Origin: Maridesulfovibrio sp. | Lineage (GTDB): Bacteria > Desulfobacterota > Desulfovibrionia > Desulfovibrionales > Desulfovibrionaceae | Reading direction: 5' to 3' | Assembly (NCBI RefSeq): GCF_963677005.1 | Contig: NZ_OY781616.1 | Location: 3,582,501 to 3,646,500, forward strand | Length of the DNA stretch: 64,000 bases | Shown: piece by piece, positions 1-64,000 of the stretch | Position numbering within the stretch: position 1 is the stretch's first letter | Layout of the letters: every line of letters begins with the position of its first letter | The notes under the pieces: generated by a model | The model's database searches: none | What the model was told of the DNA's origin: nothing | Seen by the model: only the letters and a program-made list of their open reading frames with translations | Made by a program: the position numbers and the translations under genes

Positions 1-852
<852 letters not shown>

Positions 853-946
853 TTTCTTCTCTTCCCTATAACTTTAACCCGAAGGTTAAAGTTATCAGGG
901 TTCTCTATTCGACATATATTTCGATCCTTACGGATCAACATATTTG
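853..946 (+). other. 23S-5S internal spacer with a processing-type hairpin
   Basis: The spacer of about 95 nt holds a perfect 12-bp inverted repeat (868-879 with 884-895) closed by a CGAA tetraloop. A long stem here is what an RNase III-type processing site would look like. No tRNA is present in the spacer. Confidence 0.5.
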
Positions 947-1062
947 TCCTTGCGACCATTGAGGAGGGGCCACACCCGACCCCATTCCGAACTCGGAAGT
1001 TAAGCCCTCCTTCGCCGATGATACTGCCAGGTAGCTGGTGGGAAAGTAGGTCGTCGCAAGGA
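947..1062 (+). rRNA. rrf: 5S ribosomal RNA
   Basis: The ends pair (TCCTTGCGA at 947-955 with TCGCAAGGA at 1054-1062). The interior carries the conserved 5S loop CCATTCCGAACTCGGAAGTTAAG. It follows 23S rRNA in the usual bacterial order and is followed directly by an intrinsic terminator. Confidence 0.95.
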
Positions 1063-1080
1063 CTTTTTTGTTTCTGCAAA

Positions 1081-1112
1081 AGCCCGTACAACAAAAGTTG
1101 TGCGGGCTTTTC
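1081..1112 (+). terminator. rrn operon terminator
   Basis: A 12-bp stem (AGCCCGTACAAC with GTTGTGCGGGCT, one G-T pair) with an AAAA loop is followed by TTTT. It sits 18 nt after 5S rRNA and ends the rRNA operon. Confidence 0.9.
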
Positions 1113-1298
1113 GGCGTTTGGAGTGGGGGAAAGGACACGCAGGGACTTCAGAGGCGACAATAATAGAGTCCGGAGGCCTATCAGCCCTTCGGCAAGAAGC
1201 TTTGCTTCGAGTCCTACGGATGCGGAGAGCAGAGGTGGATTCTCTACTTTGGCTGCCTGCGGCACAAGTGAATAATCAATTGCGTGAAGCGGTTCTGA

Positions 1299-1724
1299 TC
1301 ATGCCGGCGGCGCTATGACCATGAGTGTGGCGCTGCTGCGGGATACCGGTTTTCCCTGATCGTTGCGTACTATGCAGTCAACGATGATGAGTGTCCGACC
1401 GCGTTTGAAAACTGTTGCCTCGGCAGTCAATTTGCCTTTTGACGCCATGGACAGAAAGTTGTTTTTAAGTTCAATGGTAGTGACATTTTCGCCGGGTGAG
1501 AGAGTGGTCATTGCTGCATGTGCTGCAGTTTCACTGGAAAATGCTATGGAGAGCCCACCCTGGATATTACCGGCTCCCTGAAGGAATTCAGGTCTTATTT
1601 CCATACTGAATCTGGCATAGCCTTCACCTACTTCTTCTGCCTTAATTCCCATGAAATCGAGAAACGGATTGTCGACCGGCTCTCCGGCCATAAGCCTGCT
1701 AAGATATTCTTTATAGTCTGCCAT
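1299..1724 (-). CDS. PaaI-family hotdog thioesterase
   Basis: This 141-residue protein has the single hotdog fold of the 4HBT/PaaI family, whose members hydrolyse acyl-CoA thioesters in the cytosol. The central helix segment GNIQGGLSIAFSSETAAHAA corresponds to the family's HGG...D/E active-site region, but Gln stands where many members have His before the Gly-Gly; the acidic residue is kept as Glu. The start was chosen at the ATG that has AGGAGAG 6 nt upstream; a longer reading frame adds 20 lysine-rich residues without a ribosome site. It stands alone on the minus strand between the rRNA terminator and the symporter terminator, so it is probably monocistronic. The substrate cannot be told from sequence. 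Confidence 0.85.
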   Translation of the reverse strand: MADYKEYLSRLMAGEPVDNPFLDFMGIKAEEVGEGYARFSMEIRPEFLQGAGNIQGGLSIAFSSETAAHAAMTTLSPGENVTTIELKNNFLSMASKGKLTAEATVFKRGRTLIIVDCIVRNDQGKPVSRSSATLMVIAPPA

Positions 1725-1821
1725 GTGATCTCTCCTGAAATAGTGTTTCTTCTTTTTATCCAATCGATCTCCGCTAGTCATCATTTAATAAAATTAGTTG
1801 GATAAAGCCTAAAAGCAAAAA

Positions 1822-1850
1822 ACCTCCTCCCGGAAAATCCGGGAGGAGGT
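1822..1850 (-). terminator. terminator of the ald-alsT operon
   Basis: A 12-bp GC-rich stem (ACCTCCTCCCGG with CCGGGAGGAGGT) is followed, reading the minus strand, by TTTTTTG. It lies 29 nt beyond the symporter stop codon. Confidence 0.9.
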
Positions 1851-1878
1851 CGGAAGGTTGTGCTGAGGACTTTGAGAA

Positions 1879-3279
1879 TTAGTCTGAGGTCTCAGAAACC
1901 ATTGAGTTGCCCATTTCTGCAGTTTGCTGGCCGGATTTGTCGGCCGCAAAGTACTTGCGGGTTTCAGAAACTACTACAGGAGTCAGCAGCAGCAATCCTA
2001 TGAGGTTGGGGATTGCCATCAGACCGTTTAATGTATCCGAGATGTTCCAGACAAGACTGAGCTTTGCCACCGCACCGATCCCTACAAAACAGATGAATAG
2101 AATGCGATATGGCAGCACGGCCTTGATACCGAGGAGGTACTCAATCGACTTCTCTCCGTAGTAGCTCCAGCCGAGTATTGTTGAGTAGGCAAAGAGAACC
2201 AGCCCGATAGTTACGACATGCTCTCCGCCGCTGAATCCTCTGGAGAAACCTATTGTGGTCAATTCCGCGCCGGTTGCTCCACCGGACCATACCCCGGTGA
2301 GGATCAGGACGAGTCCGGTCATGGTACAGACAACCAGTGTGTCGATGAAGGTCTGGGTCATGGACACCAAAGCCTGAGTAACCGGGCTTTTGGTCTGTGC
2401 GGCTGCAGCTGCGATAGGTGCGCTTCCCAGGCCGGATTCGTTTGAGAATACGCCTCTGGCTACTCCCATCCGGATGCAGAGCATAATAGATGCACCGGCA
2501 AATCCGCCGACAGCAGCCGTGGGGCTGAAAGCCTGTTCCACAATAAGTGCGAAAGCAGCCGGAACATCGGCAATGCGTTCAAGTATTATGTAAGCGGCCC
2601 CACCCATATAGAATAAGATCATTACCGGAACGAATAATCCTGTTACCTGACCTATTTTTTTGATTCCGCCGAGTATTACGGCAGCGGTGCAGATCATCAG
2701 GACAATTCCTGTCACGAAAGGGGATATATGATATGTTGCTTCAATTGCATCGGCAACCGAGTTTGACTGGACCATGTTACCTATTCCAAATGCGGCCACG
2801 GAGGCACAGATGGCGAATACGGTTCCGAGCCAGGGCATTTTGAGGCCCTGTGAGATGTAGTACATGGGACCACCGCTCATTTCACCGTTTTCATCGACAA
2901 CACGGTATTTAACAGCCAGGACAGCTTCGGCGTATTTTGTTGCCATGCCGAACAGTCCGGTTATCCACATCCAGAACAGAGCTCCGGGACCGCCAACGGC
3001 TATTGCAGTGGCCACACCGGCGATGTTACCGGTTCCAACTGTTGCCGAAAGGGCCGTCATCAAGGCCTGGAAGTGAGTGATATCACCAGGTTCATCGGTT
3101 TCTTCCTTGCGTTTGATCAAGGCAAGGTAGAGTGCGTATAACAGCTTTCTGAATTGTAGACCTCGTAGTGCGAAGGTGAGCCATATGCCGGTACCGACAA
3201 GCAGCACAAGCATCGGAGGTCCCCATGCGAAGGCCCCGACTTTTCCCACCAATCCATCCAGTAAAGTCATAAATTCCAT
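1879..3279 (-). CDS. alsT: sodium:alanine symporter (AGCS family)
   Basis: The product is an inner-membrane carrier of about 466 residues that imports alanine (or glycine) with Na+. It has the AGCS family layout: about eleven membrane segments and the family motifs [20 protein letters not shown] and [20 protein letters not shown] in the first third, and [19 protein letters not shown] later. These motifs carry the substrate and sodium sites in the family. The start was placed at the second Met, which has AAGGGG 5 nt upstream; the upstream ATG has its purine-rich stretch only 1 nt away. It lies 69 nt downstream of alanine dehydrogenase on the same strand with no terminator between, so the pair forms an uptake-plus-deamination operon under the sigma-54 promoter near 4550. 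Confidence 0.93.
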
Positions 3280-3348
3280 ATAATCCCCTTGGTTTATTTG
3301 ATGCATACTCCTTTATGAGCGTAGTCGCGCAATATCCGCTGTTCCCTG

Positions 3349-4461
3349 TTACAGGACGTTGTCTACCGGGACATAGTCAAGGTTGAAGGCTTCTGCAACC
3401 CCCTTGTAGGTAACTTTGCCATTTACGATATTCAAACCGGTTTTGATTGCGTTATTCTCAATAGCGGCTTTCTTCCATCCCTTGTTCGCAATTTCGAGGG
3501 CATATGGGAGGGTTGCATTGGTCAGAGCCATGGTAGAGGTTACAGGAACGGCACCGGGCATGTTTGCAACGCAGTAGTGGATTACACCGTCGATTTCGAA
3601 GACGGGATCACCGTGTGTGGTGGGTTTGGAAGTTTCGAAACATCCGCCCTGGTCGATTGCAACGTCGACGATTACAGCTCCGTCTTTCATGGATTTGAGC
3701 ATGTCTTTGGTAACGAGTTTCGGTGCCTTGGCTCCGGCCACGAGAACAGCACCGATAACTACGTCAGCATCAAGAACAAGTTCTCTGAGCAGTGCGGGGC
3801 TGCTCATCATGGGGAAACAGTTCTTGGGCATCACTTCGGAAAGGTAGCGCAGTCTTTCAAGGTTCATGTCGAGCAGATAAACTTTTGCGCCGAGTCCGCA
3901 GGCCATGAGTGCTGCGTTTGTGCCTACAACACCGCCGCCTATCACTACCACGTTGGCAGGAGCTACACCGGTAACGCCGCCCATGAGAAGTCCTCTTCCG
4001 CCGAAGTAGCGTTCAAGGTATTTTGCTGCTTCCTGAATGGACATGCGTCCGGCAACTTCACTCATGGGAGTGAGCAGGGGAAGATCTCCGGCACATCCTT
4101 TAACGGTTTCGTATGCAATTGCGATTGATTTGTTTTTGATGAATGCACGGGTCAGCGGTTCGTCCGGGGCAAAATGGAAATATGTGAAAACAATCTGTCC
4201 TTCGCGTACCATGTCGTATTCGGAAGGCTGCGGTTCCTTGACGTGCATGACCATTTCACAGTCGCCGTAGATTTCCGCGGGGGTTGCGATGATCTTGGCC
4301 CCGGCTGCTACATAGTCGTCGTCAGAAAATCCACTGCCCACCCCGGCTGCAGTTTCCACCATTACATCATGACCGTTGGAAATCATGATTTCGACACCGG
4401 AAGGGGTCATGGCAACTCTGTTTTCTTCAGATTTGATTTCTTTCAGGATTCCGACTTTCAT
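3349..4461 (-). CDS. ald: alanine dehydrogenase
   Basis: This 370-residue enzyme oxidatively deaminates L-alanine to pyruvate and ammonia with NAD+, or runs in reverse to assimilate ammonia. Family landmarks are all present: the N-terminal [18 protein letters not shown], the catalytic Lys in HVKEP (about residue 74) and catalytic His in YFHFAP (about 96), and a Rossmann nucleotide motif GGGVVG near 175 with the acidic ribose-binding residue in LLDMN. The length is normal. It is the first gene of the operon with the alanine symporter. A consensus sigma-54 promoter lies about 90 nt upstream, which fits an amino-acid-induced catabolic role that feeds pyruvate to the cell. Confidence 0.96.
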
Positions 4462-4546
4462 TACAATTCTCCTTATTAAATTGTTTTTACCCGCATGCTC
4501 GTCGGGCAGTTGAAAGCAGCATTAGAACTGTTGACTGCCCCCCTAA

Positions 4547-4562
4547 GGCAAGCCGCGTGCCA
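4547..4562 (-). promoter_or_regulatory. sigma-54 (-24/-12) promoter of ald-alsT
   Basis: Read on the minus strand the site is TGGCAC, five bases (GCGGC), then TTGCC. This matches the RpoN consensus TGGCAC-N5-TTGC with exact spacing. It lies 85 nt upstream of the ald start codon, just downstream of three palindromes and the gene for a sigma-54 activator. Confidence 0.88.
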
Positions 4563-4704
4563 AAGGCTTTGTGAACTTCTGGTGTCGTCGTTTTCTGATC
4601 GTAACCTGCTAAAATTTAATATGTTATTAAGTTGCAGTTGGCATAATTAATTCTAGTCATGCCTGTGAATGGATCAGTGAAATGGAAACGAAAAAGAGGA
4701 TTGT

Positions 4705-4720
4705 GGTATGAGTGGTTACC
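4705..4720. promoter_or_regulatory. candidate enhancer site 1 (GGTA-N8-TACC)
   Basis: GGTATGAGTGGTTACC is an imperfect palindrome with GGTA and TACC ends. It shares these ends with two neighbouring palindromes. The centre is about 158 nt upstream of the sigma-54 promoter, a usual distance for an activator site. Confidence 0.55.
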
Positions 4721-4730
4721 ATTTGGTGGC

Positions 4731-4744
4731 GGTATGGGCATACC
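4731..4744. promoter_or_regulatory. candidate enhancer site 2 (GGTA-N6-TACC)
   Basis: GGTATGGGCATACC is an inverted repeat of GGTATG/CATACC around two bases. It is 25 nt centre-to-centre from site 1. The spacing between half sites is two bases shorter than in sites 1 and 3, so it may be a variant or weaker site. Confidence 0.55.
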
Positions 4745-4769
4745 CTGCTGAATCAGGGCATGCACTATT

Positions 4770-4785
4770 GGTACGAATTCGTACC
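4770..4785. promoter_or_regulatory. candidate enhancer site 3 (perfect 16-bp palindrome)
   Basis: GGTACGAATTCGTACC is a perfect 16-bp palindrome, 40 nt centre-to-centre from site 2. It lies between the activator gene's stop codon and the ald promoter. Of the three it is the best dimer-binding site by symmetry. Confidence 0.65.
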
Positions 4786-4933
4786 GCAAGCGATGGCAGT
4801 CGTATAAAGTTCAAAATTATAACGTATTAGTTTGATAAATAAAGGAAATATATCAGAACAGCACAAGGCGGAACTGCTCGATAAAGAAGGGGAAGATGTC
4901 TGAAGCCTGTGGAAGCAGAAATCAATGATTAGT

Positions 4934-6583
4934 CTAGTGAAAATCCTCTTCCGCTGTGACTGGGGCCTCCCACGGGGATACCTTGCTTTCATTACGCAAT
5001 TGATGTTTTTCAATTTTTTTGAGCAGAGCAGTGTGCGATATGTCTAGCAATGTTGCAGCCTTGCGGATGCTGGGAGTGGAATTGAGCGCTTCTAGCAGGA
5101 TTTTTACCTCATAATCTGCAACCCTGTTTTTCAACGATGATTCATCATTTGATAAATCCTCGTTTGCCGGGGTCGATGTACGACACACCTTCCCGCAGCA
5201 CAGCGGCTGTGTATTCAGGTGGATGGATTCGGCTGATATCTGGCTGGAATCACTGATTATAGCGGCCCGTTCAATTACATTCTGCAGTTCCCGCACATTG
5301 CCTGGCCAGCTGTATGCGGCCAGTTTCTTGAACGCTTCCCTGCTGATTGTCTGTTCCTTTTTCTGCAGTTTCCGGTTGAACTGGTAAAGAAACGTTTTTG
5401 CCATCAGCGGTATGTCGGTGAGCCTTTCTCTCAAGGGCGGAATCTGTATGGTCAGCACGTTGATGCGGTAAAACAGGTCTTCCCGGAAATCACCGGTTTC
5501 CACCATCTCGTTGAGCTTTTTGTTTGTAGCGGTAATTACGCGCGCATTGACCGGTATCTCCTCGACTCCGCCGATGCGGCGAACAAAGCCGTCCTGCAGG
5601 ACCCGCAGGATTTTGGCCTGCGGTCCCGGGGGCATATCTCCAATTTCATCAAGAAAAATAGTCCCGTTCCGGGCGGCCTCAAACAGGCCCGGTTTGCCCT
5701 TTTTTTTGGCTCCGGTAAACGCACCGTCGATATATCCGAATAATTCGCTTTCTATCAACTGCTCAGGGAGAGCTGCGCAGTTGATGGGAATGAAGGGTCC
5801 GCTTCTTCCGCTTTCGTAGTGAATGGCCCTGGCGAACAGTTCCTTGCCGGTGCCGCTTTCTCCTGTAATTGAGACTATTGTATCAAGTTCTGCAATTTTC
5901 TTGGCAAAGGTGATCAGGTTCAGGATTGCCGGGCTGTTGCCTATGAAGTCATCAAAACTTATTTCAATAGGTGCCATGACCGCATCGACCATGGCTTTTA
6001 CTTCCTTCAGGTCTTTCATCAGCAGTACCGCGCCGACAAAATCTCCCTGTGAGTCATGAATAGGCTTGGCTGATCCGTAGAATTCCACTCTTCCGGTGCT
6101 GGTTACAGCGGATTTCCTTCTGCTTACCGGAACTCTTTTTTCCATGCATTCCATCAGGATGTTGTTCTTCGGAGAAATTTCACTGATGTGTGTATTTACT
6201 ATGCCCTCATATGGCAGGTCGAGGATTCGGCAGGCGACGCTGTTAGCGGTGTTTATAAGTCCCTTTGAATTAACGGAAATGATTCCTTCGCTCATCCCGT
6301 CAAACAGAATTCTGATCCATTTTTCCCGTTTTTCCTGGGGAAGTCTTTTGAGTCTGGACTGGCTTTCAATTCCCGGCAGGGTGGAAAACAGGCTGAGCAT
6401 TTGAGTGGTCTCTATGTTGTTTTCGCTGTTGTCCAGTTCGACAGATATCTGCGCAAATCCGTCTTTTTGCTCCACCTCCATACAGATGATGTTCAGTTCA
6501 TGCTCCAGCATGAGTCTGGTTATATCAAAAACAATTCCAATCCGATCCTTGAAGAGAAGTTTGAATTTTTTGCTTTCAACCAT
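4934..6583 (-). CDS. sigma-54-dependent transcriptional activator with ACT and PAS sensor domains (TyrR-like)
   Basis: This 549-residue protein is an enhancer-binding activator of RpoN promoters. In order it has an N-terminal ACT domain (about 1-75, an amino-acid-binding fold), a PAS domain (about 85-195), an AAA+ domain (about 210-440) and a C-terminal Fis-type helix-turn-helix (about 500-535). The AAA+ part is complete: Walker A GESGTGKE, the sigma-54-contact loop GAFTGA, and Walker B TIFLDEIGDM. The ACT-PAS-AAA-Fis order is that of TyrR/PhhR, which respond to amino acids. It is transcribed toward ald-alsT, ends 372 nt before that operon's sigma-54 promoter, and the gap holds three palindromes. 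I infer that it activates ald-alsT in response to an amino acid, probably alanine. The ribosome site upstream of the ATG is weak. Confidence 0.93.
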   Translation of the reverse strand: MVESKKFKLLFKDRIGIVFDITRLMLEHELNIICMEVEQKDGFAQISVELDNSENNIETTQMLSLFSTLPGIESQSRLKRLPQEKREKWIRILFDGMSEGIISVNSKGLINTANSVACRILDLPYEGIVNTHISEISPKNNILMECMEKRVPVSRRKSAVTSTGRVEFYGSAKPIHDSQGDFVGAVLLMKDLKEVKAMVDAVMAPIEISFDDFIGNSPAILNLITFAKKIAELDTIVSITGESGTGKELFARAIHYESGRSGPFIPINCAALPEQLIESELFGYIDGAFTGAKKKGKPGLFEAARNGTIFLDEIGDMPPGPQAKILRVLQDGFVRRIGGVEEIPVNARVITATNKKLNEMVETGDFREDLFYRINVLTIQIPPLRERLTDIPLMAKTFLYQFNRKLQKKEQTISREAFKKLAAYSWPGNVRELQNVIERAAIISDSSQISAESIHLNTQPLCCGKVCRTSTPANEDLSNDESSLKNRVADYEVKILLEALNSTPSIRKAATLLDISHTALLKKIEKHQLRNESKVSPWEAPVTAEEDFH

Positions 6584-7317
6584 TTTTCTGAGCTCTGTTG
6601 GCGATGTTAAGAATTCTGTGCTGCTTTCATTGCAGAATGAAAAAACTTTTCCGGATTGCAGGTTCGTGCATTACAAGAATCTTATGAACATTGATCCTGT
6701 CAGTCTGTCTCACCCGCATGTGTTCATTTTGGAGGAAATTATATATTTTCAGATTTTTTATGCGGCATATAACTTGTTGATTTTGTTTGTGAACAAAATC
6801 TGCTGGTATGCCGTTCGGAATTGTCGTGTGATCGTGTTACAAATACAAATAATGTACCAATACCCTGGTGGGAAAGCTTTATTGATGGAAATATTTTCAT
6901 CTGTATTGCGCCAAGTATAAGTGTATTAAATAATATATCGTTTAATATGCTTAAATAATTATATTTTTGACACGAAAAGGGTCATCAAGCCTATGGCGTC
7001 TCCTCTTCTGGTCAGGAATTTTAGTTGTATGATATCTTCTATTGCAGGGCTACGATGAAATCAGGCTGGGCGGGACCATGTTTATGAAATTTTTCACATG
7101 GTTAGTAAAAAAATGTAAAAACAGGGTGTTGGCCTGTTTTGCCCCGGTTTTGTCCGCTTAGAGAAGCAAAAAGGTACTTCTTTATGCGGAGAAAGCAAAT
7201 CAGAATTTGGAAACATTTTTTACCGGGTTGAGCTAATTTGCTGTCATTGCATGCAAAAATAATATTGCTTTTTTATTCCATTGGAAATATTTGTTTCCAG
7301 TGGTCGCTCAGCGCCTA
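6584..7317. other. AT-rich intergenic region, no gene seen
   Basis: The 734 nt upstream of the activator gene are AT-rich and have no convincing reading frame. One perfect inverted repeat, TTTTGTT-TGTG-AACAAAA at 6781-6798, could be an operator. A 10-bp hairpin at 7278-7303 follows the stop of the next gene but has its A/T run on the wrong side for a minus-strand intrinsic terminator. Confidence 0.5.
6781..6798. repeat. perfect inverted repeat, possible operator
   Basis: Arms of 7 bp (TTTTGTT and AACAAAA) flank four bases. It is about 200 nt upstream of the sigma-54 activator start. No regulator can be named. Confidence 0.35.
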
Positions 7318-7617
7318 TTAAATTACGAATTTCATGTCCGTGAAAAGCTTTTCTGCATCGTATAGTCCGGGATGTTTTTCAGCTACCATGTTCATTGCGG
7401 GGAAAAACGCATCCCAGCCGATGACCTCGGTAATTTTTGTTCTGTTGACGAAGATTTTGAAAGTCGTCCCGGCAGGGCATTTTGTCATGTTCAGTTCAAG
7501 GGTTCCGTTGGGGCTGCTTTCAAGCCATACCGCAGACCATGAAGAGCGGTCTCCCTCGGTCTTTTTGTATTTCTCAAAGTAGGCCTCGAAAATTTCCCTT
7601 ATCTCAGTGTGCTGCAC
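7318..7617 (-). CDS. small protein of unknown function
   Basis: I do not recognise this 99-residue protein. It starts at GTG with AAGGAG 7 nt upstream, a good ribosome site that supports a real gene. It has no signal peptide or membrane segment and reads like a compact soluble alpha/beta domain with three Trp residues and a central segment GTTFKIFVNRTKITEV. It stands alone between two long AT-rich spacers and is not obviously coupled to the activator or glutamate synthase genes. Confidence 0.7.
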   Translation of the reverse strand: MQHTEIREIFEAYFEKYKKTEGDRSSWSAVWLESSPNGTLELNMTKCPAGTTFKIFVNRTKITEVIGWDAFFPAMNMVAEKHPGLYDAEKLFTDMKFVI

Positions 7618-8578
7618 TTCTTGTCTCCTTGGTAAAATGCGATATATATTCTTCTTTTGGCCCGATTAGCTTAATTTTCTATGTTGTTTTAGTCGAGCCT
7701 TGAAACAATACGGATTACTCAAAATTGATTTTGTTTTTAACATTTGTGTCGTGTTTTCGCAAATTGTTCCTTCTTTTTTGCTTGTAAATTTTGATGCGTA
7801 CATTTTTGTAGTTTGATACAAAATTACCCCTGCAAAATTACAATATTGTTATTCTCTTGAAAAGCGCTGGGCGTGGAGGTAAAAAACGAGCTTATTCGGC
7901 TTTCAATACCTAGTGGCAGTGCTTTTCTCCAGTGCTCGAAAGTGGGGTCGCCCGTATGTGTTGTGGTCGCCAAAACTGAAAAATTTTATACTATTTGATA
8001 AAATTGGTTATGGATAATTTCCAGGTTTCATGGCGGATTATTAATCAAAAGCAAGGCTGATTAATCGGATGTGTGTATAGCTTTTTTGGTAGATTAATCC
8101 TTTTATATTATGGTGTTGTGTCTAGATTGCTTTCAAGGGTGTTGATTGTGTTGCCGCATAGAATTTGTTTGGGATTCGCTTTTAGCGGTATGGGAAGACT
8201 GCGGTTCCGGTCAAAAAAACTTCATTTTCGTATTTTTGTTTGCCAAATTTGTTTTTTTCTGCCATTGTGACCTTCCTGAATCGCTCTAATCTTCAAAAAA
8301 TGACCCTTTTTTTCCTGATTTAGATTCAATCTCAGACCACGGAAAAACCGTTGTGCCAATTTTGAGAGTCCAAAAAACTCAAAATGTAAAAAAACAGGTG
8401 GCACACATTGCTGAATCCGAAATGAGCTGATTGGAGCGAGGAGGGCTGTTTTAAAGCCAGATAAGTCAGCAGCTCGCCATGGCGATTTCCGGTTCCGGTG
8501 TTTCCGCCCGCGAAAATCCTTCGAAAATACGACTGCTGCAATGTGCTGAACCTTATAATCATGGAGTGAACTGACAAT
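7618..8578. other. long intergenic region upstream of the glutamate synthase operon
   Basis: About 960 nt are without a convincing gene on either strand; reading frames here lack ribosome sites and family resemblance. Much of it is AT-rich. A more GC-rich stretch at about 7865-7980 contains short complementary pieces (AGGTA/TACCT, GAGC/GCTC) but no structure I can name. TGGCAC at 8400-8405 resembles a -24 element, but the following GC falls two bases too close for sigma-54. Confidence 0.5.
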
Positions 8579-9715
8579 ATGTGCCGTTTATTTGCGCTTA
8601 CAAGTCGCGATCCGATTTCACCCATGCTTGCGGTCAATGCTCTTAATGTAATGAAAGAAGGGCATGACGGCTCCGGCGTGGGGCTCTGTCTAAGAGGACT
8701 GGGCGGTCGTTTTGAGGAGGAACTGGGAGGTTGCCCGATCCTGTCCGGTATTTTTACGGAAGCAGGGCTGCGCAGGCTGGAACAGTACACCATGGACCAC
8801 GGGTTCAAGTCCCAGTACAGCATTCTTTATAATCCGGAAACCGAGCCGCCTGCAGGAACTCCCGTTCGCGGAACATACGCGGCTATTGCCTACAAGGTGC
8901 CCAAGGGGTGGGCTTCGCTGACTCCTGCACAGCAGGGACGAAAGCTTGTTGAGATGCGCCTTGAACTGCGCAAAATGGGTGAAGAAGACGGGGACATCAT
9001 GGTCTTCTCCTTCTGGCCGGATACTATCATTGTCAAGGAAGTAGGCGATCCGCTTGAGATAGGCGAATATCTGCAGCTGGACGCCAACCCCAATATTTAT
9101 GCCCGGCGCATTCTGGCCCAGGGCAGGCAGAATACCAACTATGCCATCAACCTTTATGCCTGCCACCCCTTCTTCATAGAAGGCGTCGCATCCATGACCA
9201 ACGGTGAAAACACCGCCTTTACGCCTATCAGAGAGTACCTGCAGTCCCGCAATGTGACCGGTTACAGCGGTTACCAGTCCGACTCCGAGGTTTTCACTCA
9301 TATCGCACATTTCACCACCAAGCGGCTGGGGCTTGATATCAGTGCCTACAAGCACGTGATCACCCCGCTCATGGATCATGAAATGGCCGACCACCCGGAC
9401 CGTGAGTTTCTGGCAACAATCAAGAGGTCCTGTCGCAAGCTGATCATTGACGGCCCCAACTGTATCATCGGAACGCTTGATGACGGTTCCATGTTCATGG
9501 TTCAGGATCGCAAGAAGCTTCGCCCCGGAATAGTCGGCGGAAAAGACGGAATCTACGCATTCTCGTCTGAAGTGTGCGGGCTCGATGCCGCCATACCGGA
9601 TCGTGACAGATCCAAGGACTTCCAGCCCATGCATCTTGATACAGTAATCGTCGGACCCGACTGCAAGGAGATAATCACATGCTCACAGAAAGACCAATTA
9701 CCCCGTCAACTTTAA
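8579..9715 (+). CDS. glutamate synthase, glutamine amidotransferase subunit (archaeal-type split GltB N-domain)
   Basis: This 378-residue protein is a class II glutamine amidotransferase that would release ammonia from glutamine for glutamate synthase. The start is fixed by chemistry: Cys at position 2 (MCRLFAL) becomes the N-terminal nucleophile after Met removal. EGHDGSGVG near residue 30 and YSGYQSDSE later are typical of the fold. The ribosome site GGAG is 12 nt upstream, rather far. In most bacteria this domain is the N-terminus of a 1500-residue GltB; here it is a separate gene, as in archaea. It is the first of three genes and overlaps the next by 37 nt. Confidence 0.9.
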   Translation: MCRLFALTSRDPISPMLAVNALNVMKEGHDGSGVGLCLRGLGGRFEEELGGCPILSGIFTEAGLRRLEQYTMDHGFKSQYSILYNPETEPPAGTPVRGTYAAIAYKVPKGWASLTPAQQGRKLVEMRLELRKMGEEDGDIMVFSFWPDTIIVKEVGDPLEIGEYLQLDANPNIYARRILAQGRQNTNYAINLYACHPFFIEGVASMTNGENTAFTPIREYLQSRNVTGYSGYQSDSEVFTHIAHFTTKRLGLDISAYKHVITPLMDHEMADHPDREFLATIKRSCRKLIIDGPNCIIGTLDDGSMFMVQDRKKLRPGIVGGKDGIYAFSSEVCGLDAAIPDRDRSKDFQPMHLDTVIVGPDCKEIITCSQKDQLPRQL

Positions 9716-11313
9716 GCGTCAAAGACCTTAACTGGCAGATAAAGTGGGACAGGAATCTCTGTACCCAGTGCGGTCGCTGCACCTCTGTCTGCCCGGTTAA
9801 CGCCATTGAGCTCGGCGTATTCCGCAAGCGCGAGATCAAGACTCCCGCCAGCCTGCGCACCAAGGCCGAAAACGAATATTCAATTTTTTACGGCATCCGT
9901 CAGAAGACCGACCCCGCATATGCCTGCATCGGCTGCTCCATGTGCAACATGGTCTGTCCCAATAATGCCATTGCCCCCACTCGTGAGGAATTTTCCACCA
10001 CGCAGAAATTCCACATAGACCGGGGCGGCAATCCCAGAACAAGAGGCGGACGCCGCAATTCCGGCGAATCCCTGCTGGACCAGATCAAATTCATCCGCAT
10101 CTCCATGCTGACTGACCCCGCACTGGACGCAGGGCGCCATGAATTCCGGCTGAACACCCTGCTCGGACGCGTCCAGTCTCCCGAAGAGAGCCTGAAGACC
10201 TATCAGGAGCACGGCTGGAAACCTCCGGTGCGTGAGATTTATCCTCTGGTAATCGGCGGCATGTCCTTCGGCGCGCTTTCCCCCAATATGTGGGAAGGGC
10301 TGCAGATGGGTGTTGCCTACCTCAACGAGGAACTGAACATGCCGGTGCGGATAAGCACGGGTGAGGGCGGCTGTCCTCCCAGACTGCTTCGGTCCAGATT
10401 CCTGAAGTACGTAATTCTTCAGATCGCTTCCGGTTATTTCGGTTGGGATGAAATCATCCACGCCATTCCCGAAATGAAAGTCGATCCCTGCGCCATTGAG
10501 ATCAAATACGGTCAGGGAGCCAAGCCCGGAGACGGCGGACTGCTCATGTGGTACAAGGTCAACAAGCTCATCGCAGCCATCCGAGGCGTACCCGAACGCG
10601 TAAGTCTGCCGAGCCCTCCGACTCACCAGACTCAGTATTCTATCGAGGAATCCGTTGCCAAGATGATCCAGTCCATGAGCATGGCCTGGGGATTCAGGGT
10701 TCCGGTTTATCCCAAGATTTCCGCAACCTCCACTTCCATGGCGGTTCTGAACAACCTGACCCGCAACCCCTATGCCGCAGGTCTTGCCATTGACGGTGAG
10801 GACGGCGGAACCGGGGCTGCATACAATGTTTCCATGAACCACATGGGACACCCCATCGCCAGCAACCTCCGCGACTGCTACAATGCACTCGTTGCAACCG
10901 GCAAGCAGAACGAACTGCCGCTCATTGCCGGCGGCGGTATAGGCAAGTCCGGAAACCTTGCGGCCAACGCCGCCGCTCTGATCATGCTCGGCGCAAGTGC
11001 CGTTCAGGTCGGAAAATACGTTATGCAGGCCGCCGCAGGCTGCCTCGGTTCCGAAAAGGATCGCTGCAACGTATGTAATATCGGCGTGTGCCCCAAAGGT
11101 ATCACCTCTCAGGATCCGAGGCTTTATCGCCGTCTGGACCCCGAAAAGGTAGCCGAACGGGTTGTTGACTTCTATCTGAGCTTTAACACTGAACTCAAGA
11201 AAATCATCGCCCCTCTGGGCCGCTCCACCTCACTGCCTATCGGCATGTCGGACGCGCTTGGTATCAGTGACCGTGATGCTGCTGAAAGACTCGGCATCAA
11301 GTACGTGGTTTAA
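9679..11313 (+). CDS. glutamate synthase, FMN/ferredoxin catalytic subunit
   Basis: The 544-residue subunit joins an N-terminal ferredoxin region to the FMN-binding synthase domain that makes glutamate from 2-oxoglutarate and ammonia. Two [4Fe-4S] motifs are visible: CTQCGRCTSVCP near residue 31 and CIGCSMCNMVCP near 82. The synthase core starts around 170 and includes IGGMSFGALS, STGEGG, GQGAKPGDGG and DGEDGGTGAA. A later Cys cluster, CNVCNIGVCP near 470, matches the [3Fe-4S] site of glutamate synthases. AAGGAG 7 nt before the ATG supports a start inside the previous gene, giving a 37-nt overlap and probable translational coupling. Confidence 0.95.
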   Translation: MLTERPITPSTLSVKDLNWQIKWDRNLCTQCGRCTSVCPVNAIELGVFRKREIKTPASLRTKAENEYSIFYGIRQKTDPAYACIGCSMCNMVCPNNAIAPTREEFSTTQKFHIDRGGNPRTRGGRRNSGESLLDQIKFIRISMLTDPALDAGRHEFRLNTLLGRVQSPEESLKTYQEHGWKPPVREIYPLVIGGMSFGALSPNMWEGLQMGVAYLNEELNMPVRISTGEGGCPPRLLRSRFLKYVILQIASGYFGWDEIIHAIPEMKVDPCAIEIKYGQGAKPGDGGLLMWYKVNKLIAAIRGVPERVSLPSPPTHQTQYSIEESVAKMIQSMSMAWGFRVPVYPKISATSTSMAVLNNLTRNPYAAGLAIDGEDGGTGAAYNVSMNHMGHPIASNLRDCYNALVATGKQNELPLIAGGGIGKSGNLAANAAALIMLGASAVQVGKYVMQAAAGCLGSEKDRCNVCNIGVCPKGITSQDPRLYRRLDPEKVAERVVDFYLSFNTELKKIIAPLGRSTSLPIGMSDALGISDRDAAERLGIKYVV

Positions 11314-11342
11314 CAACAGCTCACGATATACGGAGATTAAAA

Positions 11343-13670
11343 ATGGCAACAGAAAAAATATGCATAAGCGGCCTTGAAGAAGGCGTCCGTGTTGAATCCC
11401 GCATCCTTGAGGAACGGATTCAGAAAGCGGTTGCCGACGGGGCTCGCAGGCTTGAGATAAACGCCCTCGGCCAACACGGCATCGGCGGAAGGTTATGGAT
11501 TTCAAAAGAGGAACCAATTGAGATAGATGTCATCGGGACTTCCGGGCAGCGTCTGGGTTCCAAGGGCTTTCCCGGCACCACCATCACCGTCCACGGTTCG
11601 GCTTCCGAAGACGTGGGCTGGCTTAACGCCGGAGCCGAGATTATTGTACTCGGCAACGCATCTAACGGTGCCTGCAACGCCATGGCTCAGGGAAAGGTCC
11701 TTGTCGCCGGGAACCTCGGTGCCCGCGGCATGACCATGACCAAGACCAACCCGAGATTTGACCAGCCGGAACTCTGGGTTCTCGGTTCGGTCGGCGATTA
11801 CTTTGCCGAGTTCATGGCCGGCGGAACCGCCGTGGTCTGCGGTTACGAAGCTCAGAACCCCGCAAACGTTCTGGGATTCCGTCCCTGTGTCGGCATGGTC
11901 GGCGGACGTATTTTCGTGCGTGGACCCCACGGTGAATTTTCCACTGCGGACTCAATCCTTGAGCCCATCAGCGATGCCGACTGGGAATGGCTGACAACCA
12001 ACCTCAAGGAAAATCTGGCCAGAATCGGGCGGCCCGAGGTTTACGATGCCATTACCGAAAGAAAGGAATGGCAGCTTATCCGCGCCAAGACTCCTTTTGA
12101 AAAGACCGGGCGTAAACGCCGTTCCATGGCCGATTTCCGCAGCCAGGTATGGGATGAGGAACTCGGACGCGGCGGTCTTATCGGAGATCTGACCGATCTT
12201 GATCGTTCGCCGATCCCCCTGATCACTACCGGCGAACTGCGCAGGTTTGTACCTGTCTGGGAAAACCGCAAATATCAGGCTCCATGTCAGTCCTCCTGCC
12301 CCACCGGAATGCCCGTGCAGAAGCGCTGGCAGATGGTCCGTGACGGTCTTGTGGACGAGGCAGTGGACCTTGCTCTTGCATACACTCCTTTCCCTGCTAC
12401 TGTCTGCGGATATCTCTGCCCCAACCTGTGTATGACAGGCTGTACCCGCGGCGTTAAGGACATGCTTTCCGTGGATATCACCAAGCTCGGACGTGCCGGC
12501 GTGAAAAGCCCGGTTCCCGAACTGCCGCCCCTTTCCGGCAAAAAAGTTGCCGTTATAGGCGGTGGTGCCGCAGGGATATCCGTTGCATGGCAGATCAGAC
12601 GCAAAGGCCACGAAGCCGTGGTTTACGATATGGCCGAGAAACTGGGCGGCAAGATTTCTTCCGCCATTCCTTCAAGCCGTATCCCCAAGGAAGTACTCGA
12701 CGCAGAGCTTGATCGTGTAGCCAAGGTTATTCCGCATGTGCACCTGCAGAAAAAACTTACTGCCGATGATTTTGCCGAACTCAGGGAAAACAATGATGCC
12801 GTTGTGCTGGCCATCGGTGCCCAGAAGCCGCGCATCATCCCTCTGCCCGGCCATGAACGCATAGTTCCTGCTCTGGACTTTCTCAAGGGAGCCATGAAGG
12901 GAACCGCAAAGGTCGGAGAACGTGTAGTTATCATCGGGGCCGGTAACGTCGGCTGCGACGTAGCTACTGAGTGTTCCCGTCTGGGAGCCAAGGATATCCT
13001 GCTTATCGATATCCAGGAACCGGCTTCTTTCGGAAAGGAAAGAAAAGAGGCCGAGGAAGCCGGAGCCAAATTCCGGTATCCCTGCTTCACTCAGGAAATC
13101 ACCGCAGAAGGTGTTGTGCTCAAGAGTGGGGAAGTTCTTCCCGCAGATACGGTCATCATGTCCATCGGTGACACCCCGGATATTGATTTTCTGCCGGATA
13201 CCATCGCTCTTGACCGCGGACATATTGTTGTCAACGAAGACTACCAGACCACCGAGCCCGGTGTGTACGCCATCGGGGACGCTGTTCGCCCCGGCCTGCT
13301 GACCCATGCCATCGGTCATGGTCGCCATGCTGCGGAGACTATGGATGAGATCTTCACCGGTAAGCGTCCTCCCGCAGAGCCCAAGGAAGTTATCGACTAC
13401 CAGAGGATGACCCTTGAGTATTTCGATCCCCGCCTGACCGAGTTCAAGGATGTTCAGGAATGCGCGCAGGAATGTTCTTCCTGCGGTTCCTGCCGCGACT
13501 GCGGATTGTGCGAAACAGTATGTCCTCAGGCAGCTATTTCCCGCAAGGCACTGGAAGGCAAGGATTTTGAAATGGCCTGCAATCCGGACAAATGTATCGG
13601 CTGCGGTTTCTGCGCCAATGTATGCCCCTGCGGAATCTGGAACCTTGTAGAAAACAGCCCGATGGGTTAA
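11343..13670 (+). CDS. fused glutamate synthase GXGXG domain and NADPH-linked oxidoreductase subunit (GltD-like) with C-terminal ferredoxin
   Basis: This 775-residue protein combines parts often encoded apart. Residues about 1-250 are the GltB C-terminal beta-helix (GXGXG) domain, with repeats such as LGNASNGACNAMAQGKVLVAGNLG. Residues about 300-375 carry the Cys-rich GltD entry segment (CQSSCPTGMP, CGYLCPNLCMTGCTRG). An FAD-binding motif VAVIGGGAAGIS follows near 402 and an NAD(P) motif VVIIGAGNVGCD near 528. The C-terminus has two [4Fe-4S] motifs, CGSCRDCGLCETVCP and CIGCGFCANVCPCGIW. It would pass electrons from NAD(P)H to the FMN subunit. CGGAG precedes the ATG, and the gene lies 29 nt after the synthase gene in one operon. 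Confidence 0.92.
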   Translation: MATEKICISGLEEGVRVESRILEERIQKAVADGARRLEINALGQHGIGGRLWISKEEPIEIDVIGTSGQRLGSKGFPGTTITVHGSASEDVGWLNAGAEIIVLGNASNGACNAMAQGKVLVAGNLGARGMTMTKTNPRFDQPELWVLGSVGDYFAEFMAGGTAVVCGYEAQNPANVLGFRPCVGMVGGRIFVRGPHGEFSTADSILEPISDADWEWLTTNLKENLARIGRPEVYDAITERKEWQLIRAKTPFEKTGRKRRSMADFRSQVWDEELGRGGLIGDLTDLDRSPIPLITTGELRRFVPVWENRKYQAPCQSSCPTGMPVQKRWQMVRDGLVDEAVDLALAYTPFPATVCGYLCPNLCMTGCTRGVKDMLSVDITKLGRAGVKSPVPELPPLSGKKVAVIGGGAAGISVAWQIRRKGHEAVVYDMAEKLGGKISSAIPSSRIPKEVLDAELDRVAKVIPHVHLQKKLTADDFAELRENNDAVVLAIGAQKPRIIPLPGHERIVPALDFLKGAMKGTAKVGERVVIIGAGNVGCDVATECSRLGAKDILLIDIQEPASFGKERKEAEEAGAKFRYPCFTQEITAEGVVLKSGEVLPADTVIMSIGDTPDIDFLPDTIALDRGHIVVNEDYQTTEPGVYAIGDAVRPGLLTHAIGHGRHAAETMDEIFTGKRPPAEPKEVIDYQRMTLEYFDPRLTEFKDVQECAQECSSCGSCRDCGLCETVCPQAAISRKALEGKDFEMACNPDKCIGCGFCANVCPCGIWNLVENSPMG

Positions 13671-13740
13671 TTGAAATCAGTTTGAAGATTCGGCCCTGAG
13701 CGTTTCGAAAGGGCCGGGACGGATTCTTAAGATATGGGAC

Positions 13741-13773
13741 AAGGCCGCCGTATTCATACGGCGGCCTTGTTGT
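13741..13773 (+). terminator. terminator of the glutamate synthase operon
   Basis: A 13-bp stem (AAGGCCGCCGTAT with ATACGGCGGCCTT) is followed by GTTGTTT. It lies 70 nt beyond the operon's last stop codon. Confidence 0.8.
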
Positions 13774-13845
13774 TTCAGTCGTGTGGCACGGGCAGATCAA
13801 TAGTTTTTTTAACGTGTGAAAGTCGAAAAGCGAGGATGGAGCATC

Positions 13846-14403
13846 ATGGCAAAGGAGACTCTGGAGCAGAAAATTAAACGGGTTACGGGCGAGTCAGTTG
13901 AAATCTCCGAGTATGACCCTGTCTGGCAGGATCGTTTTGCTGCTGAAGAAAAGCATCTTCGCCAATGTCTGCCGGCCGAACTGATAATCCGTATTGAACA
14001 TTTCGGGTCGACATCCGTTTCAGGACTGGCAGCAAAACCGATTGTGGATATGGTTATTGAGGTTACAGACGAAGACAGAGCCCGCCAGCTTGTCCCGGAA
14101 ATACTTGAACCTCAGGGATACGACTGTTTCTGGCGGCCCAGGGGCAAGAGGAACGAACCTCCGTATTTTACATGGTGCATCAAGAGAAATAATCAGGGGA
14201 TTCGCACGCATCATCTCCACTTCGGCAGGCCGGGTTTCAAGGACGCGGAACTGCAGTTTCGGGATATCCTGAGAAGCCGCCCCGATGTGGCCGCAGATTA
14301 TGCTGCATTGAAAATAAGGTTGAGCAGGGAATACGGAAACGACCGCATAAACTATACTGATGCCAAGGGTGAATTCATTCAGCGCACACTGGAATCATGC
14401 TGA
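13846..14403 (+). CDS. GrpB/UPF0157 family protein, nucleotidyltransferase-like fold
   Basis: This 185-residue protein belongs to the GrpB family (UPF0157), related by fold to nucleotidyltransferases; the biochemical role is unsettled. The family signature is clear: YDPVWQDRF, then RIEHFGSTSVSGLAAKPIVDM near residue 60 with the GST/GLxxKPxxD active-site-like motif, and HLHFG later. The start was placed at the ATG with GGAG 4-5 nt upstream; an in-frame GTG ten codons earlier has no ribosome site. It ends 3 nt before the convergent response-regulator gene. Confidence 0.88.
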   Translation: MAKETLEQKIKRVTGESVEISEYDPVWQDRFAAEEKHLRQCLPAELIIRIEHFGSTSVSGLAAKPIVDMVIEVTDEDRARQLVPEILEPQGYDCFWRPRGKRNEPPYFTWCIKRNNQGIRTHHLHFGRPGFKDAELQFRDILRSRPDVAADYAALKIRLSREYGNDRINYTDAKGEFIQRTLESC

Positions 14404-14406
14404 ATC

Positions 14407-15321
14407 CTAAAGTGTGAGGTCTGTCCAGCAGACCTGATTCCGGCCTCTGTGTTTGGCTTCATAGAGCATGGAGTCGGCGGCGACCGTAAGGTCCTGAGGG
14501 TCGGAAGCGCTTGACGGAAGCAGGGTAACTCCTCCGAGACTGGTAGTCAGCACCCTGTTTACGGATGAGTGCTCATGGGGGATATCCAGAGCCTCTATCA
14601 TGCTGCGTATCCTTTCTGAGATATACCTTCCCCCCGCCGCATTGGTTTCCGGCAGCATTATGACGAACTCCTCTCCTCCGTAACGGGCGGCTATATCGGC
14701 CGGCCTTTTGGCCTCCTTGAGCAGGACACGGGCGACCTTTCTGAGGACATCGTCTCCGGAGGTGTGCCCGTAGTTGTCATTATACTGCTTGAAGCAGTCG
14801 ACATCCAGCATGACCAGCGAAAGAACTTCGCCCGCTCTCTGGCAGCGCCGCCATTCCTTTTCAAGGGCCATCTCAAAGCTTCTGCGGTTGGGCATTTCCG
14901 TCAAACCGTCCAGATTGGCCAGTCCTTCCAGCAGCTTTCTCTGCCGCGCTATGGTCAGGTGATTTTTTATTCTGGCCTTGACGATGGGGGGATGGAACGG
15001 TTTGCGGATATAGTCCACTGCGCCTCTTTCCAGACCTCGGGCTTCGTCCTGTTTTGAATTCAGGGCGGTAATGAATATGACCGGTATGTTTTTGGTCTGT
15101 TCGCTTTCCTTGATCCTGCGCATGACTTCGTACCCGTCAATGTCGGGCATAAGCACATCCAGCAGAATCAGGTCCGGAGGAGGTTCATGATTAATGCGGT
15201 CCATTGCCTGAGCGCCGTTTTTGGCAAGAACAACCTTGTAATCCGGCCTCAGCAGGTCGGAAAGAATATTCAGATTCAGCCGTTCATCGTCCACAATCAG
15301 GATTTTCGATTTATCATCCAT
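14407..15321 (-). CDS. response regulator with GGDEF diguanylate cyclase output
   Basis: The 304-residue protein has a receiver domain (about 5-125) and a GGDEF domain (about 135-300). The receiver has the acidic pair in IVDDE, the phospho-acceptor Asp in LILLDVLMP and the Lys in YIRKPF. The cyclase signature is GGEEF near 225, and RPAD five residues before it is the RxxD product-inhibition site. It should make c-di-GMP when phosphorylated and be limited by its own product. It lies 11 nt after the large hybrid kinase gene on the same strand, so the kinase is the likely partner. Confidence 0.95.
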   Translation of the reverse strand: MDDKSKILIVDDERLNLNILSDLLRPDYKVVLAKNGAQAMDRINHEPPPDLILLDVLMPDIDGYEVMRRIKESEQTKNIPVIFITALNSKQDEARGLERGAVDYIRKPFHPPIVKARIKNHLTIARQRKLLEGLANLDGLTEMPNRRSFEMALEKEWRRCQRAGEVLSLVMLDVDCFKQYNDNYGHTSGDDVLRKVARVLLKEAKRPADIAARYGGEEFVIMLPETNAAGGRYISERIRSMIEALDIPHEHSSVNRVLTTSLGGVTLLPSSASDPQDLTVAADSMLYEAKHRGRNQVCWTDLTL

Positions 15322-15332
15322 TGTATCACCTT

Positions 15333-18300
15333 CTAAGTAAGGCCTATTTCCAATTCTGCCGAGAGAGTCTCAAGCACGGTACACGCTTCGTCAAAGTCGT
15401 AATTCAGGATGTTTCCGGTCAGTCGGTCCAGGAGGTGTTTGTTCAGGCCCGGAGCGAAGTGGTATTTAAGCTGATCAAGCATATCGCATGATTCAGCGTT
15501 TCCCTCCCGGAGCATTTCATATAGCGAGCGGACGGTGTCGGAAATTTTATCGATGTCCGGGTTGTTTTTCACATCCCCGTAATTAAAAATATTTTTCATC
15601 CCGCCCAAACCGTCAATTATAAGTTGAAGTTCAGAGGAGAACAGTTCGAAATCGGACCTTATAGCGTTTATGTTTTCTTCCTGAATGTCGCATTCAAGGA
15701 TTCTGCAGATGTCATAAAGTCTGGTAGCACCGATGTTTCCGGCAATACCTTTCATTTTGTGCAGTAGTGCTGCCGCTTCCTTGAACCTGCCGGATTCGAT
15801 CAGTTCTGCAGTTCTGGTAGAAGCCGTTCCGTAGTCGGCCCTGAAACCCATGAGAACCCTTTCGTACCCCTTTCTGGAGCCGCCAATATTCTTCAGACCT
15901 TCCTCGCAGTCCAGGCCCGGCAGTTCCGGCAGAAAGTCATCAGACACCTTGCTGACGTCATGTTCCGGTACATATGGGGACGTTCCGGTCAGGAATCTGT
16001 TAAGGACTCGTTCGAGTTCTTCCGCTTTAATGGGTTTTGTCAGGTGTTCTGCCATTCCAGCATCCAGGCTTTTCTTTCGATCTCCGGGCATTACGTGTGC
16101 AGTCATGGCAATGATGGGCAGGGTCTCATACCGTTTGTCCGCACGGATAAGTCTGGTAGCAGTCAGTCCGTCCATTTCAGGCATCTGGATGTCCATGAAA
16201 ACTATGTCGTATGCTTTATCACGCAGGGCGTTCAATGCTTCGCGCCCGTTGGCGGCAACATCCACCCCTATCCCGAATTTTTCTATCATGCGTTTTGCCA
16301 CCTGCTGGTTCAGTTCGTTATCCTCAACCAGCAGTGCCAGGGTATCAGTTTTTCCTACTGTGGGGGGAAGGGGGGCTGGGGCGGCAACGGGCTTTTTCTC
16401 CGGGGAATCAACCGGTAATGATCCGGAAAGAGACTCGTAAAGATTGCACCTGGTTACGGGCTTGGTGATAAAGGCTTCAGCGCCCAGGTCGAATGCCTTT
16501 TGGCGCATGTCCTCATCGCAATTAACCGGTAGCAGCCCAATTACCGGAATGTTTTCGCAGCCTGCTGATTGCCTGATGGCTGAAAGCGTTTCCAAACCTT
16601 GTAAATCATCGTTTCTGAAATCAATGAAAATAAGATCAAAGCCTTTCCCGCTTTCCAATGATTCCCGCAGGGCTCCAACGATATCCTGCAATGAAGAACC
16701 TCGGACCGTTTTGCAGGACATGTTTTCAAGGGTTGCGCTTATGAATTGCAGCATAAGCGGGTTGGTTCCGGATATCAGTACCTGCTGTACGGAAGTCTGT
16801 TCCGGAAGTTGAAATGCAGCAGTGTTTTCCACCACGGAAAAGTCCAATGAGAATGAAAAACAGCTGCCTTTGCCCGGTTCGCTTTCAACTCTCATGTCGC
16901 CGCCCATGCGGGAAACAAGGCTGTGGGTTATGGCCAGCCCCAGTCCTGTTCCTCCGTATTTACGGGTAATTGAAGCATCGGCCTGGGTGAAAGGTTTGAA
17001 AAGGTTGTCCACCTTATCCGGGTTCAGGCCTATTCCGGTGTCTTTTATGTTGAATTGTACTGCTGCTTTGCCGTTTGTCTTTTCCGTGGCGGAAACAGTG
17101 AGCGCGACTTCTCCTCTGGTTGTGAATTTCACTGCGTTGCTTACCAGATTGGTGAGGATCTGCTCCAGCCGCAACGGGTCTCCGCATATCCTGTGCGGAA
17201 CATTCGCATCAACGGCTAGAACGAAGTCAATACCTTTGTTTTCTGCCTTCATGATGAGCATGTTGCAGATTTTTTCCAGAACATCATCCAGATCGAATTC
17301 AACCTGCTCCAGAACTATTTTTCCGGCTTCAATTTTGGAAAAGTCAAGGATATCGTCAATTATCGAAAGAAGAGAATCCGCTGAGGAGAGGAGCTTTTCC
17401 AGAAATTCCTCCTGACTGCCGTCAAGGGATGTGTTGCTGAGCAGATTTCCGAAGCCGATGATGCTGTTCATAGGGGTCCTTATTTCATGGCTCATATTGG
17501 CCAGAAATTCGGATTTTGTCCGGGTGGTCACCTCTGCTTCGATTTTGGCTTTATGTAGTGCCTGCTCCACGCGCCTGCGTTCGGTAACGTCGCGCATGCA
17601 TTCAATGGCCCCCACGACTTTTCCTGTTTCATCTTTCAGCGGACCGGCAACTCCCCAGAAATAGGCTCCGTCTCCACCGAACGCGCTGGGGGTATAAATC
17701 TCTCCGTACAGGGCACTTCCTTTGATTTCCACGGAATCGTATATTTCCGATGGAATATCCCTGAAGTCGTTGAGGGCGCAGTCGGCCAGTATCGGGCGTC
17801 TTTCATTATAGAAAGGCAGGGCGTATTCATAATCTCCCTTTCCCAATATTTCTTCCTTGCTTACCCCGGTTACTTCTTCAATGGCCTTGTTCCAGGCCAC
17901 GACAGTCCCTTCCGTATCTATTACTATTGTCGGGTCCGGGAGGAATTCAATGATATCGTTCAGGCGTCTGTGGGAGGCACGTAAGGCTTTTTCCGCCCTT
18001 CTGCGTTCGGTTACGTCTCTGAAGCTCCAGACTCTTCCCACGATGTCCCGGCCTATGCGTTGCGGATTGGAATAGCGCTCTATGATGCGTCCATCGGTGA
18101 GAAACATTTCTTCCGGATGCCCTGTTTCAACATCCTGTGTCCCGGTCCATATTTCTCTGAAGCCGGAAGATGCTTCTGCCAGTTGGTTTTCAATGAGGGT
18201 ATAAATATTGGTGGTATTGCCCAGATTGAGATCAAACTCGGAAAGATTCCACATGGATGCCAGACGGCTGTTCCAGGCCGCGATTCTCCCCTCGGCATCC

Positions 18301-19979
18301 ACGGCAAGTATCCCGTCTGCCGAGGATTCGATTGTTGCAGTCAGCAGTGAGACGGACCTTTCTATTTTTTCCCGTGCTCTTTTCTGCTCAGTTATGTCAT
18401 TAATGGTGCATTGGAGGATAATTTCGCCGTTGACGACCAGTTTTCTGACCCGCACTGAGGCCTGAAAAATTTCTCCGTCAAGGCGGCTGCATACGGTTTC
18501 GAAGTCCAGACTGCCTGTTTCAAGGGCAGCGCGCATTCTGTTCCTGAACAGCGGCAGGGATGGAACTCCGCCCGGCTGTTCCTGAGGCATGATGCTATCG
18601 GGGGAACATGAAAGAATGTCTTTTTCAGATTCACAGCGGAACATGGAAACCGCTTCCGGATTGGCGCTTACCAGACAGTGGCGGCAGTCGAAAAGAATGA
18701 TGGCGTCACTGGCATAATCAAACAGGGCTCTGTATTTGATTTCCCGTTCGAGGATTGCTTCTTCTCTGGATTTTCGTGACGTGATATCCCTTATGACCAT
18801 ATGCAGGATGTGTCTGCCGCTGCATGCAATCGGCGTGATCAGAATTTCGGCAGGGAATTTCAACCCTTCCTTTGGTGTCATGGTCCATTCGAAACGGGCC
18901 CCTCCATTTTTTTTGATTTCTTCTCTTATCCGGATAATCTGGGCTGCTGAAGTGGTGCCGTCTGGTTGTATTTCGGGTGAAAATTCCGTAGGGCTCCGTC
19001 CGATGATTTCCTTTTTCGAATCCATGCCCATGAGCTTGTAGGCCGCGGTATTGCATCCCGTTATGGTCATATTTTCCAGCAGCAATGTTGCCTCGGCCGA
19101 ATCTTCGAAAAGGCTCCTGAACCTTTCCTCACTGTCTTTCAAGGCATGGGTCTGATTTTTTCTTTCCTCCAGCAGCCGTAGCCGCTCAAGGGTAAGACCT
19201 ACATAATAGGATATGAAAACGAGCACTTCCAGATCCGCGTTTCCGAGCCTTTTCCCGTGATCATAGGTGCGGACGGCAATTACTCCTACGGATTCTCCTT
19301 TCTGTTTCAGGGGAGCGCCTATCCAGCATGCGGTCTTTGCTTCATTTTCGTCCTGAATGGAGTCCGGGTTTAACCGTCTGTTCATGAACAGCGGTGTGCC
19401 GCTTTTGATTACGTGGTCTACAAGTCCGTTTCCCATTTTGTGCGGCAGAGGGGGGGATGAGTTTTCATCTGCGAAGTAGGGGTAGCTTACGAGTCCGGTC
19501 TCTTTGTCGTGGAAGGCGATAAACATGTTTCTGGCGGGCATGAGGCTGTTTATCTGGGCGTGAACTATGGAGTAGAATTCGTCTATACCGGAAACTCCTG
19601 TGACAGCCAGAACAATGCGGTTCAGAACCTTGTGCACGCTTTCCATCCGTCTGCGGCCGGCAACTTCTGCATTCAGTGATTCGTTCAGCTTGGAGAGTTT
19701 TCTGTTCCAGACAAAAACAAGAATGACCGCGATGAGAAGAAGTCCGGCAAGCTGGGCAAAACCTGTGTAGCGGGTCCACATGCCGTCTGCCATGATGTGT
19801 GTTGCTGCGTCCCGGTGTTCCCTGGCTGTGGAGGTGAAAAAAGTCCGTGTTTCCGTTTGGGATGCAACAGCAGGTTCTTCCGGTGCTGTCGCATATGAAG
19901 AACCGGGGCATATAAACAGAAAAAGTATTATCGCCAAAAGACCGGCAACAGTCCTTAGCGCATTGAAAAAATGTTGCAC
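15333..19979 (-). CDS. large hybrid sensor histidine kinase (GAF, four PAS, HisKA, HATPase, two REC, HPt)
   Basis: This 1548-residue kinase has an N-terminal signal-like membrane segment and a second one near 75-92 (GLLLIAVILVFVW). Then come a GAF domain (about 110-265), four PAS domains (about 285-410, 415-540, 545-665, 670-810), HisKA with MSHEIRTPMN near 840, HATPase with GTGLGLAI, two receivers and a C-terminal HPt. The first receiver is divergent but keeps an Asp (FIDFRNDD); the second is canonical (FMDIQMPEMDG). The HPt has LLHKMKGIAGNIG. All parts for a full phosphorelay are on one chain, ending at the adjacent REC-GGDEF protein. The start is GTG with GGAGGGG upstream. The periplasmic loop is very short, so sensing is probably cytosolic. 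Confidence 0.95.
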   Translation of the reverse strand: MQHFFNALRTVAGLLAIILFLFICPGSSYATAPEEPAVASQTETRTFFTSTAREHRDAATHIMADGMWTRYTGFAQLAGLLLIAVILVFVWNRKLSKLNESLNAEVAGRRRMESVHKVLNRIVLAVTGVSGIDEFYSIVHAQINSLMPARNMFIAFHDKETGLVSYPYFADENSSPPLPHKMGNGLVDHVIKSGTPLFMNRRLNPDSIQDENEAKTACWIGAPLKQKGESVGVIAVRTYDHGKRLGNADLEVLVFISYYVGLTLERLRLLEERKNQTHALKDSEERFRSLFEDSAEATLLLENMTITGCNTAAYKLMGMDSKKEIIGRSPTEFSPEIQPDGTTSAAQIIRIREEIKKNGGARFEWTMTPKEGLKFPAEILITPIACSGRHILHMVIRDITSRKSREEAILEREIKYRALFDYASDAIILFDCRHCLVSANPEAVSMFRCESEKDILSCSPDSIMPQEQPGGVPSLPLFRNRMRAALETGSLDFETVCSRLDGEIFQASVRVRKLVVNGEIILQCTINDITEQKRAREKIERSVSLLTATIESSADGILAVDAEGRIAAWNSRLASMWNLSEFDLNLGNTTNIYTLIENQLAEASSGFREIWTGTQDVETGHPEEMFLTDGRIIERYSNPQRIGRDIVGRVWSFRDVTERRRAEKALRASHRRLNDIIEFLPDPTIVIDTEGTVVAWNKAIEEVTGVSKEEILGKGDYEYALPFYNERRPILADCALNDFRDIPSEIYDSVEIKGSALYGEIYTPSAFGGDGAYFWGVAGPLKDETGKVVGAIECMRDVTERRRVEQALHKAKIEAEVTTRTKSEFLANMSHEIRTPMNSIIGFGNLLSNTSLDGSQEEFLEKLLSSADSLLSIIDDILDFSKIEAGKIVLEQVEFDLDDVLEKICNMLIMKAENKGIDFVLAVDANVPHRICGDPLRLEQILTNLVSNAVKFTTRGEVALTVSATEKTNGKAAVQFNIKDTGIGLNPDKVDNLFKPFTQADASITRKYGGTGLGLAITHSLVSRMGGDMRVESEPGKGSCFSFSLDFSVVENTAAFQLPEQTSVQQVLISGTNPLMLQFISATLENMSCKTVRGSSLQDIVGALRESLESGKGFDLIFIDFRNDDLQGLETLSAIRQSAGCENIPVIGLLPVNCDEDMRQKAFDLGAEAFITKPVTRCNLYESLSGSLPVDSPEKKPVAAPAPLPPTVGKTDTLALLVEDNELNQQVAKRMIEKFGIGVDVAANGREALNALRDKAYDIVFMDIQMPEMDGLTATRLIRADKRYETLPIIAMTAHVMPGDRKKSLDAGMAEHLTKPIKAEELERVLNRFLTGTSPYVPEHDVSKVSDDFLPELPGLDCEEGLKNIGGSRKGYERVLMGFRADYGTASTRTAELIESGRFKEAAALLHKMKGIAGNIGATRLYDICRILECDIQEENINAIRSDFELFSSELQLIIDGLGGMKNIFNYGDVKNNPDIDKISDTVRSLYEMLREGNAESCDMLDQLKYHFAPGLNKHLLDRLTGNILNYDFDEACTVLETLSAELEIGLT

Positions 19980-20206
19980 AACCCCTCCGAAAACAACTGC
20001 AAATTACTGACTGTGGTTGACTGACACCTGCTGTTTCAGAGCCCTGTAAAACAAAGTTGCAATATGACAGTGCAGGGAAAAATGTTTTTCATATATGCAA
20101 GATTGTAAACCGCTCATTAAAATGTTGTTCCACTGAATATGTAGATGATCATATCCGCAGTGCTGATTGTTTTTCATAATGATAGATCGCTGGCGCGGAT
20201 AGAATG

Positions 20207-21397
20207 TCAGGCCAGAAATCTGGATAGCTGCTTCAGGTCCACCCCGAGCTCCGATGGGTCCGGCTGTCGAAGAACTTTCAGTTCCTTTCCGTCTTGCCTG
20301 TATGTCGACAGATCAATGCATTCTGCAGGGATTGGCTGCATCCTGCGGTTGAAAAGGACTTTTACCTTGGGCTTCAGCGGGCTGGACGCATTCGTTTCCA
20401 GAACAAGGGCAAAACGTTTGTCTTCAAGCTGAACCATGGTTCCGGGGGGATATATGCCCATTACCCGGATAAATCTGTTCAGGAATGAAGGGTCGAAGTC
20501 GGTACCCTTCCATTTGTGCATCAGGCTGAGGGTTTTGGCCGGAGTCATGGCCTCCTTGTAAACACGGACACTGGTCAGCGCATCATATACATCGCTTATC
20601 GCTATTATACGGGCGAAGGGGTGGATATCTTCTCCCTTCAACTGTCGTGGATATCCATTGCCGTCATACCTTTCATGATGCTCGACCACTCCGCGAAGGA
20701 CATCGTTCTCCAGCCCGCGAACCTGGCTCAGCACCTTCAGTCCGAGCAGCGGGTGCCCCTTCATCACCGCGAATTCGCTGTCCGTCAGCTTGCCGGGTTT
20801 GTTGAGCACCTTGCCGGGAATTCGGCCCTTGCCCACATCGTGGAACATGGCCGCCAGCCCGAGCTTTTTCAGTTTTTCTCTGTCCAGACCGATCGCCTTG
20901 CCGAGCAGCAGTGCATACAGATTTACATTTATGCTGTGCGTGTACGTATATTCGTCATATCTTTTGAGGAACGCCAAGGTGAGGGCTGCCGGTTCATTTT
21001 CCGAAATGCTGTCTATGACCTGATTTATGATGGGCTCTGCTTCTTCGACCTCTATTGTTTTTCCGTGCCGGACATTGTCTATGAATTTTCTGGCGTAGTT
21101 CAGGGATTCATCATGAATACGCCTTGCCGCCGGCAGCGCGGCAGCAAGAAGCCTGGATGCCTCATCCGCACTTTTAGCCGGTTTTTCCGAGTGCTTTTTC
21201 TTTTCAGGAAGTACCTTGTCTGTGAGGATTTCGACTTTTGACGTACTGTCCGGGAGATATTTGGCTATATCGTCGTAGGATTCTATGAATCTGCCAACTT
21301 CGACAAGAGGGTCCTGAAATGTCCCGCGTCCGTAACTGCGCACGAACATCCCCGGTTTAAGGTCTTTTCTGTCTATGCTTTTGATTTGTTCCGCCAT
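20207..21397 (-). CDS. HD-GYP domain c-di-GMP phosphodiesterase
   Basis: This 396-residue protein has a DUF3391-type N-terminal segment (about 1-130) and an HD-GYP domain (about 150-330). Catalytic and signature residues are intact: FHDVGKGRIP, then HHERYDGNGYPRQLKG and ISDVYDALTS. HD-GYP enzymes hydrolyse c-di-GMP. The ATG start was chosen because the longer frame begins at TTG without a ribosome site, while GGAG lies about 12 nt upstream of this ATG. It is 227 nt upstream of the large kinase gene on the same strand. Together with the REC-GGDEF enzyme it makes a local c-di-GMP make-and-break set. Confidence 0.93.
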   Translation of the reverse strand: MAEQIKSIDRKDLKPGMFVRSYGRGTFQDPLVEVGRFIESYDDIAKYLPDSTSKVEILTDKVLPEKKKHSEKPAKSADEASRLLAAALPAARRIHDESLNYARKFIDNVRHGKTIEVEEAEPIINQVIDSISENEPAALTLAFLKRYDEYTYTHSINVNLYALLLGKAIGLDREKLKKLGLAAMFHDVGKGRIPGKVLNKPGKLTDSEFAVMKGHPLLGLKVLSQVRGLENDVLRGVVEHHERYDGNGYPRQLKGEDIHPFARIIAISDVYDALTSVRVYKEAMTPAKTLSLMHKWKGTDFDPSFLNRFIRVMGIYPPGTMVQLEDKRFALVLETNASSPLKPKVKVLFNRRMQPIPAECIDLSTYRQDGKELKVLRQPDPSELGVDLKQLSRFLA

Positions 21398-21791
21398 TTG
21401 TAAGTTCGGCTCCGTACCTGACTTTACGTTCAATTGTGCATATAATTTTTAGCACGTGCAACGACAAATTCTATTATAGAATTTGGTGCGGCAAAAATAT
21501 TGATGTTTCAAACTGTTATATATGCATAATGGAGTCGGTATCATTACAGATGCTTGACTTATTTTTTCATGCGCTTAGAATATCAGTTCAAACAGTCAGA
21601 AACTTAATTGGCTTTATTGCTTCCCGGCGTGTACGTGGAAAAGCGACTTGACCATTGGTCGAGTATGTTCTAGGCAGAAATTTCAAGCAGCCGATGGTTG
21701 CCCTGTATACCGGCAGTCCGCTTTCGGGATTATCGTCCTGTAAGTGGCTGCATTTTTATTGACAACGACGGAATAATTCGAGGTTTATGAA
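21398..21791. other. divergent intergenic region between HD-GYP and greA
   Basis: The 394 nt between the divergent genes have no convincing gene. A perfect inverted repeat, AAATTCTA-TTA-TAGAATTT, lies at 21466-21484, about 70 nt upstream of the HD-GYP start, and could be an operator. Confidence 0.45.
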
Positions 21792-22274
21792 ATGAGCAAC
21801 ATACCCATTTCAAAAGAAGGTTTTGAAAAAATCAAAATTGAGCTTGATAAGCTCAAGAAGGAACGTCCGGAAGTAATCCGGGCTATCAAGGAAGCACGTG
21901 AAGAAGGTGACCTCAAGGAAAACGGCGGGTACCATGCAGCACGTGAAAGGCAGGGAATGCTGGAAGCCAAGATCAATTATATCGAGTCCCGCATCCCCCA
22001 GTTCAATGTCATCGACCTGGCGACTCTCGGAGGAAGCAAGATAACTTTCGGAGCCACAGTGGAGCTTGAGGACATAGATACCGGGGAAGAAAAGAAGTAT
22101 ACCATCATGGGACCGGACGAGAGCGATTTCAAGAAGGGCATAATCTCCATTGAATCTCCTGTGGGCAAGGCTCTGCTCGGCAAGCAGGAAGGAGACGAAG
22201 TCATAGTAAACGCTCCCCGCGGAAAGATCGAATACGGCATTGTTTCTGTAACTTTTAATGGAATCTGCTGCTGA
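21792..22274 (+). CDS. greA: transcription elongation factor GreA
   Basis: The 160-residue factor enters the RNA polymerase secondary channel and stimulates cleavage of backtracked transcripts. It has the N-terminal coiled coil (about 10-75) and the C-terminal FKBP-like domain. The tip loop EGDLKENGGYHAARE keeps the Asp and Glu (about residues 41 and 44) that position the catalytic magnesium. VGKALLGKQEGDEV near the C-terminus is the family signature. It is transcribed alone and is followed by a strong terminator. Confidence 0.96.
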   Translation: MSNIPISKEGFEKIKIELDKLKKERPEVIRAIKEAREEGDLKENGGYHAARERQGMLEAKINYIESRIPQFNVIDLATLGGSKITFGATVELEDIDTGEEKKYTIMGPDESDFKKGIISIESPVGKALLGKQEGDEVIVNAPRGKIEYGIVSVTFNGICC

Positions 22275-22338
22275 TAAAGGGTTCCGATCCGTCGAATAGT
22301 CAGACAGGGCCGTAGGCTTCTGCATGATTGAAAAAAAT

Positions 22339-22371
22339 AAACGGGGATGTGCATTTGCATGTCCCCGTTTT
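22339..22371 (+). terminator. greA terminator
   Basis: A stem AAACGGGGA/TCCCCGTTT with an inner TGCA/TGCA pairing is followed by TTATATTAT. It overlaps the longest possible 5' extension of the next reading frame, which argues for a downstream start there. Confidence 0.85.
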
Positions 22372-22389
22372 ATATTATCGAGTACACAT

Positions 22390-23142
22390 ATGGACCAATT
22401 TCCCAGGGATGAGCACCGTATCTCCGGTTACTGCGAAATCTGTAAAACAGATCATTCTCTCGGCTCGTCCGAAGCTGTTCCGTTTTGTCTGGACCTGATG
22501 AATGAACTGGATAAGGCCGGGCGGATTGATTTTGCCGTTGCTCAGGAGGATGCCGATCCTGCCTGCAGTGCCGAGCCGCTTTTCGGGCAGGCCAGAGGGC
22601 AGATGTTCGGAGTCATGGTTTATCTGGACCGGACCGGGGAACGCCGAACCGCTCATGCTTTTTCCGGACAGTATAACGGTCAGTGGAATGCTCCGGGGTG
22701 GGTTCCGCCGCTGCTGGACGAAGACGTATTCTTTTCCATTACCGCTGCTACCGAGCGTAGAATCAAGCAGCTTGGCAGGGAAATGGATGCAGTCGGGAAG
22801 GATACGGATGAATACCGGTCTCTCTTTTCCGAGCGCAGGCGAATATCAAGAGGGCTGATGCGCGAAATACATTCCGCCTACATGGTCCGCAATTTCAGGG
22901 GTGAGTTGAAATCTATGCCTGAAATTGCTCTTACAACCGGCGGACTGCCCACCGGAACCGGCGACTGCTGTGCTCCCAAGCTTCTTAACTACGCCGCCGA
23001 AAATGGTTTCAAACCTGTCTCAATAGCGGAATTTTATTATGGTATGGAAAACAGGTCCGGAAGCCGGTTACACAAACATTTTTATCCTTCCTGTCCGGAT
23101 AAGTGCGGGCTCATTCTCGGCTATATGCTTTGCGGACTCTGA
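22390..23142 (+). CDS. stand-alone N-terminal domain of RluA-type pseudouridine synthases
   Basis: This protein of about 250 residues matches, from my memory of the family, the N-terminal half of the long (about 550-residue) RluA-family enzymes of gammaproteobacteria. Landmarks are MFGVMVYLDRTG with AFSGQ near residue 77, a helical middle, and the C-terminal block TGTGDCCAPKLLNYAAENG, AEFYYG and FYPSCPDKCGLILGYML. Several Cys residues in that block could bind a metal. The pseudouridine-synthase catalytic domain is absent here. A catalytic RluA protein lacking this domain is encoded at 35331-35975. The start was placed after the greA terminator; its ribosome site is weak. Confidence 0.75.
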   Translation: MDQFPRDEHRISGYCEICKTDHSLGSSEAVPFCLDLMNELDKAGRIDFAVAQEDADPACSAEPLFGQARGQMFGVMVYLDRTGERRTAHAFSGQYNGQWNAPGWVPPLLDEDVFFSITAATERRIKQLGREMDAVGKDTDEYRSLFSERRRISRGLMREIHSAYMVRNFRGELKSMPEIALTTGGLPTGTGDCCAPKLLNYAAENGFKPVSIAEFYYGMENRSGSRLHKHFYPSCPDKCGLILGYMLCGL

Positions 23143-23225
23143 TTTCCTCTTGCCCGTTTTTATCCATTTTTTTCTACCAAATCCTGATTGTTGACGTTAT
23201 GATGAAAGGTATGGAGGATTCCAAG

Positions 23226-23663
23226 ATGAATTTAACGTCAATTTTCAGGCCTGTCCTGTTAATCCTTTTCATTTTCTGGGCATTGTCTCTCTTCGGTTGT
23301 GCAGGGCACGGTGCTGCGCCGGAACCGGATTTTGTTTCCACCAGAGATACAAAATGGGTGCTTGTTGATCTCAACGGACACGGACTGGTTGATTTTGCGC
23401 ATATCTGGGTTCGTTTCGACAGTGATGGTAAAATCTACGGGTCCGGAGGCTGCAACAGCTTCAGGGGACATTATTCCATCGAAAACAAGGAATTCAGGAC
23501 CGGGCCGCTGGCAATGACCCGCAAGGCCTGTTCCGGATCCCTTGCTGCTCAGGAATTTGAATTTATGGAGGCTCTAGAAAGTGCACGCCTGCTGTTCCGC
23601 AGGAACGGTCTGCTGTTCATGGAGGGCGGGGGACATGTCATGGAGTTTTCGGATTCAAATTAG
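23226..23663 (+). CDS. META-domain lipoprotein
   Basis: The 145-residue product has a signal peptide ending in a lipobox (LSLFGC, Cys near 22), so it is probably membrane anchored and outside the cytosol. The rest is a META domain as in HslJ, with the diagnostic GSGGCNSFRGHYSI followed by RTGPLAMTRKAC. HslJ-type proteins are linked to stress or outer-envelope functions without a known reaction. GGAGG lies 8 nt before this ATG; earlier in-frame ATGs lack such a site. It is followed after 27 nt by a kinase gene. Confidence 0.88.
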   Translation: MNLTSIFRPVLLILFIFWALSLFGCAGHGAAPEPDFVSTRDTKWVLVDLNGHGLVDFAHIWVRFDSDGKIYGSGGCNSFRGHYSIENKEFRTGPLAMTRKACSGSLAAQEFEFMEALESARLLFRRNGLLFMEGGGHVMEFSDSN

Positions 23664-23690
23664 GTTGTCGAATTTTGCAACGGAGAGTGG

Positions 23691-24836
23691 ATGAGTAAGA
23701 CTGCCGAATATCTTGCACAGGACCTGGATACCTGCCCGGAGCATGTAATGAAACAGAATGAAATGCTTCGGGATCGCTTTGCGGCAGGGCTGATCGACTC
23801 TGTCCCGCACATATCCTTTATCGTAAACAGCGAACGCGAGGTTGTCCTTTACAACAGGTCCCTGGCTGAGCGGGCTATTGATAACATTCCCGGAGGGATT
23901 TTAGGCAAAAGGCCGGGGGAAATATTCCATTGCGGTAATGCGAGGAACAACAGGTGCGGGGAGTCCGATCCCTGCATCAATTGCGGGGCATTCCTTGCGA
24001 TTCATGACGCGCTTTCCGGGCAAGTAGGGACAGAAGAGTGCATGCTGCTTGCCGATTTGAGCGGTATGGTCAGTTCCTACATTTTTCAGGTTACAGCCGC
24101 TCCTTTGAAGATAGGGGACGAGTTATTCGCTATTGTCTATATGACGGATATTTCTGACAGCAAGAACAAGGAAGTTGTGGAAAAAATATTTCTTCACGAC
24201 CTGATGAATGCAGTCAACGGTATTGTCAGCGCAGGAAGCCTGCTTAAGGAAGACGCGATAAAGGACAGTTCCAGGCAGCTTGCCGCAATGGTTGTCGACC
24301 GGGCTCTTTTTATGGCCAATGAAATAAATGCACATCGCCTTTTTGTTTCGGCGGAAGCGCATCAGCTTGAAATCTGTAACGAACGTTTTCCCGTGCGGGA
24401 AATTGTTGATTCAGTCTGTACATTTTTTTCCGGGAGTCAATTGGTAGCAGATTCAGAAATATCAATAGAGTGGCATGCAGATGAATCAGAAATTACCACC
24501 GATAAACGCATTCTTTACCGCATTCTGGAAAATCTTGTGAAAAATGCCTTGGAAGCCTCGCCGCAGGGCGGTACTGTTACAGTAAACGCGGTCAGGAATA
24601 ACGGGGGAGTTCTTTTCTCGGTCAATAATGAAGGGGCGATCCCCATTACCGTTGCCCACCAGATTTTCAAGCGCTCTTTTTCCACCAAAGGAAAAGGGAG
24701 GGGGCTTGGTACATACAGCGTAAAAATGTTTACCGAGAATTATCTGCAGGGCCGGACATGGTTTGATTCCTCCGTGACCGAAGGTACAAACTTCTACGTG
24801 CAACTGCCTGCTGTCCCCGCAGGTGGCGGCAACTGA
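23691..24836 (+). CDS. soluble sensor histidine kinase with Cys-rich PAS domain
   Basis: This 381-residue kinase has no membrane segment. A PAS-like domain (about 30-160) carries four clustered cysteines at 81, 89, 95 and 98 (HCGNARNNRCG, CINCGA) and another near 117. The phospho-acceptor region is LHDLMNAVNGIVS near 165, of the HDLMN type rather than HEIRTP, and the HATPase has ENLVKNALEAS, a shortened lid, and KGRGLGTYS. No response regulator lies next to it. CGGAGAG precedes the ATG. The Cys group may bind metal or sense redox; that is inference. Confidence 0.88.
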   Translation: MSKTAEYLAQDLDTCPEHVMKQNEMLRDRFAAGLIDSVPHISFIVNSEREVVLYNRSLAERAIDNIPGGILGKRPGEIFHCGNARNNRCGESDPCINCGAFLAIHDALSGQVGTEECMLLADLSGMVSSYIFQVTAAPLKIGDELFAIVYMTDISDSKNKEVVEKIFLHDLMNAVNGIVSAGSLLKEDAIKDSSRQLAAMVVDRALFMANEINAHRLFVSAEAHQLEICNERFPVREIVDSVCTFFSGSQLVADSEISIEWHADESEITTDKRILYRILENLVKNALEASPQGGTVTVNAVRNNGGVLFSVNNEGAIPITVAHQIFKRSFSTKGKGRGLGTYSVKMFTENYLQGRTWFDSSVTEGTNFYVQLPAVPAGGGN

Positions 24837-24868
24837 AACCAGAATTCTGTATTCAAGCGGAGGATTTG

Positions 24869-25504
24869 ATGCTCAGCAGCTCGCGAACTCTTGTCGTATA
24901 TACTTTCATGGCGGCATTGATGACCGTTATTCTTATAGTTCCCTTCTATCTTTTCTGGGATCTGCCGCTGGCGGAAGCCGCGCATGCATTGAAAGGAAGC
25001 TTATGGATTACAGTAGGTAAGTTTATAAGCTGGTTCGCGTCCAAAACAGTCATTCAGACGGTAGCCTTTTTTGCTCTGGTCGCCGGAGCGCTTGACGCAA
25101 TGCTCTACGGTTTCGGACAGCGTGCCCGGATGATTCTGCTGCTGGCGCTTTCTACCATCTCAGCCATGCTTTTGGGGGATGAACTGAAGTGGTTTTTCGG
25201 GCGCTGTCGTCCCCCGTTGTTTTTTGAAGACGGCTCTTACGGATTTACATGGTTTTCGGGCGAGTACCTGAAGAATTCTTTTCCTTCGGGCCATACCCTT
25301 CGGGCATTTTCACTGGCCACAGCTCTGTATTTTGTCCTGCCGCGTAAAAGATATCTCCACTATCTTCCCCTTGCTGTCGCCGTATTGGCCGGAATAAGCA
25401 GAGTGGTAGTGGGAAAGCATTATCCTTCCGATGTGTTATTCGGGCTCCTTATCGGAGTCGTCTGTGCCGTGTGGGCTCATTTCTTTCTTTTCAGAAAGGA
25501 ATAA
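24869..25504 (+). CDS. PAP2-family membrane phosphatase
   Basis: The 211-residue membrane protein has about five to six transmembrane helices and the three PAP2 phosphatase motifs: KWFFGRCRP near 108, PSGHTLRAFS near 137 and SRVVVGKHYPSDV near 180. The family removes phosphate from lipid phosphates such as undecaprenyl diphosphate or phosphatidate, outside or within the membrane. CGGAGG lies 5 nt before the ATG. It follows the kinase gene by 32 nt and the lipoprotein by one more gene, so all three may be co-transcribed. Confidence 0.92.
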   Translation: MLSSSRTLVVYTFMAALMTVILIVPFYLFWDLPLAEAAHALKGSLWITVGKFISWFASKTVIQTVAFFALVAGALDAMLYGFGQRARMILLLALSTISAMLLGDELKWFFGRCRPPLFFEDGSYGFTWFSGEYLKNSFPSGHTLRAFSLATALYFVLPRKRYLHYLPLAVAVLAGISRVVVGKHYPSDVLFGLLIGVVCAVWAHFFLFRKE

Positions 25505-25584
25505 CTTCAGGGTGAGAAGTCCGCAGTTGTGCTAAGCTGAGTAACATATGGATTTAATCTGTCTTTTTTGAAATGCGTATTTGA

Positions 25585-28500
25585 TTACAATGATGCTTTG
25601 TCTTTTTCCTTCCTGAGTCTAATTTTTTCCAGCAGCACGTAGAAGAGCGGCACAAAGAGCACGCCCATGAGTGTGGCGGCGATCATGCCTGCGAATACGG
25701 ATGTTCCAAGTGCGTGGCGGCTGGCCGAACCTGCCCCCTGTGCCACCACCAGCGGCACAACTCCAAGTATGAAGGCGAAGGAGGTCATCAGGATGGGCCG
25801 GAAACGTAATTTTGCAGCATCAATGGCCGCTTCGATAAGCGGTTCACCGTGTTCAAATTTCTGGCGTGCGTATTCCACGATGAGAATCGCGTTTTTGGCC
25901 GCCAGCCCTACCAGCATGATCAAGCCGATCTGGGCGTAGACGTTGTTATCCAGCCCGCGGATGAACTGACCGGAAATGGCGCCGAAGACTCCCAGAGGAA
26001 CAGCGAATACAATTGCCAGCGGAATGATCCAACTTTCATACTGCGCCGCAAGGACCAGAAAGACCATGGTCACAGCCAACGCGAAAATGACGATTATTTC
26101 ACCACCGGATTTCTTTTCCTGATAGGCAATGTTGGTCCAGTCGAATCCGTAGCCGCGGGGCAGGGTCTGTCTTGCGACTTCTTCCATGGCGGCTATGCCC
26201 TGACCCGTGCTGTAGCCGGGGGCGGTGGATGCGGTTATTTCAATAGCTCTGAACAGGTTGTAACGCCGGATGTATTCAGGTCCGTAGATTTTTTTCTGGT
26301 TGATCAGGGTGGAAAGCGGGATCATTTTCCCGGTATCACCGCGCACGTAAAATCTGGATACATCGTCGGGGCTGGTGCGGAACTGGGAGTCCGCCTGGGC
26401 CATAACCCTGTACGTTCTGCCGTACTTGTTGAAATCATTGATGTAGTATCCGCCGAGAAAGGTCTGCAGGGCGCTGAATACTCCATTAAGCGGTATTCCG
26501 AGCTTGCGGACCTTGTCGCGGTCCACATCTACATATAGCTGGGGAACGTTGGCACTGAAGGTGGTGAAGATATTCATCAGTTCAGGGCGCTTGGCCAGTG
26601 CCGCCATGTAATCCCTGGCCGCCTGGGCCAGTTCCTCAACTGTTCCGCCGGAGCGGTCCTGCAGTTCGAACTGCAGCCCTCCGGTTGAGCCTATACCGTT
26701 GATGGGCGGCGGGTTGAAGCAGATGATTCTGGCTTCCTGTATGCCCATGAGTTTTTTCTGAACCTTGCGCAGGATGGCGTTTACATGCAGTTGCGGAGAC
26801 TTGCGCTGGTCCCATGGATCAAGAACCGCAAAGAGGGTAGAGGTGTATGACGAATAGGCCGCGGTGATCAGGTTGAATCCTCCAAGGGCGAAGAAGTCTT
26901 TTATTCCCGCTTCTTCCTTGAGAATGTTTTCAACTTTTTTGACAACAGCGTCAGAGCGTTCCAGAGACGCTGCTTCCGGAAGCTGCACGTTGATCATGAA
27001 GTAGCCCTGATCCTCGTTGGGAACAAAGCCGGTGGGCACTGTTTTGAACAAAGTGTACGTGCCGAACATGAGGACGGCAAAAATACCCAGAGCTATCGCC
27101 GATTTCCTGATGATCAACTTTACTCCGGAAGTATATCCTGAGGTTACCTTGCTGAAATATTTGTTGAACAACCTGAAGAATGCCCCCAAAGGTCCGCGCA
27201 TTTCATGCTGGGGTCTGAGCAGAAGTGCGGACATGGCCGGGGAGAAGGTCAGAGCGTTTACCGAGGAAATAGCCACGGAAACCGCCAGAGTAAGAGCAAA
27301 CTGCTGGTACAGCTGGCCGGTAATCCCGCCCATGAACGCCACGGGCACGAATACGGCTATAAGCACGGCCGTTGTTGCTACAATCGGGCCGGATACTTCT
27401 TTCATTGCTTCCTTGGTAGCGGTTCTGGCGTCCATTCCAAGCTCGTCTATTTTCGATTGCACCGCTTCCACAACAACGATCGCATCATCGACAACAATAC
27501 CGATGGCAAGGACCATTCCGAAAAGGGTAAGGGTGTTGATGGAGAAGCCGAGTACCTGGAAAAACGCGAAAGTTCCGACCAGCGATACCGGCACCGCGAT
27601 CATGGGAACAATGGTGGCCCGAAGGTTCTGCAGGAAGATGAAGACCACGATAAAGACAAGGGCCATGGCTTCGTAGAGGGTGTCGAGAACCTCGTCAATG
27701 GAGGCGGTTACGAACAGGGTTGTATCGTAGGGGATGTCGTACGTTATTCCGGTGGGGAAGTAGCCGGAAAGGTCTTTCATGGTCGCTCTGACCTGCTCGA
27801 CTATGTCGAGAGCGTTTGCGCCGGGGAGCTGGTAGACCAGCAGCATGGCGGCATCCTTTTCTCCCTGCCGTCCGAATGCCGAGTAGGATTTGGAGCCCAT
27901 TTCCACTCTGGCTACATCCTTTATGTGTACAATGCTGCCGTCAGGATTGGCCTTGACGATTATGTTTCCGAATTCTTCAGGTTCGCTCAACCGTCCTTTG
28001 ACCCGCACCGTGAACTGGAACTGCTGCCCGGTGCTTGCCGGAGGCTGTCCGACCTGTCCGGCCGGGGCCTGTATGTTCTGTTCCTGCACAGCGCTGACCA
28101 CATCGTCCGAGGTGATGCCCATGCGGGCCATTTTGTCCGGGTCAAGCCAGATGCGCATGCCGTAGTCCTGATCACCGAAAAGCGAAACACTGCCCACGCC
28201 GGGAATACGCGAAATCGCGTCAAAAAGGTTTATTTTCGCATAGTTGTTGAGGAACAGGGAGTCAAACGTGCCTTCGGGCGAGAGCAGGCTGATGACGCAG
28301 ATCATGCTGGGTGACTGCTTTTTAACCGAGACCCCGGATTTGGTTACATCTGAAGGGAGCTGCGGTGTAGCAAGGCTGACCCTGTTCTGCACATCCACTG
28401 TAGCCAGTTCAAGGTCGCGGCCCAGGTCAAAGGTCACGTTCAGGACCATACGCCCATCGTTGGAACTGATGGAGTTCATGTAGAGCATGTCCTGTGCTCC

Positions 28501-28710
28501 GTTGACCTGCTCTTCGATAGGGGCTGCAACGGTCTGTTCCACAACATCCGCGCTGGCACCGTTGTAGGAAGTTGATATCTGTACTGTCGGCGGCGCTATT
28601 TCAGGATACTGTGCTATGGGCAGCGTGAAAATGCTCAGCAGCCCGACCATGGTGATAATAATGGATATGACCGATGAAAAAATGGGTCTGTCGATAAAGA
28701 AATTGACCAT
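25585..28710 (-). CDS. RND multidrug efflux permease (AcrB/HAE1 family)
   Basis: This 1041-residue inner-membrane pump uses proton flux to export drugs or other hydrophobic compounds through a tripartite complex. The N-terminus MVNFFIDRPIFSSVISII is typical of AcrB/MexB. The proton-relay residues are kept: the Asp pair in GIVVDDAIVVVE of helix 4 and the Lys in LAAKNAILIVEYA of helix 10. Length and the two large periplasmic loops are normal. It lies 69 nt after the adaptor gene in an operon. No outer-membrane TolC-type gene or TetR repressor is adjacent, so the outer channel must be encoded elsewhere. Confidence 0.95.
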   Translation of the reverse strand: MVNFFIDRPIFSSVISIIITMVGLLSIFTLPIAQYPEIAPPTVQISTSYNGASADVVEQTVAAPIEEQVNGAQDMLYMNSISSNDGRMVLNVTFDLGRDLELATVDVQNRVSLATPQLPSDVTKSGVSVKKQSPSMICVISLLSPEGTFDSLFLNNYAKINLFDAISRIPGVGSVSLFGDQDYGMRIWLDPDKMARMGITSDDVVSAVQEQNIQAPAGQVGQPPASTGQQFQFTVRVKGRLSEPEEFGNIIVKANPDGSIVHIKDVARVEMGSKSYSAFGRQGEKDAAMLLVYQLPGANALDIVEQVRATMKDLSGYFPTGITYDIPYDTTLFVTASIDEVLDTLYEAMALVFIVVFIFLQNLRATIVPMIAVPVSLVGTFAFFQVLGFSINTLTLFGMVLAIGIVVDDAIVVVEAVQSKIDELGMDARTATKEAMKEVSGPIVATTAVLIAVFVPVAFMGGITGQLYQQFALTLAVSVAISSVNALTFSPAMSALLLRPQHEMRGPLGAFFRLFNKYFSKVTSGYTSGVKLIIRKSAIALGIFAVLMFGTYTLFKTVPTGFVPNEDQGYFMINVQLPEAASLERSDAVVKKVENILKEEAGIKDFFALGGFNLITAAYSSYTSTLFAVLDPWDQRKSPQLHVNAILRKVQKKLMGIQEARIICFNPPPINGIGSTGGLQFELQDRSGGTVEELAQAARDYMAALAKRPELMNIFTTFSANVPQLYVDVDRDKVRKLGIPLNGVFSALQTFLGGYYINDFNKYGRTYRVMAQADSQFRTSPDDVSRFYVRGDTGKMIPLSTLINQKKIYGPEYIRRYNLFRAIEITASTAPGYSTGQGIAAMEEVARQTLPRGYGFDWTNIAYQEKKSGGEIIVIFALAVTMVFLVLAAQYESWIIPLAIVFAVPLGVFGAISGQFIRGLDNNVYAQIGLIMLVGLAAKNAILIVEYARQKFEHGEPLIEAAIDAAKLRFRPILMTSFAFILGVVPLVVAQGAGSASRHALGTSVFAGMIAATLMGVLFVPLFYVLLEKIRLRKEKDKASL

Positions 28711-28779
28711 GAAGTAGTATCCTGTGGCTATACATTGTTTGTCCTCACACCAATATCCTGAGGACTCCGACAGCTGGCT

Positions 28780-29934
28780 TTATTCCTGCTCTTTGATTGA
28801 TTCCGCTACATTCTGCTGCACGACCTGAGGGGCAACAGTGATGCCGGGTCTTATTTTGTTTACACCGTCTGCAATGATCAAATCCCCGGCCTCGACTCCG
28901 GAGCCGATTATGGCCGTGCTGTCTGTCTGATATTCAAGGGTGACCGGTTTTTCAACAACAGTACCGTTGGATGTCACTGTCAGCAGGGATTTGCGTCCTT
29001 GAACATCAAGGATGGCTCTGCTGGGTATAACCAGGGCGCTGTCGTATTTTTTCAGCAGGGCAACAACTTTGGCGTACTGTCCGTCGCGCAGGATTCTGTC
29101 CGGGTTGGGGAATTCAGCTCTTATGCCTAAGGTTCCTGTGGAGGAGTCCACGGCGCGGTCGGCCATGTTGAGCGTCCCGTTATGCTCGTACAGGCTGCCG
29201 TCTGCGAGAATAATCTGCAGGTTAGTCTTTTTCGGGCCTTTGCCTTCCGCTCTTCGGGTGTTTATCTCCCTCATCGCTACCAGATATTCTTTTTCCGGGA
29301 TGCTGAAGTTGACGTATACCGGGTCAATCGCGGAGATTGTTGCCAGAACTGTGGCTTCTTTTGCGATCAATGAACCGAGGTTTACCTTGGTGCGGCCGAT
29401 GATTCCTTTCATCGGGGCGTATATGCTGGTAAAGCCGAGATCCAGTTTGGCTTCTTCCACTTCCGCCCTGGCGTTGCTGACATTTGCTTCCAGAACCTGA
29501 CGGTCGGTTATTTTCGAGTCAAATTCCTCTCGGCTGACGGCTCCCTGATCAAAAAGGGCTTTGAATCTCTTGTAGTCCTTGATGGCCTTGTTGAGAGATG
29601 CCTGGCTGCTGGCCAGTTCCGCTTCGGCCTTGTTCAGGTTTTCCCTGTATGGGCGGGGATCAATGACGAAAAGCAGTTGCCCTTCATTAACCACCTGACC
29701 TTCTTCAAAGTGGCGTTCCTTGAGATGCCCCTGCACTCTGGATTGAATATCAACCGTTTTCATGGCTTCTATCTGAGCTACGTATTCACCCATAACCGGG
29801 AACTCACGCGCTTCAACCTTGATAACTTTTACCGGAACGGCCTGAGCCTGTTGCCCGGATTTGCCATCTTCGTCAAAGCAGCCGTAAAGGGCAGTAAGGG
29901 TCAGCAACAGCGCCAGGATAGGGAGTTTTTTCAT
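28780..29934 (-). CDS. RND efflux periplasmic adaptor lipoprotein (AcrA/MexA type)
   Basis: The adaptor of about 384 residues joins the RND permease to an outer-membrane channel. It has a signal peptide with lipobox (LTALYGC, Cys near 19), so the mature protein is lipid anchored. A lipoyl/barrel-sandwich region (VDIQSRVQGHLKERHFEEGQVV) is split by a coiled-coil hairpin (about 95-160), and a beta-barrel and membrane-proximal domain follow. The start was set at the Met directly before KKLPILALLL because it gives a standard lipoprotein signal; two upstream in-frame Met codons are possible. It is first in the operon with the permease. Confidence 0.92.
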   Translation of the reverse strand: MKKLPILALLLTLTALYGCFDEDGKSGQQAQAVPVKVIKVEAREFPVMGEYVAQIEAMKTVDIQSRVQGHLKERHFEEGQVVNEGQLLFVIDPRPYRENLNKAEAELASSQASLNKAIKDYKRFKALFDQGAVSREEFDSKITDRQVLEANVSNARAEVEEAKLDLGFTSIYAPMKGIIGRTKVNLGSLIAKEATVLATISAIDPVYVNFSIPEKEYLVAMREINTRRAEGKGPKKTNLQIILADGSLYEHNGTLNMADRAVDSSTGTLGIRAEFPNPDRILRDGQYAKVVALLKKYDSALVIPSRAILDVQGRKSLLTVTSNGTVVEKPVTLEYQTDSTAIIGSGVEAGDLIIADGVNKIRPGITVAPQVVQQNVAESIKEQE

Positions 29935-30116
29935 AGTTGTTCTCATCAATGTTTCCGCCATGAAAATTAATGTTTGGTTTTTAGCTTGTGAAGCATTTCA
30001 GCAGCTTGCAGTAGTTCTTTTTATGTTTTGCCTGATTACGAAACAGGCCGACATTAACTGATTCCAAATTTAAAAAAAAGTAAATTATTTTCAGGACAGT
30101 ATTAAGTTTGTTAAGT

Positions 30117-30419
30117 TTAATGATGCAGTCTGTCCTTGACCCTTCTGATTGCTTTCGGAATTTCCGCTGCGGCAGCTTCCTTCAACTGGTCGAAACCGAT
30201 TTTGAATTCGGAAGAAGGATATGTTCGGTCCGCAATGCTGGACGAGTACATGCTTGGAATGTTGTTCAGGACAACGCAGGCAATGTCGAACAGGCATTTG
30301 TCACACTGGCAGAACTCTACTTCCTTTTTATCAATGAATGCGTTGAGTTCTTCGTACACAGCCTGTTCCGCCAGGTTCACTATCTCTCCGTTACCGAAGA
30401 ATTCTTTCATGCTTAACAT
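30117..30419 (-). CDS. ComFB-family protein, possible cyclic dinucleotide receptor
   Basis: The 100-residue protein resembles the late-competence ComFB family: an N-terminal helix with NLAEQAVYEELNAFI, then a Cys group CQCDKC (37, 39, 42) and FDIACVVLNNIPSMY. In several bacteria the Cys group binds zinc, and cyanobacterial ComFB proteins have been reported as cyclic-di-nucleotide receptors. AGGGGG lies 5 nt before the ATG. It is on the same strand as, and just downstream of, a REC-REC-GGDEF gene, with a hairpin between. The pairing suggests c-di-GMP sensing, by inference only. Confidence 0.8.
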   Translation of the reverse strand: MLSMKEFFGNGEIVNLAEQAVYEELNAFIDKKEVEFCQCDKCLFDIACVVLNNIPSMYSSSIADRTYPSSEFKIGFDQLKEAAAAEIPKAIRRVKDRLHH

Positions 30420-30530
30420 GGGTACCCCCTCTTTATGACTTATTGTTTCAGGAATGAAGATTCGCTTTTTGTGTCATATAGCATATCCCGCAGGAGATGC
30501 TAAGCAAATAAATCGGTGGGGATAAAGAGA

Positions 30531-30565
30531 AGCCCCCCTGATCCGGTTCGTGGATCAAGGGGGCT
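30531..30565. terminator. hairpin between GGDEF and ComFB genes, likely terminator
   Basis: A 14-bp stem (AGCCCCCCTGATCC with GGATCAAGGGGGCT) with a 7-nt loop is followed on the minus strand by a pyrimidine-rich TCTCTTT. It lies about 84 nt beyond the GGDEF gene. The U-tract is imperfect, so some readthrough to the ComFB gene is possible. Confidence 0.7.
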
Positions 30566-30648
30566 GTTGCTTCACAATCGCGGTAACTTTAAGTTGATCT
30601 ATCATGTCTCAACTGGGTTTAAATGATCGTCCTAGGGCTAAAAGCTTT

Positions 30649-31899
30649 CTATACATCACAGTAAACTTTGTCACGTCCTTCAGTTTTAGCTTTGTAAAGC
30701 ATGGTGTCTGCCCGGCTGATCATATCCGATAAAGAGGAGCCTCTATGCTCTGTGCAGCCGATGGAAACTGTATAGGTTATTTTTTGCCCCTTGTGTATGA
30801 CAGGTGATCTTTTTACCTTTTCACGAAATGTATCAAGAAAATGGTACGTGGCCCCGGATTCAACATCGTCTAGGATTATCGTAAATTCTTCCCCTCCTAA
30901 TCGTGCTGCCAGGCCCTTTTCTCCTACATATTCAGTAAGAAGAGTTGCAAATTGCTTGAGAACAGCATCCCCCGCGTCGTGTCCGAACGAATCATTGACT
31001 TTTTTGAAATGGTCTATGTCCATGATTGCCAGAGATAACGGTAGGTTGTTTTGAGTATAGCGGCTGTAAATCTGCTCAGCGTTTTCGAAAAAGTATCGTC
31101 TGGTCCATATTCCGGTAAGAAAGTCCCTATTGGCTATATCCCTTGATTCCTGAATCATTTCGAGGGCGTCCAGGTTTGAATTTACACGGCAGAGTACTTC
31201 TTCAATGCTAGCACTTTTGTGGATGAAATCATTGGCGCCGGTTTTCAGGAATAGTGGTGCGGTTCGTGATTTGGAGTCAGATGAAAGGACAATTATGCTG
31301 AGTTCATCCATGGGCATTATTGTGCGCAGGTGTGCCGTCAGTTCTAATCCGTCCATTTCGGGCATTGTATAATCCGTGAGGACCAGTTTAATGTCCGGGT
31401 TGCTGTTGAAAAGTCGGCCAGCTTCACGTCCATTTGCTGCTGTTAGTACAGTCAGTCCTTGCCGTTGCAGGATATTGGACAGCCATGAGCGGACTGAACG
31501 AGAGTCATCAACAACCATTACTTTGATTTTTTTGTTTCTGTATACCCTGCGTACAATTTTTTCTATGTATTTGGCGTGCTCACTTTTTTTTAGCACATAG
31601 TCGACGATGTTTTTTTTGCTTATTTCGGTAAGTACAGATTCATCCAACGAAGAGGTCACCGCGATGGCCGGAATTTTGTGCTCCAGCAGCAGGTCTATTC
31701 CTTTGCCCGAGGCAACTCCCTCTATAACAATACTGCTTAAGCCGACAAAATATGTGTGCTTATTTAATAATTCTTCGGCTTTTTCGTAGGAATCGGCAAT
31801 GTCGAAATTGAATCCGCTTAATTGCAGAGCTTTACCTATGAAGGATGCCGAAAATTTGCTGGAATCAATTATCAAAGCCTTGGGCACCAGGGGCTCCAT
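30649..31899 (-). CDS. diguanylate cyclase with two receiver domains (PleD-like layout)
   Basis: This 416-residue protein has a first receiver (about 5-115), a second (about 125-245) and a GGDEF domain (about 255-415). The first receiver looks degenerate: the acceptor region reads GLSSIVIEG without the usual Asp. The second has VVDDS, LVLTDYTMPEMDG and a late Lys, and should accept phosphate. The cyclase signature is GGEEF; the residues that would form the RxxD inhibitory site are GEKG, so product inhibition of the PleD kind appears absent. No kinase is adjacent. A ComFB-like gene lies downstream on the same strand. Confidence 0.94.
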   Translation of the reverse strand: MEPLVPKALIIDSSKFSASFIGKALQLSGFNFDIADSYEKAEELLNKHTYFVGLSSIVIEGVASGKGIDLLLEHKIPAIAVTSSLDESVLTEISKKNIVDYVLKKSEHAKYIEKIVRRVYRNKKIKVMVVDDSRSVRSWLSNILQRQGLTVLTAANGREAGRLFNSNPDIKLVLTDYTMPEMDGLELTAHLRTIMPMDELSIIVLSSDSKSRTAPLFLKTGANDFIHKSASIEEVLCRVNSNLDALEMIQESRDIANRDFLTGIWTRRYFFENAEQIYSRYTQNNLPLSLAIMDIDHFKKVNDSFGHDAGDAVLKQFATLLTEYVGEKGLAARLGGEEFTIILDDVESGATYHFLDTFREKVKRSPVIHKGQKITYTVSIGCTEHRGSSLSDMISRADTMLYKAKTEGRDKVYCDV

Positions 31900-31999
31900 G
31901 ATTTGTAAATTTAGTAAATATAAAATTGTTTTAAAGTTACTTCGCTAGTAAGTGTCAATTGGTTATTAAATTGTATTATAAATTGTGGCAGTGTTTTTG

Positions 32000-32416
32000 T
32001 TATTCTCTAACACATGTCTCGCATCCGCAAACAGCATACTTGGTCGCGGTTCTGCTCTGGCCGAAAACCTGCTTGATCTTTAAGCGTAATTTCTCCAGCA
32101 GTTCGCTGTCTATTTCGGTGTCCTGGCCTTCCAGACCCATTTCAGTCAGGCAGAACGTGTGGACCGGTTTGATTCCGGCCTTTTCGAGTACTTTTTTCGC
32201 ACATGCGTTTACGCATCCGTCGATGACAATCAGATCCTGAACATTGGCGGCGTCCGCAACACAGTTGTCCAGCCCTGCTGCGATACCGGCAAGGCAGACC
32301 ATGCGTGCAAAACCGCTTCTGTTGAGTTCGACAGCCAGATCGTTGGTTGCCTGACCTGAGCATGAACATCCGGAGCAACTGACCACAAGGAATCCGGTTT
32401 CATAAGTGTCGCTCAT
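32000..32416 (-). CDS. DGC-domain putative zinc-binding protein
   Basis: The 138-residue soluble protein fits the DGC family (PF08859), named for a conserved Asp-Gly-Cys seen here in VIDGCVNAC. It has an N-terminal SCSGCSCSG cluster and a C-terminal CGCETC. These cysteines may bind zinc or another soft metal. The function of the family is not established. The start is the ATG with GGAGGG 7 nt upstream. It follows the UPF0718 permease gene on the same strand, but an intrinsic terminator lies between, so it may have its own promoter. Confidence 0.85.
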   Translation of the reverse strand: MSDTYETGFLVVSCSGCSCSGQATNDLAVELNRSGFARMVCLAGIAAGLDNCVADAANVQDLIVIDGCVNACAKKVLEKAGIKPVHTFCLTEMGLEGQDTEIDSELLEKLRLKIKQVFGQSRTATKYAVCGCETCVRE

Positions 32417-32476
32417 AGTTTCGCCCTCCATCTATAATGTAGCATATTCCGGTGCTGAATAAAACGGCTGGATGAA

Positions 32477-32507
32477 AAAAGCCCGCGCGGAAAATTTCCG
32501 CACGGGC
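32477..32507 (-). terminator. terminator after the permease gene
   Basis: A 13-bp stem with one mismatch (GCCCGCGCGGAAA with TTTCCGCACGGGC) is followed on the minus strand by TTTTTTC. It separates the permease gene from the DGC gene. Confidence 0.88.
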
Positions 32508-32528
32508 TGGAGAGGTTTGGAGGTATTG

Positions 32529-33620
32529 TTAGATCACCATATTAAACAGGTAACCGACGATAAGGATTCCAAGGCCGACGACCCCGGCAAAAACCGCAAT
32601 AAGTCTGGGCTTGAGGACTCTGCGCAGGATGACCATTTCGGGAAAGGAAAGGGCGATTACGCTCATCATGAAGGCCAGCACCGTGCCCAGGGCCGCACCC
32701 TTGCCAAGGAGGGCATCAACAATGGGGATTACTCCGGCTGCGTTGGTGTACATGGGGATTCCGAGTACAACGGAGGCCGGAACCGCCCACCATGCATCCT
32801 TGCCCATAATTGATGCCATCATGTCCTCCGGCACATAGCCGTGAATTACGGCACCGGCAGCGATGCCGAGAACGACATACAACCACACTTTGCCGATAAT
32901 ATCCCTGACTGCTTCAAGTCCGAATACGACCCGTTCTTCAATGCTCATGCGCGAATCTGCCCCGCTGTTCTGCGCCGTGGCAAGGCGTACCCAGTCTTCC
33001 ACATGTTTTTCCATGTGCAACCGGCCGATAGTCCATCCGGCTATAATCGCGATGGCTATGCCGGTGACGAAATAGAGGGCGGCCACTTTCCAGCCCATCA
33101 GTCCGTACAGCATTATCAGGGCTACTTCATTGACCATGGGGGCTGAAATCAAAAAGGAAAAAGTTACTCCGAGCGGCACGCCGCCGGTTACAAAACCTAT
33201 GAACAGCGGAACTGCCGAACAGGAACAGAACGGCGTAACCACACCCAGGAGGGCTGCAAAGACGTTACCGACGTATTCCTTGCGGCCGGCCAGAACCTTA
33301 CGGGTCCATTCAACTGTTACGAATGATCTGATTATGCCTATGCCGAAAACGGCCAGCACCAGAAGCATTAGCACCTTGGGGGTGTCATATAGAAAGAAGC
33401 GGACGGCTTCTCCAAGATGGCTGCCCGGTGTCAGTCCGGCCAGATTGAAGGTCAGATAGTCCGAGACCCCGGGAAGTTGAGAATATACCGCGTACCATAT
33501 AATCAGTCCCAGTCCGAGCACAGCCCAAAGGGCTTTGCCGCTTACCGGCAGGACCGGACCTTTTTCTTCCGGTTTGGACGCGGAAGTGCAGGAACAGGGT
33601 TTGAAATTTAGCTCTTCCAT
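32529..33620 (-). CDS. UPF0718/DUF318 family permease
   Basis: This 363-residue inner-membrane protein belongs to the UPF0718 (DUF318) permease family, which includes the organoarsenical exporter ArsP. It has about eight to ten membrane segments; the family signature TPFCSCSAVPLFIGF is near 130 and SFLISAPMVNEVALIMLYG follows. The Cys-Ser-Cys and the N-terminal FKPCSCTSAS add soft-metal ligands. AAAGGAG lies 6 nt before the chosen ATG. The gene is preceded by an ArsR-family repressor and has its own promoter with the same operator-like motif as arsR. Export of a metalloid or metal species is inferred; the substrate is unknown. Confidence 0.9.
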   Translation of the reverse strand: MEELNFKPCSCTSASKPEEKGPVLPVSGKALWAVLGLGLIIWYAVYSQLPGVSDYLTFNLAGLTPGSHLGEAVRFFLYDTPKVLMLLVLAVFGIGIIRSFVTVEWTRKVLAGRKEYVGNVFAALLGVVTPFCSCSAVPLFIGFVTGGVPLGVTFSFLISAPMVNEVALIMLYGLMGWKVAALYFVTGIAIAIIAGWTIGRLHMEKHVEDWVRLATAQNSGADSRMSIEERVVFGLEAVRDIIGKVWLYVVLGIAAGAVIHGYVPEDMMASIMGKDAWWAVPASVVLGIPMYTNAAGVIPIVDALLGKGAALGTVLAFMMSVIALSFPEMVILRRVLKPRLIAVFAGVVGLGILIVGYLFNMVI

Positions 33621-33637
33621 TGTAGACTCCTTTGTGT

Positions 33638-33670
33638 GTATTTTGCCAAATAAGAAAATTATAGACAAAT
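33638..33670 (-). promoter_or_regulatory. permease promoter with operator-like TTTGGCAAA motif
   Basis: Reading the minus strand, TTGTCT is followed 17 nt later by CAAAAT, which overlaps TATTTGGCAAAATA. The same nonamer, in the opposite orientation, lies at the arsR promoter. Binding there would block RNA polymerase. Confidence 0.55.
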
Positions 33671-33693
33671 AAAAAAAGGCGAGCGCCTTTTTG
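33671..33693 (-). terminator. arsR terminator (works in both directions by symmetry)
   Basis: AAAAAGGCG and CGCCTTTTT form a 9-bp perfect stem around two bases. It begins 5 nt beyond the arsR stop codon and has a T-run on either strand. Confidence 0.85.
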
Positions 33694-33697
33694 GTTG

Positions 33698-34027
33698 TTA
33701 CAGTTTTTTCAATGAATTTTTTACGTATGCCCTGGCCTGCTCTTCAAATTGTTTGCTGAAAAAGTTTTCCAGACATCCCAAAAATCCGGGCACACACTCC
33801 ATGGCAAGGCTGTAGTAGACATTGGTGCCGCTTTTTCGCTGCTTGAGCACTCCTGCTTCCTTGAGGATGGAAAGGTGCTTTGAAACCGTTGAAATATCGC
33901 GTCCGACTACCGGGACTATATCGCATACGCAGAGTTCGCCGCTGCAAAGCTTCTCAACTATTGCCAGCCTGCTTGGATGTCCCAGCGCCTTGAACACTTT
34001 TGCCTTTGCTTCAAGATTAAGCTGCAT
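33698..34027 (-). CDS. ArsR-family metalloregulator
   Basis: The 109-residue winged-helix repressor has the ArsR layout: KVFKALGHPSRLAIVEKL, then CSGELCVCDIV with the ELCVCD metal-site motif in helix 3 (Cys residues near 28, 33, 35), the recognition helix STVSKHLSILKEAGV and the wing RKSGTNVYYSL. ELCVC sites of this kind bind arsenite, antimonite or other soft metals and release DNA. AGAGGTAGT precedes the ATG. It probably represses itself and the permease through the TTTGCCAAA motifs at both promoters. Confidence 0.94.
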   Translation of the reverse strand: MQLNLEAKAKVFKALGHPSRLAIVEKLCSGELCVCDIVPVVGRDISTVSKHLSILKEAGVLKQRKSGTNVYYSLAMECVPGFLGCLENFFSKQFEEQARAYVKNSLKKL

Positions 34028-34046
34028 ACTACCTCTTTAAGTTTCC

Positions 34047-34084
34047 TTTTTGGCAAAATATAAAAATAAAATTTGTTTTGTCAA
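34047..34084 (-). promoter_or_regulatory. arsR promoter with operator-like TTTTGCCAAAA motif
   Basis: On the minus strand a consensus TTGACA is followed after 18 nt by TATTTT, which runs into TTTTGCCAAAAA. The motif overlaps the -10 element, a normal place for an ArsR repressor. Confidence 0.62.
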
Positions 34085-34300
34085 GTCTTGCTGATGGCAG
34101 AGAGCATTTTGGAAAGGCGTATTTCATGAAATTGGTTAGTCCAACACGTATATTTTGTTTCTGTTCACACGGATGTCTGTGAACCAGAGCTGCAGTGCAA
34201 CCTGCTTTGTATCTATCTGGCTGAGAAAATATGCTCTGGAATCTGTGTGAGTTCAAGTGGTTTTTGTTGTGCGGTAGGTGGGGGGCGCAGAAAACAGAAA

Positions 34301-34321
34301 GGCCGCGTCATTGACGCGGCC
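34301..34321 (-). terminator. terminator of the BOF-fold protein gene
   Basis: A perfect 10-bp stem GGCCGCGTCA/TGACGCGGCC with a 1-nt centre is followed on the minus strand by TTTCTGTTTT. Confidence 0.78.
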
Positions 34322-34405
34322 CTGATACTGCTGACAATTCAGTTTCAGGCTGCCTGACTTGCGGCCTTTCTGAATGCGGAATGGTTATTCCTTGTGAGGT
34401 CCGTA

Positions 34406-34747
34406 CTAGTTGAGGACGGATATTTTCTGGGCTTCGATTCCGGCGAAGACGAGGTCCTGCTCGACCCTGCCTTCAATTTCGAGTTCAGCGTTTGTGTCAG
34501 CAGGGAGGGATCCTGCCTTGGAGCTGAGATCGATAATGATTTCACCGGTCTTGTCCTGAAAAACATACTTGTTGTCGTTGATTTTTCTTACGATGTGGCC
34601 TTTGACCACTGCCTTTGTGTCCGCTCCGGAAACTCTGGCTTCCGCTACGGTGGTTACATTTTTGGCCTTGAATTCGAGAGTTTCAGAGGTTGCTGCTGCG
34701 GCCACGATAACCAGGAGTAAAAGAAAAAGTACGCTCATTTTTTTCAT
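34406..34747 (-). CDS. secreted bacterial OB-fold (BOF) protein, YgiW/YdeI-like
   Basis: The 113-residue protein has a cleavable signal peptide (KKMSVLFLLLLVIVAAAATS) and a single OB-fold domain of the NirD/YgiW/YdeI family, with VVKGHIVRKINDNKYVFQDKTGEIIIDL in the centre. It should act in the periplasm. Relatives are tied to stress tolerance and ligand binding, but no reaction is known. It is transcribed alone. Confidence 0.85.
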   Translation of the reverse strand: MKKMSVLFLLLLVIVAAAATSETLEFKAKNVTTVAEARVSGADTKAVVKGHIVRKINDNKYVFQDKTGEIIIDLSSKAGSLPADTNAELEIEGRVEQDLVFAGIEAQKISVLN

Positions 34748-35330
34748 CTCATGTTACCCGTTCCACTTGTGTGGAAGTAAAAGTTGGTTACTATTATTTA
34801 AATATATTTTTTGCCTGACTTGAACTTCGGTCAGCTTTCGGCACTGGAATTTGTCTTCAGCACCTTTCGTTGATCCGTTGATCAGTAAATATATCTCTCT
34901 GTTTGATTATGCAATCAAAAAAATGAGCACTTTGTGAAATTTTTTACAAAATACAGCTTAACCCCTCATATTGTTTATAGATATTTTTTTCACAACTGAT
35001 TTTTGGGCTTATGTATAACAATTCTGATTTAGTGTTACCACAAACAGCCGTTCAAACAGGCTGTTTGGAAGGAGGTATGCCTCATTAAATCATACTTGTG
35101 GGATCTGAAATAATAAAATATTATAGTAAGACAATATAATTTAGAATTAAATTCGTATTTGTAGTAGTATTTGTGAATATATGCCTGGTAATTTGAGCGT
35201 GTGCCGTTGTTCAATTCTGTAAAAAGGGTAACGAACTAATCCCTTCCAATATAGAAGTATTTGCTGTAAAGACATGTTTCGATCAAAAAGACTGATAGAT
35301 AAAAATAATGCTTAACCATCATATTTTGCC
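34748..35330. other. AT-rich intergenic region with one structured element
   Basis: The 583 nt lack a convincing gene. At 35038-35101 the plus strand can form a three-way junction: CCACAA/TTGTGG outside, AAACAGCC/GGCTGTTT and GTATG/CATAC inside. The junction strand contains AAGGAGGT directly followed by ATG CCT CAT TAA. It may be a small RNA or leader; it matches no riboswitch I know. Confidence 0.4.
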
Positions 35331-35975
35331 ATGAACAACACTGACCTGCTGGATATCGTTTATTCCGACCGCAAAATTGTTGTGGTCAACAAGCCCGGAG
35401 GGCTCTTGTCTGTTCCCGGTCGCGGGCCTGAAAATCAGGACTGCGTTGTCACCAGGGTGCAGAAGATGTTTCCGGAATGCCGGAAATTCCCTTCTGTGCA
35501 TCGGCTGGACATGGATACATCGGGGCTGCTTGTGCTCGGACTGACCGCACGGGCTGTGCGAGAGCTTGTGGAACAGTTTCAGATGCGTCTGGTCAGGAAA
35601 AGGTACATTGCGCTGCTTGACGGGCTGATCAAAGGGGAGAGCGGGGTCATTGAAATGGCTTTCCGGCTTGACCCCTACAACAGACCTTATCAGGTCTTTG
35701 ACCCCATTCACGGAAAGCTGGGAGTCACCCACTGGCGCAAACTGGGGGTGGAAAACGGGCGGACGCGGGTGGAGTTTACCCCGCACACCGGTCGTACACA
35801 TCAACTGCGGGTCCATTCGGCGCATCCTCAGGGGCTTGGCTGTCCGATTGTCGGCGACAGGCTGTACGGAACGGGAACAAAACCGGGGCAACTCAAGCTG
35901 CATGCCGGATACCTGCGGTTCACTCATCCGAAAACCGGAGAGGTCATGGAGTTCGAGACTGATCCGCCGTTCTAA
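35331..35975 (+). CDS. RluA-family pseudouridine synthase (catalytic domain only)
   Basis: The 214-residue enzyme isomerises uridine to pseudouridine in rRNA or tRNA. It opens with VVNKPGGLLSVPG, and its catalytic motif HRLDMDTSGLLVLG near 60-73 contains the essential Asp; GRTHQLRVHSAHPQGLGCPIVGDRLYG is typical of the RluA C-terminal core. It lacks the S4 domain of RluC/D and is close to the catalytic half of the long RluA-type proteins whose N-terminal domain is encoded separately at 22390-23142. No clear ribosome site precedes the ATG. The target uridine cannot be told. Confidence 0.93.
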   Translation: MNNTDLLDIVYSDRKIVVVNKPGGLLSVPGRGPENQDCVVTRVQKMFPECRKFPSVHRLDMDTSGLLVLGLTARAVRELVEQFQMRLVRKRYIALLDGLIKGESGVIEMAFRLDPYNRPYQVFDPIHGKLGVTHWRKLGVENGRTRVEFTPHTGRTHQLRVHSAHPQGLGCPIVGDRLYGTGTKPGQLKLHAGYLRFTHPKTGEVMEFETDPPF

Positions 35976-36076
35976 GTTCTGCTAATTGATAGAAAATTCA
36001 CAATATATTTTTGAGCCGTGCCGACCCGGCATCAGAGTTGTCTGAAACATCTGTTCTCTGATATTTGCGGAAAACA

Positions 36077-38758
36077 TCATTCCGTACGGTTGATGGGGAA
36101 CCAGATTTCATAGACGGTGCCTTCTCCGGGTGAACTTTTACATTCTATACGTCCTTTCAGGGCTCTGGTCACCAGGTTGTACACGAGGTGCATGCCCAGC
36201 CCAGCACTCCCGGAGCTTCTTGCCGTTGTATAGAACGGATCGAAGACCCTCATGACCTGCTCATTGTCCATGCCTATCCCGTCATCTGAATAGGTCAGTA
36301 AAATACCGTTGCCGTTCCGTTTGGCTTCGACTTTTATATGACCGTTTTCCCGGTCCGGGAATGCGTGTGTTATCGAGTTGTTGACCAGGTTTGTCAGTAC
36401 CTGCATAAGGGAGCCCGGTGAAATTCTTATTTCCAGCCCGTTGGGACATTCGACCTCAAGCGTGTGGTTGTGCTCCTTGGTTTTGGATTTGAGCGAGAGG
36501 GTTATACCTTTCAGGTATTCATTCAGGTTGATCTGCCTTATGTCATCGGAGGTCTGGTCTACCGCCAGCTGTTTGAAGTTGCTTATCAGTTTTGCCGAAC
36601 GCTCGAGATTTTTGACTATATTGCCGATTGCTTCACCGCCGGTATTGAGACATTTTTCCAAGTCCGAGCGTTTCATGGAGCCGTTGTTGAACCGGGTGCG
36701 GAGACCGAAGATCATCTCCTGCAGGAAAGACGCGCTGGTTACGCTTATACCAAGGGGGGTGTTTATCTCGTGGGCAACCCCGGCGACGAGTTCCCCCAGC
36801 GAAGCCATTTTTTCTGTTTCAACAAGCTTGTCCTGCGTCTGGCGAAGTTCGTCCATGGATTTGAGCAATGCCGAATTGGCGTTTTCCAGCTCTGTTGTCC
36901 GCATGGCGACTCTTTCCACGAGTTCTTTGTTCAGGGATTGAAGTTCCTGCTCGGCTTCCTTTACGCGGGTAATATCCATCGAGATAGTCAGTATCGCCGG
37001 TGTGTTGCTCTCTGTGGAGATATAAGGAACGCGCGTGGTCTCCACCCAATGAGTATTTCTGGATTTATCTATGTAACTTTCCTCGGTAAGCAGCTTTTCG
37101 TTGCGCTTGATTACAATGCGGTCATCCTCAAGGGTCCGGGCTGCTTCCACAGGGTTCCGTAAAATATCGGCAAGATTTTTGCCGGTTATGTCCTTGGCAT
37201 CAAAGCCCAGCCGATTGGCCTTCTTCCGGTTGACCAGCAGAAATTTTCCATCCAGGTCGTTTGCGTAAATGTCCTGCGGGAGCAGATCAATTATCTGCCG
37301 GAGCCTTGCCTCGCTTTCCCTTGCCTTTTGCATTGCTAGCCTGCTCGCCGTTACATTTTGTCCTTGAAGGAGGATAAAGCTGGGTTTTTTATTTTCCTCC
37401 AGTTGTACCGGGGAGAAGGTCCAGATAAAGAAATTGTATTTTTCGTTGTCGGCCTGAATCGGAATTTCGACAACAGGCGTGGCTCCTCCTTCGATGGTGT
37501 CCTTCAGGCCGGAATTCAGACGGTCTGCAAATTCCTGCGGAAAAATTTCGGAAATCGTCAGATTCGGGCTGAGTTCCCTTGTTGTGCCGGCAACCTCTTC
37601 TGCAGCAGGATTCATATCAAGTATTTTCCCATGCAGGTCGCAGGTGATGATGGGGGCCTTGGCAGATGAAAAAAGTTTCGAAATGTAGGTGCTGTTCTCG
37701 TCAAGGCGATTCACCATAGTCTCAAGGGCTGATCCCAGCTGGTTGAATTCCCTGACTTTTCCTTCCTCAAAACCCATATCCCGTTTCCCCTCCGCAACAC
37801 TTACCGCATAGTCTGTAAGTTTTCTAAGGGCGGCCAGAATATGCTTCTGCATGCCCCAGGCGGTCAGCACTGCCAGGACTGTTGCCAGCGTCAGCAGAAT
37901 GAGCAGGTTCTGCATGTAGTGCTTTTTCAGGGATTCAAATGCCGGGTTGTGACGGGAAAAGGTGAACAGCAGCGGGCTGTCGGATTTGTCCGGCAGCAGT
38001 TGAATTGCCGAAAACATGAGATCGTCCTGCATAAGGACCTGGCCTGTTCCGGCCTGTTCCGACCATTTCACAAGCCGCTTCATTTCCTGTGATGACGGGC
38101 TGGAGGTACTTATTATCAGTCTGTGCCTGCTGATCAGGGCCGCATTGATGGCTGCGGAGACTTTTTTCAGTCTGTCTATGAAGGATACGTTGGAATTGAG
38201 GTCCATGCCGCCATATAAAGTTCCGCAAATGTTCCCGGCCTCGTCATATATCGGAACCGTGCAGATGATCATGGTGCGAATATTGTTCATGGTTTGAAAT
38301 GAAAGGCATTCCCATGACGCATCGGTCAGGTCCGTCCTGCCGGTTCTGTTTTGGATTTGCAGAACCGGTAATTCGATGATTCCGGCTTCCACCCATTTTT
38401 TTCGGTCTTTCGTTAACACGGTCAGAACATCCATCAGGTATCCCTGCCGCGAACTCATGAAATCGTATAATATCCGGTCTACGCTGTCCCTGTTTCCCTC
38501 TTTTACCGCGGTTTTGAATTCCCGGTTTGCGGACATCTGCACAAGGTCGTCCTGTATGTCCTCAAGAATGTCGTCAAGTGTAAGTTCCACAAGGCTTTTG
38601 GTTTTTTCGGCATCAATTCCGAGTTCCGTTTCCAGTGAGCTTTTGGAAAGGTAGAAGGACCACGAAAAGATGAAAATCCCCATGACCATGACCAGAGTGA
38701 GCATGGGGATCAGCAACTGGGCTGTAAGCCCGTATGATCTTTCGGTCCGGTCCTTCAT
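36077..38758 (-). CDS. membrane sensor histidine kinase with periplasmic Cache-like domain, HAMP and two PAS
   Basis: The 893-residue kinase has a first membrane helix (about 10-32), a periplasmic region of about 270 residues that looks like a double Cache sensor, a second helix (about 290-310), HAMP, two PAS domains (about 360-480 and 500-610), a coiled coil, HisKA with AGVAHEINTPLG and HATPase with SSGSAGLGMHLVYNLV. It has no receiver and no partner regulator next to it. The start was set at the Met with GGAG 5 nt upstream; a longer frame adds 15 residues. Cache domains usually bind small organic ligands. Confidence 0.93.
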   Translation of the reverse strand: MKDRTERSYGLTAQLLIPMLTLVMVMGIFIFSWSFYLSKSSLETELGIDAEKTKSLVELTLDDILEDIQDDLVQMSANREFKTAVKEGNRDSVDRILYDFMSSRQGYLMDVLTVLTKDRKKWVEAGIIELPVLQIQNRTGRTDLTDASWECLSFQTMNNIRTMIICTVPIYDEAGNICGTLYGGMDLNSNVSFIDRLKKVSAAINAALISRHRLIISTSSPSSQEMKRLVKWSEQAGTGQVLMQDDLMFSAIQLLPDKSDSPLLFTFSRHNPAFESLKKHYMQNLLILLTLATVLAVLTAWGMQKHILAALRKLTDYAVSVAEGKRDMGFEEGKVREFNQLGSALETMVNRLDENSTYISKLFSSAKAPIITCDLHGKILDMNPAAEEVAGTTRELSPNLTISEIFPQEFADRLNSGLKDTIEGGATPVVEIPIQADNEKYNFFIWTFSPVQLEENKKPSFILLQGQNVTASRLAMQKARESEARLRQIIDLLPQDIYANDLDGKFLLVNRKKANRLGFDAKDITGKNLADILRNPVEAARTLEDDRIVIKRNEKLLTEESYIDKSRNTHWVETTRVPYISTESNTPAILTISMDITRVKEAEQELQSLNKELVERVAMRTTELENANSALLKSMDELRQTQDKLVETEKMASLGELVAGVAHEINTPLGISVTSASFLQEMIFGLRTRFNNGSMKRSDLEKCLNTGGEAIGNIVKNLERSAKLISNFKQLAVDQTSDDIRQINLNEYLKGITLSLKSKTKEHNHTLEVECPNGLEIRISPGSLMQVLTNLVNNSITHAFPDRENGHIKVEAKRNGNGILLTYSDDGIGMDNEQVMRVFDPFYTTARSSGSAGLGMHLVYNLVTRALKGRIECKSSPGEGTVYEIWFPINRTE

Positions 38759-38911
38759 CTGTTCTCCGATTCTTCGTGTAGTTTGAAACGTATGATCCAG
38801 CATACCAGAGTTGCGTGCAAAAGTAAGGGGGAAGGGCGGTCCGTTTAACGATAAGCGTACCCGGCTGTATCTTTTCAGTGCTGCGGCAGTTGTTTTGCGT
38901 AGGCAATGAAT

Positions 38912-38951
38912 AAGGCCGGAACGGGATGTTCGCTATCCCTGTTCCGGCCTT
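38912..38951. terminator. hairpin terminator after the queuosine precursor transporter gene
   Basis: AAGGCCGGAACGGGA pairs with TCCCTGTTCCGGCCTT over 9 nt of loop. It lies 33 nt beyond the transporter stop and upstream of the large kinase gene. T-rich tracts are modest on both strands. Confidence 0.72.
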
Positions 38952-38983
38952 CTCTCTTTATATGCTTATATCTCGTTCGCAGG

Positions 38984-39622
38984 TCAGGATGCGTGTGCCG
39001 GGACGGCCCTGTTGCGGATGAGGGATACGGCCATATACACGAACGGCGTATCCAGCAGGGCGATTGATATTTTCGCAAACCACTGTCCGATAATGATATC
39101 GGTCACCGGCATGATTCCGTAGAAGGCGATTGTTACGAAGATTGTCGAGTCGAGAAGCTGTGAGATTACAGTAGAAACATTGTTTCTCAGCCAGAGGTGT
39201 TTTTCTCCGGTTATTCCCCGCAGCAGGTGAAACAGCCATACATCATGAGTCTGGCTGACCAGATAGGCCACAAGTGAGGCCAGGACAATTCTGGGTGTGT
39301 TGGAAAGTACGGAGGCAAAGCCTTCCTGCCCGTTCCAGAATGGTGCCGGAGTCCAGTGCAATGCCGCCCAGGAAAGCACGATGGCAGCAATAAGGGCAAT
39401 GAATCCGCATTGCACCACTTCGTTGGCTCTTTCCCTGCCCCATACTTCGCTGATTACGTCCGAGACAATGAATGTCAGCGAATATGCGAGTACTCCGGCA
39501 GGAGCATAGAACCCGAAGATGTTGATTATTTTGGAAGAAACTACGGCCGCAATTACCAGTGAGCCAATAAAAAGACTGGTCAGAAGTGTGAACGCCTTGC
39601 GTTCAAAAGTTGAAGAGAGCAT
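38984..39622 (-). CDS. queuosine precursor transporter (YhhQ/DUF165 family)
   Basis: The 212-residue membrane protein has about six transmembrane segments and belongs to the VUT/YhhQ (DUF165) family, which imports queuosine precursors such as preQ0 and preQ1. Family landmarks include the N-terminal segment ending in FGFYAPAGVLAYSLTF, FIVSDVISEVWGRERAN and the late DSTIFVTIAFYG. It is divergent from queF, which reduces preQ0 to preQ1, so the pair forms a queuosine salvage and synthesis locus. AAGGGA precedes the ATG. A structured element lies 32-104 nt upstream in the leader. Confidence 0.92.
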   Translation of the reverse strand: MLSSTFERKAFTLLTSLFIGSLVIAAVVSSKIINIFGFYAPAGVLAYSLTFIVSDVISEVWGRERANEVVQCGFIALIAAIVLSWAALHWTPAPFWNGQEGFASVLSNTPRIVLASLVAYLVSQTHDVWLFHLLRGITGEKHLWLRNNVSTVISQLLDSTIFVTIAFYGIMPVTDIIIGQWFAKISIALLDTPFVYMAVSLIRNRAVPAHAS

Positions 39623-39646
39623 TGGATTCCCTTGTGTTGAAAATTA

Positions 39647-39726
39647 ATTACGTGAAGCAGAGACAGCCCGGACCGGGCAAAAGGGAGAAAGTCCCGTTCC
39701 TCGGATGCGCTGCTTCGGGATTACGT
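39647..39726. other. structured element in the queuosine-gene leader
   Basis: GAAGCAG (39654-39660) pairs with CTGCTTC (39710-39716). Inside are two short stems, GCCC/GGGC (39666-39678) and GGGA/TCCC (39683-39695), giving a three-way junction of about 63 nt. ATTACGT occurs as a direct repeat at both outer edges (39647-39653, 39720-39726). It lies in the transcribed leader of the transporter gene (minus strand) or far upstream of queF (plus strand). It does not match the preQ1-I or preQ1-II consensus. Confidence 0.5.
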
Positions 39727-39915
39727 CAGGTAAAAAGCCTTGCCAGCAATCCAACAGGAAGTCAAAATAAATTGCTGACCGCAAATTTCATTACCGGTAT
39801 CACCCGGTTTCCTTTTTGGAAGCAAACTGGTATCTGCCCCGCAGAAACGTAGACCATAGGCACGGATGCATACGGTGTCTTTCGGGATAACTTTTAAAAT
39901 ATATGGAGAAAACAG

Positions 39916-40419
39916 GTGAAGACAACCAGAAGTCAGGACAGGACAGAACAGCTTGTCTCTCTAGGAAAAGCAGGGGCGACAGAATATAATTATGACTCAC
40001 CATCTCCGGAAATTCTCGAGACTTTTCCTAATAATTTTCCAGACAGGCCTTATATAATAAGCATTGAATATCCTGAGTACACTTCCCTGTGTCCGGTTAC
40101 CGGACAGCCTGATTTTGCCACGATAATAGTGGAGTACATACCGGACGAACTCTGCGTGGAGTCAAAAAGTTTCAAGCTCTATATGGGCTCATACCGCAAT
40201 CACCAGTCTTTCATGGAAACCATCACCAATAATATGCTTGATCATTTTGTCGGGCGCCTTGCTCCTTTATGGATGCGGGTCAAAGGTATTTTTTCTCCCC
40301 GCGGCGGTACAGCCCTGCATGTTTTTGCCGAACATTATAAAGAGGAAAGCAGTCTCTACCCCCGCGTGCGCGAAACCGTCCGGGAATGGAAAATGGAGTC
40401 CGGGAGGCACTCTTCTTAA
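39916..40419 (+). CDS. queF: preQ0 reductase QueF (NADPH-dependent 7-cyano-7-deazaguanine reductase)
   Basis: The 167-residue enzyme reduces the nitrile of preQ0 to the amine of preQ1 on the way to queuosine in tRNA. The thioimide-forming Cys and partner Asp are in EYTSLCPVTGQPDFA near residue 55, and the substrate motif ESKSFKLYMGSYRNH follows near 79. It is the short, single-domain type. The start is GTG with GGAG 7 nt upstream. It is divergent from the precursor transporter gene. Confidence 0.95.
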   Translation: MKTTRSQDRTEQLVSLGKAGATEYNYDSPSPEILETFPNNFPDRPYIISIEYPEYTSLCPVTGQPDFATIIVEYIPDELCVESKSFKLYMGSYRNHQSFMETITNNMLDHFVGRLAPLWMRVKGIFSPRGGTALHVFAEHYKEESSLYPRVRETVREWKMESGRHSS

Positions 40420-40495
40420 ATCTCCCAGGTTGTTCAGCGCGGACAGCCCGGGGGGGATAAGGATGTCTGGACGGTTGTAGGCGGTTGTGGGGCTG

Positions 40496-42859
40496 TCAGC
40501 TCATGTACGGGTTGCACAATTCGTTTATCGTGCCGATTATTTTATCTTTTGATATCGGTTTGGTGAGGAAGGAGTCGCACCCTGCGGCCATGATTTTTTC
40601 CTGGGCCTCGGTCAGTGCGTGGGCGGTCAAGGCCACAACCATGCTTGGCTTGGTGGAGGTGTTGCTTTCCCAGGTCCTTATTTTGCGCGTGCACTCGTAG
40701 CCGTCCATGACCGGCATTTCAATATCCATGAAAACTATGTCGAAACGCTGGTCCTGAACCTTTTTGAACCCTTCCTCCCCGTTGTGCGCAATGTCCAGTT
40801 TGTGGGGAAGCTCTTTAAGGAACAGCTGGATCAGCATGCAGTTGGCTTTGTTGTCTTCCACCAGCAGTATGTTCAGGGAGCGCATTTTTCTGCTGGCGGT
40901 GCGGGCGGAATTAATGCTTACAACTTTTGACGATTTATCCGCATAAGCCTCGTTTTCGATAAGTCTGGACCGTTCAAAGATGTCTTTGGCGGATTTTTCC
41001 AGACTGTACAGGTCCGGAGGGGAAAGCTGCACCATTCCCTTGAAGTTATCTATGTAGTCGTGCCCGACTGTGGTCAGGAGGATTATTCTTTCCTCCGCAA
41101 CCCCGAGCTGTGTGAGTGATGAAATTGTCTGCTGCCAGCTCCATTCGTGGATGGAGTCCCGCACCAGATACAGATCATGAGAGTGCGGCAGGGCCGCTTT
41201 ATCCAGAATGAATGATCTTGCCTGCTCAAAACTCTGGGCTTTTTCTATTTTGGAGGTCCTTGATGCCAGGCGTGTTGCAAATGAATGCCTCGAATAATCC
41301 TGATCATCAAGCACGAGGATTGCTTTCCCTTTCAGGGGAGAATTATGGATTGATCCCCGGGGGTCGCGCTCGAAGGGGATTTTAAGGTGGACACTGGTTC
41401 CGAAGCCTTTTTTGCTTTCAATCCATATTTTTCCGCCCATGGCTTCACACAGGGATTTGCATATGGATAGTCCCAGTCCCGTTCCCCCGTACTGGCGCGT
41501 TGTGGAGGAGTCCGCCTGAGTGAACCTGTCGAAAATAGCTTCCACCTTGTCCTCGGGAATACCTATTCCGCTGTCCCGGACCGCGAAATGGATAAGCACC
41601 TGATTTTCCGAGTCCACCGCCGCCGATTGGGTAAGCGATGTTTCGACCACGACAAAGCCGCGTTCTGTAAATTTTATGGCATTTCCGATCAGGTTTACAA
41701 AAATCTGCTGCAGCCTTGAAGCATCGCCCATTACCTGAACCGGGACTTCTCTGTTTATGCTGTAGGCGAGTTCCAGCCCCTTGCCGTGTCCTGCGTGCGA
41801 AGTTACCCTGAATGCCTTGCCGATTATTCTGTCCAGGTCTATTTCATTGTTTTCAAAAGCGATTTCTCCAGCTTCAATCTTGCTCAAGTCCAGAATTTCA
41901 TTGATCAGGTGCAGCAGTGCTTCTCCGGATTCCTGCAGAATGCCCACAAAGCGTTTCTGCTCGCTGTTCATCTCCGACTCCGCCAGAATCTCCGCCATAC
42001 CCAGAATGGCGTTCATGGGAGTCCTTATTTCGTGGCTCATGGCTGCGAGAAATTGTGATTTAGCAACAGTACCCTTGGCCGCTTCAACAGCCATTGCTTC
42101 CGATTTTGCAATGGCCTTGACCAACTGCCTGTTGGCCGCTTCAAGCTCGTGGGTGCGTTCCTGAACTTTCACTTCCAGATTTTTGTACAGCCCCTCCAGG
42201 TTCCTGCTCATATTATTGAAGTTGAGGGCCAGCATACCTATCTCATCCATGCGGTTGCCAAGGTTGACCGTGACGAACTGGCGGCGGGCTATCTTGCGTG
42301 TACTTGTGCCCAGAAGTCGAAGCGGCGCAATTATGATCCTCTGAAAAAATGCGTCCAGAGCGATAAGGGTGCAGATAAGGCAGGCGCTGAAAAGCATGAC
42401 CAGGTTTATGGTCTTGTTGCCGATTTCCTTTTTTACCTTGTCCAGTTTCATGCCGATTTCAACCCGGCCTATATTTTCATTATCCACCGTGATGGGGCTT
42501 GAGACGATCATGATGTCATCCCCATACGACGGCTTGTTCTTTCTTACATGGGCCTTGGAAATTATGTTGCCGGACTGGAGGAGGGGCGCTCCGTCCCGGT
42601 CGAATATTTCGCAGAAAGCAACCTGCGGAGACTGCTCTATGGAAAGAGCCAGGTCTTCAACCAGAAAGAAGCTGAATCTGGGCAGATACTCGGCGCAGGA
42701 GCGTGCGGCAAGAGCGGCGATTCTGTTGCCGTGTTCGTACAGGTTGTCCTTTAGCAGCTTCTGCTGGGAATCAACTATGTAGTACCCCAGCGAAAAGAAG
42801 AACAGCAGAAGGATAAGGCCTGCGCCAAGTGAAATTTTCAGTCTTAGACTGTCAGTCAT
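40496..42859 (-). CDS. membrane hybrid histidine kinase with two receivers, paired with BMP-type protein
   Basis: The 787-residue kinase has a membrane helix near 8-28, a periplasmic domain of about 120 residues, a second helix near 150-170, HAMP, a coiled coil, HisKA with MSHEIRTPMN near 275, HATPase with GTGLGLSI, and two receivers. The first receiver begins ILVLDDQDYSR but its acceptor position reads LYLVRDSIH, so it is probably inactive. The second has FMDIEMPVMDG and the late Lys. It starts 24 nt after a secreted BMP-family protein gene, with no ABC-transporter genes, so that protein likely presents a ligand to the kinase. Confidence 0.94.
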   Translation of the reverse strand: MTDSLRLKISLGAGLILLLFFFSLGYYIVDSQQKLLKDNLYEHGNRIAALAARSCAEYLPRFSFFLVEDLALSIEQSPQVAFCEIFDRDGAPLLQSGNIISKAHVRKNKPSYGDDIMIVSSPITVDNENIGRVEIGMKLDKVKKEIGNKTINLVMLFSACLICTLIALDAFFQRIIIAPLRLLGTSTRKIARRQFVTVNLGNRMDEIGMLALNFNNMSRNLEGLYKNLEVKVQERTHELEAANRQLVKAIAKSEAMAVEAAKGTVAKSQFLAAMSHEIRTPMNAILGMAEILAESEMNSEQKRFVGILQESGEALLHLINEILDLSKIEAGEIAFENNEIDLDRIIGKAFRVTSHAGHGKGLELAYSINREVPVQVMGDASRLQQIFVNLIGNAIKFTERGFVVVETSLTQSAAVDSENQVLIHFAVRDSGIGIPEDKVEAIFDRFTQADSSTTRQYGGTGLGLSICKSLCEAMGGKIWIESKKGFGTSVHLKIPFERDPRGSIHNSPLKGKAILVLDDQDYSRHSFATRLASRTSKIEKAQSFEQARSFILDKAALPHSHDLYLVRDSIHEWSWQQTISSLTQLGVAEERIILLTTVGHDYIDNFKGMVQLSPPDLYSLEKSAKDIFERSRLIENEAYADKSSKVVSINSARTASRKMRSLNILLVEDNKANCMLIQLFLKELPHKLDIAHNGEEGFKKVQDQRFDIVFMDIEMPVMDGYECTRKIRTWESNTSTKPSMVVALTAHALTEAQEKIMAAGCDSFLTKPISKDKIIGTINELCNPYMS

Positions 42860-42883
42860 CTTTTAAGTCTGTTCAACCCTGTG

Positions 42884-43885
42884 TTATGAATCCGTACTGC
42901 GGGCGGAAGGTGCGGGTTCAACACTGATTTCTTTTTTTATTATCTTGTCGCGTATCTCGGATATCCGGTGAAATATTTCATCGGGAATCATGTTCCTGGT
43001 GTAGAGCATGGGGCTGAGGCCGACTCCGTTTTCCTTTAAACCGTAAAAGGACGGACCCGGTTTGAATTTCCCGAGCATAACGGATTTAAGTTCGTTGTAG
43101 CAGGCAACATCAAGTTTTTTAATCATGCTGGTGAGGACTGTGCCCTTGGCCAGTGAGTCCTGGTCCGAATCTACTCCGATGGCAAATTTGCCGGAAGTTC
43201 TGGCGGCCTCTATTATCCCGTTTCCGGTTAATCCGGCAACTGTGAAAATCGTGTCCGCACCATTGCGATACTGGTTCATAGCCATGGCATATCCCTTTTG
43301 CGGGTTCTGAAATCCCGAAAAATCACCCGGAGGGGAGACATAGTCTATGTCTATTTTGATGTCCGGCACGCCGTATTTCGCTCCGGCGACATAACCCATT
43401 TCGAAATCAGCTACCGGGGGGACTCTGGTTCCGCCGATAAAACCGATTTTACCTGTTTTACTCATCAGTGCAGCCAGTGCTCCGGCCAGGAAGGAGCCTT
43501 CCTTCTGGTTGAAAACCACAGAGGATACATTGTCCCTGCCGCGGACCGGAACTTCAATCACTATGAATTTTTTATCCGGGTATTTCGGGCTGTCTTCCCT
43601 GACAAGTTTTTCGTGTTGGGCTCCGATCAGCAACAGCACATCGCACTGCCGTATCAGGGCCGTAAAATCCTCTTCTGTAGACTCTCCGTTTTTGCCCGGC
43701 TCAAGTATGATAAGCTTGAAGTTGAATTCCTGCTGTGCCTTGCGTACTCCGCCGTAGCTCATGTCATTGAATGACAGGTCGCCGAGTCCGGACGCGCCGG
43801 TCACAAATCCGACCACCGGTTGTTTTGCCCATGCCGGCCCTGAAAAGGTCAGCATAATCAGCAGAGATAGAATTACAAATCGCAT
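42884..43885 (-). CDS. BMP-family (Med/PnrA-like) periplasmic binding protein
   Basis: This 333-residue protein has a signal peptide (cleavage after GPAWA) and the BMP fold related to periplasmic nucleoside-binding proteins. Landmarks are VGFVTGASGLGDLSFNDMSYGG, a central GKIGFIGG and VDSDQDSLAKGTVLTSMIKKLD. There is no lipobox, so it should be free in the periplasm. Family members usually feed purine nucleoside ABC importers, but no ABC genes are here; a hybrid kinase gene follows by 24 nt. A sensory role similar to LuxP with LuxQ is inferred. Confidence 0.9.
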   Translation of the reverse strand: MRFVILSLLIMLTFSGPAWAKQPVVGFVTGASGLGDLSFNDMSYGGVRKAQQEFNFKLIILEPGKNGESTEEDFTALIRQCDVLLLIGAQHEKLVREDSPKYPDKKFIVIEVPVRGRDNVSSVVFNQKEGSFLAGALAALMSKTGKIGFIGGTRVPPVADFEMGYVAGAKYGVPDIKIDIDYVSPPGDFSGFQNPQKGYAMAMNQYRNGADTIFTVAGLTGNGIIEAARTSGKFAIGVDSDQDSLAKGTVLTSMIKKLDVACYNELKSVMLGKFKPGPSFYGLKENGVGLSPMLYTRNMIPDEIFHRISEIRDKIIKKEISVEPAPSARSTDS

Positions 43886-44237
43886 CGTTTCCCCGTCTGT
43901 ATCTTTGTATAAGCTGTTTTGATATAGCGGATCGGTCGCAGGACCGGACTGTCATCTGTTTTATAAATAAGCCGTATATCTTTAAAGGCTCTTTCAGGCA
44001 ACAATTGTGTGTAGATGACGGTGTTGAACGGTTTTATAGCGGAATGCTGCAGGAAATAAAAATGCTGAGACAAAACAGATGCTACAATCTGTCTTGTCTC
44101 AGCATTATTTAGGTATCGGAATAGATTCCATTATCAGGTTGGCCGATGCCATATCCTGTTTAACTGTGAATTTTATACAGAGTAATCAATACCCCGCTCA
44201 ATCCGGAGAATTACTCGTAAAAGAAGTTAACGGCAAT
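43886..44237. other. intergenic region with terminator of the EamA gene
   Basis: The 352 nt contain the upstream region of the BMP-protein gene and, at 44061-44106, a long hairpin. I see no gene. Confidence 0.5.
44061..44106 (-). terminator. terminator of the EamA transporter gene
   Basis: AATGCTGAGACAAAACAGAT pairs with ATCTGTCTTGTCTCAGCATT (one mismatch) around a 6-nt loop. On the minus strand TTTATTT follows. It lies 132 nt beyond the EamA stop codon. Confidence 0.82.
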
Positions 44238-45203
44238 TTATCTTGATGCTGTGTCCGCGCGTGGAACCGCAAGACCGCAAATACGTTTGAGGTCCTGCCT
44301 TATGCGTTCTCCGCGCTGGGCCATGGCAACCCCGGCAAAGATTATTCCCGAAGCCATTATCTGGAGGAAAGTCAGGGTCTCATCCAGTATTATCCAGCCG
44401 AAGAAAGCCGCTATTGCCGGGACCAGATTGATAAAGGCCGAAGCCTTTCCGGCCGGAAGACGGCTCATTCCGACGTTGTAGAGTCCGAAGGCTCCGAGGG
44501 TGACAAATGCGCCCAGATAAGCAGCCACGGCGAGTACGCTGCCCGGTTCAGGGCCGAGACCGTCACGCAGCAGCAGATAAAGGCCGGGCAGAAAGAACAG
44601 ACACCCGGCGGCATTCTGCACTGCGGTTATTGTCCATGGTCCGTAGCTGGCGGAAAGTCTTTTCACCAGAAGCATGTAACCTGCGGCGCAGGCCATGGCG
44701 CACAGTTCCAGAGTATTGCCCAGAGCCGGGTTGGCGGCATCTGCTGAAGGCGCTCCGCTCATGGTCAGGGCGGCTACCCCGAGCATTGATATGGCCAGCC
44801 CGGACCATCCCCATACCGATGTTTTTTCCTTGAAGAATATGCCCGCGCCAACTGCAACCATGAGCGGCAGGGAGGCCGAGACCAGCCCCGCCTGGGTGGC
44901 GGAAGTAAACGTCAGGGCGTAGGATTCGAAAAGGAAATACAGGCAGGGCATGAACAGGGCCATGAGTGCCAGCGCCACACGGTCCTTTCCTTTTCTTACC
45001 GGACCGGCGAGCCTTGCCGCAAACGGTGTCAGCACCAGAGTGGCAATGCCTGTGCGCATCCACATGACTGCCCAGGGGTTAAGGTTGCCGACCAGATGTT
45101 TCATGGCCGCGAATGCGCTTCCCCAGAGCAGTACCGCTCCGAGAACCGCCGCCACCGGGATTATATTTGCGTCAGATCTGTTTTCTGTTTTCGTGCGTTG
45201 CAT
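44238..45203 (-). CDS. EamA/DMT-family exporter
   Basis: The 321-residue inner-membrane protein has ten predicted helices in two EamA repeats (about 15-150 and 165-300), with LLWGSAFAAMK and AFINLVPAIAAFFGWIILDE as typical segments. The family exports amino acids, metabolites or drugs. AAAGGAG lies 7 nt before the ATG. An AraC-family gene on the same strand ends 154 nt upstream and may control it. The substrate is unknown. Confidence 0.9.
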   Translation of the reverse strand: MQRTKTENRSDANIIPVAAVLGAVLLWGSAFAAMKHLVGNLNPWAVMWMRTGIATLVLTPFAARLAGPVRKGKDRVALALMALFMPCLYFLFESYALTFTSATQAGLVSASLPLMVAVGAGIFFKEKTSVWGWSGLAISMLGVAALTMSGAPSADAANPALGNTLELCAMACAAGYMLLVKRLSASYGPWTITAVQNAAGCLFFLPGLYLLLRDGLGPEPGSVLAVAAYLGAFVTLGAFGLYNVGMSRLPAGKASAFINLVPAIAAFFGWIILDETLTFLQIMASGIIFAGVAMAQRGERIRQDLKRICGLAVPRADTASR

Positions 45204-45356
45204 CGGTTTACTCCTTTAATGTGCGAATGTGCTCAGTACCCGGCTGCAGTCAGGATCTCCGTGGTCATATCTGACCTGAAGGCTCCTGTGCATCGGGTGG
45301 ATTCTGCTGATTATCTTCGGCAGGGAATATAGTCTTGGAAAATATTGCTGCTCAGA

Positions 45357-46172
45357 TCAGATTTTCGTGTACTGCGAGGGGGTGGCGCCGGTGTATTTTC
45401 GAAAGGTGTTGCCGAAATGGCTTTGGTCGGAAAAGCCGCAGAGCAGAGCCGTATCCGCAAATGCGGTTCCGTGTCTCAGCAGCCTTTTTGCGTTTTCTAT
45501 GCGTACCTGCAGGTGGTAATTATGCGGCGGAAGTCCGGTGGTTTCCCTGAAGACCCGCAGCAGGTGATAGCGGGAAAGCCCGGCGACTTTTGATAATTCT
45601 TCAAGGGAGACTTTTTCGGAAAGGTTTTCGTGCAGGTAGTCCCTGGCTCTTTTCACCGCCACAGGTTCTTTGGTGCCCGGAACTCTGGAGGTCGTTTCAC
45701 ACTGTCTGGTCAGAAGCACTGCGGCTGCTCTGGCAAGAGCCGTGTCCAATGCCAGTCTGCCGTTTCCTCCGGCTGCGGCCAGACTCAGTCTGGTCAGGCT
45801 TGCAGTGACCATGGTGTCCCTGATCACCACGGACCTGAATTCCGGCAGCCCGTCTTTTTCTGCCAGATCCCGCAGGGCTTTTCCAAGCAGCAGGTTATCG
45901 AAGCTGAAAACGCGGTAGCTGATGCGGGTTCCGGAATCCTTGATCACCCCGGAATGGACCAGTCCGGGATTGAACAGCGCCAGCTCTCCGCCGCGCACAA
46001 AGGAACTTCCCGAGCCCGGCTTGCGGCAGTAGCATCCCCCGGCTTCCATTAGTCCGATTGAATGCACCCCGTGGGTGTGGTTCGGGAAGGAGTGGTTGGA
46101 ATTGATGACTTCCTGAATTTCCAGTCCTTCGATTTCTTTGGGCCTGAGGTATCTTATTTTTTCATTATCCAT
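45357..46172 (-). CDS. AraC-family transcriptional regulator
   Basis: The 271-residue regulator has an N-terminal cupin ligand-binding domain (about 15-140, with HSFPNHTHGVHSIGLMEAG giving a His-rich strand) and a C-terminal double helix-turn-helix (about 165-270, with LEELSKVAGLSRYHLLRVFRE and DTALLCGFSDQSHFGNTFRKYTG). A start at the internal ATG was chosen because GGTGA precedes it; a longer frame adds 17 residues. It is followed on the same strand by an EamA exporter, its likely target. Confidence 0.9.
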   Translation of the reverse strand: MDNEKIRYLRPKEIEGLEIQEVINSNHSFPNHTHGVHSIGLMEAGGCYCRKPGSGSSFVRGGELALFNPGLVHSGVIKDSGTRISYRVFSFDNLLLGKALRDLAEKDGLPEFRSVVIRDTMVTASLTRLSLAAAGGNGRLALDTALARAAAVLLTRQCETTSRVPGTKEPVAVKRARDYLHENLSEKVSLEELSKVAGLSRYHLLRVFRETTGLPPHNYHLQVRIENAKRLLRHGTAFADTALLCGFSDQSHFGNTFRKYTGATPSQYTKI

Positions 46173-46268
46173 GTTGATCACCGCGTAGGAAACGAGATTT
46201 GCATAAACCGGGACTGCACACAAGTTATATGGGCAGGCCGAAGGCGGTCTTGTAAAAAATTGCTGTCG

Positions 46269-47399
46269 TCAGCCTGATTTTTTATTCGGCCTGCATTTGA
46301 TCCCGTGCTCCCGCATGGCGCGTATAATGTCATCAAATTCCGGCAGGGAGTTGCCCATAATCTTGATGCTGCGTCCTCCCCGTTCATGTACGCGTATTCC
46401 GAATTCCTCCCTTCCCCTGAGCATGATACCAGCAGCCGCGGCCTGCAGCGTGTTTCCGAAAATCAGCAGCAGAGTGGATAGCCCGGAGCTGAGTCTGGTC
46501 CGGTAATGACGATAGAATTCTATATCCTGCCATCTGAAAAGTGTTTCCTTCGCCCCTTTTATTTCATGAAACCCATCCTTGGTTACCCTGTAGCAGAGCA
46601 GGCTGTACCGGCAGGCCGCACAAAGAAGAACAATCCACAGGGAGGCAAGAAGCCACATGGCCACGGTAAGCCAGATCCAGCCCCCGGATATGTCGAAAAC
46701 GCTCATTTCGGAATCCATTTCCCATACGATCATGAACGGGAGAAGGAAAAACACGGGTCCCAGAATCAGCCCCAGCATGTCCGGAGCAATCACGGCCTCC
46801 CCTCTTGGGTAGTGTATTTCATCCTCTGTGAATTTGCGGTGTGGAATGATGAAATAAAGTACGAATCCCAGTACAATCAGGATCGAACCGTACAGGGTGT
46901 ATGGATGCAGGTAGCGGTCCGGCAGCGCGTATATTTCTCCGGCATGGTCCGCACGTATTCTCAGCCATCTGCCGTCTCCGGCCGGGATATGAACCGCTTC
47001 CGCCGGAAACGGAGCCAGTTCCGAGAACGGGCGGTCTTCCGGACTGAACACGAAGCGTCTCTCGCCCGGACCGAAGCTTTTGTTCGTCAGCTCCGGGTGC
47101 TTTTCCGGTTCATTCAGTGCCGCGATAAGTTCTGACCATGCCGGGCCGCTTGCGGTTATCCGGTTTCGCCCTGTTTTGGAATTTTCGTATTCCCTGAATG
47201 GCGGAATATCTTTGTTTCCTTTGAGGAGAACAGCACCGCCGGGAAGATTCTGGCTTTCTTTATGCAGGAATATTTTTTCATAATCCTTCCTGATATCGAC
47301 CAATTCCACCACGAGCAGCTTTCCTCCCGGCCAGATTACAAGATAACCGCCGAAGCATATCAGAACGAGAGCAGCCGCTCTTCGGAATATTTCAATCAT
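46269..47399 (-). CDS. membrane protein of unknown function with C-terminal PH-like region
   Basis: I do not recognise a named family. The 376-residue protein has an N-terminal helix (about 8-30), a soluble part of about 130 residues probably outside the membrane, then four helices (about 168-188, 212-232, 243-268, 310-330), and a C-terminal soluble tail (about 330-376). The segment around YRVTKDGFHEIKGAKETLFRWQDIEFY looks like the membrane-bound PH-type domains of bacterial envelope proteins. GGGAGAGGGG precedes the ATG. It is transcribed alone upstream of the AraC gene. Confidence 0.75.
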   Translation of the reverse strand: MIEIFRRAAALVLICFGGYLVIWPGGKLLVVELVDIRKDYEKIFLHKESQNLPGGAVLLKGNKDIPPFREYENSKTGRNRITASGPAWSELIAALNEPEKHPELTNKSFGPGERRFVFSPEDRPFSELAPFPAEAVHIPAGDGRWLRIRADHAGEIYALPDRYLHPYTLYGSILIVLGFVLYFIIPHRKFTEDEIHYPRGEAVIAPDMLGLILGPVFFLLPFMIVWEMDSEMSVFDISGGWIWLTVAMWLLASLWIVLLCAACRYSLLCYRVTKDGFHEIKGAKETLFRWQDIEFYRHYRTRLSSGLSTLLLIFGNTLQAAAAGIMLRGREEFGIRVHERGGRSIKIMGNSLPEFDDIIRAMREHGIKCRPNKKSG

Positions 47400-47439
47400 G
47401 CAGGTTCCCCTCTCCCTTTTTGAAACGAGGCTATTCCTT

Positions 47440-47575
47440 TTAATCTGCCAAAAGGTATTTAAGACGCTGAATTTGAGGCGCTTTGCGCTTTTGATAATTT
47501 GATTTTGCCTCTGGCAGCCAAAGGGGATAATCCCCTTTGGAATCCCTAGTGGTTTAAGTGTGTTGCTTTGAAAAC
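47440..47575. repeat. intergenic repeat-like element with inverted repeat
   Basis: A stretch containing TTTTGCCTCTGGCAGCCAAAGGGGATAATCCCC TTTGG-type sequence (split here for length) has a perfect inverted repeat CCAAAGGGG/CCCCTTTGG at about 47517-47541. From memory, similar GCCTC-GGC-GCCAAAGGGG elements are common between genes in Desulfovibrio. Only one copy is seen in this window. Confidence 0.5.
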
Positions 47576-47760
47576 CGTAACTTTAAGCACAAGGTTTGCG
47601 GGCTATGGCAATAACTATGTTTTGGAATGATTTATAATAGCATGAAAAAAATCCCGATAGAAGCCCTCCGAATTTGCGCCGGGGGGCCGGAACAGTACTG
47701 CCGGACAGGTGTAACCAAAGTCGCATTGTGACCGTATGATCAATATGGTAGCCTCTGCGA

Positions 47761-48111
47761 ATGAGTGCAAACGTTTTTACCGCAAGGGCCATTGAGGTTA
47801 TCAGGCTTATTCCGCGGGGCCGGGTGGCCACCTACGGTGGAGTTGCCGCGCTGGCAGGCAACGGGCGCGCGGCCAGACAGGTCGTGCGCGTTCTTCATAC
47901 TTATTCCAGAAATGAAGGGTTGCCCTGGCACCGGGTCGTCAACCGGGAAGGGTGCATATCGTTAGCCAGAGGAAACGGCTACGAAGAACAGATGGAACTG
48001 CTCATGCGTGAGGGCGTTGAGTTCGGTCCCGGCGGACGCATTGATCTTGATGTTTTTTTGTGGAAGCCTGCTAATAAGCGGCAGATAGATTTTGACGAAA
48101 CCTGTTTCTGA
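47761..48111 (+). CDS. alkyltransferase-like (ATL) DNA repair protein
   Basis: The 116-residue protein has the DNA-binding domain of O6-alkylguanine alkyltransferases: IPRGRVATYGGVAALAG near 17-33 and the active-site block GLPWHRVV near 53-60. The reactive Cys of PCHRV is Trp (about residue 56), the mark of ATL proteins. Such proteins bind alkylated guanine without removing the alkyl group and pass the lesion to nucleotide excision repair. It is followed 27 nt later by an aldo/keto reductase gene. No strong ribosome site precedes the ATG. Confidence 0.92.
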   Translation: MSANVFTARAIEVIRLIPRGRVATYGGVAALAGNGRAARQVVRVLHTYSRNEGLPWHRVVNREGCISLARGNGYEEQMELLMREGVEFGPGGRIDLDVFLWKPANKRQIDFDETCF

Positions 48112-48138
48112 TCATCATAAGCAGTAGAGGAGGGGCAT

Positions 48139-48987
48139 ATGACGCATGCTGTAACTGTTCCGGTTATTATTTTGAATGACGGTGTCGAGATTCCTGCTCT
48201 CGGGTTCGGGACTTACAAGCTTAACGGCTCGGCCGGAGTGGAATCCATGGTCAGCGCTATCAGAACCGGATACCGGCTGCTGGATTCCGCCTTCAAGTAC
48301 GAGAATGAAGGGGCAGTAGGAGAAGCCGTGCGCCGCAGCGGGGTGCCCAGAGAAGAATTGCTTATCACATCAAAGGTGCCGGGATTGCGCCACCGGTATG
48401 ATGAAACTCTCTACACGGTGGAAGAATCCCTGTATCGCGCCGGGCTTGAATATTATGATTTTTACCTGATTCATTGGCCCAACCCCAGCCAGAAGCTTTA
48501 CGTAGAATCGTGGAAAGCATTGGTTGAGGCCCGCAGGCAGGGGCTTGTCCGCAGTATCGGAGTCTGCAATTTCCTGCCGGAGCACATTCAGAAGCTTATT
48601 GATGAAACCGGCGTGGCGCCGTCATTGAATCAGGTCGAACTGCATCCCTATTTCCCGCAGCAGGAGCAGCGGGAGTGGGACAGAACGCACGGCATCGTGA
48701 CCCAGTCCTGGAGTCCGATAGGAAGGGCCAACGAAATACTGTCGGAACCGGCGGTAACCTCTGCTGCCGCGAGGCTCGGAAAAAGCGCAGTGCAGATTGT
48801 TCTGCGCTGGCATGTTCAGCTTGGCGCGATTCCCATCCCCAAATCGTCCAATCCGCAGCGGCAGGCCGAGAACCTTTCCGTATTCGATTTCGAGCTTTCC
48901 GAAGCCGAAATGAATGCCATCACCGCACTTGGCCGCCCTGACGGCAGACGCAAGGATCAGCACCCTGCATACTATGAGGAGTTTTGA
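48139..48987 (+). CDS. aldo/keto reductase
   Basis: The 282-residue enzyme is a TIM-barrel NADPH-dependent carbonyl reductase. The catalytic tetrad can be placed: Asp in GYRLLDSAFKYENE with the Tyr five residues on, Lys in LLITSKVPG, and His in YLIHWPNP. IPKSSNPQRQAEN near the C-terminus is the cofactor phosphate site. GAGGAGGGG lies 5 nt before the ATG. The family reduces 2,5-diketogluconate, methylglyoxal and similar aldehydes; the substrate here is not known. Confidence 0.95.
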   Translation: MTHAVTVPVIILNDGVEIPALGFGTYKLNGSAGVESMVSAIRTGYRLLDSAFKYENEGAVGEAVRRSGVPREELLITSKVPGLRHRYDETLYTVEESLYRAGLEYYDFYLIHWPNPSQKLYVESWKALVEARRQGLVRSIGVCNFLPEHIQKLIDETGVAPSLNQVELHPYFPQQEQREWDRTHGIVTQSWSPIGRANEILSEPAVTSAAARLGKSAVQIVLRWHVQLGAIPIPKSSNPQRQAENLSVFDFELSEAEMNAITALGRPDGRRKDQHPAYYEEF

Positions 48988-49009
48988 TTGGTTCCGGGGG
49001 CTGATAAAA

Positions 49010-49037
49010 AAAGGATACCGATCAATCGATATCCTTT
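49010..49037. terminator. terminator between convergent genes
   Basis: AAAGGATA and TATCCTTT form the stem, with inner CGAT/ATCG pairing. On the minus strand a seven-T run follows, fitting the YjdM gene; on the plus strand it ends the aldo/keto reductase gene. Confidence 0.78.
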
Positions 49038-49117
49038 CTGTGTGAGTCCTGTTAATTTGCGGCCATTTTGCTAGACGCAAACTGTGGATGCCGCCCGGAC
49101 TTTTGGAGGGCAGGGGA

Positions 49118-49462
49118 TCAGCCTTTTTTGACCACCGAGGTCTTGAGCATCATTGAGCCGAATCCGGGTATCTTGCAGGAAATGTCGTGAATGCCGTCTT
49201 CCGGATCGACCAGACGTATGTTCTTGACCTTTGTCCCTTTTTTGATGGGGGAGGAAGCCCCTTTGACCTTCAGGTCCTGAATGACGATAACAGTGTCGCC
49301 GTCAACAAGCACATTGCCGTTGGCGTCCTTGTAGACTTTTTCCCCGGCGTCCCCGGCCTCTTCGGCCTGGAATTCAAAGTTGCATTCCGGGCAGATGAGT
49401 GAGCTGCCGTCAGAGTATACATATTCAGAATTGCATTTGGGACAATTAGGTAGTTTTTCCAT
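49118..49462 (-). CDS. YjdM/PhnA-family zinc-ribbon protein
   Basis: The 114-residue protein has an N-terminal zinc ribbon (CPKC near 7-10 and CPEC near 24-27) and a C-terminal SH3-like PhnA domain with [23 protein letters not shown]. The family is named from the alkylphosphonate locus but has no proven role in phosphonate use. It is transcribed alone, convergent with the aldo/keto reductase gene. GGAA lies upstream of the ATG. Confidence 0.92.
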
Positions 49463-49924
49463 TTTATTCCAGTTGGTTGTTTGCGGTTAATTCCTTCCGC
49501 AAAGGAAGGGTCAAAAAGGCGCGGACCGGCGATATCCTGTGTATGCTGCCCAAACTTAATAGCGGCATGCCGAGACCGGCTTCCGGTATTTCTATGCACC
49601 GTTCATGTCAATATTGTGTGGCTGAGTACTCATGCTGATTTATGGTGCACAAACTCAGATTTCAGTTATGTAGCAGGTTCTGCGTGATCCGTAAAATCGG
49701 GTGAGTCGGATGATTCGGATAGGTCTGCACGGGGTTACCATATTAATATAACGTTAGTTGCGTGTCCATTTGGCAGGGTGTATGTGGGGTTGGGTTAAAG
49801 ACGGTTAAGTAACCAATCTAGTGTTAAGTAGAGGCGGGTAGCGCTGTGTTTGAGTACCGGCGTTTATTTGAGCCCAATAATTCGTAGGTAATTTATTAAT
49901 AGCCTGTAAATAAAGGATAAAATA
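49463..49924. other. intergenic region, nothing recognised
   Basis: The 462 nt lie between divergent genes. I find no gene, clear promoter or structured RNA. Confidence 0.5.
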
Positions 49925-50545
49925 ATGAATGTTTTATTGTTGAACGGAAGTCCCCATGAAAATGGATGCACTCGGGTTGCTCTTGATGAAATAGCTGAAG
50001 AGCTCAAAAAGAATGGCATCGACAGCGAACTTATGCACATTGGTAAGGACGGCATCAAGGGCTGTAATGCCTGCATGGGCTGCGTGAAGACTGGATACTG
50101 TATAATGAATGACGACAAGGTTAATGAATGTATTGACCTGTTGAAAAAAGCCGATGGCTTTATTGTCGGATCTCCTGTTTATTTTGCCGGACCTAATGCT
50201 TCGGTTTGTGGTTTTCTGGACAGGCTTTTCTACATGAAGGCGGATAGTTATGCATTCAAGCCTGCCGCAGCAATAACCAGCAGCCGTCGATGTGGTAACA
50301 GCGCTTCTTTTGACCGACTGAACAAGTATTTTACTTTTGCCCAGATGCCGATTGTCTCTTCTCATTACTGGAATACCATCCACGGAACCAAGGCTGAGGA
50401 TGCAAAGCAGGATGTGGAAGGTTTGCAGATAATGAGAATTCTGGGCAGGAACATGGCCTGGATGTTGAAATGTATTGACGCAGCAAAAGAAACAGTGCCT
50501 TACCCATCGTTGGAAGCAAGAACAAAGATGAGTTTTATCCGGTAA
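49925..50545 (+). CDS. flavodoxin-fold NAD(P)H-dependent FMN reductase-like protein
   Basis: The 206-residue flavoprotein has the N-terminal phosphate loop LLNGSPHENGCTR and a Cys motif GCNACMGCVKTGYC near 47-60. In iron-sulfur flavoproteins a similarly placed compact Cys motif binds a [4Fe-4S] cluster; the spacing here (CxxCxxCx5C) is compatible but not proof. GSPVYFAGPNASV near 80 is the second flavin loop. AAAGGA precedes the ATG. It is followed by a strong terminator and is probably monocistronic. Confidence 0.9.
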   Translation: MNVLLLNGSPHENGCTRVALDEIAEELKKNGIDSELMHIGKDGIKGCNACMGCVKTGYCIMNDDKVNECIDLLKKADGFIVGSPVYFAGPNASVCGFLDRLFYMKADSYAFKPAAAITSSRRCGNSASFDRLNKYFTFAQMPIVSSHYWNTIHGTKAEDAKQDVEGLQIMRILGRNMAWMLKCIDAAKETVPYPSLEARTKMSFIR

Positions 50546-50586
50546 TACTGTTATCGATTGAATTTGTTATTGAATATTTTGTATCT

Positions 50587-50617
50587 GGCCGAACTCGTGT
50601 GGGTTCGGCCTTTTTTT
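50587..50617 (+). terminator. terminator of the flavoprotein gene
   Basis: GGCCGAAC pairs with GTTCGGCC and is followed by TTTTTTT. It is 42 nt after the stop codon. Confidence 0.92.
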
Positions 50618-50673
50618 GTGTTAGGTTTGATGCCGTGTTGCTAAGAAGAACAGCTTTTTGAATTCATCCTCGC

Positions 50674-51864
50674 TTATTTTTTCAACAGCACCACCGCCAA
50701 AGGAAAGGCGCAAAAAACCATTGCGGAACTGACGAGAAAAACCGTTGTCAGCCCTGTTGCATCGGCTACGAGACCCAATGCAGGTCCGGCTATACCTAGC
50801 GAGAGGTCGAGAAACGCAGTGTATGTGCCCATTGCCAGACCGTGGTTTTCCGGAGGAGTAAGGCGGACAGCTTCAAGGCCGAATCCCGGATAGACAAGGG
50901 CGTAGCCTATTCCCGTTATGGCTGCTCCGATAAAGGCCAAAAGCGGGACCGGGGCAAAACCTATGAAAAGACCTCCGACACCCTCAATAAGAACGCTTAC
51001 GAGAGCAACCTTGGCGCCTCCTATCTTGTCCGGCAGATGACCGAAAAATAATCTTCCCAGAATAAAAGCCAGACTGAGGGAGGTAAAGACCAGCCATGAG
51101 GAGCCCCATCCCTTGTCCGCAAACAAAAGAGCTCCAAAGGCGGTGATGGAGCCGAATCCTATGGCTGTGAAGGCCAGCCCAAGTCCCGGCAGCCAGACGG
51201 ATTTAAGGACCTGCACTGTGTCAGTGACTACATTGGCCGCTTTTTTCTTTGATTCAGGACCGGTAAGGGGAAGGATTGCAAGAAAGGTGAGCAAAGGCAG
51301 TGCGAAGGTGACCAAGCAGGTGCTTAAAAAACCGAAGTCTTCATACAGAAATACTCCGAGAGGTGCCCCGGCGGCATATGCAGCCCAAAGGGCTGTCCCC
51401 AGCCACGCAATAACCTTGCCCGCATGGGAAATTCCGAAGAGTGACAGGCCCCAGACTGTAGCCCCTGTTATGACGAAACTTTCGCAAATGCCCAAAAGAG
51501 CTCGTCCCAGAAACAGAAACGAGATCGCAGCATTCGGCGTGGAAACAAACATGAGGGACACGATATATAACAGACCGGCAACGGTACCGGCCACCAGACC
51601 GATTGCGACAGCCTGCTTTGCTCCCCGCACGTCTGCGTAGTGTCCTGACCAGATTCGTGAAAACAAGGCTGTCAGGAATCCGCAACTGACGGTGAGTCCG
51701 ACTGCAAATGTTCCAAAATCGAGCTCGTGGGAAACATAGAGCGGTACCACCGGCATGGCGACTCCGACAATCAGGTAGGTAGAAAAAACAATCATCATGA
51801 GCGGCAACAACATGGAAAGCCGCCACGTTGTCTGGCCGATACTATTTATTTTTGAATTAGACAT
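50674..51864 (-). CDS. major facilitator superfamily transporter
   Basis: The 396-residue protein has twelve predicted helices. The loop after helix 2 reads GHYADVRGAKQAV, a form of the MFS motif A, and a second copy in the other half reads GHLPDKIGGAK. It resembles the YhhS/YfcJ group of small-molecule exporters. The start was set at the Met with AAAGGA about 6 nt upstream; a longer hydrophobic 17-residue extension has no ribosome site. The substrate is unknown. Confidence 0.9.
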   Translation of the reverse strand: MSNSKINSIGQTTWRLSMLLPLMMIVFSTYLIVGVAMPVVPLYVSHELDFGTFAVGLTVSCGFLTALFSRIWSGHYADVRGAKQAVAIGLVAGTVAGLLYIVSLMFVSTPNAAISFLFLGRALLGICESFVITGATVWGLSLFGISHAGKVIAWLGTALWAAYAAGAPLGVFLYEDFGFLSTCLVTFALPLLTFLAILPLTGPESKKKAANVVTDTVQVLKSVWLPGLGLAFTAIGFGSITAFGALLFADKGWGSSWLVFTSLSLAFILGRLFFGHLPDKIGGAKVALVSVLIEGVGGLFIGFAPVPLLAFIGAAITGIGYALVYPGFGLEAVRLTPPENHGLAMGTYTAFLDLSLGIAGPALGLVADATGLTTVFLVSSAMVFCAFPLAVVLLKK

Positions 51865-52183
51865 TGAAAATCCTTTGAGAGTTGTCTGCAATATAATGCA
51901 GCAGACAATGGACATTGATTTTGTAATACAATCTGACGAGCGAGTATTGGTGTGTTATACAGCAGTAGTCTTTCATCGGTATGGTGAAAAAAAGATATAA
52001 TACATCAAACTTGGATAAAATTAATTACGCCCGCCCTAAAATGAAGAACATGAATGATTCTATTTAATTCTTGCCTAAAGCTGTACGGAAATAATCCTGA
52101 AACTTCACACGATGACTGTGATCATTTGTCTCCAACAGGTATCCTATCCGGATGGACGCTGAAATTAGCAGTATATTCAATTT
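51865..52183. other. intergenic region, nothing recognised
   Basis: The 319 nt lie upstream of the MFS gene and downstream of the amidohydrolase gene. No gene or strong terminator is visible; a weak TCACA/TGTGA repeat lies near 52108-52124. Confidence 0.4.
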
Positions 52184-53785
52184 TCAGGACAGGAAGTCCT
52201 CGTTGATATAGCACGGCGTGCCCCGCACAAATGTTCCCGCTGTTTTTACTGCACCCAGATCGGTTTCCGCTTCCAGCAGGCTGGAAGAAAGAACGGTTAT
52301 GTCCGCATCAAATCCCTCTGCCAGAACTCCGCAGCTGCTTTCTGAAAATGAAGCGTAGGCCGCGTTAATGGTTAGAATATCCAATACCTCGGCAGGGGAA
52401 AGTCCCGGTTTGTTATTGATGGGGTGTCTGCCTGTGAGCACTTGAAAAGCTGAAATGGGGTTTACATCGGCAATAGGAGCATCAGAACCGTTGACCATTA
52501 TTACTCCCGATTTCTGCAGGTCCTGAAAGCGGTGGCACAGCATGGCCCTTTCCGTACCGATGACCTTTTCAAGCCAAGGACTGTCGTCCAGAGCATGCAG
52601 TGCCTGTATGCTTACGATGATATTGTATTCAGCAACCAGATTGAGAAGATGGTCGGGCAGAATCACGCCATGCTCCAGCCGCAGGCGTATGGCGTCAGGG
52701 TCGGAATGTTCCTTTATGGTTTCGCAATATAAGTTGACGATACGTTCTACCGCCAGATCGCCAATGGCGTGCGTGCATACCTGAACGTCGTTTTCGGCAG
52801 CAAGCTTTGTGCACTTATGGATATGTTCATAAGGCATGAATTCATGGCCGGTTTGCCCCGGCCGGTCGGCATAGTCCTCTTTTAAAAGCGCGGTATGGGT
52901 CCCCATAGCCCCGTCCATAAACAGTTTTATCGAATTTATGGAAATCGAATCAGAGTAGAATCTGTTGGCCTTAATAAAATCGATAAGTTCCTCCGGGGCC
53001 CTTTCTTTGCGGGCAATGGCCATGGCGCGTATTTTAAGGGGGGTGCCCAGTATCTCCATTGCTTTTTCATAGTGTTCGAGCTGGTCGATCTCAATTGCAG
53101 CGTCATGAACACAGGTTATCCCGTTTTTATGGTAGTGGCTTATGGCTGAAGAAATCATCTTGGCGGGATTTTTTTTGTAAATGTGGTTGTCAAACAGGTT
53201 CTTCGCCGGCCCAAGGAAAATTCCGGTGGGAACACCGTGCTCGTCGCAGATTATATCGGGGTTGCCGGTCAGGTCGTTCTGCTCTTTTAATAAAGCAATG
53301 GCAGCCTTGTTGGCCAGAATCATATGAAAGCTGTAGTGGATGAGCAGCAGAGGCGTTGATGGGAAAATTTCGGAAATAGCCTTGTTGGTCGGAAATCCTT
53401 TTACAAAAGAATCACAATCTTTCCACAGTTCATGCTGCCAGCCGGAGCCGACTACCAGATCATGGCTGGCATGCTTGTCCTTGGCTTCATTCAGCCTGTC
53501 CAGCATTTCCGCATAAGATCTGCATTCGGCCAGATGAATTTCGTTCAGCTTATAGCCGAGTTTCAGCAGATGTCCGTGCGAGTCGTGGAATCCGGGATAG
53601 ATGTGGCCGTTTTTGAAATCATAGACTTTTGTGCCGGGCCTTATGATTTTTTTAGCTTCTGAATATGATTCAACAAGTTTGGATATTTTGCCGTCCGAGA
53701 TAATCAGGCCCTTGTAGCGGTCTGACTCTGAATTCCGAGTATAGATACTTTTGCCCAATATGAGCACGTCATCGGCTGTATGCAT
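52184..53785 (-). CDS. YtcJ-like metal-dependent amidohydrolase
   Basis: The 533-residue enzyme belongs to the amidohydrolase_3 (YtcJ) group of TIM-barrel hydrolases. The first metal motif is GFHDSHGHLLKLG (HxH near 73-75), a mid-protein Lys-region IKLFMDGAMGTHTA carries another typical segment, and VCTHAIGD and NGSDAPI hold the later His and Asp ligands. The start was placed at the Met with AGAG upstream; a 55-residue Cys-rich extension in the longer frame looks non-coding. No signal peptide is seen. The substrate is unknown. Confidence 0.88.
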   Translation of the reverse strand: MHTADDVLILGKSIYTRNSESDRYKGLIISDGKISKLVESYSEAKKIIRPGTKVYDFKNGHIYPGFHDSHGHLLKLGYKLNEIHLAECRSYAEMLDRLNEAKDKHASHDLVVGSGWQHELWKDCDSFVKGFPTNKAISEIFPSTPLLLIHYSFHMILANKAAIALLKEQNDLTGNPDIICDEHGVPTGIFLGPAKNLFDNHIYKKNPAKMISSAISHYHKNGITCVHDAAIEIDQLEHYEKAMEILGTPLKIRAMAIARKERAPEELIDFIKANRFYSDSISINSIKLFMDGAMGTHTALLKEDYADRPGQTGHEFMPYEHIHKCTKLAAENDVQVCTHAIGDLAVERIVNLYCETIKEHSDPDAIRLRLEHGVILPDHLLNLVAEYNIIVSIQALHALDDSPWLEKVIGTERAMLCHRFQDLQKSGVIMVNGSDAPIADVNPISAFQVLTGRHPINNKPGLSPAEVLDILTINAAYASFSESSCGVLAEGFDADITVLSSSLLEAETDLGAVKTAGTFVRGTPCYINEDFLS

Positions 53786-54140
53786 TGCAGTCTCTTCAGC
53801 TGGAAGTTGTATAAATATGGCAGGGAAAGAGCACGGATAATTGCATGGGGATGTTCGGAAACATTTTGGCAGTCGGCCCGAAAACAGACAGATGCCGGGC
53901 CAAAAGAATATTTTCGCCATTGTCCGCAGGTCGTTAAGTGCTTTTTTCACTGTGTTTGATCAGTTGGATTGGATGTTAAAATTCACAGCTGTGCTTCGTC
54001 AATGTCGGAGTTGTGGGAAATTGCGTTTTGTGGGGCGGGGAAGGGGGGAATCCTGGCTCTACCTCAAAGAAAGAGGCGGTAAAGAATCCTGATAAACAGA
54101 AAAGCCATCAATCTTCCGATTGATGGCTTTTCTTGAAAAG
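53786..54140. other. intergenic region with tRNA operon terminator
   Basis: Apart from the terminator at 54100-54131 I see no gene. The longer frame of the amidohydrolase runs into the left part but lacks coding character. Confidence 0.45.
54100..54131 (-). terminator. tRNA-Val/tRNA-Asp operon terminator
   Basis: AAAGCCATCAATC pairs with GATTGATGGCTTT around TTCC. On the minus strand TCTGTTTATC follows. It lies 10 nt after tRNA-Asp. Confidence 0.85.
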
Positions 54141-54217
<77 letters not shown>

Positions 54218-54257
54218 GCAATATAACAGCGTGTTAAGCTACGCTTATTATCTGAGG

Positions 54258-54333
54258 TGGTAGGCGGAACAGGGCTCGAACCTGTGACCCTCGGCTTGTA
54301 AGGCCGATGCTCTCCCAACTGAGCTATCCGCCC
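54258..54333 (-). tRNA. tRNA-Val (TAC)
   Basis: The acceptor stem GGGCGGA/TCCGCCT, D-arm AGCTCAGTTGGGAGAGC, anticodon loop CTTACAA with TAC, T-loop GTTCGAGCC and encoded CCA are clear. It lies 40 nt upstream of tRNA-Asp. Confidence 0.96.
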
Positions 54334-54346
54334 TCAGGAGGAATTA

Positions 54347-54375
54347 TTTCTAAAGAGACTCTCCTCAGTTGTCAA
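54347..54375 (-). promoter_or_regulatory. sigma-70-type promoter of the tRNA-Val/tRNA-Asp operon
   Basis: On the minus strand a consensus TTGACA is followed after exactly 17 nt by TAGAAA. The -10 is 13 nt before the mature tRNA-Val 5' end. Confidence 0.72.
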
Positions 54376-54764
54376 CATGTTTTTTAAATTTATTTATTTT
54401 CTTCTTTACGGATTGCCCCGGATGGTGCCCAGCGGGTAGTGCGATAAAAAATAATTGCATTGGTGAGCCTGTTTTTGAATTGTCTCCGTGCTTTTTGCGC
54501 TCAGGCAAATTAACCTGTTTTCTGGCTGTCACTCTTTTTTATTTTCACTTATCGGAACTGGATTCAAGCCTGGGCTGTATTTCTTTTTTTACCAGATGGT
54601 ATGCTGTCGATTCAGAAATCAGATGAATGGTCCTGATTTATCCTCCTTGATATATTAAACAATACCGGACAATACTGTTCGAGATTTCCTTTTTATCTTT
54701 CGAAAAACATTTACCTGCGATATGTTGGAAAGAAAAATAATCCGTATAGAGAATAGAGGCGCGT
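54376..54764. other. intergenic region upstream of the HDOD operon
   Basis: About 390 nt contain no gene or known riboswitch that I can recognise. In particular no c-di-GMP (GEMM) core was found. Confidence 0.45.
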
Positions 54765-55988
54765 ATGAAAGTGTATGTAGCTGATTTGAAGCCAGGCATG
54801 CAGTTGGCTGAAGATGTGAAGGGTGCCAATGGGCGGCTTTTGCTGCCGGCCGGAACCGAGCTTGCGGAGCAGCACCTCCGGGTTTTCAATATATGGGGAG
54901 TGTGCGAGGTCGTCATCAACGGAGAATGCGGGGAAGATGATGAGGACCTGATGGATCCTCAACTGCTTGAACAGGCTTTGGAGCATGTGGAAAGTCTTTT
55001 TTTCTACGCGGACATGACTGTTTCTCCAATGCCGGTGCTGAAGGAAGCATGTCTCAGGAGATATGCGGAGCTCCTTGCCGAAAAGGCTAGGCTCAATCCC
55101 CTGCCTGCTGCGGGGGGGAAAGCTCCGGAAATTCCGGATTCACCGCTTTTTGCCGATGCCGGTGTTTTTCTGGACAGCGGTGTGCGTCTGAGCTCTTTTC
55201 CCGATATCTATTACAAGATTGTGGATGCGCTGAACAACCCCAGTTCCAGCGCCAATACCCTTGCCGATATAATTTCAAAGGACTCGGGCCTGAGTGCCAA
55301 GCTGATCAGTCTGGTAAACAGCCCGTTATACGGGTTCAACAGTCCGGTGGAATCCCTGAGCAGGGCGGTTTCTCTGGTCGGCACTACCGGACTGAGCCAA
55401 TTGGCGCTCAGCGTTTCGGTAATGGATTCGTTCAAAGGGATGGACAGCGGATATTTTTCCATGGCCGATTTCTGGAAACATTCGTTGGCATGTGCTGTCT
55501 TCTGCCGGATCATTTCAACTCAGATCAAAGGGGTTTCAGCGGATAACTGTTTTGTTGTCGGCATGTTGCACGATCTGGGCCGGCTGGTCATGCTGCAACT
55601 GGCCCCGGAACAGACTCACCTGACTTTCAAGCTCAGCAGGCATTACGGCATGCCGCCCCGCGAGGCCGAGAAAGCCGTTTTCGGCTTTGATCATTGTGAA
55701 CTTGCGAATGAACTCTTCTGGATCTGGAATTTTCCCCCGTCGCTTGTTTTAGCTGTCAGCGGGCACCACGGAGGAGTGGAGGAGGAATACTCCGCGGAAT
55801 CGGCAATCTGCTCAATCAGCGATACCCTTGCTCTTGCCCTTCAGTTCGGATGTAACGGATCAGGATTCGTTCATGCTCCTTATCATGGCGCATGGGATGC
55901 TCTCGGACTTCCGGATGGAGCCGTGGCGACAACCATCATGCAGGCTCAACGCCAGATAGATGATATCATAACAATTTTTGGAGGATAG
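54765..55988 (+). CDS. HDOD-domain signalling protein
   Basis: The 407-residue protein has an N-terminal segment like those before HD-GYP domains (VADLKPGMQLAEDV, residues 1-60) and an HDOD domain (about 130-330) with FPDIYYKIVDALNNPSSSANTLADII and ISLVNSPLYG. MLHDLGRLVMLQL and ALAVSGHHGG resemble HD metal residues, but HDOD proteins are generally not active hydrolases. It is the first gene of a signalling operon and ends one base before the kinase start. AGAGGCG precedes the ATG. Confidence 0.93.
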   Translation: MKVYVADLKPGMQLAEDVKGANGRLLLPAGTELAEQHLRVFNIWGVCEVVINGECGEDDEDLMDPQLLEQALEHVESLFFYADMTVSPMPVLKEACLRRYAELLAEKARLNPLPAAGGKAPEIPDSPLFADAGVFLDSGVRLSSFPDIYYKIVDALNNPSSSANTLADIISKDSGLSAKLISLVNSPLYGFNSPVESLSRAVSLVGTTGLSQLALSVSVMDSFKGMDSGYFSMADFWKHSLACAVFCRIISTQIKGVSADNCFVVGMLHDLGRLVMLQLAPEQTHLTFKLSRHYGMPPREAEKAVFGFDHCELANELFWIWNFPPSLVLAVSGHHGGVEEEYSAESAICSISDTLALALQFGCNGSGFVHAPYHGAWDALGLPDGAVATTIMQAQRQIDDIITIFGG

Positions 55989-55989
55989 G

Positions 55990-57624
55990 GTGGAGGATAG
56001 CGCTCTTATCAATTTTCAAAAGCAGCAGATACTGACGTTGCAGGAAGAGAAAGCCGCCGCAATGGAGGCTCTTGATCTGGCCAGAGAGCTGGGTTCTTTT
56101 ACGGCCATATCCCAACCTACCCGTAAGGAACTGCTCAGGGAAATCTGTGTAAGAGCCAACAAGATGATTTCCTTTCAGTCATGCGCCGTCTATCTGGTGG
56201 ACAGTGATACACAGGATTTTATCCAGGCCACGTGTCTGCCTGATGGAACAGGTGATCTGTTGGAACATGAAATAAGCAGCCTCATAAGTGATCAGTCTTT
56301 TGCCTTTGCCCTGCAATCCGAAGGTCCGGTCTTTTTTCTGGATTCATCCAGAAACAATTATGTGCTGCTTCATTCGCTGGCCACACCGTTTCGGGTTCGC
56401 GGAATGTTTGCCGGGATCATGTTTCAGGGCAAGGATGAAATTCTGGATACAACATTGAAACTGTTTTCCGTGGTAATGCATTCAGCTGTAAATGCCCTTG
56501 AAAACCTTGAGACGCACGACTTCATGCGCAACCACAGTCAGGAACTGGAATTGCGGGTTCAGCGCAGGACGCAGGAACTGGCTGATGCGTATGAACGTAT
56601 GAATGTTACTCTGAACGGCATGCAGGCCGGTGTTCTGGTCATAGATGCCGCTACTCACCAGATTGTGGACGCCAACCCCAAGGCTTTGGAGCTTCTGGGA
56701 CGTCCTCTGGGAGAAGTTATCGGTAAGCAATGCTTTGATATGATCTGCTATTCCTTGCGCGGAGAGTGCCCGATGACAGACAAAGGGCTCGATGAAAATA
56801 ACGCGGAATATCTGATCCGGCGGCCGGACGGGGTAAGCATTCCGGTTCAGAAAACTGCCAGCAAGGTCATGATCGGCGGCAGGCTGCATCTGGTGGAAAA
56901 CTTTATCGATATTTCCGAGCAGAAAAAACTGGCCGATCTAAAAGAGGACGTGGACAGGATAATGCGGCACGATCTCAAAGGCCCGCTTAACGGGATCATC
57001 GGATTGCCGGAAGTGCTGCTTATGGATCTTGAGAATGTTCTGGACGACGGCCAGAGGGAGATTCTGGAGCACATCCGTGGAGCCGGGTACAAGCTCTTGA
57101 ATATGATAAATCTCTCGCTTGATCTGTATAAGATGGAAACCGGGACTTACAATTACCGTCCGGTTGATGTGGATTTTTATCCCATGCTCCGGGGCGTGCT
57201 TAAGGATCTCTCGGAGCATATCTACTGGAAAAAAATAGAAGTTAAGGTCCTTTTTGAAGGTGCTGATGCGGATTGCGATTTAACTTTCCATATAAACAGT
57301 GACGAATCCCTGCTTTACTCCCTCCTTTCCAATCTGCTGAAGAACGCTGTCGAGGCATCTCCCTCAGGGGAAACTGTTGTTGTGGATATTTCCCGCAGGG
57401 CCGATTCATCTGTGATGCGTATTCATAATATGGGTGCCGTGCCGGAGGATATTCGCGAAAATTTTTTTGATAAGTATGTTACGGCCGGAAAATCAGGAGG
57501 AACCGGGCTTGGAACCTATTCCGCCCGGCTTGTAGCCGAGACCATAGGCGGGCGGATTTCTTTTGAAAGTTCAGAGGAACTGGGGACTTCCGTTTCTGTG
57601 GAGTTTTTTTCAGCCGGAGAATGA
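55990..57624 (+). CDS. soluble sensor histidine kinase with GAF and PAS domains
   Basis: The 544-residue kinase has a GAF domain (about 45-185), a coiled coil, a PAS domain (about 205-315) and a kinase core with phospho-acceptor region IMRHDLKGPLNGIIG near 335 and an HATPase with SNLLKNAVEASPSG and GGTGLGTYSARL. No membrane helix is present. The start is GTG with TTTTGGAGG 6 nt upstream, just after the HDOD stop; a TTG four codons earlier is less likely. The kinase has no receiver; two receiver proteins follow in the operon. Confidence 0.93.
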   Translation: MEDSALINFQKQQILTLQEEKAAAMEALDLARELGSFTAISQPTRKELLREICVRANKMISFQSCAVYLVDSDTQDFIQATCLPDGTGDLLEHEISSLISDQSFAFALQSEGPVFFLDSSRNNYVLLHSLATPFRVRGMFAGIMFQGKDEILDTTLKLFSVVMHSAVNALENLETHDFMRNHSQELELRVQRRTQELADAYERMNVTLNGMQAGVLVIDAATHQIVDANPKALELLGRPLGEVIGKQCFDMICYSLRGECPMTDKGLDENNAEYLIRRPDGVSIPVQKTASKVMIGGRLHLVENFIDISEQKKLADLKEDVDRIMRHDLKGPLNGIIGLPEVLLMDLENVLDDGQREILEHIRGAGYKLLNMINLSLDLYKMETGTYNYRPVDVDFYPMLRGVLKDLSEHIYWKKIEVKVLFEGADADCDLTFHINSDESLLYSLLSNLLKNAVEASPSGETVVVDISRRADSSVMRIHNMGAVPEDIRENFFDKYVTAGKSGGTGLGTYSARLVAETIGGRISFESSEELGTSVSVEFFSAGE

Positions 57625-57626
57625 AC

Positions 57627-57737
57627 ATGCATACAGGCTTAGTCCGGGTTATTTGTGGAATTTACAGTATCGTGTTACTCGGCATCATTGCTTACGTGAG
57701 GAAGAAAAACAATATGCCGATTTTGTCAATAATATAA
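57627..57737 (+). CDS. 36-residue single-pass membrane peptide
   Basis: This short gene sits in the gap between the kinase and receiver genes. GGAG, in the last codons of the kinase gene, lies 7 nt before the ATG (a second ATG two codons earlier overlaps the kinase stop as ATGA). The peptide MHTGLVRVICGIYSIVLLG continues with IIAYVRKKNN, forming one hydrophobic helix followed by Arg-Lys-Lys, so the C-terminal end should stay in the cytosol by the positive-inside rule. It resembles no family I know. The start, spacing, operon position and peptide character support a real gene. Confidence 0.6.
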   Translation: MHTGLVRVICGIYSIVLLGIIAYVRKKNNMPILSII

Positions 57738-57746
57738 GGTGCCGTT

Positions 57747-58148
57747 ATGAAAGTCCTGGTTGCTGAGGATGATTTTGCTTCACGGAATTTTTTGCAGTTT
57801 TTTTTCATGAAATACGGTGAAGTGGATGTCGCTGTAGATGGAGTGGAGGCCCTGGAGGCTTTCAGGTCCGCGCTTGCAAGCGGAGAACCTTACAATCTGG
57901 TTTTCATGGATATCATGATGCCGGAGAAAGACGGTCTGGAAGCGGCACGGGAAATAAGGGAGATTGAGCGTTCGTTCAATGTGCAGCCCAAGCAGGAGGC
58001 CGCTGTCGTCATGGCCACCGCCCTTTCGGATGTTAAAACCGTATTCAAGGCTTTCAACAAAAGCGAGGCCACTGATTATGTGGTGAAGCCCCTTACCGTT
58101 GATGTTCTAAAAGCCAAACTTCTGGAGTTGGGGTTCATAAATGAGTGA
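57747..58148 (+). CDS. single-domain response regulator (CheY-like)
   Basis: The 133-residue receiver has VAEDDFASR at the N-terminus, the acceptor Asp in VFMDIMMPEKDG near 54, Thr in VVMATALSD, and Lys in DYVVKPL. Between strands 3 and 4 it has an extra segment (IERSFNVQPKQEAA). It has no output domain. It overlaps the next gene by 8 nt. Its sequence is close to the C-terminal receiver of that gene (shared SDxKT and DYxVKP region). Confidence 0.94.
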   Translation: MKVLVAEDDFASRNFLQFFFMKYGEVDVAVDGVEALEAFRSALASGEPYNLVFMDIMMPEKDGLEAAREIREIERSFNVQPKQEAAVVMATALSDVKTVFKAFNKSEATDYVVKPLTVDVLKAKLLELGFINE

Positions 58149-59154
58149 TGCTTTTGATATAGACGTCTTCCTTGTCGAGTTTGTCTCCGAGTGCCGTGAA
58201 GCTACAGAGTTTGCCGTTCAGGATGTGCTTAATCTGGAGCAGGGCAGGGATCAGGATTCCGTGGATCGTATTTTCAGGGCCTTGCACAGCATCAAGGGTA
58301 ACTCCTCCATGTTCGGGCTTATGGATTTGTCCGAGTTCGTGCACAAAGTCGAGGACGCCTGCTCGGACATCAGGTCCGGGGAAAGAGCTATAGACAAGCT
58401 CGCAATCAATGTGCTGCTCAGAAGTTTTGATCTGATAGAAGATGCGTTTGAGAATATAATTGAAAAGGGTTCGGACAAAATTGATTACGGCAGGGGATAC
58501 GCCCTGCTGAAAGAACTGGATTCGGATAGCGCAGTTGCCGATTCAGACGTTCCGCAGGAGAACCGGGCGGAGGCATCTGTGGAACCCGTTGATGAACCCG
58601 ATGTCGAGCCAGCAGAATCCGGGATAGAACCTACACTTGAGCCTGTTGTGGAAGTTAAGGCCACCCCCGAGTTCTGTAAGGAACCGGTGATCGAGCAGGC
58701 CGGAAGCGTGCCGGAAGAGCCTCCGTTTCCTGTCCGCGAGAACCCGACCGCCCTTGTGGTCGATGATGACTTTATTGCTCGTAAAATTTTTGTGGGTTTT
58801 CTCTCCAAGTTTATGCCCTGCTACATTGCAAAAGACGGCGGGGAAGCCATTCAGGCGGTATCGCAGAGTTTTTCTGGGGAGATTCCCCGGTTTGACCTGA
58901 TCATCATGGATGTGATGATGCCCAACATTGACGGGCTGCAGGCCTGCAAAGCCATTCGTCAGCTTGAGCAGGGCAGGAACGCGGATTCCTTTGACAGCGA
59001 ATCCAAGATATTCATCGCCAGCAGCCTGAGTGATGAAAAAACCATGCACAGAGCCATGTATGAATGCGGTGCCGATTCATATCTTGTAAAACCTGTCCTG
59101 TATGACGATCTGCGTCGTCAACTGGTCCGGTTTCGTCTTATTGCTGCTGAATAG
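58141..59154 (+). CDS. HPt-receiver protein with acidic linker
   Basis: The 337-residue protein has an N-terminal HPt domain (about 5-110; ALHSIKGNSSMFG with phospho-His near 49), an acidic Glu/Pro-rich linker (about 130-195) and a C-terminal receiver (about 205-335) with VVDDDFIARK, IIMDVMMPNIDG and YLVKPV. It can relay phosphate between the soluble kinase, the single receiver and its own receiver. The ATG overlaps the previous gene by 8 nt. No DNA-binding or enzymatic output is present in the operon, so the end target lies elsewhere. Confidence 0.93.
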   Translation: MSDAFDIDVFLVEFVSECREATEFAVQDVLNLEQGRDQDSVDRIFRALHSIKGNSSMFGLMDLSEFVHKVEDACSDIRSGERAIDKLAINVLLRSFDLIEDAFENIIEKGSDKIDYGRGYALLKELDSDSAVADSDVPQENRAEASVEPVDEPDVEPAESGIEPTLEPVVEVKATPEFCKEPVIEQAGSVPEEPPFPVRENPTALVVDDDFIARKIFVGFLSKFMPCYIAKDGGEAIQAVSQSFSGEIPRFDLIIMDVMMPNIDGLQACKAIRQLEQGRNADSFDSESKIFIASSLSDEKTMHRAMYECGADSYLVKPVLYDDLRRQLVRFRLIAAE

Positions 59155-59671
59155 AGTCCCGGCCCTCAATCCGCGGCCGAGGCCTTTACTCTTTACTTTC
59201 CGTCTGTTTGCCATTCAGAAAGGCTGAACCGGGGTTATGCTTCGGCGCAGTCTGTTTCTTTTTTTCTGCGTGTCCTTTTCTCCATCACAAGTCAAAATTA
59301 TAATATAGTTTGCGGCAGGATATAGGTTATCGCATCTATAATATGGTGTGTGCAGGCCTGGTCTGTGATGCATGTTTCACTATTTTAACCCCTGATCCGA
59401 AGATAGTGCTCATGTATATTTTATGTGCGCTATCGGCAGCCTGTTTTATTCAATAGGGTCATGCGTCTATCGTATTATTTTCACTTGAAAAAAAATGAAA
59501 TTATGCAATAAATAAACCCATGATGCGGTGCATGTGTGGAGCCGGGCGGTTTTGCGGTAGGAAGTGCGGCCTTGGGTTGCCTGCAAATTCGTATGGTTCG
59601 GCGGGGGCCGCATGTCTTGAGCTCTGGAACAATTCTGCTGCACTCTGCAAAAAATCTGGAGGCCGGTCCTG
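59155..59671. other. AT-rich intergenic region
   Basis: The 517 nt separate the HPt gene from the next kinase. One hairpin, GATAGTGC/GCGCTATC-like at 59402-59434, is followed by weak T content; it is too far from the stop to be a sure terminator. No gene is seen. Confidence 0.4.
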
Positions 59672-62600
59672 ATGGTTGTAAAAAAAATTCTCATTGCGAT
59701 TGTGTGCCTGCTGGTGGCAAGTGCTGCCCTTGCCGCAGAGCCCAAAAAGGCGGATGAGACTTTTTCCGTTGCTTATTGTGAGGATTGCGTCCCGTTCGAG
59801 TTCTGCAACAAGGACGGTTTGCCAGACGGATTGGTAATCAATTACTGGAAGCTCTGGGCCAATAAGACCGGCGTAGCAATCAATTTTAAAGCAGCTCCCT
59901 GGGAAGAAAGCGTGCGGATGGCCAAGGCGGGGGAGGTTGATGCTCACGCAGGGCTCTTCTACAGCAAAAAACGCAATGAATTTCTGGAATTCGGCGCGCC
60001 TATGACCAGCAGCGATACTCATTTGTTTTACAGCAAGGCATTGCCCATAACCTGCAACGCGGATGTGCTTCCCTACCGTGTCGGAGTGCTTGCCGGCGGT
60101 CTGGCCGCAGAGTTTCTCCATGAGAAATATCCGGAAATGTCACTCGTGGAGTATCCCGATTTCAAAGCAATAATGTCCGACCTTGCAAGCGGCCAGTTGA
60201 AAGTCTTTGTGGCCGAAACGCTGGTCGGTCTGTACTATCTGCAGCAGTCCGACCTCTCCACAAGATTTCAGTACCGGGAGAGCCAGCCGCTTTACCGCAA
60301 CTATTGGCGGGTGGCCGTTCCCAAGGATAAAAAAGACTCCCTGACCGCGATAGACGATGGAATGGCCTCTTTCTCTCCCGAGGAGAAAAAAAATATCAAC
60401 CGTCACTGGACGGCAACGGCCAAAGGGCGTGATCCCGGCAGTCTGGTTATTACCGTGGACCGTGATTATCCGCCATTCTCGCTGCTCGGCCCCGATGGCG
60501 TACCGTCGGGAATGATCGTTGATATGTGGAAAGCCTGGAGCAGACAGACCGGCGTTCCAGTTGAGTTCGTCCCGGAGAGTTGGACCGGCACTCTGGAGGC
60601 CGTGAAGTCGGGAGAGGCCGATATCCATTTCGGGCTGTTCCGCTCCAGGGAACGTGAAGAATTCCTGCTTTTTTCCGGCCCCCTGTTCAAGGTGGATACC
60701 GCCCTGTTCTACCGGGCGGACAGCCGCAATCCCGGAGGACTGGACAGAATGTCCGGCATGAAGGTGGCGGTTATCGGCGGATCGTATCAGGAAAGTTACC
60801 TCAAGGAAAAGTATCCGGAGATCAAAACGGTTAGCTTTGCTGACGGCGAAGGGCTCATCCTGGCCGTTCTGAAAGGCAAGGCCGATGCGCTGATGCATGA
60901 AGTGCTGCAGGTGGAGGCGGAACTGGACCGCATGCAGATGCATGGGGCGCTGGTAAAAGGGACCGACAGCCTGTTTTCCAGTTTTATCAGGGCCGGGGTA
61001 AGAAAGGACAGGCCGGAACTGATTGAGTTGATAGATTCCGGATTCGGCAAGATTCCGTATCAGGTTTATTCCGGTATAGAAAAACGTTGGGTGAGCAATC
61101 CCGAAGACCTGTATTTTTCATCTGACGGCAGCCCGTTCAACCTAAGCGACGATGAATTGAAGTGGCTGGACGATCACCCGATGATAACTGTTGCCGTAAT
61201 GGATGCCTGGCCCCCGCTGGATTATGTCAATGACCGGGGAAATCCGGAAGGACTGGGCGTCGATTATGTCCATTTGCTGAACAAGCGGCTTGGCGGGCGG
61301 TTGCAGATTTTGGCGGGCCCGTTCAAGGACAATCTGGAAGCAGTCCGTGAAAAGCGTATTGATGCTATAATGGACGTCACGCCCAAAAAGGACCGCGAGC
61401 CTTTCCTCGACTTTACCACCCCTTACATGATCATTCCCCATGTTATCGTCGGGCGTTCGGACGGCACGAAATATATGAATGAAAAGGAACTGGCGGATAA
61501 GACAATCGCTCTTGAACGAGGGTTCTTCAATGTTAAATATTTTCGTGAGACATATCCGGATGCAAAGGTGGTCGAATTTCCGGACACACTGGCCGCCCTT
61601 GAGGCCGTGGCCCGTGGAAGGGCCGATGCGTATGTGGGGAACAGGGCGGTGGCTGTTTATCTTATTGAAAGATATCTGCTGAGCAATCTTGAAGTGCAGG
61701 GTCGGATCAAGACGAAAGGTTCCGTGCTGGCGATCGGTGTGCGGAAGGACTGGCCTGTTCTGGCCGGAATTCTGGACCGGGCGCTCAAATCCATCGGCCG
61801 CCGTGAAGAAAGGGAGATTCTGAAGAAATGGACCGGGCAGGAGAACAGTCCGAAGGTTGAACTGAGCAAAAGTGAAAAACTCTGGCTGCGCAGCAGTCCG
61901 GTAATCCGGTTCAGCGTGGACCCGGACTGGCTTCCGCTTGAACGTATCGATCCAAAGTCCGGGCAGTACGAAGGTATCTCCGCCGATCTGCTGCATATGG
62001 TGGCCAAACGTACTGGACTCTCACTGGAACTTGTTCCGACCGCGAAGTGGAGCGACTCGGTGAAATACGTCCGTGACGGCAGGACGGATATGCTTGCCGC
62101 AGCCAGCGAGACAGCCGAACGGGATGAATTTCTGGATTTTTCCAATCCGTATATTGAGCTTTCCAATGTCGTGGTGGTCCGGCAGGAGACCCCTTTTCTG
62201 GGCAGTGTGGAAGATCTTACGGGCATGAAGGTGGGGGTGAGCGAAGGTAATGCCGCTCATAAATATCTTGAGGAGAATTACCCGCATTTGAATCTTGTGC
62301 CCATCTCAGGAGCACTGAACGGTCTGAAAATGGTAGCCGAAGGCAAGTGTGACGCCTATGTGGGAACTCTGGAGGTTCTGGGTTACCTCATCAACCAGAA
62401 CGGCCTGTACAACCTCAAGGTGGCCCTGCAGCTTCCGGTCAGTCGCAAACTCTGCTTTGCGGCTCGCAAGGGACTTTCGCCCCAGTTGATTTCCATTCTG
62501 AATAAGGGGATCAGATCCATCAGCGAAAAGGAATCCGAGGCCGTGATCCGCAAGTGGATCAGCCTGAGGGTTGAAAACGGGATAGATATCTGGCTCATTA

Positions 62601-64000
62601 TTCGGATTGCCCTCGGTGTAGGCAGCGTGGCAGGATTTATCATGTTCGTGGTCATCCGGTCCAACCGGCGTCTGGCGAGCGAGGTTCGGGTCCGTCAGCA
62701 GGTGGAGATGGAGCTGCTTGAGGCCAGGGACAAGGCAGAGGATGCCACGAGGGCAAAAAGTGAATTTCTGGCCCGCATGAGCCATGAAATCCGTACTCCC
62801 ATGAACGCAATCATAGGCATGAGCCATCTGGCGCTGCAGACTGAGCTTACCGCGAAACAGCACGATTACATCTCCAAAATAAGAGCAGGGGCAAACAACC
62901 TGCTCGGCATCATCAATGACATTCTGGATTTTTCCAAGATAGAAGCCGGCAAGATGAGCATGGAGCGCATTGCGTTCCGTCTGGACGAGACCATGGACAA
63001 CCTTGCCAACGTGATAGCGGTCAAGGCGGAGGAGAAGGGGCTGGAAGTCCTTTTTCACGTCTGTCCTGATGTGCCTAACGATCTGGTCGGAGATCCGCTG
63101 CGGCTCAGTCAGATTCTTATCAATCTGGCCAATAACGCCACCAAGTTCACGGAGCACGGCGATATAGTCATTTCAGTGAAACCGGAAGCTCAGGACGAGG
63201 AAACAGTTACCCTGTTGTTCTGTGTGGCCGATTCCGGAATAGGCATGACCGAGGAGCAGAAAAGTCGACTTTTCAAATCCTTTTCGCAGGCTGACGGATC
63301 GACAACGCGAAAGTACGGCGGAACGGGCTTGGGGCTGGCCATCTGCAAACGCCTTGTGGAGATGATGGACGGGCGCGTCTGGGTGGACAGTGTCCCGGGC
63401 GAAGGATCGACATTTTCCTTTACGGCGGTGCTCGGCAAAGGGGAAAAGGTCGAATGCAGCTACACTCCTGCCGCGGACCTGCGGGGACTGCGGGCTCTGG
63501 TCGTGGACGACAATTCCACATCACGGGCCATACTCAGCGAGGCTCTGGAGAGCATGACCTTCAAGGTCAGCACGGCAGCTTCCGGGGATGAAGCCTTAAA
63601 ACTGATCAAGGAAGCCACCGAAAGCGGTAATCCGTATGAACTGGTACTGCTGGACTGGAAGATGCCCGGACTTGACGGGATAGAGACTTCCCGCAGGATT
63701 GAAAGGGAAGCCGGTCGTGAACTTCCCAAAATTCTTATGGTCAGTGCTTACGGCCGGGAAGAGATTATGGAGGAGGCCGAGGCTGCCGGACTTGAGGCCT
63801 TTCTGGTCAAACCGGTTAACCAATCCGTGCTTTTCGATACCATAATGGGCGTGTTCGGCCACAATGTTGAACGCAAGACTCGTAGAACTCTGGGCTTATC
63901 TGAAATCCCCGAGGGACTGTCCGCCATAAAGGGAGGCAGAATCCTGCTTGCTGAAGACAACGAGATAAACCAGCAGATTGCTGTGGAGATTCTTGAAAGG
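59672..64000 (+). CDS. BvgS-like hybrid histidine kinase with four periplasmic binding domains (3' end outside window)
   Basis: The reading frame stays open to the window edge, giving at least 1443 residues. A signal peptide (KKILIAIVCLLVASAALA) is followed by four SBP_bac_3 domains (about 29-252, 257-473, 500-720, 745-965), each opening with a strand and a Pro-Pro or Pro-Phe motif such as DRDYPPFSL, MDAWPPLDY and DPDWLPLER. A membrane helix (about 973-995) leads to HisKA with MSHEIRTPMN near 1040, HATPase with GTGLGLAI near 1217, a receiver with VLLDWKMPGLDG near 1326, and the start of a second receiver (LLAEDNEINQQ near 1425). GGAGG lies 9 nt before the ATG. An HPt may follow beyond the edge. 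Confidence 0.93.
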   Translation, partial: MVVKKILIAIVCLLVASAALAAEPKKADETFSVAYCEDCVPFEFCNKDGLPDGLVINYWKLWANKTGVAINFKAAPWEESVRMAKAGEVDAHAGLFYSKKRNEFLEFGAPMTSSDTHLFYSKALPITCNADVLPYRVGVLAGGLAAEFLHEKYPEMSLVEYPDFKAIMSDLASGQLKVFVAETLVGLYYLQQSDLSTRFQYRESQPLYRNYWRVAVPKDKKDSLTAIDDGMASFSPEEKKNINRHWTATAKGRDPGSLVITVDRDYPPFSLLGPDGVPSGMIVDMWKAWSRQTGVPVEFVPESWTGTLEAVKSGEADIHFGLFRSREREEFLLFSGPLFKVDTALFYRADSRNPGGLDRMSGMKVAVIGGSYQESYLKEKYPEIKTVSFADGEGLILAVLKGKADALMHEVLQVEAELDRMQMHGALVKGTDSLFSSFIRAGVRKDRPELIELIDSGFGKIPYQVYSGIEKRWVSNPEDLYFSSDGSPFNLSDDELKWLDDHPMITVAVMDAWPPLDYVNDRGNPEGLGVDYVHLLNKRLGGRLQILAGPFKDNLEAVREKRIDAIMDVTPKKDREPFLDFTTPYMIIPHVIVGRSDGTKYMNEKELADKTIALERGFFNVKYFRETYPDAKVVEFPDTLAALEAVARGRADAYVGNRAVAVYLIERYLLSNLEVQGRIKTKGSVLAIGVRKDWPVLAGILDRALKSIGRREEREILKKWTGQENSPKVELSKSEKLWLRSSPVIRFSVDPDWLPLERIDPKSGQYEGISADLLHMVAKRTGLSLELVPTAKWSDSVKYVRDGRTDMLAAASETAERDEFLDFSNPYIELSNVVVVRQETPFLGSVEDLTGMKVGVSEGNAAHKYLEENYPHLNLVPISGALNGLKMVAEGKCDAYVGTLEVLGYLINQNGLYNLKVALQLPVSRKLCFAARKGLSPQLISILNKGIRSISEKESEAVIRKWISLRVENGIDIWLIIRIALGVGSVAGFIMFVVIRSNRRLASEVRVRQQVEMELLEARDKAEDATRAKSEFLARMSHEIRTPMNAIIGMSHLALQTELTAKQHDYISKIRAGANNLLGIINDILDFSKIEAGKMSMERIAFRLDETMDNLANVIAVKAEEKGLEVLFHVCPDVPNDLVGDPLRLSQILINLANNATKFTEHGDIVISVKPEAQDEETVTLLFCVADSGIGMTEEQKSRLFKSFSQADGSTTRKYGGTGLGLAICKRLVEMMDGRVWVDSVPGEGSTFSFTAVLGKGEKVECSYTPAADLRGLRALVVDDNSTSRAILSEALESMTFKVSTAASGDEALKLIKEATESGNPYELVLLDWKMPGLDGIETSRRIEREAGRELPKILMVSAYGREEIMEEAEAAGLEAFLVKPVNQSVLFDTIMGVFGHNVERKTRRTLGLSEIPEGLSAIKGGRILLAEDNEINQQIAVEILER

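Follow-up and report, generated by a model that had tools for sequence, protein, structure and literature searches.

In the Maridesulfovibrio sp. genome analysed here, a sigma-54 activator with TyrR-type sensory domains very probably switches on the adjoining genes for alanine breakdown through a sigma-54 promoter and a set of conserved upstream sites. We propose with considerable confidence that these elements form a local catabolic switch, in which the activator acts on 16-bp palindromes to drive sigma-54-dependent transcription of ald-alsT and also controls its own level. In the window (the whole stretch of 64 kb that was analysed), the three genes follow one another directly on the minus strand, first the activator (6583-4934), then ald (4461-3349), then alsT (3306-1879), so the promoter and palindromes lie between activator and ald-alsT, as the first-pass annotation had placed them. 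Its further proposal, that the neighboring protein would activate genes for alanine uptake and deamination, draws support from the conserved promoter, the palindromes and the gene adjacency. The ald product is an NAD-dependent alanine dehydrogenase (TIGR00518, 495.6 bits against a cut-off of 391.85), and alsT (agcS), which begins 42 bp after ald, encodes a sodium:alanine symporter (TIGR00835, 537.6 bits against 272.65). Among loci of the same genus, alsT comes after ald in all those for which the reading extended far enough. Near the converging alsT side, the end of a 23S rRNA gene and a 5S rRNA gene occupy positions 1-1062 on the plus strand. A second alanine dehydrogenase of a type widespread across the family, 55% identical to the first, is encoded elsewhere in the genome (G000:C1:3510268-3511365); it was considered as a target of the activator and rejected, having no activator-like neighbor and no array of sites in view.

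The activator gene (4934-6583, minus strand) encodes a sigma-54 enhancer-binding protein of the order ACT-PAS-AAA+(GAFTGA)-HTH_50 (Fis/TyrR-like), an assignment drawn from Pfam, a profile match and a structural model. Pfam returned PAS, sigma-54 interaction, AAA lid and HTH_50 domains; together with the ACT domain described below, these bear out the earlier reading of an ACT-PAS-AAA+-Fis activator with GAFTGA. The AAA+ sigma-54 interaction domain (PF00158) scored 216.6 bits, and in alignment both the GAFTGA loop and the Walker A motif (GESGTGKE) are intact. The C-terminus carries a Fis-type helix-turn-helix (PF18024, 34.1 bits, above the cut-off), HTH_8 being weak in the window member. The activator family has the N-terminal ACT and PAS domains typical of TyrR: ACT_4 was matched in 20 of 20 orthologues at E ≤ 0.1 (best 3.3e-7), the window protein alone falling below the Pfam ACT cut-off, and the N-terminal ACT-PAS sequence profile matched the E. 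coli TyrR structure 2jhe (2.4e-7, profile positions 3-146). Residues 5-78 of the AlphaFold model follow the strand-helix-strand-strand-helix-strand order of an ACT domain; a fold search returned mostly AAA+ matches and, unlike the sequence profile, did not inform on the ACT part. The genome encodes rpoN (sigma-54), which, taken with the -24/-12 target promoter and upstream sites, places the protein among sigma-54 enhancer-binding proteins. It does not belong to the curated NCBIfam TyrR family, scoring 322.2 bits against a cut-off of 576. Its best NCBIfam match, at 413 bits, is PrdR, the proline reductase activator of Clostridia, for which the cut-off of 795 is far above that score, so the protein is not PrdR; the target pathway also differs.

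The sigma-54 promoter of ald, TGGCACGCGGCTTGC (4548-4562, minus strand; -24 element TGGCAC, -12 element TTGC), sits 101 bp before the ald ATG (4461). The first-pass annotation had reported it as TGGCAC-N5-TTGCC (4562-4547), and TGGCAC-N5-TTGC proved to have no other perfect match in the 64 kb. Relaxing the pattern by one mismatch gives two matches where 5.3 are expected, and the site by itself therefore proves little; the weight is carried by conservation. All 13 genomes of the genus that carry the activator (of 17) retain the site. Relative to the ald start, its position is -90 to -113 within the close group and about -75 to -113 wherever activator and ald adjoin. The two genes are adjacent on the same strand in 16 of 16 close-group loci, which include two metagenome-derived genomes and Desulfogranum japonicum, and in eight loci of more distant genera. 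Distant homologues in four other genera, about 38-45% identical, also adjoin ald, as do further loci of another genus and one locus (L138) of another family. The link is not universal, because activator homologues at L139-L143, in another family of the order, are not beside ald within the stretch read. In the ald leader (4461-4536), a short hairpin (CCCG...CGGG) precedes the ribosome-binding site and, by eye, recurs in several relatives.

Upstream of this promoter lie the palindromes on which the activator is predicted to act. Three with GGTA...TACC ends had been noted at 4705, 4731 and 4770, one of them perfect over 16 bp, and all are present. A site matrix (PWM) was built from 33 ald-upstream sites of relatives with the window left out; the sites of relatives share the 16-bp palindromic form GGWAACWWWWnnTWCC, taken as the operator. 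By this measure, predicted site 1 is GGTATGAGTGGTTACC (4705-4720, 16 bp), 158 bp upstream of the -24 start (10.8 bits, shuffle P 0.019), and predicted site 2 is GGTACGAATTCGTACC (4770-4785), a perfect 16-bp palindrome 223 bp upstream (16.2 bits, shuffle P 0.0005). The best remaining position is a degenerate candidate, GGAAATATATCAGAAC (4844-4859), which scores 6.0 bits (shuffle P 0.22) and is probably a third operator on account of its position, 297 bp upstream. Counted from the first base of the -24 element, the sites of most relatives with long intergenic regions fall 156-159, 226-230 and about 300-304 bp upstream; in a few genomes there is a single strong site, at 169-170 bp. Sites 1 and 2 are 65 bp apart, compared with about 70 bp in relatives. 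The remaining palindrome, the 14-bp GGTATGGGCATACC (4731-4744), was rejected as a third operator: it is off the spacing and has no counterpart in the 15 other intergenic regions, and we regard it as probably incidental. The activator's site, first described as GGTA-N6/8-TACC, thus survives in its 16-bp form, GGWA-N8-TWCC (4705 and 4770); the N6 form (4731) does not.

Could palindromes and -24/-12 match alike have arisen by chance? Single exact matches are not rare across the genome, which holds 49 GGTA-N8-TACC sites (61 in the control, hence no enrichment) and 13 strict -24/-12 sites. In the window itself, GGTA-N6..10-TACC occurs four times against 1.2 expected, three of them inside 81 bp. Among the GGTA-N8-TACC matches listed, only the window pair stands less than 100 bp apart, and only this pair stands about 150-225 bp upstream of TGGCAYN5TTGC. 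What decides the matter is comparison: sequence and spacing are conserved in 15 other intergenic regions, and the spacing of about 70 bp is repeated in loci outside the training of the matrix (L126 at 162/230/308 bp, L127 at 139/209 and L138 at 214/283). The first-pass annotation had named conservation in related genomes as its check, and 16-bp GGWA...TWCC palindromes were indeed found upstream of the retained -24/-12 site in nearly every readable intergenic region where activator and ald adjoin. A chance origin is refuted by these comparative data, and we consider it scarcely credible.

An alternative hypothesis is that the palindromes serve another DNA-binding protein, either a dimeric repressor or one of about 20 other sigma-54 activators, with the neighboring activator acting elsewhere. 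The genome has 22 activator-like matches at E ≤ 1e-60, and a Crp/Fnr-like palindrome in the intergenic region of seven relatives indicates that more than one regulator can act there. Against this, the 16-bp motif recurs before the activator's own gene, activator-ald adjacency is kept across genera with the motif accompanying the activator clade, and no array was found at any of the genome's remaining strict sigma-54 promoters. In a tree that also included seven further activators encoded by this genome, those linked to ald grouped as a single clade (support 100/99). We therefore judge it improbable that another protein owns the sites and retain the neighboring activator as the protein that very probably binds them. 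A wider regulon was considered and rejected: with strict patterns scanned genome-wide, strict -24/-12 sites lacked arrays and GGTA-N8-TACC was not enriched. In 7 of 13 genus genomes (loci L014-L017 and L029-L031), the Crp/Fnr-like palindrome, TTGTGAATATnnnCACAA or a GTGA-N6-CAC core, lies between array and ald promoter, 98-102 bp ahead of the -24 element, and is followed by an A/T tract. The window lacks it; in the species that have it, ald probably receives a further regulatory input.

The activator also has predicted sites before its own gene. The distal one (7283-7298) has the top matrix score in the 64-kb window, and the proximal one (7209-7224; 16.3-16.6 bits), 74 bp away, ranks among the next two best, with a matrix trained on ald-upstream sites only. 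The proximal site stands 32 bp before the TACCTT hexamer of a putative sigma-70-type promoter, TTTGCT-17-TACCTT (7171-7199, minus strand), which we call the activator-gene promoter tentatively because it is a weak consensus match and lies 587 bp from the activator start codon. Eight of nine main-clade genomes have such a site ahead of the activator gene, with a shuffle P of 0.000-0.008 for the best one in each; it lies at about -78 to -102 from the activator start in six relatives (G129, G140, G117, G105, G155 and G152) and at -244 in G154. Pairs of own-gene sites are 69-74 bp apart in five genomes, the relatives showing 69-73 bp. From the promoter-proximal site to TANNNT is exactly 32 bp in seven of the eight genomes and 30 bp in the eighth (background 0.016 per base), the eight not being independent events because the genomes are related. 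Outside the main clade, clear own-gene sites are absent. The activator gene and its divergent neighbor were also checked for a sigma-54 promoter, and neither strand has a conserved one there. The conserved site at a fixed 32 bp from TANNNT, with no sigma-54 site, points to autoregulation, and the block fits a sigma-70-type promoter with the activator predicted to bind just upstream of the -35 region. Autoregulation is less certain in the window than in relatives because 641-715 bp separate the pair from the activator start codon, an interval that contains a terminator-like hairpin (7140-7118) as well as a promoter-like site (6985-6958). From promoter block to activator start (7171-6584), the window has about 590 bp, compared with about 25-50 bp in most relatives.

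These own-gene sites bear on a further alternative, namely that the protein works in the manner of TyrR, mainly at sigma-70 promoters as repressor or activator, and that ald is transcribed from a promoter other than the -24/-12 match. The ACT-PAS-HTH architecture, the half-sites and the sigma-70-like promoter beside the own-gene sites would all suit such a mode. The TyrR box is TGTAAA-N6-TTTACA, and the window shares its xGTAA...TTACx half-sites, set 2 bp closer together. The activator resembles the TyrR/PhhR family in domain order and in the match to 2jhe; it differs in its target, which is alanine rather than aromatic metabolism, in its score below the TyrR cut-off and in its intact GAFTGA, a motif that E. 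coli TyrR is reported to lack (PMC6375630). Moreover, the -24/-12 site is conserved at a fixed place before ald, and the array lies 150-300 bp upstream, as in sigma-54 activation. We therefore find this TyrR-like mode very improbable and keep to sigma-54 activation of ald-alsT. A dual mode is a more tentative idea, possible but rather doubtful on present evidence: a TyrR-like protein may act within one locus both as sigma-54 activator of ald-alsT and as sigma-70-type regulator of its own gene, using the same site-pair spacing, with operators about seven helical turns apart and DNA possibly wrapped round the ring.

The ald regulon was already predicted in 2015. By comparative genomics, Kazakov et al. 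proposed that DVU0569 regulates ald (DVU0571) from a sigma-54 promoter in D. vulgaris Hildenborough, and reported a conserved motif as well as the same gene order in six other Desulfovibrionales (PMC4641369). The species set included D. salexigens, and DVU0571 is the sole target listed; a literature search for DVU0569 returned this paper only. The TyrR-like sigma-54 alanine regulon of the first-pass annotation is thus supported, and it is not new. As in the DVU0569 regulon, the window has a one-component sigma-54 activator directly upstream of ald, with a sigma-54 promoter and conserved motif between them. DVU0569 differs in having GAFTGG and ald only as its target, compared with GAFTGA, alsT after ald, the three-site array and own-gene sites in the window. 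The window protein and two GAFTGG proteins (L023 and L096) were joined in the tree at 100/99, which places it in one clade with ald-linked GAFTGG activators and argues for orthology, DVU0569 itself lying outside the tree. What the present analysis adds is the length of the operator and the geometry of its array, the extension of the regulon to alsT, the sites for autoregulation, and the finding that the 14-bp palindrome can be set aside. A TyrR-type activator has also been linked to D-alanine catabolism in Azospirillum brasilense (TyrR-dadA, PMC6375630), which likewise has GAFTGA, an alanine-catabolism gene and three boxes between regulator and target, and which differs in its enzyme (a D-amino-acid dehydrogenase), its box and its host, an alphaproteobacterium.

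In Desulfogranum japonicum (L002), activator, ald and alsT are present at 71-88% identity, and its activator is nested among those of the genus in the tree. Because Desulfogranum, which belongs to another lineage of sulfate reducers, falls inside the close group, horizontal transfer of the three-gene cassette with its sites is likely. In one genome (G105; L017/L084), an apparent frameshift near codon 450 interrupts the activator gene and separates the helix-turn-helix part.

Genes, domains, promoter, sites, conservation and spacing are read from sequence; from them we infer binding by the activator, its ligand, DNA looping and the direction of any autoregulation. The activator would bind as dimers to GGWAACWWWWnnTWCC sites 158, 223 and probably 297 bp upstream of the promoter and, via its ACT and PAS domains, sense a signal that is most likely alanine or an amino acid related to it. 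Domains of these two kinds recognise many ligands; alanine would be the most economical signal because alanine uptake and deamination are the output. Signal-bound dimers on the array could then assemble an ATPase ring, which may contact the sigma-54 polymerase at 4562-4548 by looping and open the promoter. Transcription would start near 4536 and run through ald into alsT, giving alanine deamination and uptake. Binding to the second pair of sites, beside the sigma-70-type promoter, would control the level of the activator itself.

The locus confirms and sharpens an earlier predicted regulon, defining its operator and array geometry and adding the alanine symporter and likely feedback on the activator gene. 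Compact and conserved, the system lends itself to identifying what an ACT-PAS sigma-54 activator binds as its ligand and to asking why its operators are spaced about 70-74 bp apart.

Follow-up and report, generated by a model that had tools for sequence, protein, structure and literature searches.

One reason why the signals of most sensor kinases are unknown is that some kinases perceive them through binding proteins. In AI-2 quorum sensing the binding protein LuxP is the receptor of the hybrid kinase LuxQ, and TorT-TorS is another precedent for a binding protein working with a kinase. AioX belongs to the Phosphonate-bd-like family, and BMP proteins are not known to belong to the LuxP family. 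In AioX-AioS-AioR, a three-component system for arsenite sensing, the kinase has the binding protein as its ligand receptor (PMC7533571). Among characterised binding-protein/kinase couples, 10 of 11 have adjacent or nearly adjacent genes according to PMC11113362, where it is also reported that two binding proteins encoded near AgtS, PA0602 and AgtB, failed to bind the AgtS sensor domain. Purine-type signals reach kinases and other receptors through dCache_1 sensors (PMC11245519, in excerpt); there the receptor's own domain binds the purine, whereas a separate binding protein is proposed here. The BMP/PnrA-type proteins PnrA/TmpC, BmpA, BmpD and Lbp are described in the extracts of PMC7093131 and PMC13325309 as parts of ABC importers. 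No published BMP-kinase pair was found in the literature searched, which did not extend to the 13 binding-protein families of one signalling review.

The locus studied here lies in a 64-kb stretch (the window) of a Maridesulfovibrio genome of 4.26 Mb. It is composed of a BMP gene (42884-43885, minus strand), encoding a secreted solute-binding protein of the BMP/PnrA type of 333 aa, and a hybrid histidine kinase gene (40496-42859, minus strand; 787 aa) that follows on the same strand after a gap of 24 nt. As in AioX-AioS, the gene of the periplasmic binding protein is upstream of the kinase gene; the systems differ in that AioX is of another binding-protein family and AioS has an adjacent response regulator, whereas the window kinase is a hybrid with no response regulator adjoining it. 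No ABC ATPase or permease gene was found among the neighbours of the pair in the window. A reading made from the sequence only had noted a secreted PnrA/Med-like gene, a kinase 24 nt on and no ABC genes, and all of this was confirmed by the PF02608 match, by the transmembrane (TM) segments and domains of the kinase and by the neighbour scan. Upstream of the BMP gene, on the same strand, are an AraC-type gene and an EamA-family transporter gene. A terminator-like hairpin of 20 pairs with a T-rich tail lies between the EamA and BMP genes (44106-44061, minus strand), which suggests that the pair forms its own transcription unit; the hairpin scan gave 10 sites of this kind (8.1 in shuffled sequence), and the stem of this one is the longest. 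We find it fairly probable that the BMP protein is the putative ligand receptor of the adjoining kinase, in the style of AioX-AioS or LuxP-LuxQ. Since binding proteins encoded nearby may fail to bind a kinase domain, as the cases of PA0602 and AgtB in PMC11113362 indicate, this link is one that we infer.

The BMP protein belongs to PF02608 (214.5 bits, cut-off 24.1), and its signal peptide, read by eye, looks cleavable (MRFVILSLLIMLTFSGPAWA/KQ); neither it nor 15 orthologues carry a lipobox pattern. Its AF2 model (mean pLDDT 88.9) has a two-lobe binding-protein fold near nucleoside-bound PnrA, Lbp and BmpD, the top PDB matches being guanosine-bound Lbp, PnrA and BmpD (7x0r, 6yab, 2fqw and 6shu; TMq 0.82-0.84). 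The residues that stack on or hold the nucleoside in BmpA and PnrA were taken from extracts of PMC13325309 and PMC7093131. By alignment, F39, N40, F161, F192, V238, D239 and K256 of the window BMP correspond to PnrA F36, N37, F161, F186, V237, D238 and K260. The cradle of F39, F161, F192, V238, D239 and K256 is kept in 16 of 16 orthologues, with Tyr replacing F39 in four of them. Regarding the base edge, PnrA Asp27 is replaced by Gly30 in all 16, and Gly is also found at this place in seven kinase-linked BMPs from outside the genus (L041, L091 twice, L093, L094 twice, and L099). Four ABC-linked proteins (L177, L178, L179 and L183) retain Asp, and the paralogue clade described below has Ser, Asp or Gly. 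The window BMP is thus like PnrA/TmpC, BmpA, BmpD and Lbp in fold and stacking residues, and differs from the PnrA-type importer proteins in its missing ABC genes, its missing lipobox and the change of Asp27 to Gly. Because the stacking pocket is kept, the ligand is likely of nucleoside type, judging from sequence and model; of the purine nucleoside proposed earlier, the nucleoside class is supported by the pocket but, with Asp27 replaced by Gly, the purine is not. The Gly at the place of the residue that touches the base edge also favours a quite unlikely alternative, in which the two proteins work together on a modified or deaza-nucleoside (for example of queuosine type) and the active form may be the BMP without ligand. 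Two genes adjoining the pair in the window would fit such a ligand, one QueF-like (39916-40419) and one of the Vut_1 family (38984-39622), but neither is listed among the neighbours of the pair in the 15 orthologues; the queuosine-type ligand that had been deduced from these neighbours was therefore demoted to a weak rival. A C-terminal MxYTR motif was considered as a hallmark of kinase-linked BMPs and dropped, as ABC-linked L177-L179 have a similar stretch.

The kinase is intact and has the order TM, Cache/PDC-like periplasmic domain, TM, HAMP, HisKA, HATPase_c, degenerate receiver and receiver. The TM segments, at about residues 11-29 and 153-171, flank a periplasmic stretch of some 120 aa, so that an extracytoplasmic domain sits between two TM helices as in binding-protein-activated kinases. 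The key residues are His276 of HisKA and Asp712 and Lys767 of the C-terminal receiver, and the receiver-like stretch before it has, on reading by eye, Arg in the expected place of Asp. The periplasmic sensor domain (42410-42772, minus strand; about residues 30-150) is the proposed docking site of the BMP. In the AF2 model of residues 1-240 (pLDDT 80.9, with loop 97-111 below 50) it has a predicted Cache/PDC fold. The closest structure is WalK 9a5d, an integrative model (Z 15.5, rmsd 2.6, 231 aligned), and the LapD orthologue 4u64 (Z 11.9, rmsd 3.7, 119 aligned) and CitA 8biy (Z 11.1, rmsd 2.2, 96 aligned) also match; the LapD domain binds a protein partner. Profile search of the sequence gave no solved homologue (best E 0.066; DcuS E 1.6), so the fold assignment rests on the model. 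Taken alone the domain falls under the Pfam cut-offs of ArlS_N (24.2 against 27) and sCache_3_2 (17.1 against 28.4). LuxQ-periplasm (PF09308) does not match the kinase of the pair and does match the other kinase of the window (36077-38803). The earlier likening to LuxP/LuxQ therefore holds as an analogy, with the LuxQ-periplasm match belonging elsewhere; the sensor of the window kinase differs from LuxQ in being one small Cache/PDC unit.

Comparison within the genus revealed an orthologous BMP in 15 of 16 relatives (54-72% identity), and in all 15 the next gene is the orthologous kinase (61-75% identity, gaps of 23-90 nt; in L031 the kinase ends after 208 aa at the contig end). Loci L089 and L090 duplicate L031 and L036, and each place was counted once. 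With our genome included the pair is present in 16 of 17 genus genomes, adjacency being conserved in 16 of the 16 that have the BMP, and the remaining one (G002) is without both partners. Close matches to the sensor domain (61-100% identity) were found, among 58 genomes searched, in exactly the 16 BMP-bearing genus genomes, and within the same 58 the domain is absent from G002, as is the BMP. The EamA and AraC genes precede the pair in 14 of 15 relatives. The pair is more than a chance association, since it recurs in 15 of 16 relatives, 14 of which also share the upstream gene order. No ABC ATPase or permease gene was found within about 8 kb on each side of the 15 orthologues, L031 being a short contig. 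An invariable association of the orthologues with BMP-type ABC genes is thus contradicted (0 of 15), and the pair is conserved without ABC genes in 15 of 15 relatives having the BMP.

Three genes of our genome match PF02608. Besides the BMP of the pair there is a paralogous operon (L040) encoding a BMP, a hybrid kinase and an HPt protein, an arrangement present in 12 of the 12 loci fetched; 16 of the 17 genus genomes also contain a second sensor match, weaker than the first. The third BMP (L039) is accompanied by an ABC ATPase and two permeases, is of a different subfamily and has a different pocket, with Tyr, Trp, Asn and Trp at the places of F39, F192, D239 and K256. In four relatives an additional BMP gene precedes a gene for a HAMP-GGDEF protein, as Pfam confirmed for L057. 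It is conceivable, if unlikely, that the BMP of the pair works as an orphan binding protein for an ABC importer whose genes lie elsewhere, that the Cache domain of the kinase senses something else directly, and that the two genes share a transcription unit because the kinase controls the importer. Cache domains such as those of CitA and DcuS bind small molecules directly, and Cache folds like that of CitA are among the fold matches of the sensor. The genome has 13 BPD_transp_2 permease matches, one pair of which lies beside the ABC-linked BMP, so that the BMP may serve a distant permease, and BMPs with known roles serve ABC importers, as far as the extracts of PMC7093131 and PMC13325309 go. 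However, no ABC genes were found near the 15 orthologues, and no BMP-type ABC genes in the fetched stretches of the 12 paralogue loci and the four loci linked to a diguanylate cyclase (DGC); moreover, the ABC-linked BMP has permeases and an ATPase of its own, and BMP and sensor are jointly absent from G002. Because the pair is conserved, both partners are missing together, ABC genes are lacking and the ABC-linked BMP is of another subfamily, an outside nucleoside-like molecule is probably sensed, not imported. The same proposal in the sequence-only reading gains its support at the level of whole genomes, from the conserved pair, the joint absence in G002 and the lack of ABC genes.

The search for related loci gave 11, two in the same genus and nine in others. 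In four of the nine the kinase gene is next, preceded in L091 and L094 by two BMP genes in tandem; in L093 the distance is 651 nt with an ORF of the opposite strand in between, and in L099, from a Bermanella MAG, the kinase is non-hybrid. In L092 the BMP lies beside a SpoIIE protein bearing the same sensor stretch. No recognised partner was found downstream of the BMP in L095-L098; a receiver-kinase-like gene lies 160 nt upstream in L097, and L096 gave no BMP call under crude gene calling. Another BMP-kinase pair (L041) occurs in the same family. In the phylum sample, a BMP search with a threshold of E 1e-40 gave 25 matches in 24 of 395 genomes, two of the matches being in our genome. Among the 23 other matches none was kinase-linked in the neighbour scans and five are ABC-linked (L177, L178, L179, L183 and L185), so the BMP-kinase pair is a feature of one genus and scattered relatives. 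Close BMP relatives in three genomes of the same family (g33; L167-L169) have no recognised kinase or ABC gene adjoining. The sample also contains BMP fusions, to dCache or HK-GC-Chemotax_sensor domains (Pfam, L170 and L171) and to SBP_bac_3 (Pfam, L181 and L184), and L172 and L174 were taken as BMP-dCache fusions by length and place in the tree. A natural BMP-kinase fusion was sought as proof of contact, but the long BMP frames were dCache or SBP_bac_3 fusions with no kinase.

In a tree of 73 BMP proteins, which omits six rows (L092, L181, L184, L187, L188 and L189), the kinase label of 35 rows needs two changes against a shuffled mean of 24.5, a clustering biased by the fact that kinase-linked relatives were found by their likeness to the window BMP. 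Eight ABC-linked BMPs fall in other branches, and the fork that groups three orphans with 34 of the 35 kinase-linked rows is weakly supported (86/58). That BMP and kinase are chance neighbours with no functional link is hardly credible: the loose spacing in L093 and the orphan BMP in g33 would fit it, but the pair occurs in all 15 relatives that have the gene and is missing as a whole from one, a paralogous operon has the same order with an added HPt gene, and the arrangement recurs in other orders.

The sensor stretch is common to the kinases of both BMP clades and the receptors of L091-L094 and L099. In group C, with a possible cyclase output, this stretch is just loosely alike. At E 1e-5 a profile of the sensor has matches in 59 of the 395 genomes of the phylum sample. 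Among the matches listed, no BMP gene was found in the fetched stretches of 29 loci outside our genome, and in 21 of 28 loci the gene upstream of the sensor homologue encodes a binding protein from a different family (Phosphonate-bd 12, PBP_like_2 five, ABC_sub_bind three, SBP_bac_5 one), the others being one YfiR-like gene, three radical SAM genes and three without family, one of these on the opposite strand. This tally omits L100 (our own) and L108 (contig edge); counted per genus, a binding protein is upstream in 17 of 22. As a control, the genes upstream of dCache_1 receptors from 39 genomes match binding-protein families in 4-6 of 25 loci, a range in which matches may or may not share one protein, after omission of 5 of 30 loci without an upstream ORF. 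The difference between 21/28 and 6/25 gives a one-sided Fisher p of 2e-4, where the control includes opposite-strand neighbours and the one such gene of the tested set (L124) was scored as a miss. Gene calls were crude, being the longest non-overlapping ORFs, and L109, L110 and L126 were read by hand. The outputs carried by the sensor homologues are kinases and, by a local profile, chemoreceptors. Our genome has a third kinase with such a sensor, overlapping a Peripla_BP_6 gene. The domain is also N-terminal in kinases of 1250-1270 aa from family f4, with a PBP_like_2 gene upstream (Pfam on L191, L192 and L195). Tentatively, and with the odds slightly against it, the small Cache/PDC domain may belong to a reader family that docks unrelated binding proteins (BMP, Phosphonate-bd, PBP_like_2, ABC_sub_bind, SBP_bac_5 and Peripla_BP_6) and relays their state to outputs that can be exchanged for one another (kinases, chemoreceptors, a SpoIIE protein, perhaps a cyclase), importer parts having been recruited repeatedly as sensors.

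Regarding the pair itself, a three-component system of ligand, BMP and kinase would be the simplest account. The BMP would be exported to the periplasm and close there around a nucleoside-like ligand; the protein in its loaded (or its empty) state would then dock on the small Cache/PDC-like domain and alter autophosphorylation at His276. The signal would then pass through Asp712 of the C-terminal receiver to an HPt protein and a response regulator encoded elsewhere. We infer the docking, the direction of its effect, the identity of the ligand and the phosphorelay past the kinase; the HPt step is likely, as the paralogous operon of the same genome has its own HPt gene. Choosing one HPt protein or regulator as partner was abandoned, because the 25 HPt matches of the genome give no basis for a choice.

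If BMP and kinase do form such a sensor, the BMP/PnrA family, known for import in the cases read, would also serve as a receptor for kinases, and every PnrA-type protein of the genus whose surroundings were fetched would be part of a sensor. Nucleosides would then be a testable ligand class for two kinases in each of 16 species. The sequence profile of the sensor would flag receptors likely to be read via binding proteins and, if the tentative reader family is real, its BMP branch would put extracellular nucleoside-type compounds under this kind of control.

The window contains a second kinase gene (36077-38803, minus strand), whose product has a LuxQ-periplasm domain (Pfam, 45.5 bits; cut-off 25.7) and PAS domains but no receiver, and no binding-protein gene adjoins it among its window neighbours. 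Between this gene and the hybrid kinase gene of the BMP-kinase pair (40496-42859) lie two divergent genes, one of the Vut_1 family (38984-39622, minus strand), which we take to be a family of queuosine precursor transporters, and one QueF-like (39916-40419, plus strand). Neither was found among the genes listed as adjoining the BMP-kinase pair in the stretches from 15 relatives.

Other arrangements occur elsewhere. Two tandem BMP genes precede a single kinase gene in two Desulfobacterota genomes from orders other than that of the window (L091:5998-8202 and L094:5767-7976). Among kinases sharing the pair's sensor domain, the upstream gene is a radical SAM-SPASM gene rather than a binding-protein gene in loci L101, L102 and L121, and a YfiR/HmsC-like protein gene lies immediately upstream in L119 (1755-2345). 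Among the BMP matches of the phylum sample, two proteins of about 595 aa fuse BMP to a dCache/HK-GC-Chemotax_sensor domain, with no output domain recognised (L170:5595-7382 and L171:5088-6881), and two others fuse it to a second binding-protein domain, SBP_bac_3 (L181:5670-7427 and L184:5047-6732).

Elsewhere in the window's own genome, a Peripla_BP_6 gene overlaps a hybrid kinase gene encoding an sCache_3_2 domain (L191:4109-7854; C1, approximately 108.6-112.4 kb), with an HPt gene close by. This makes a third binding-protein/kinase pair in this genome.
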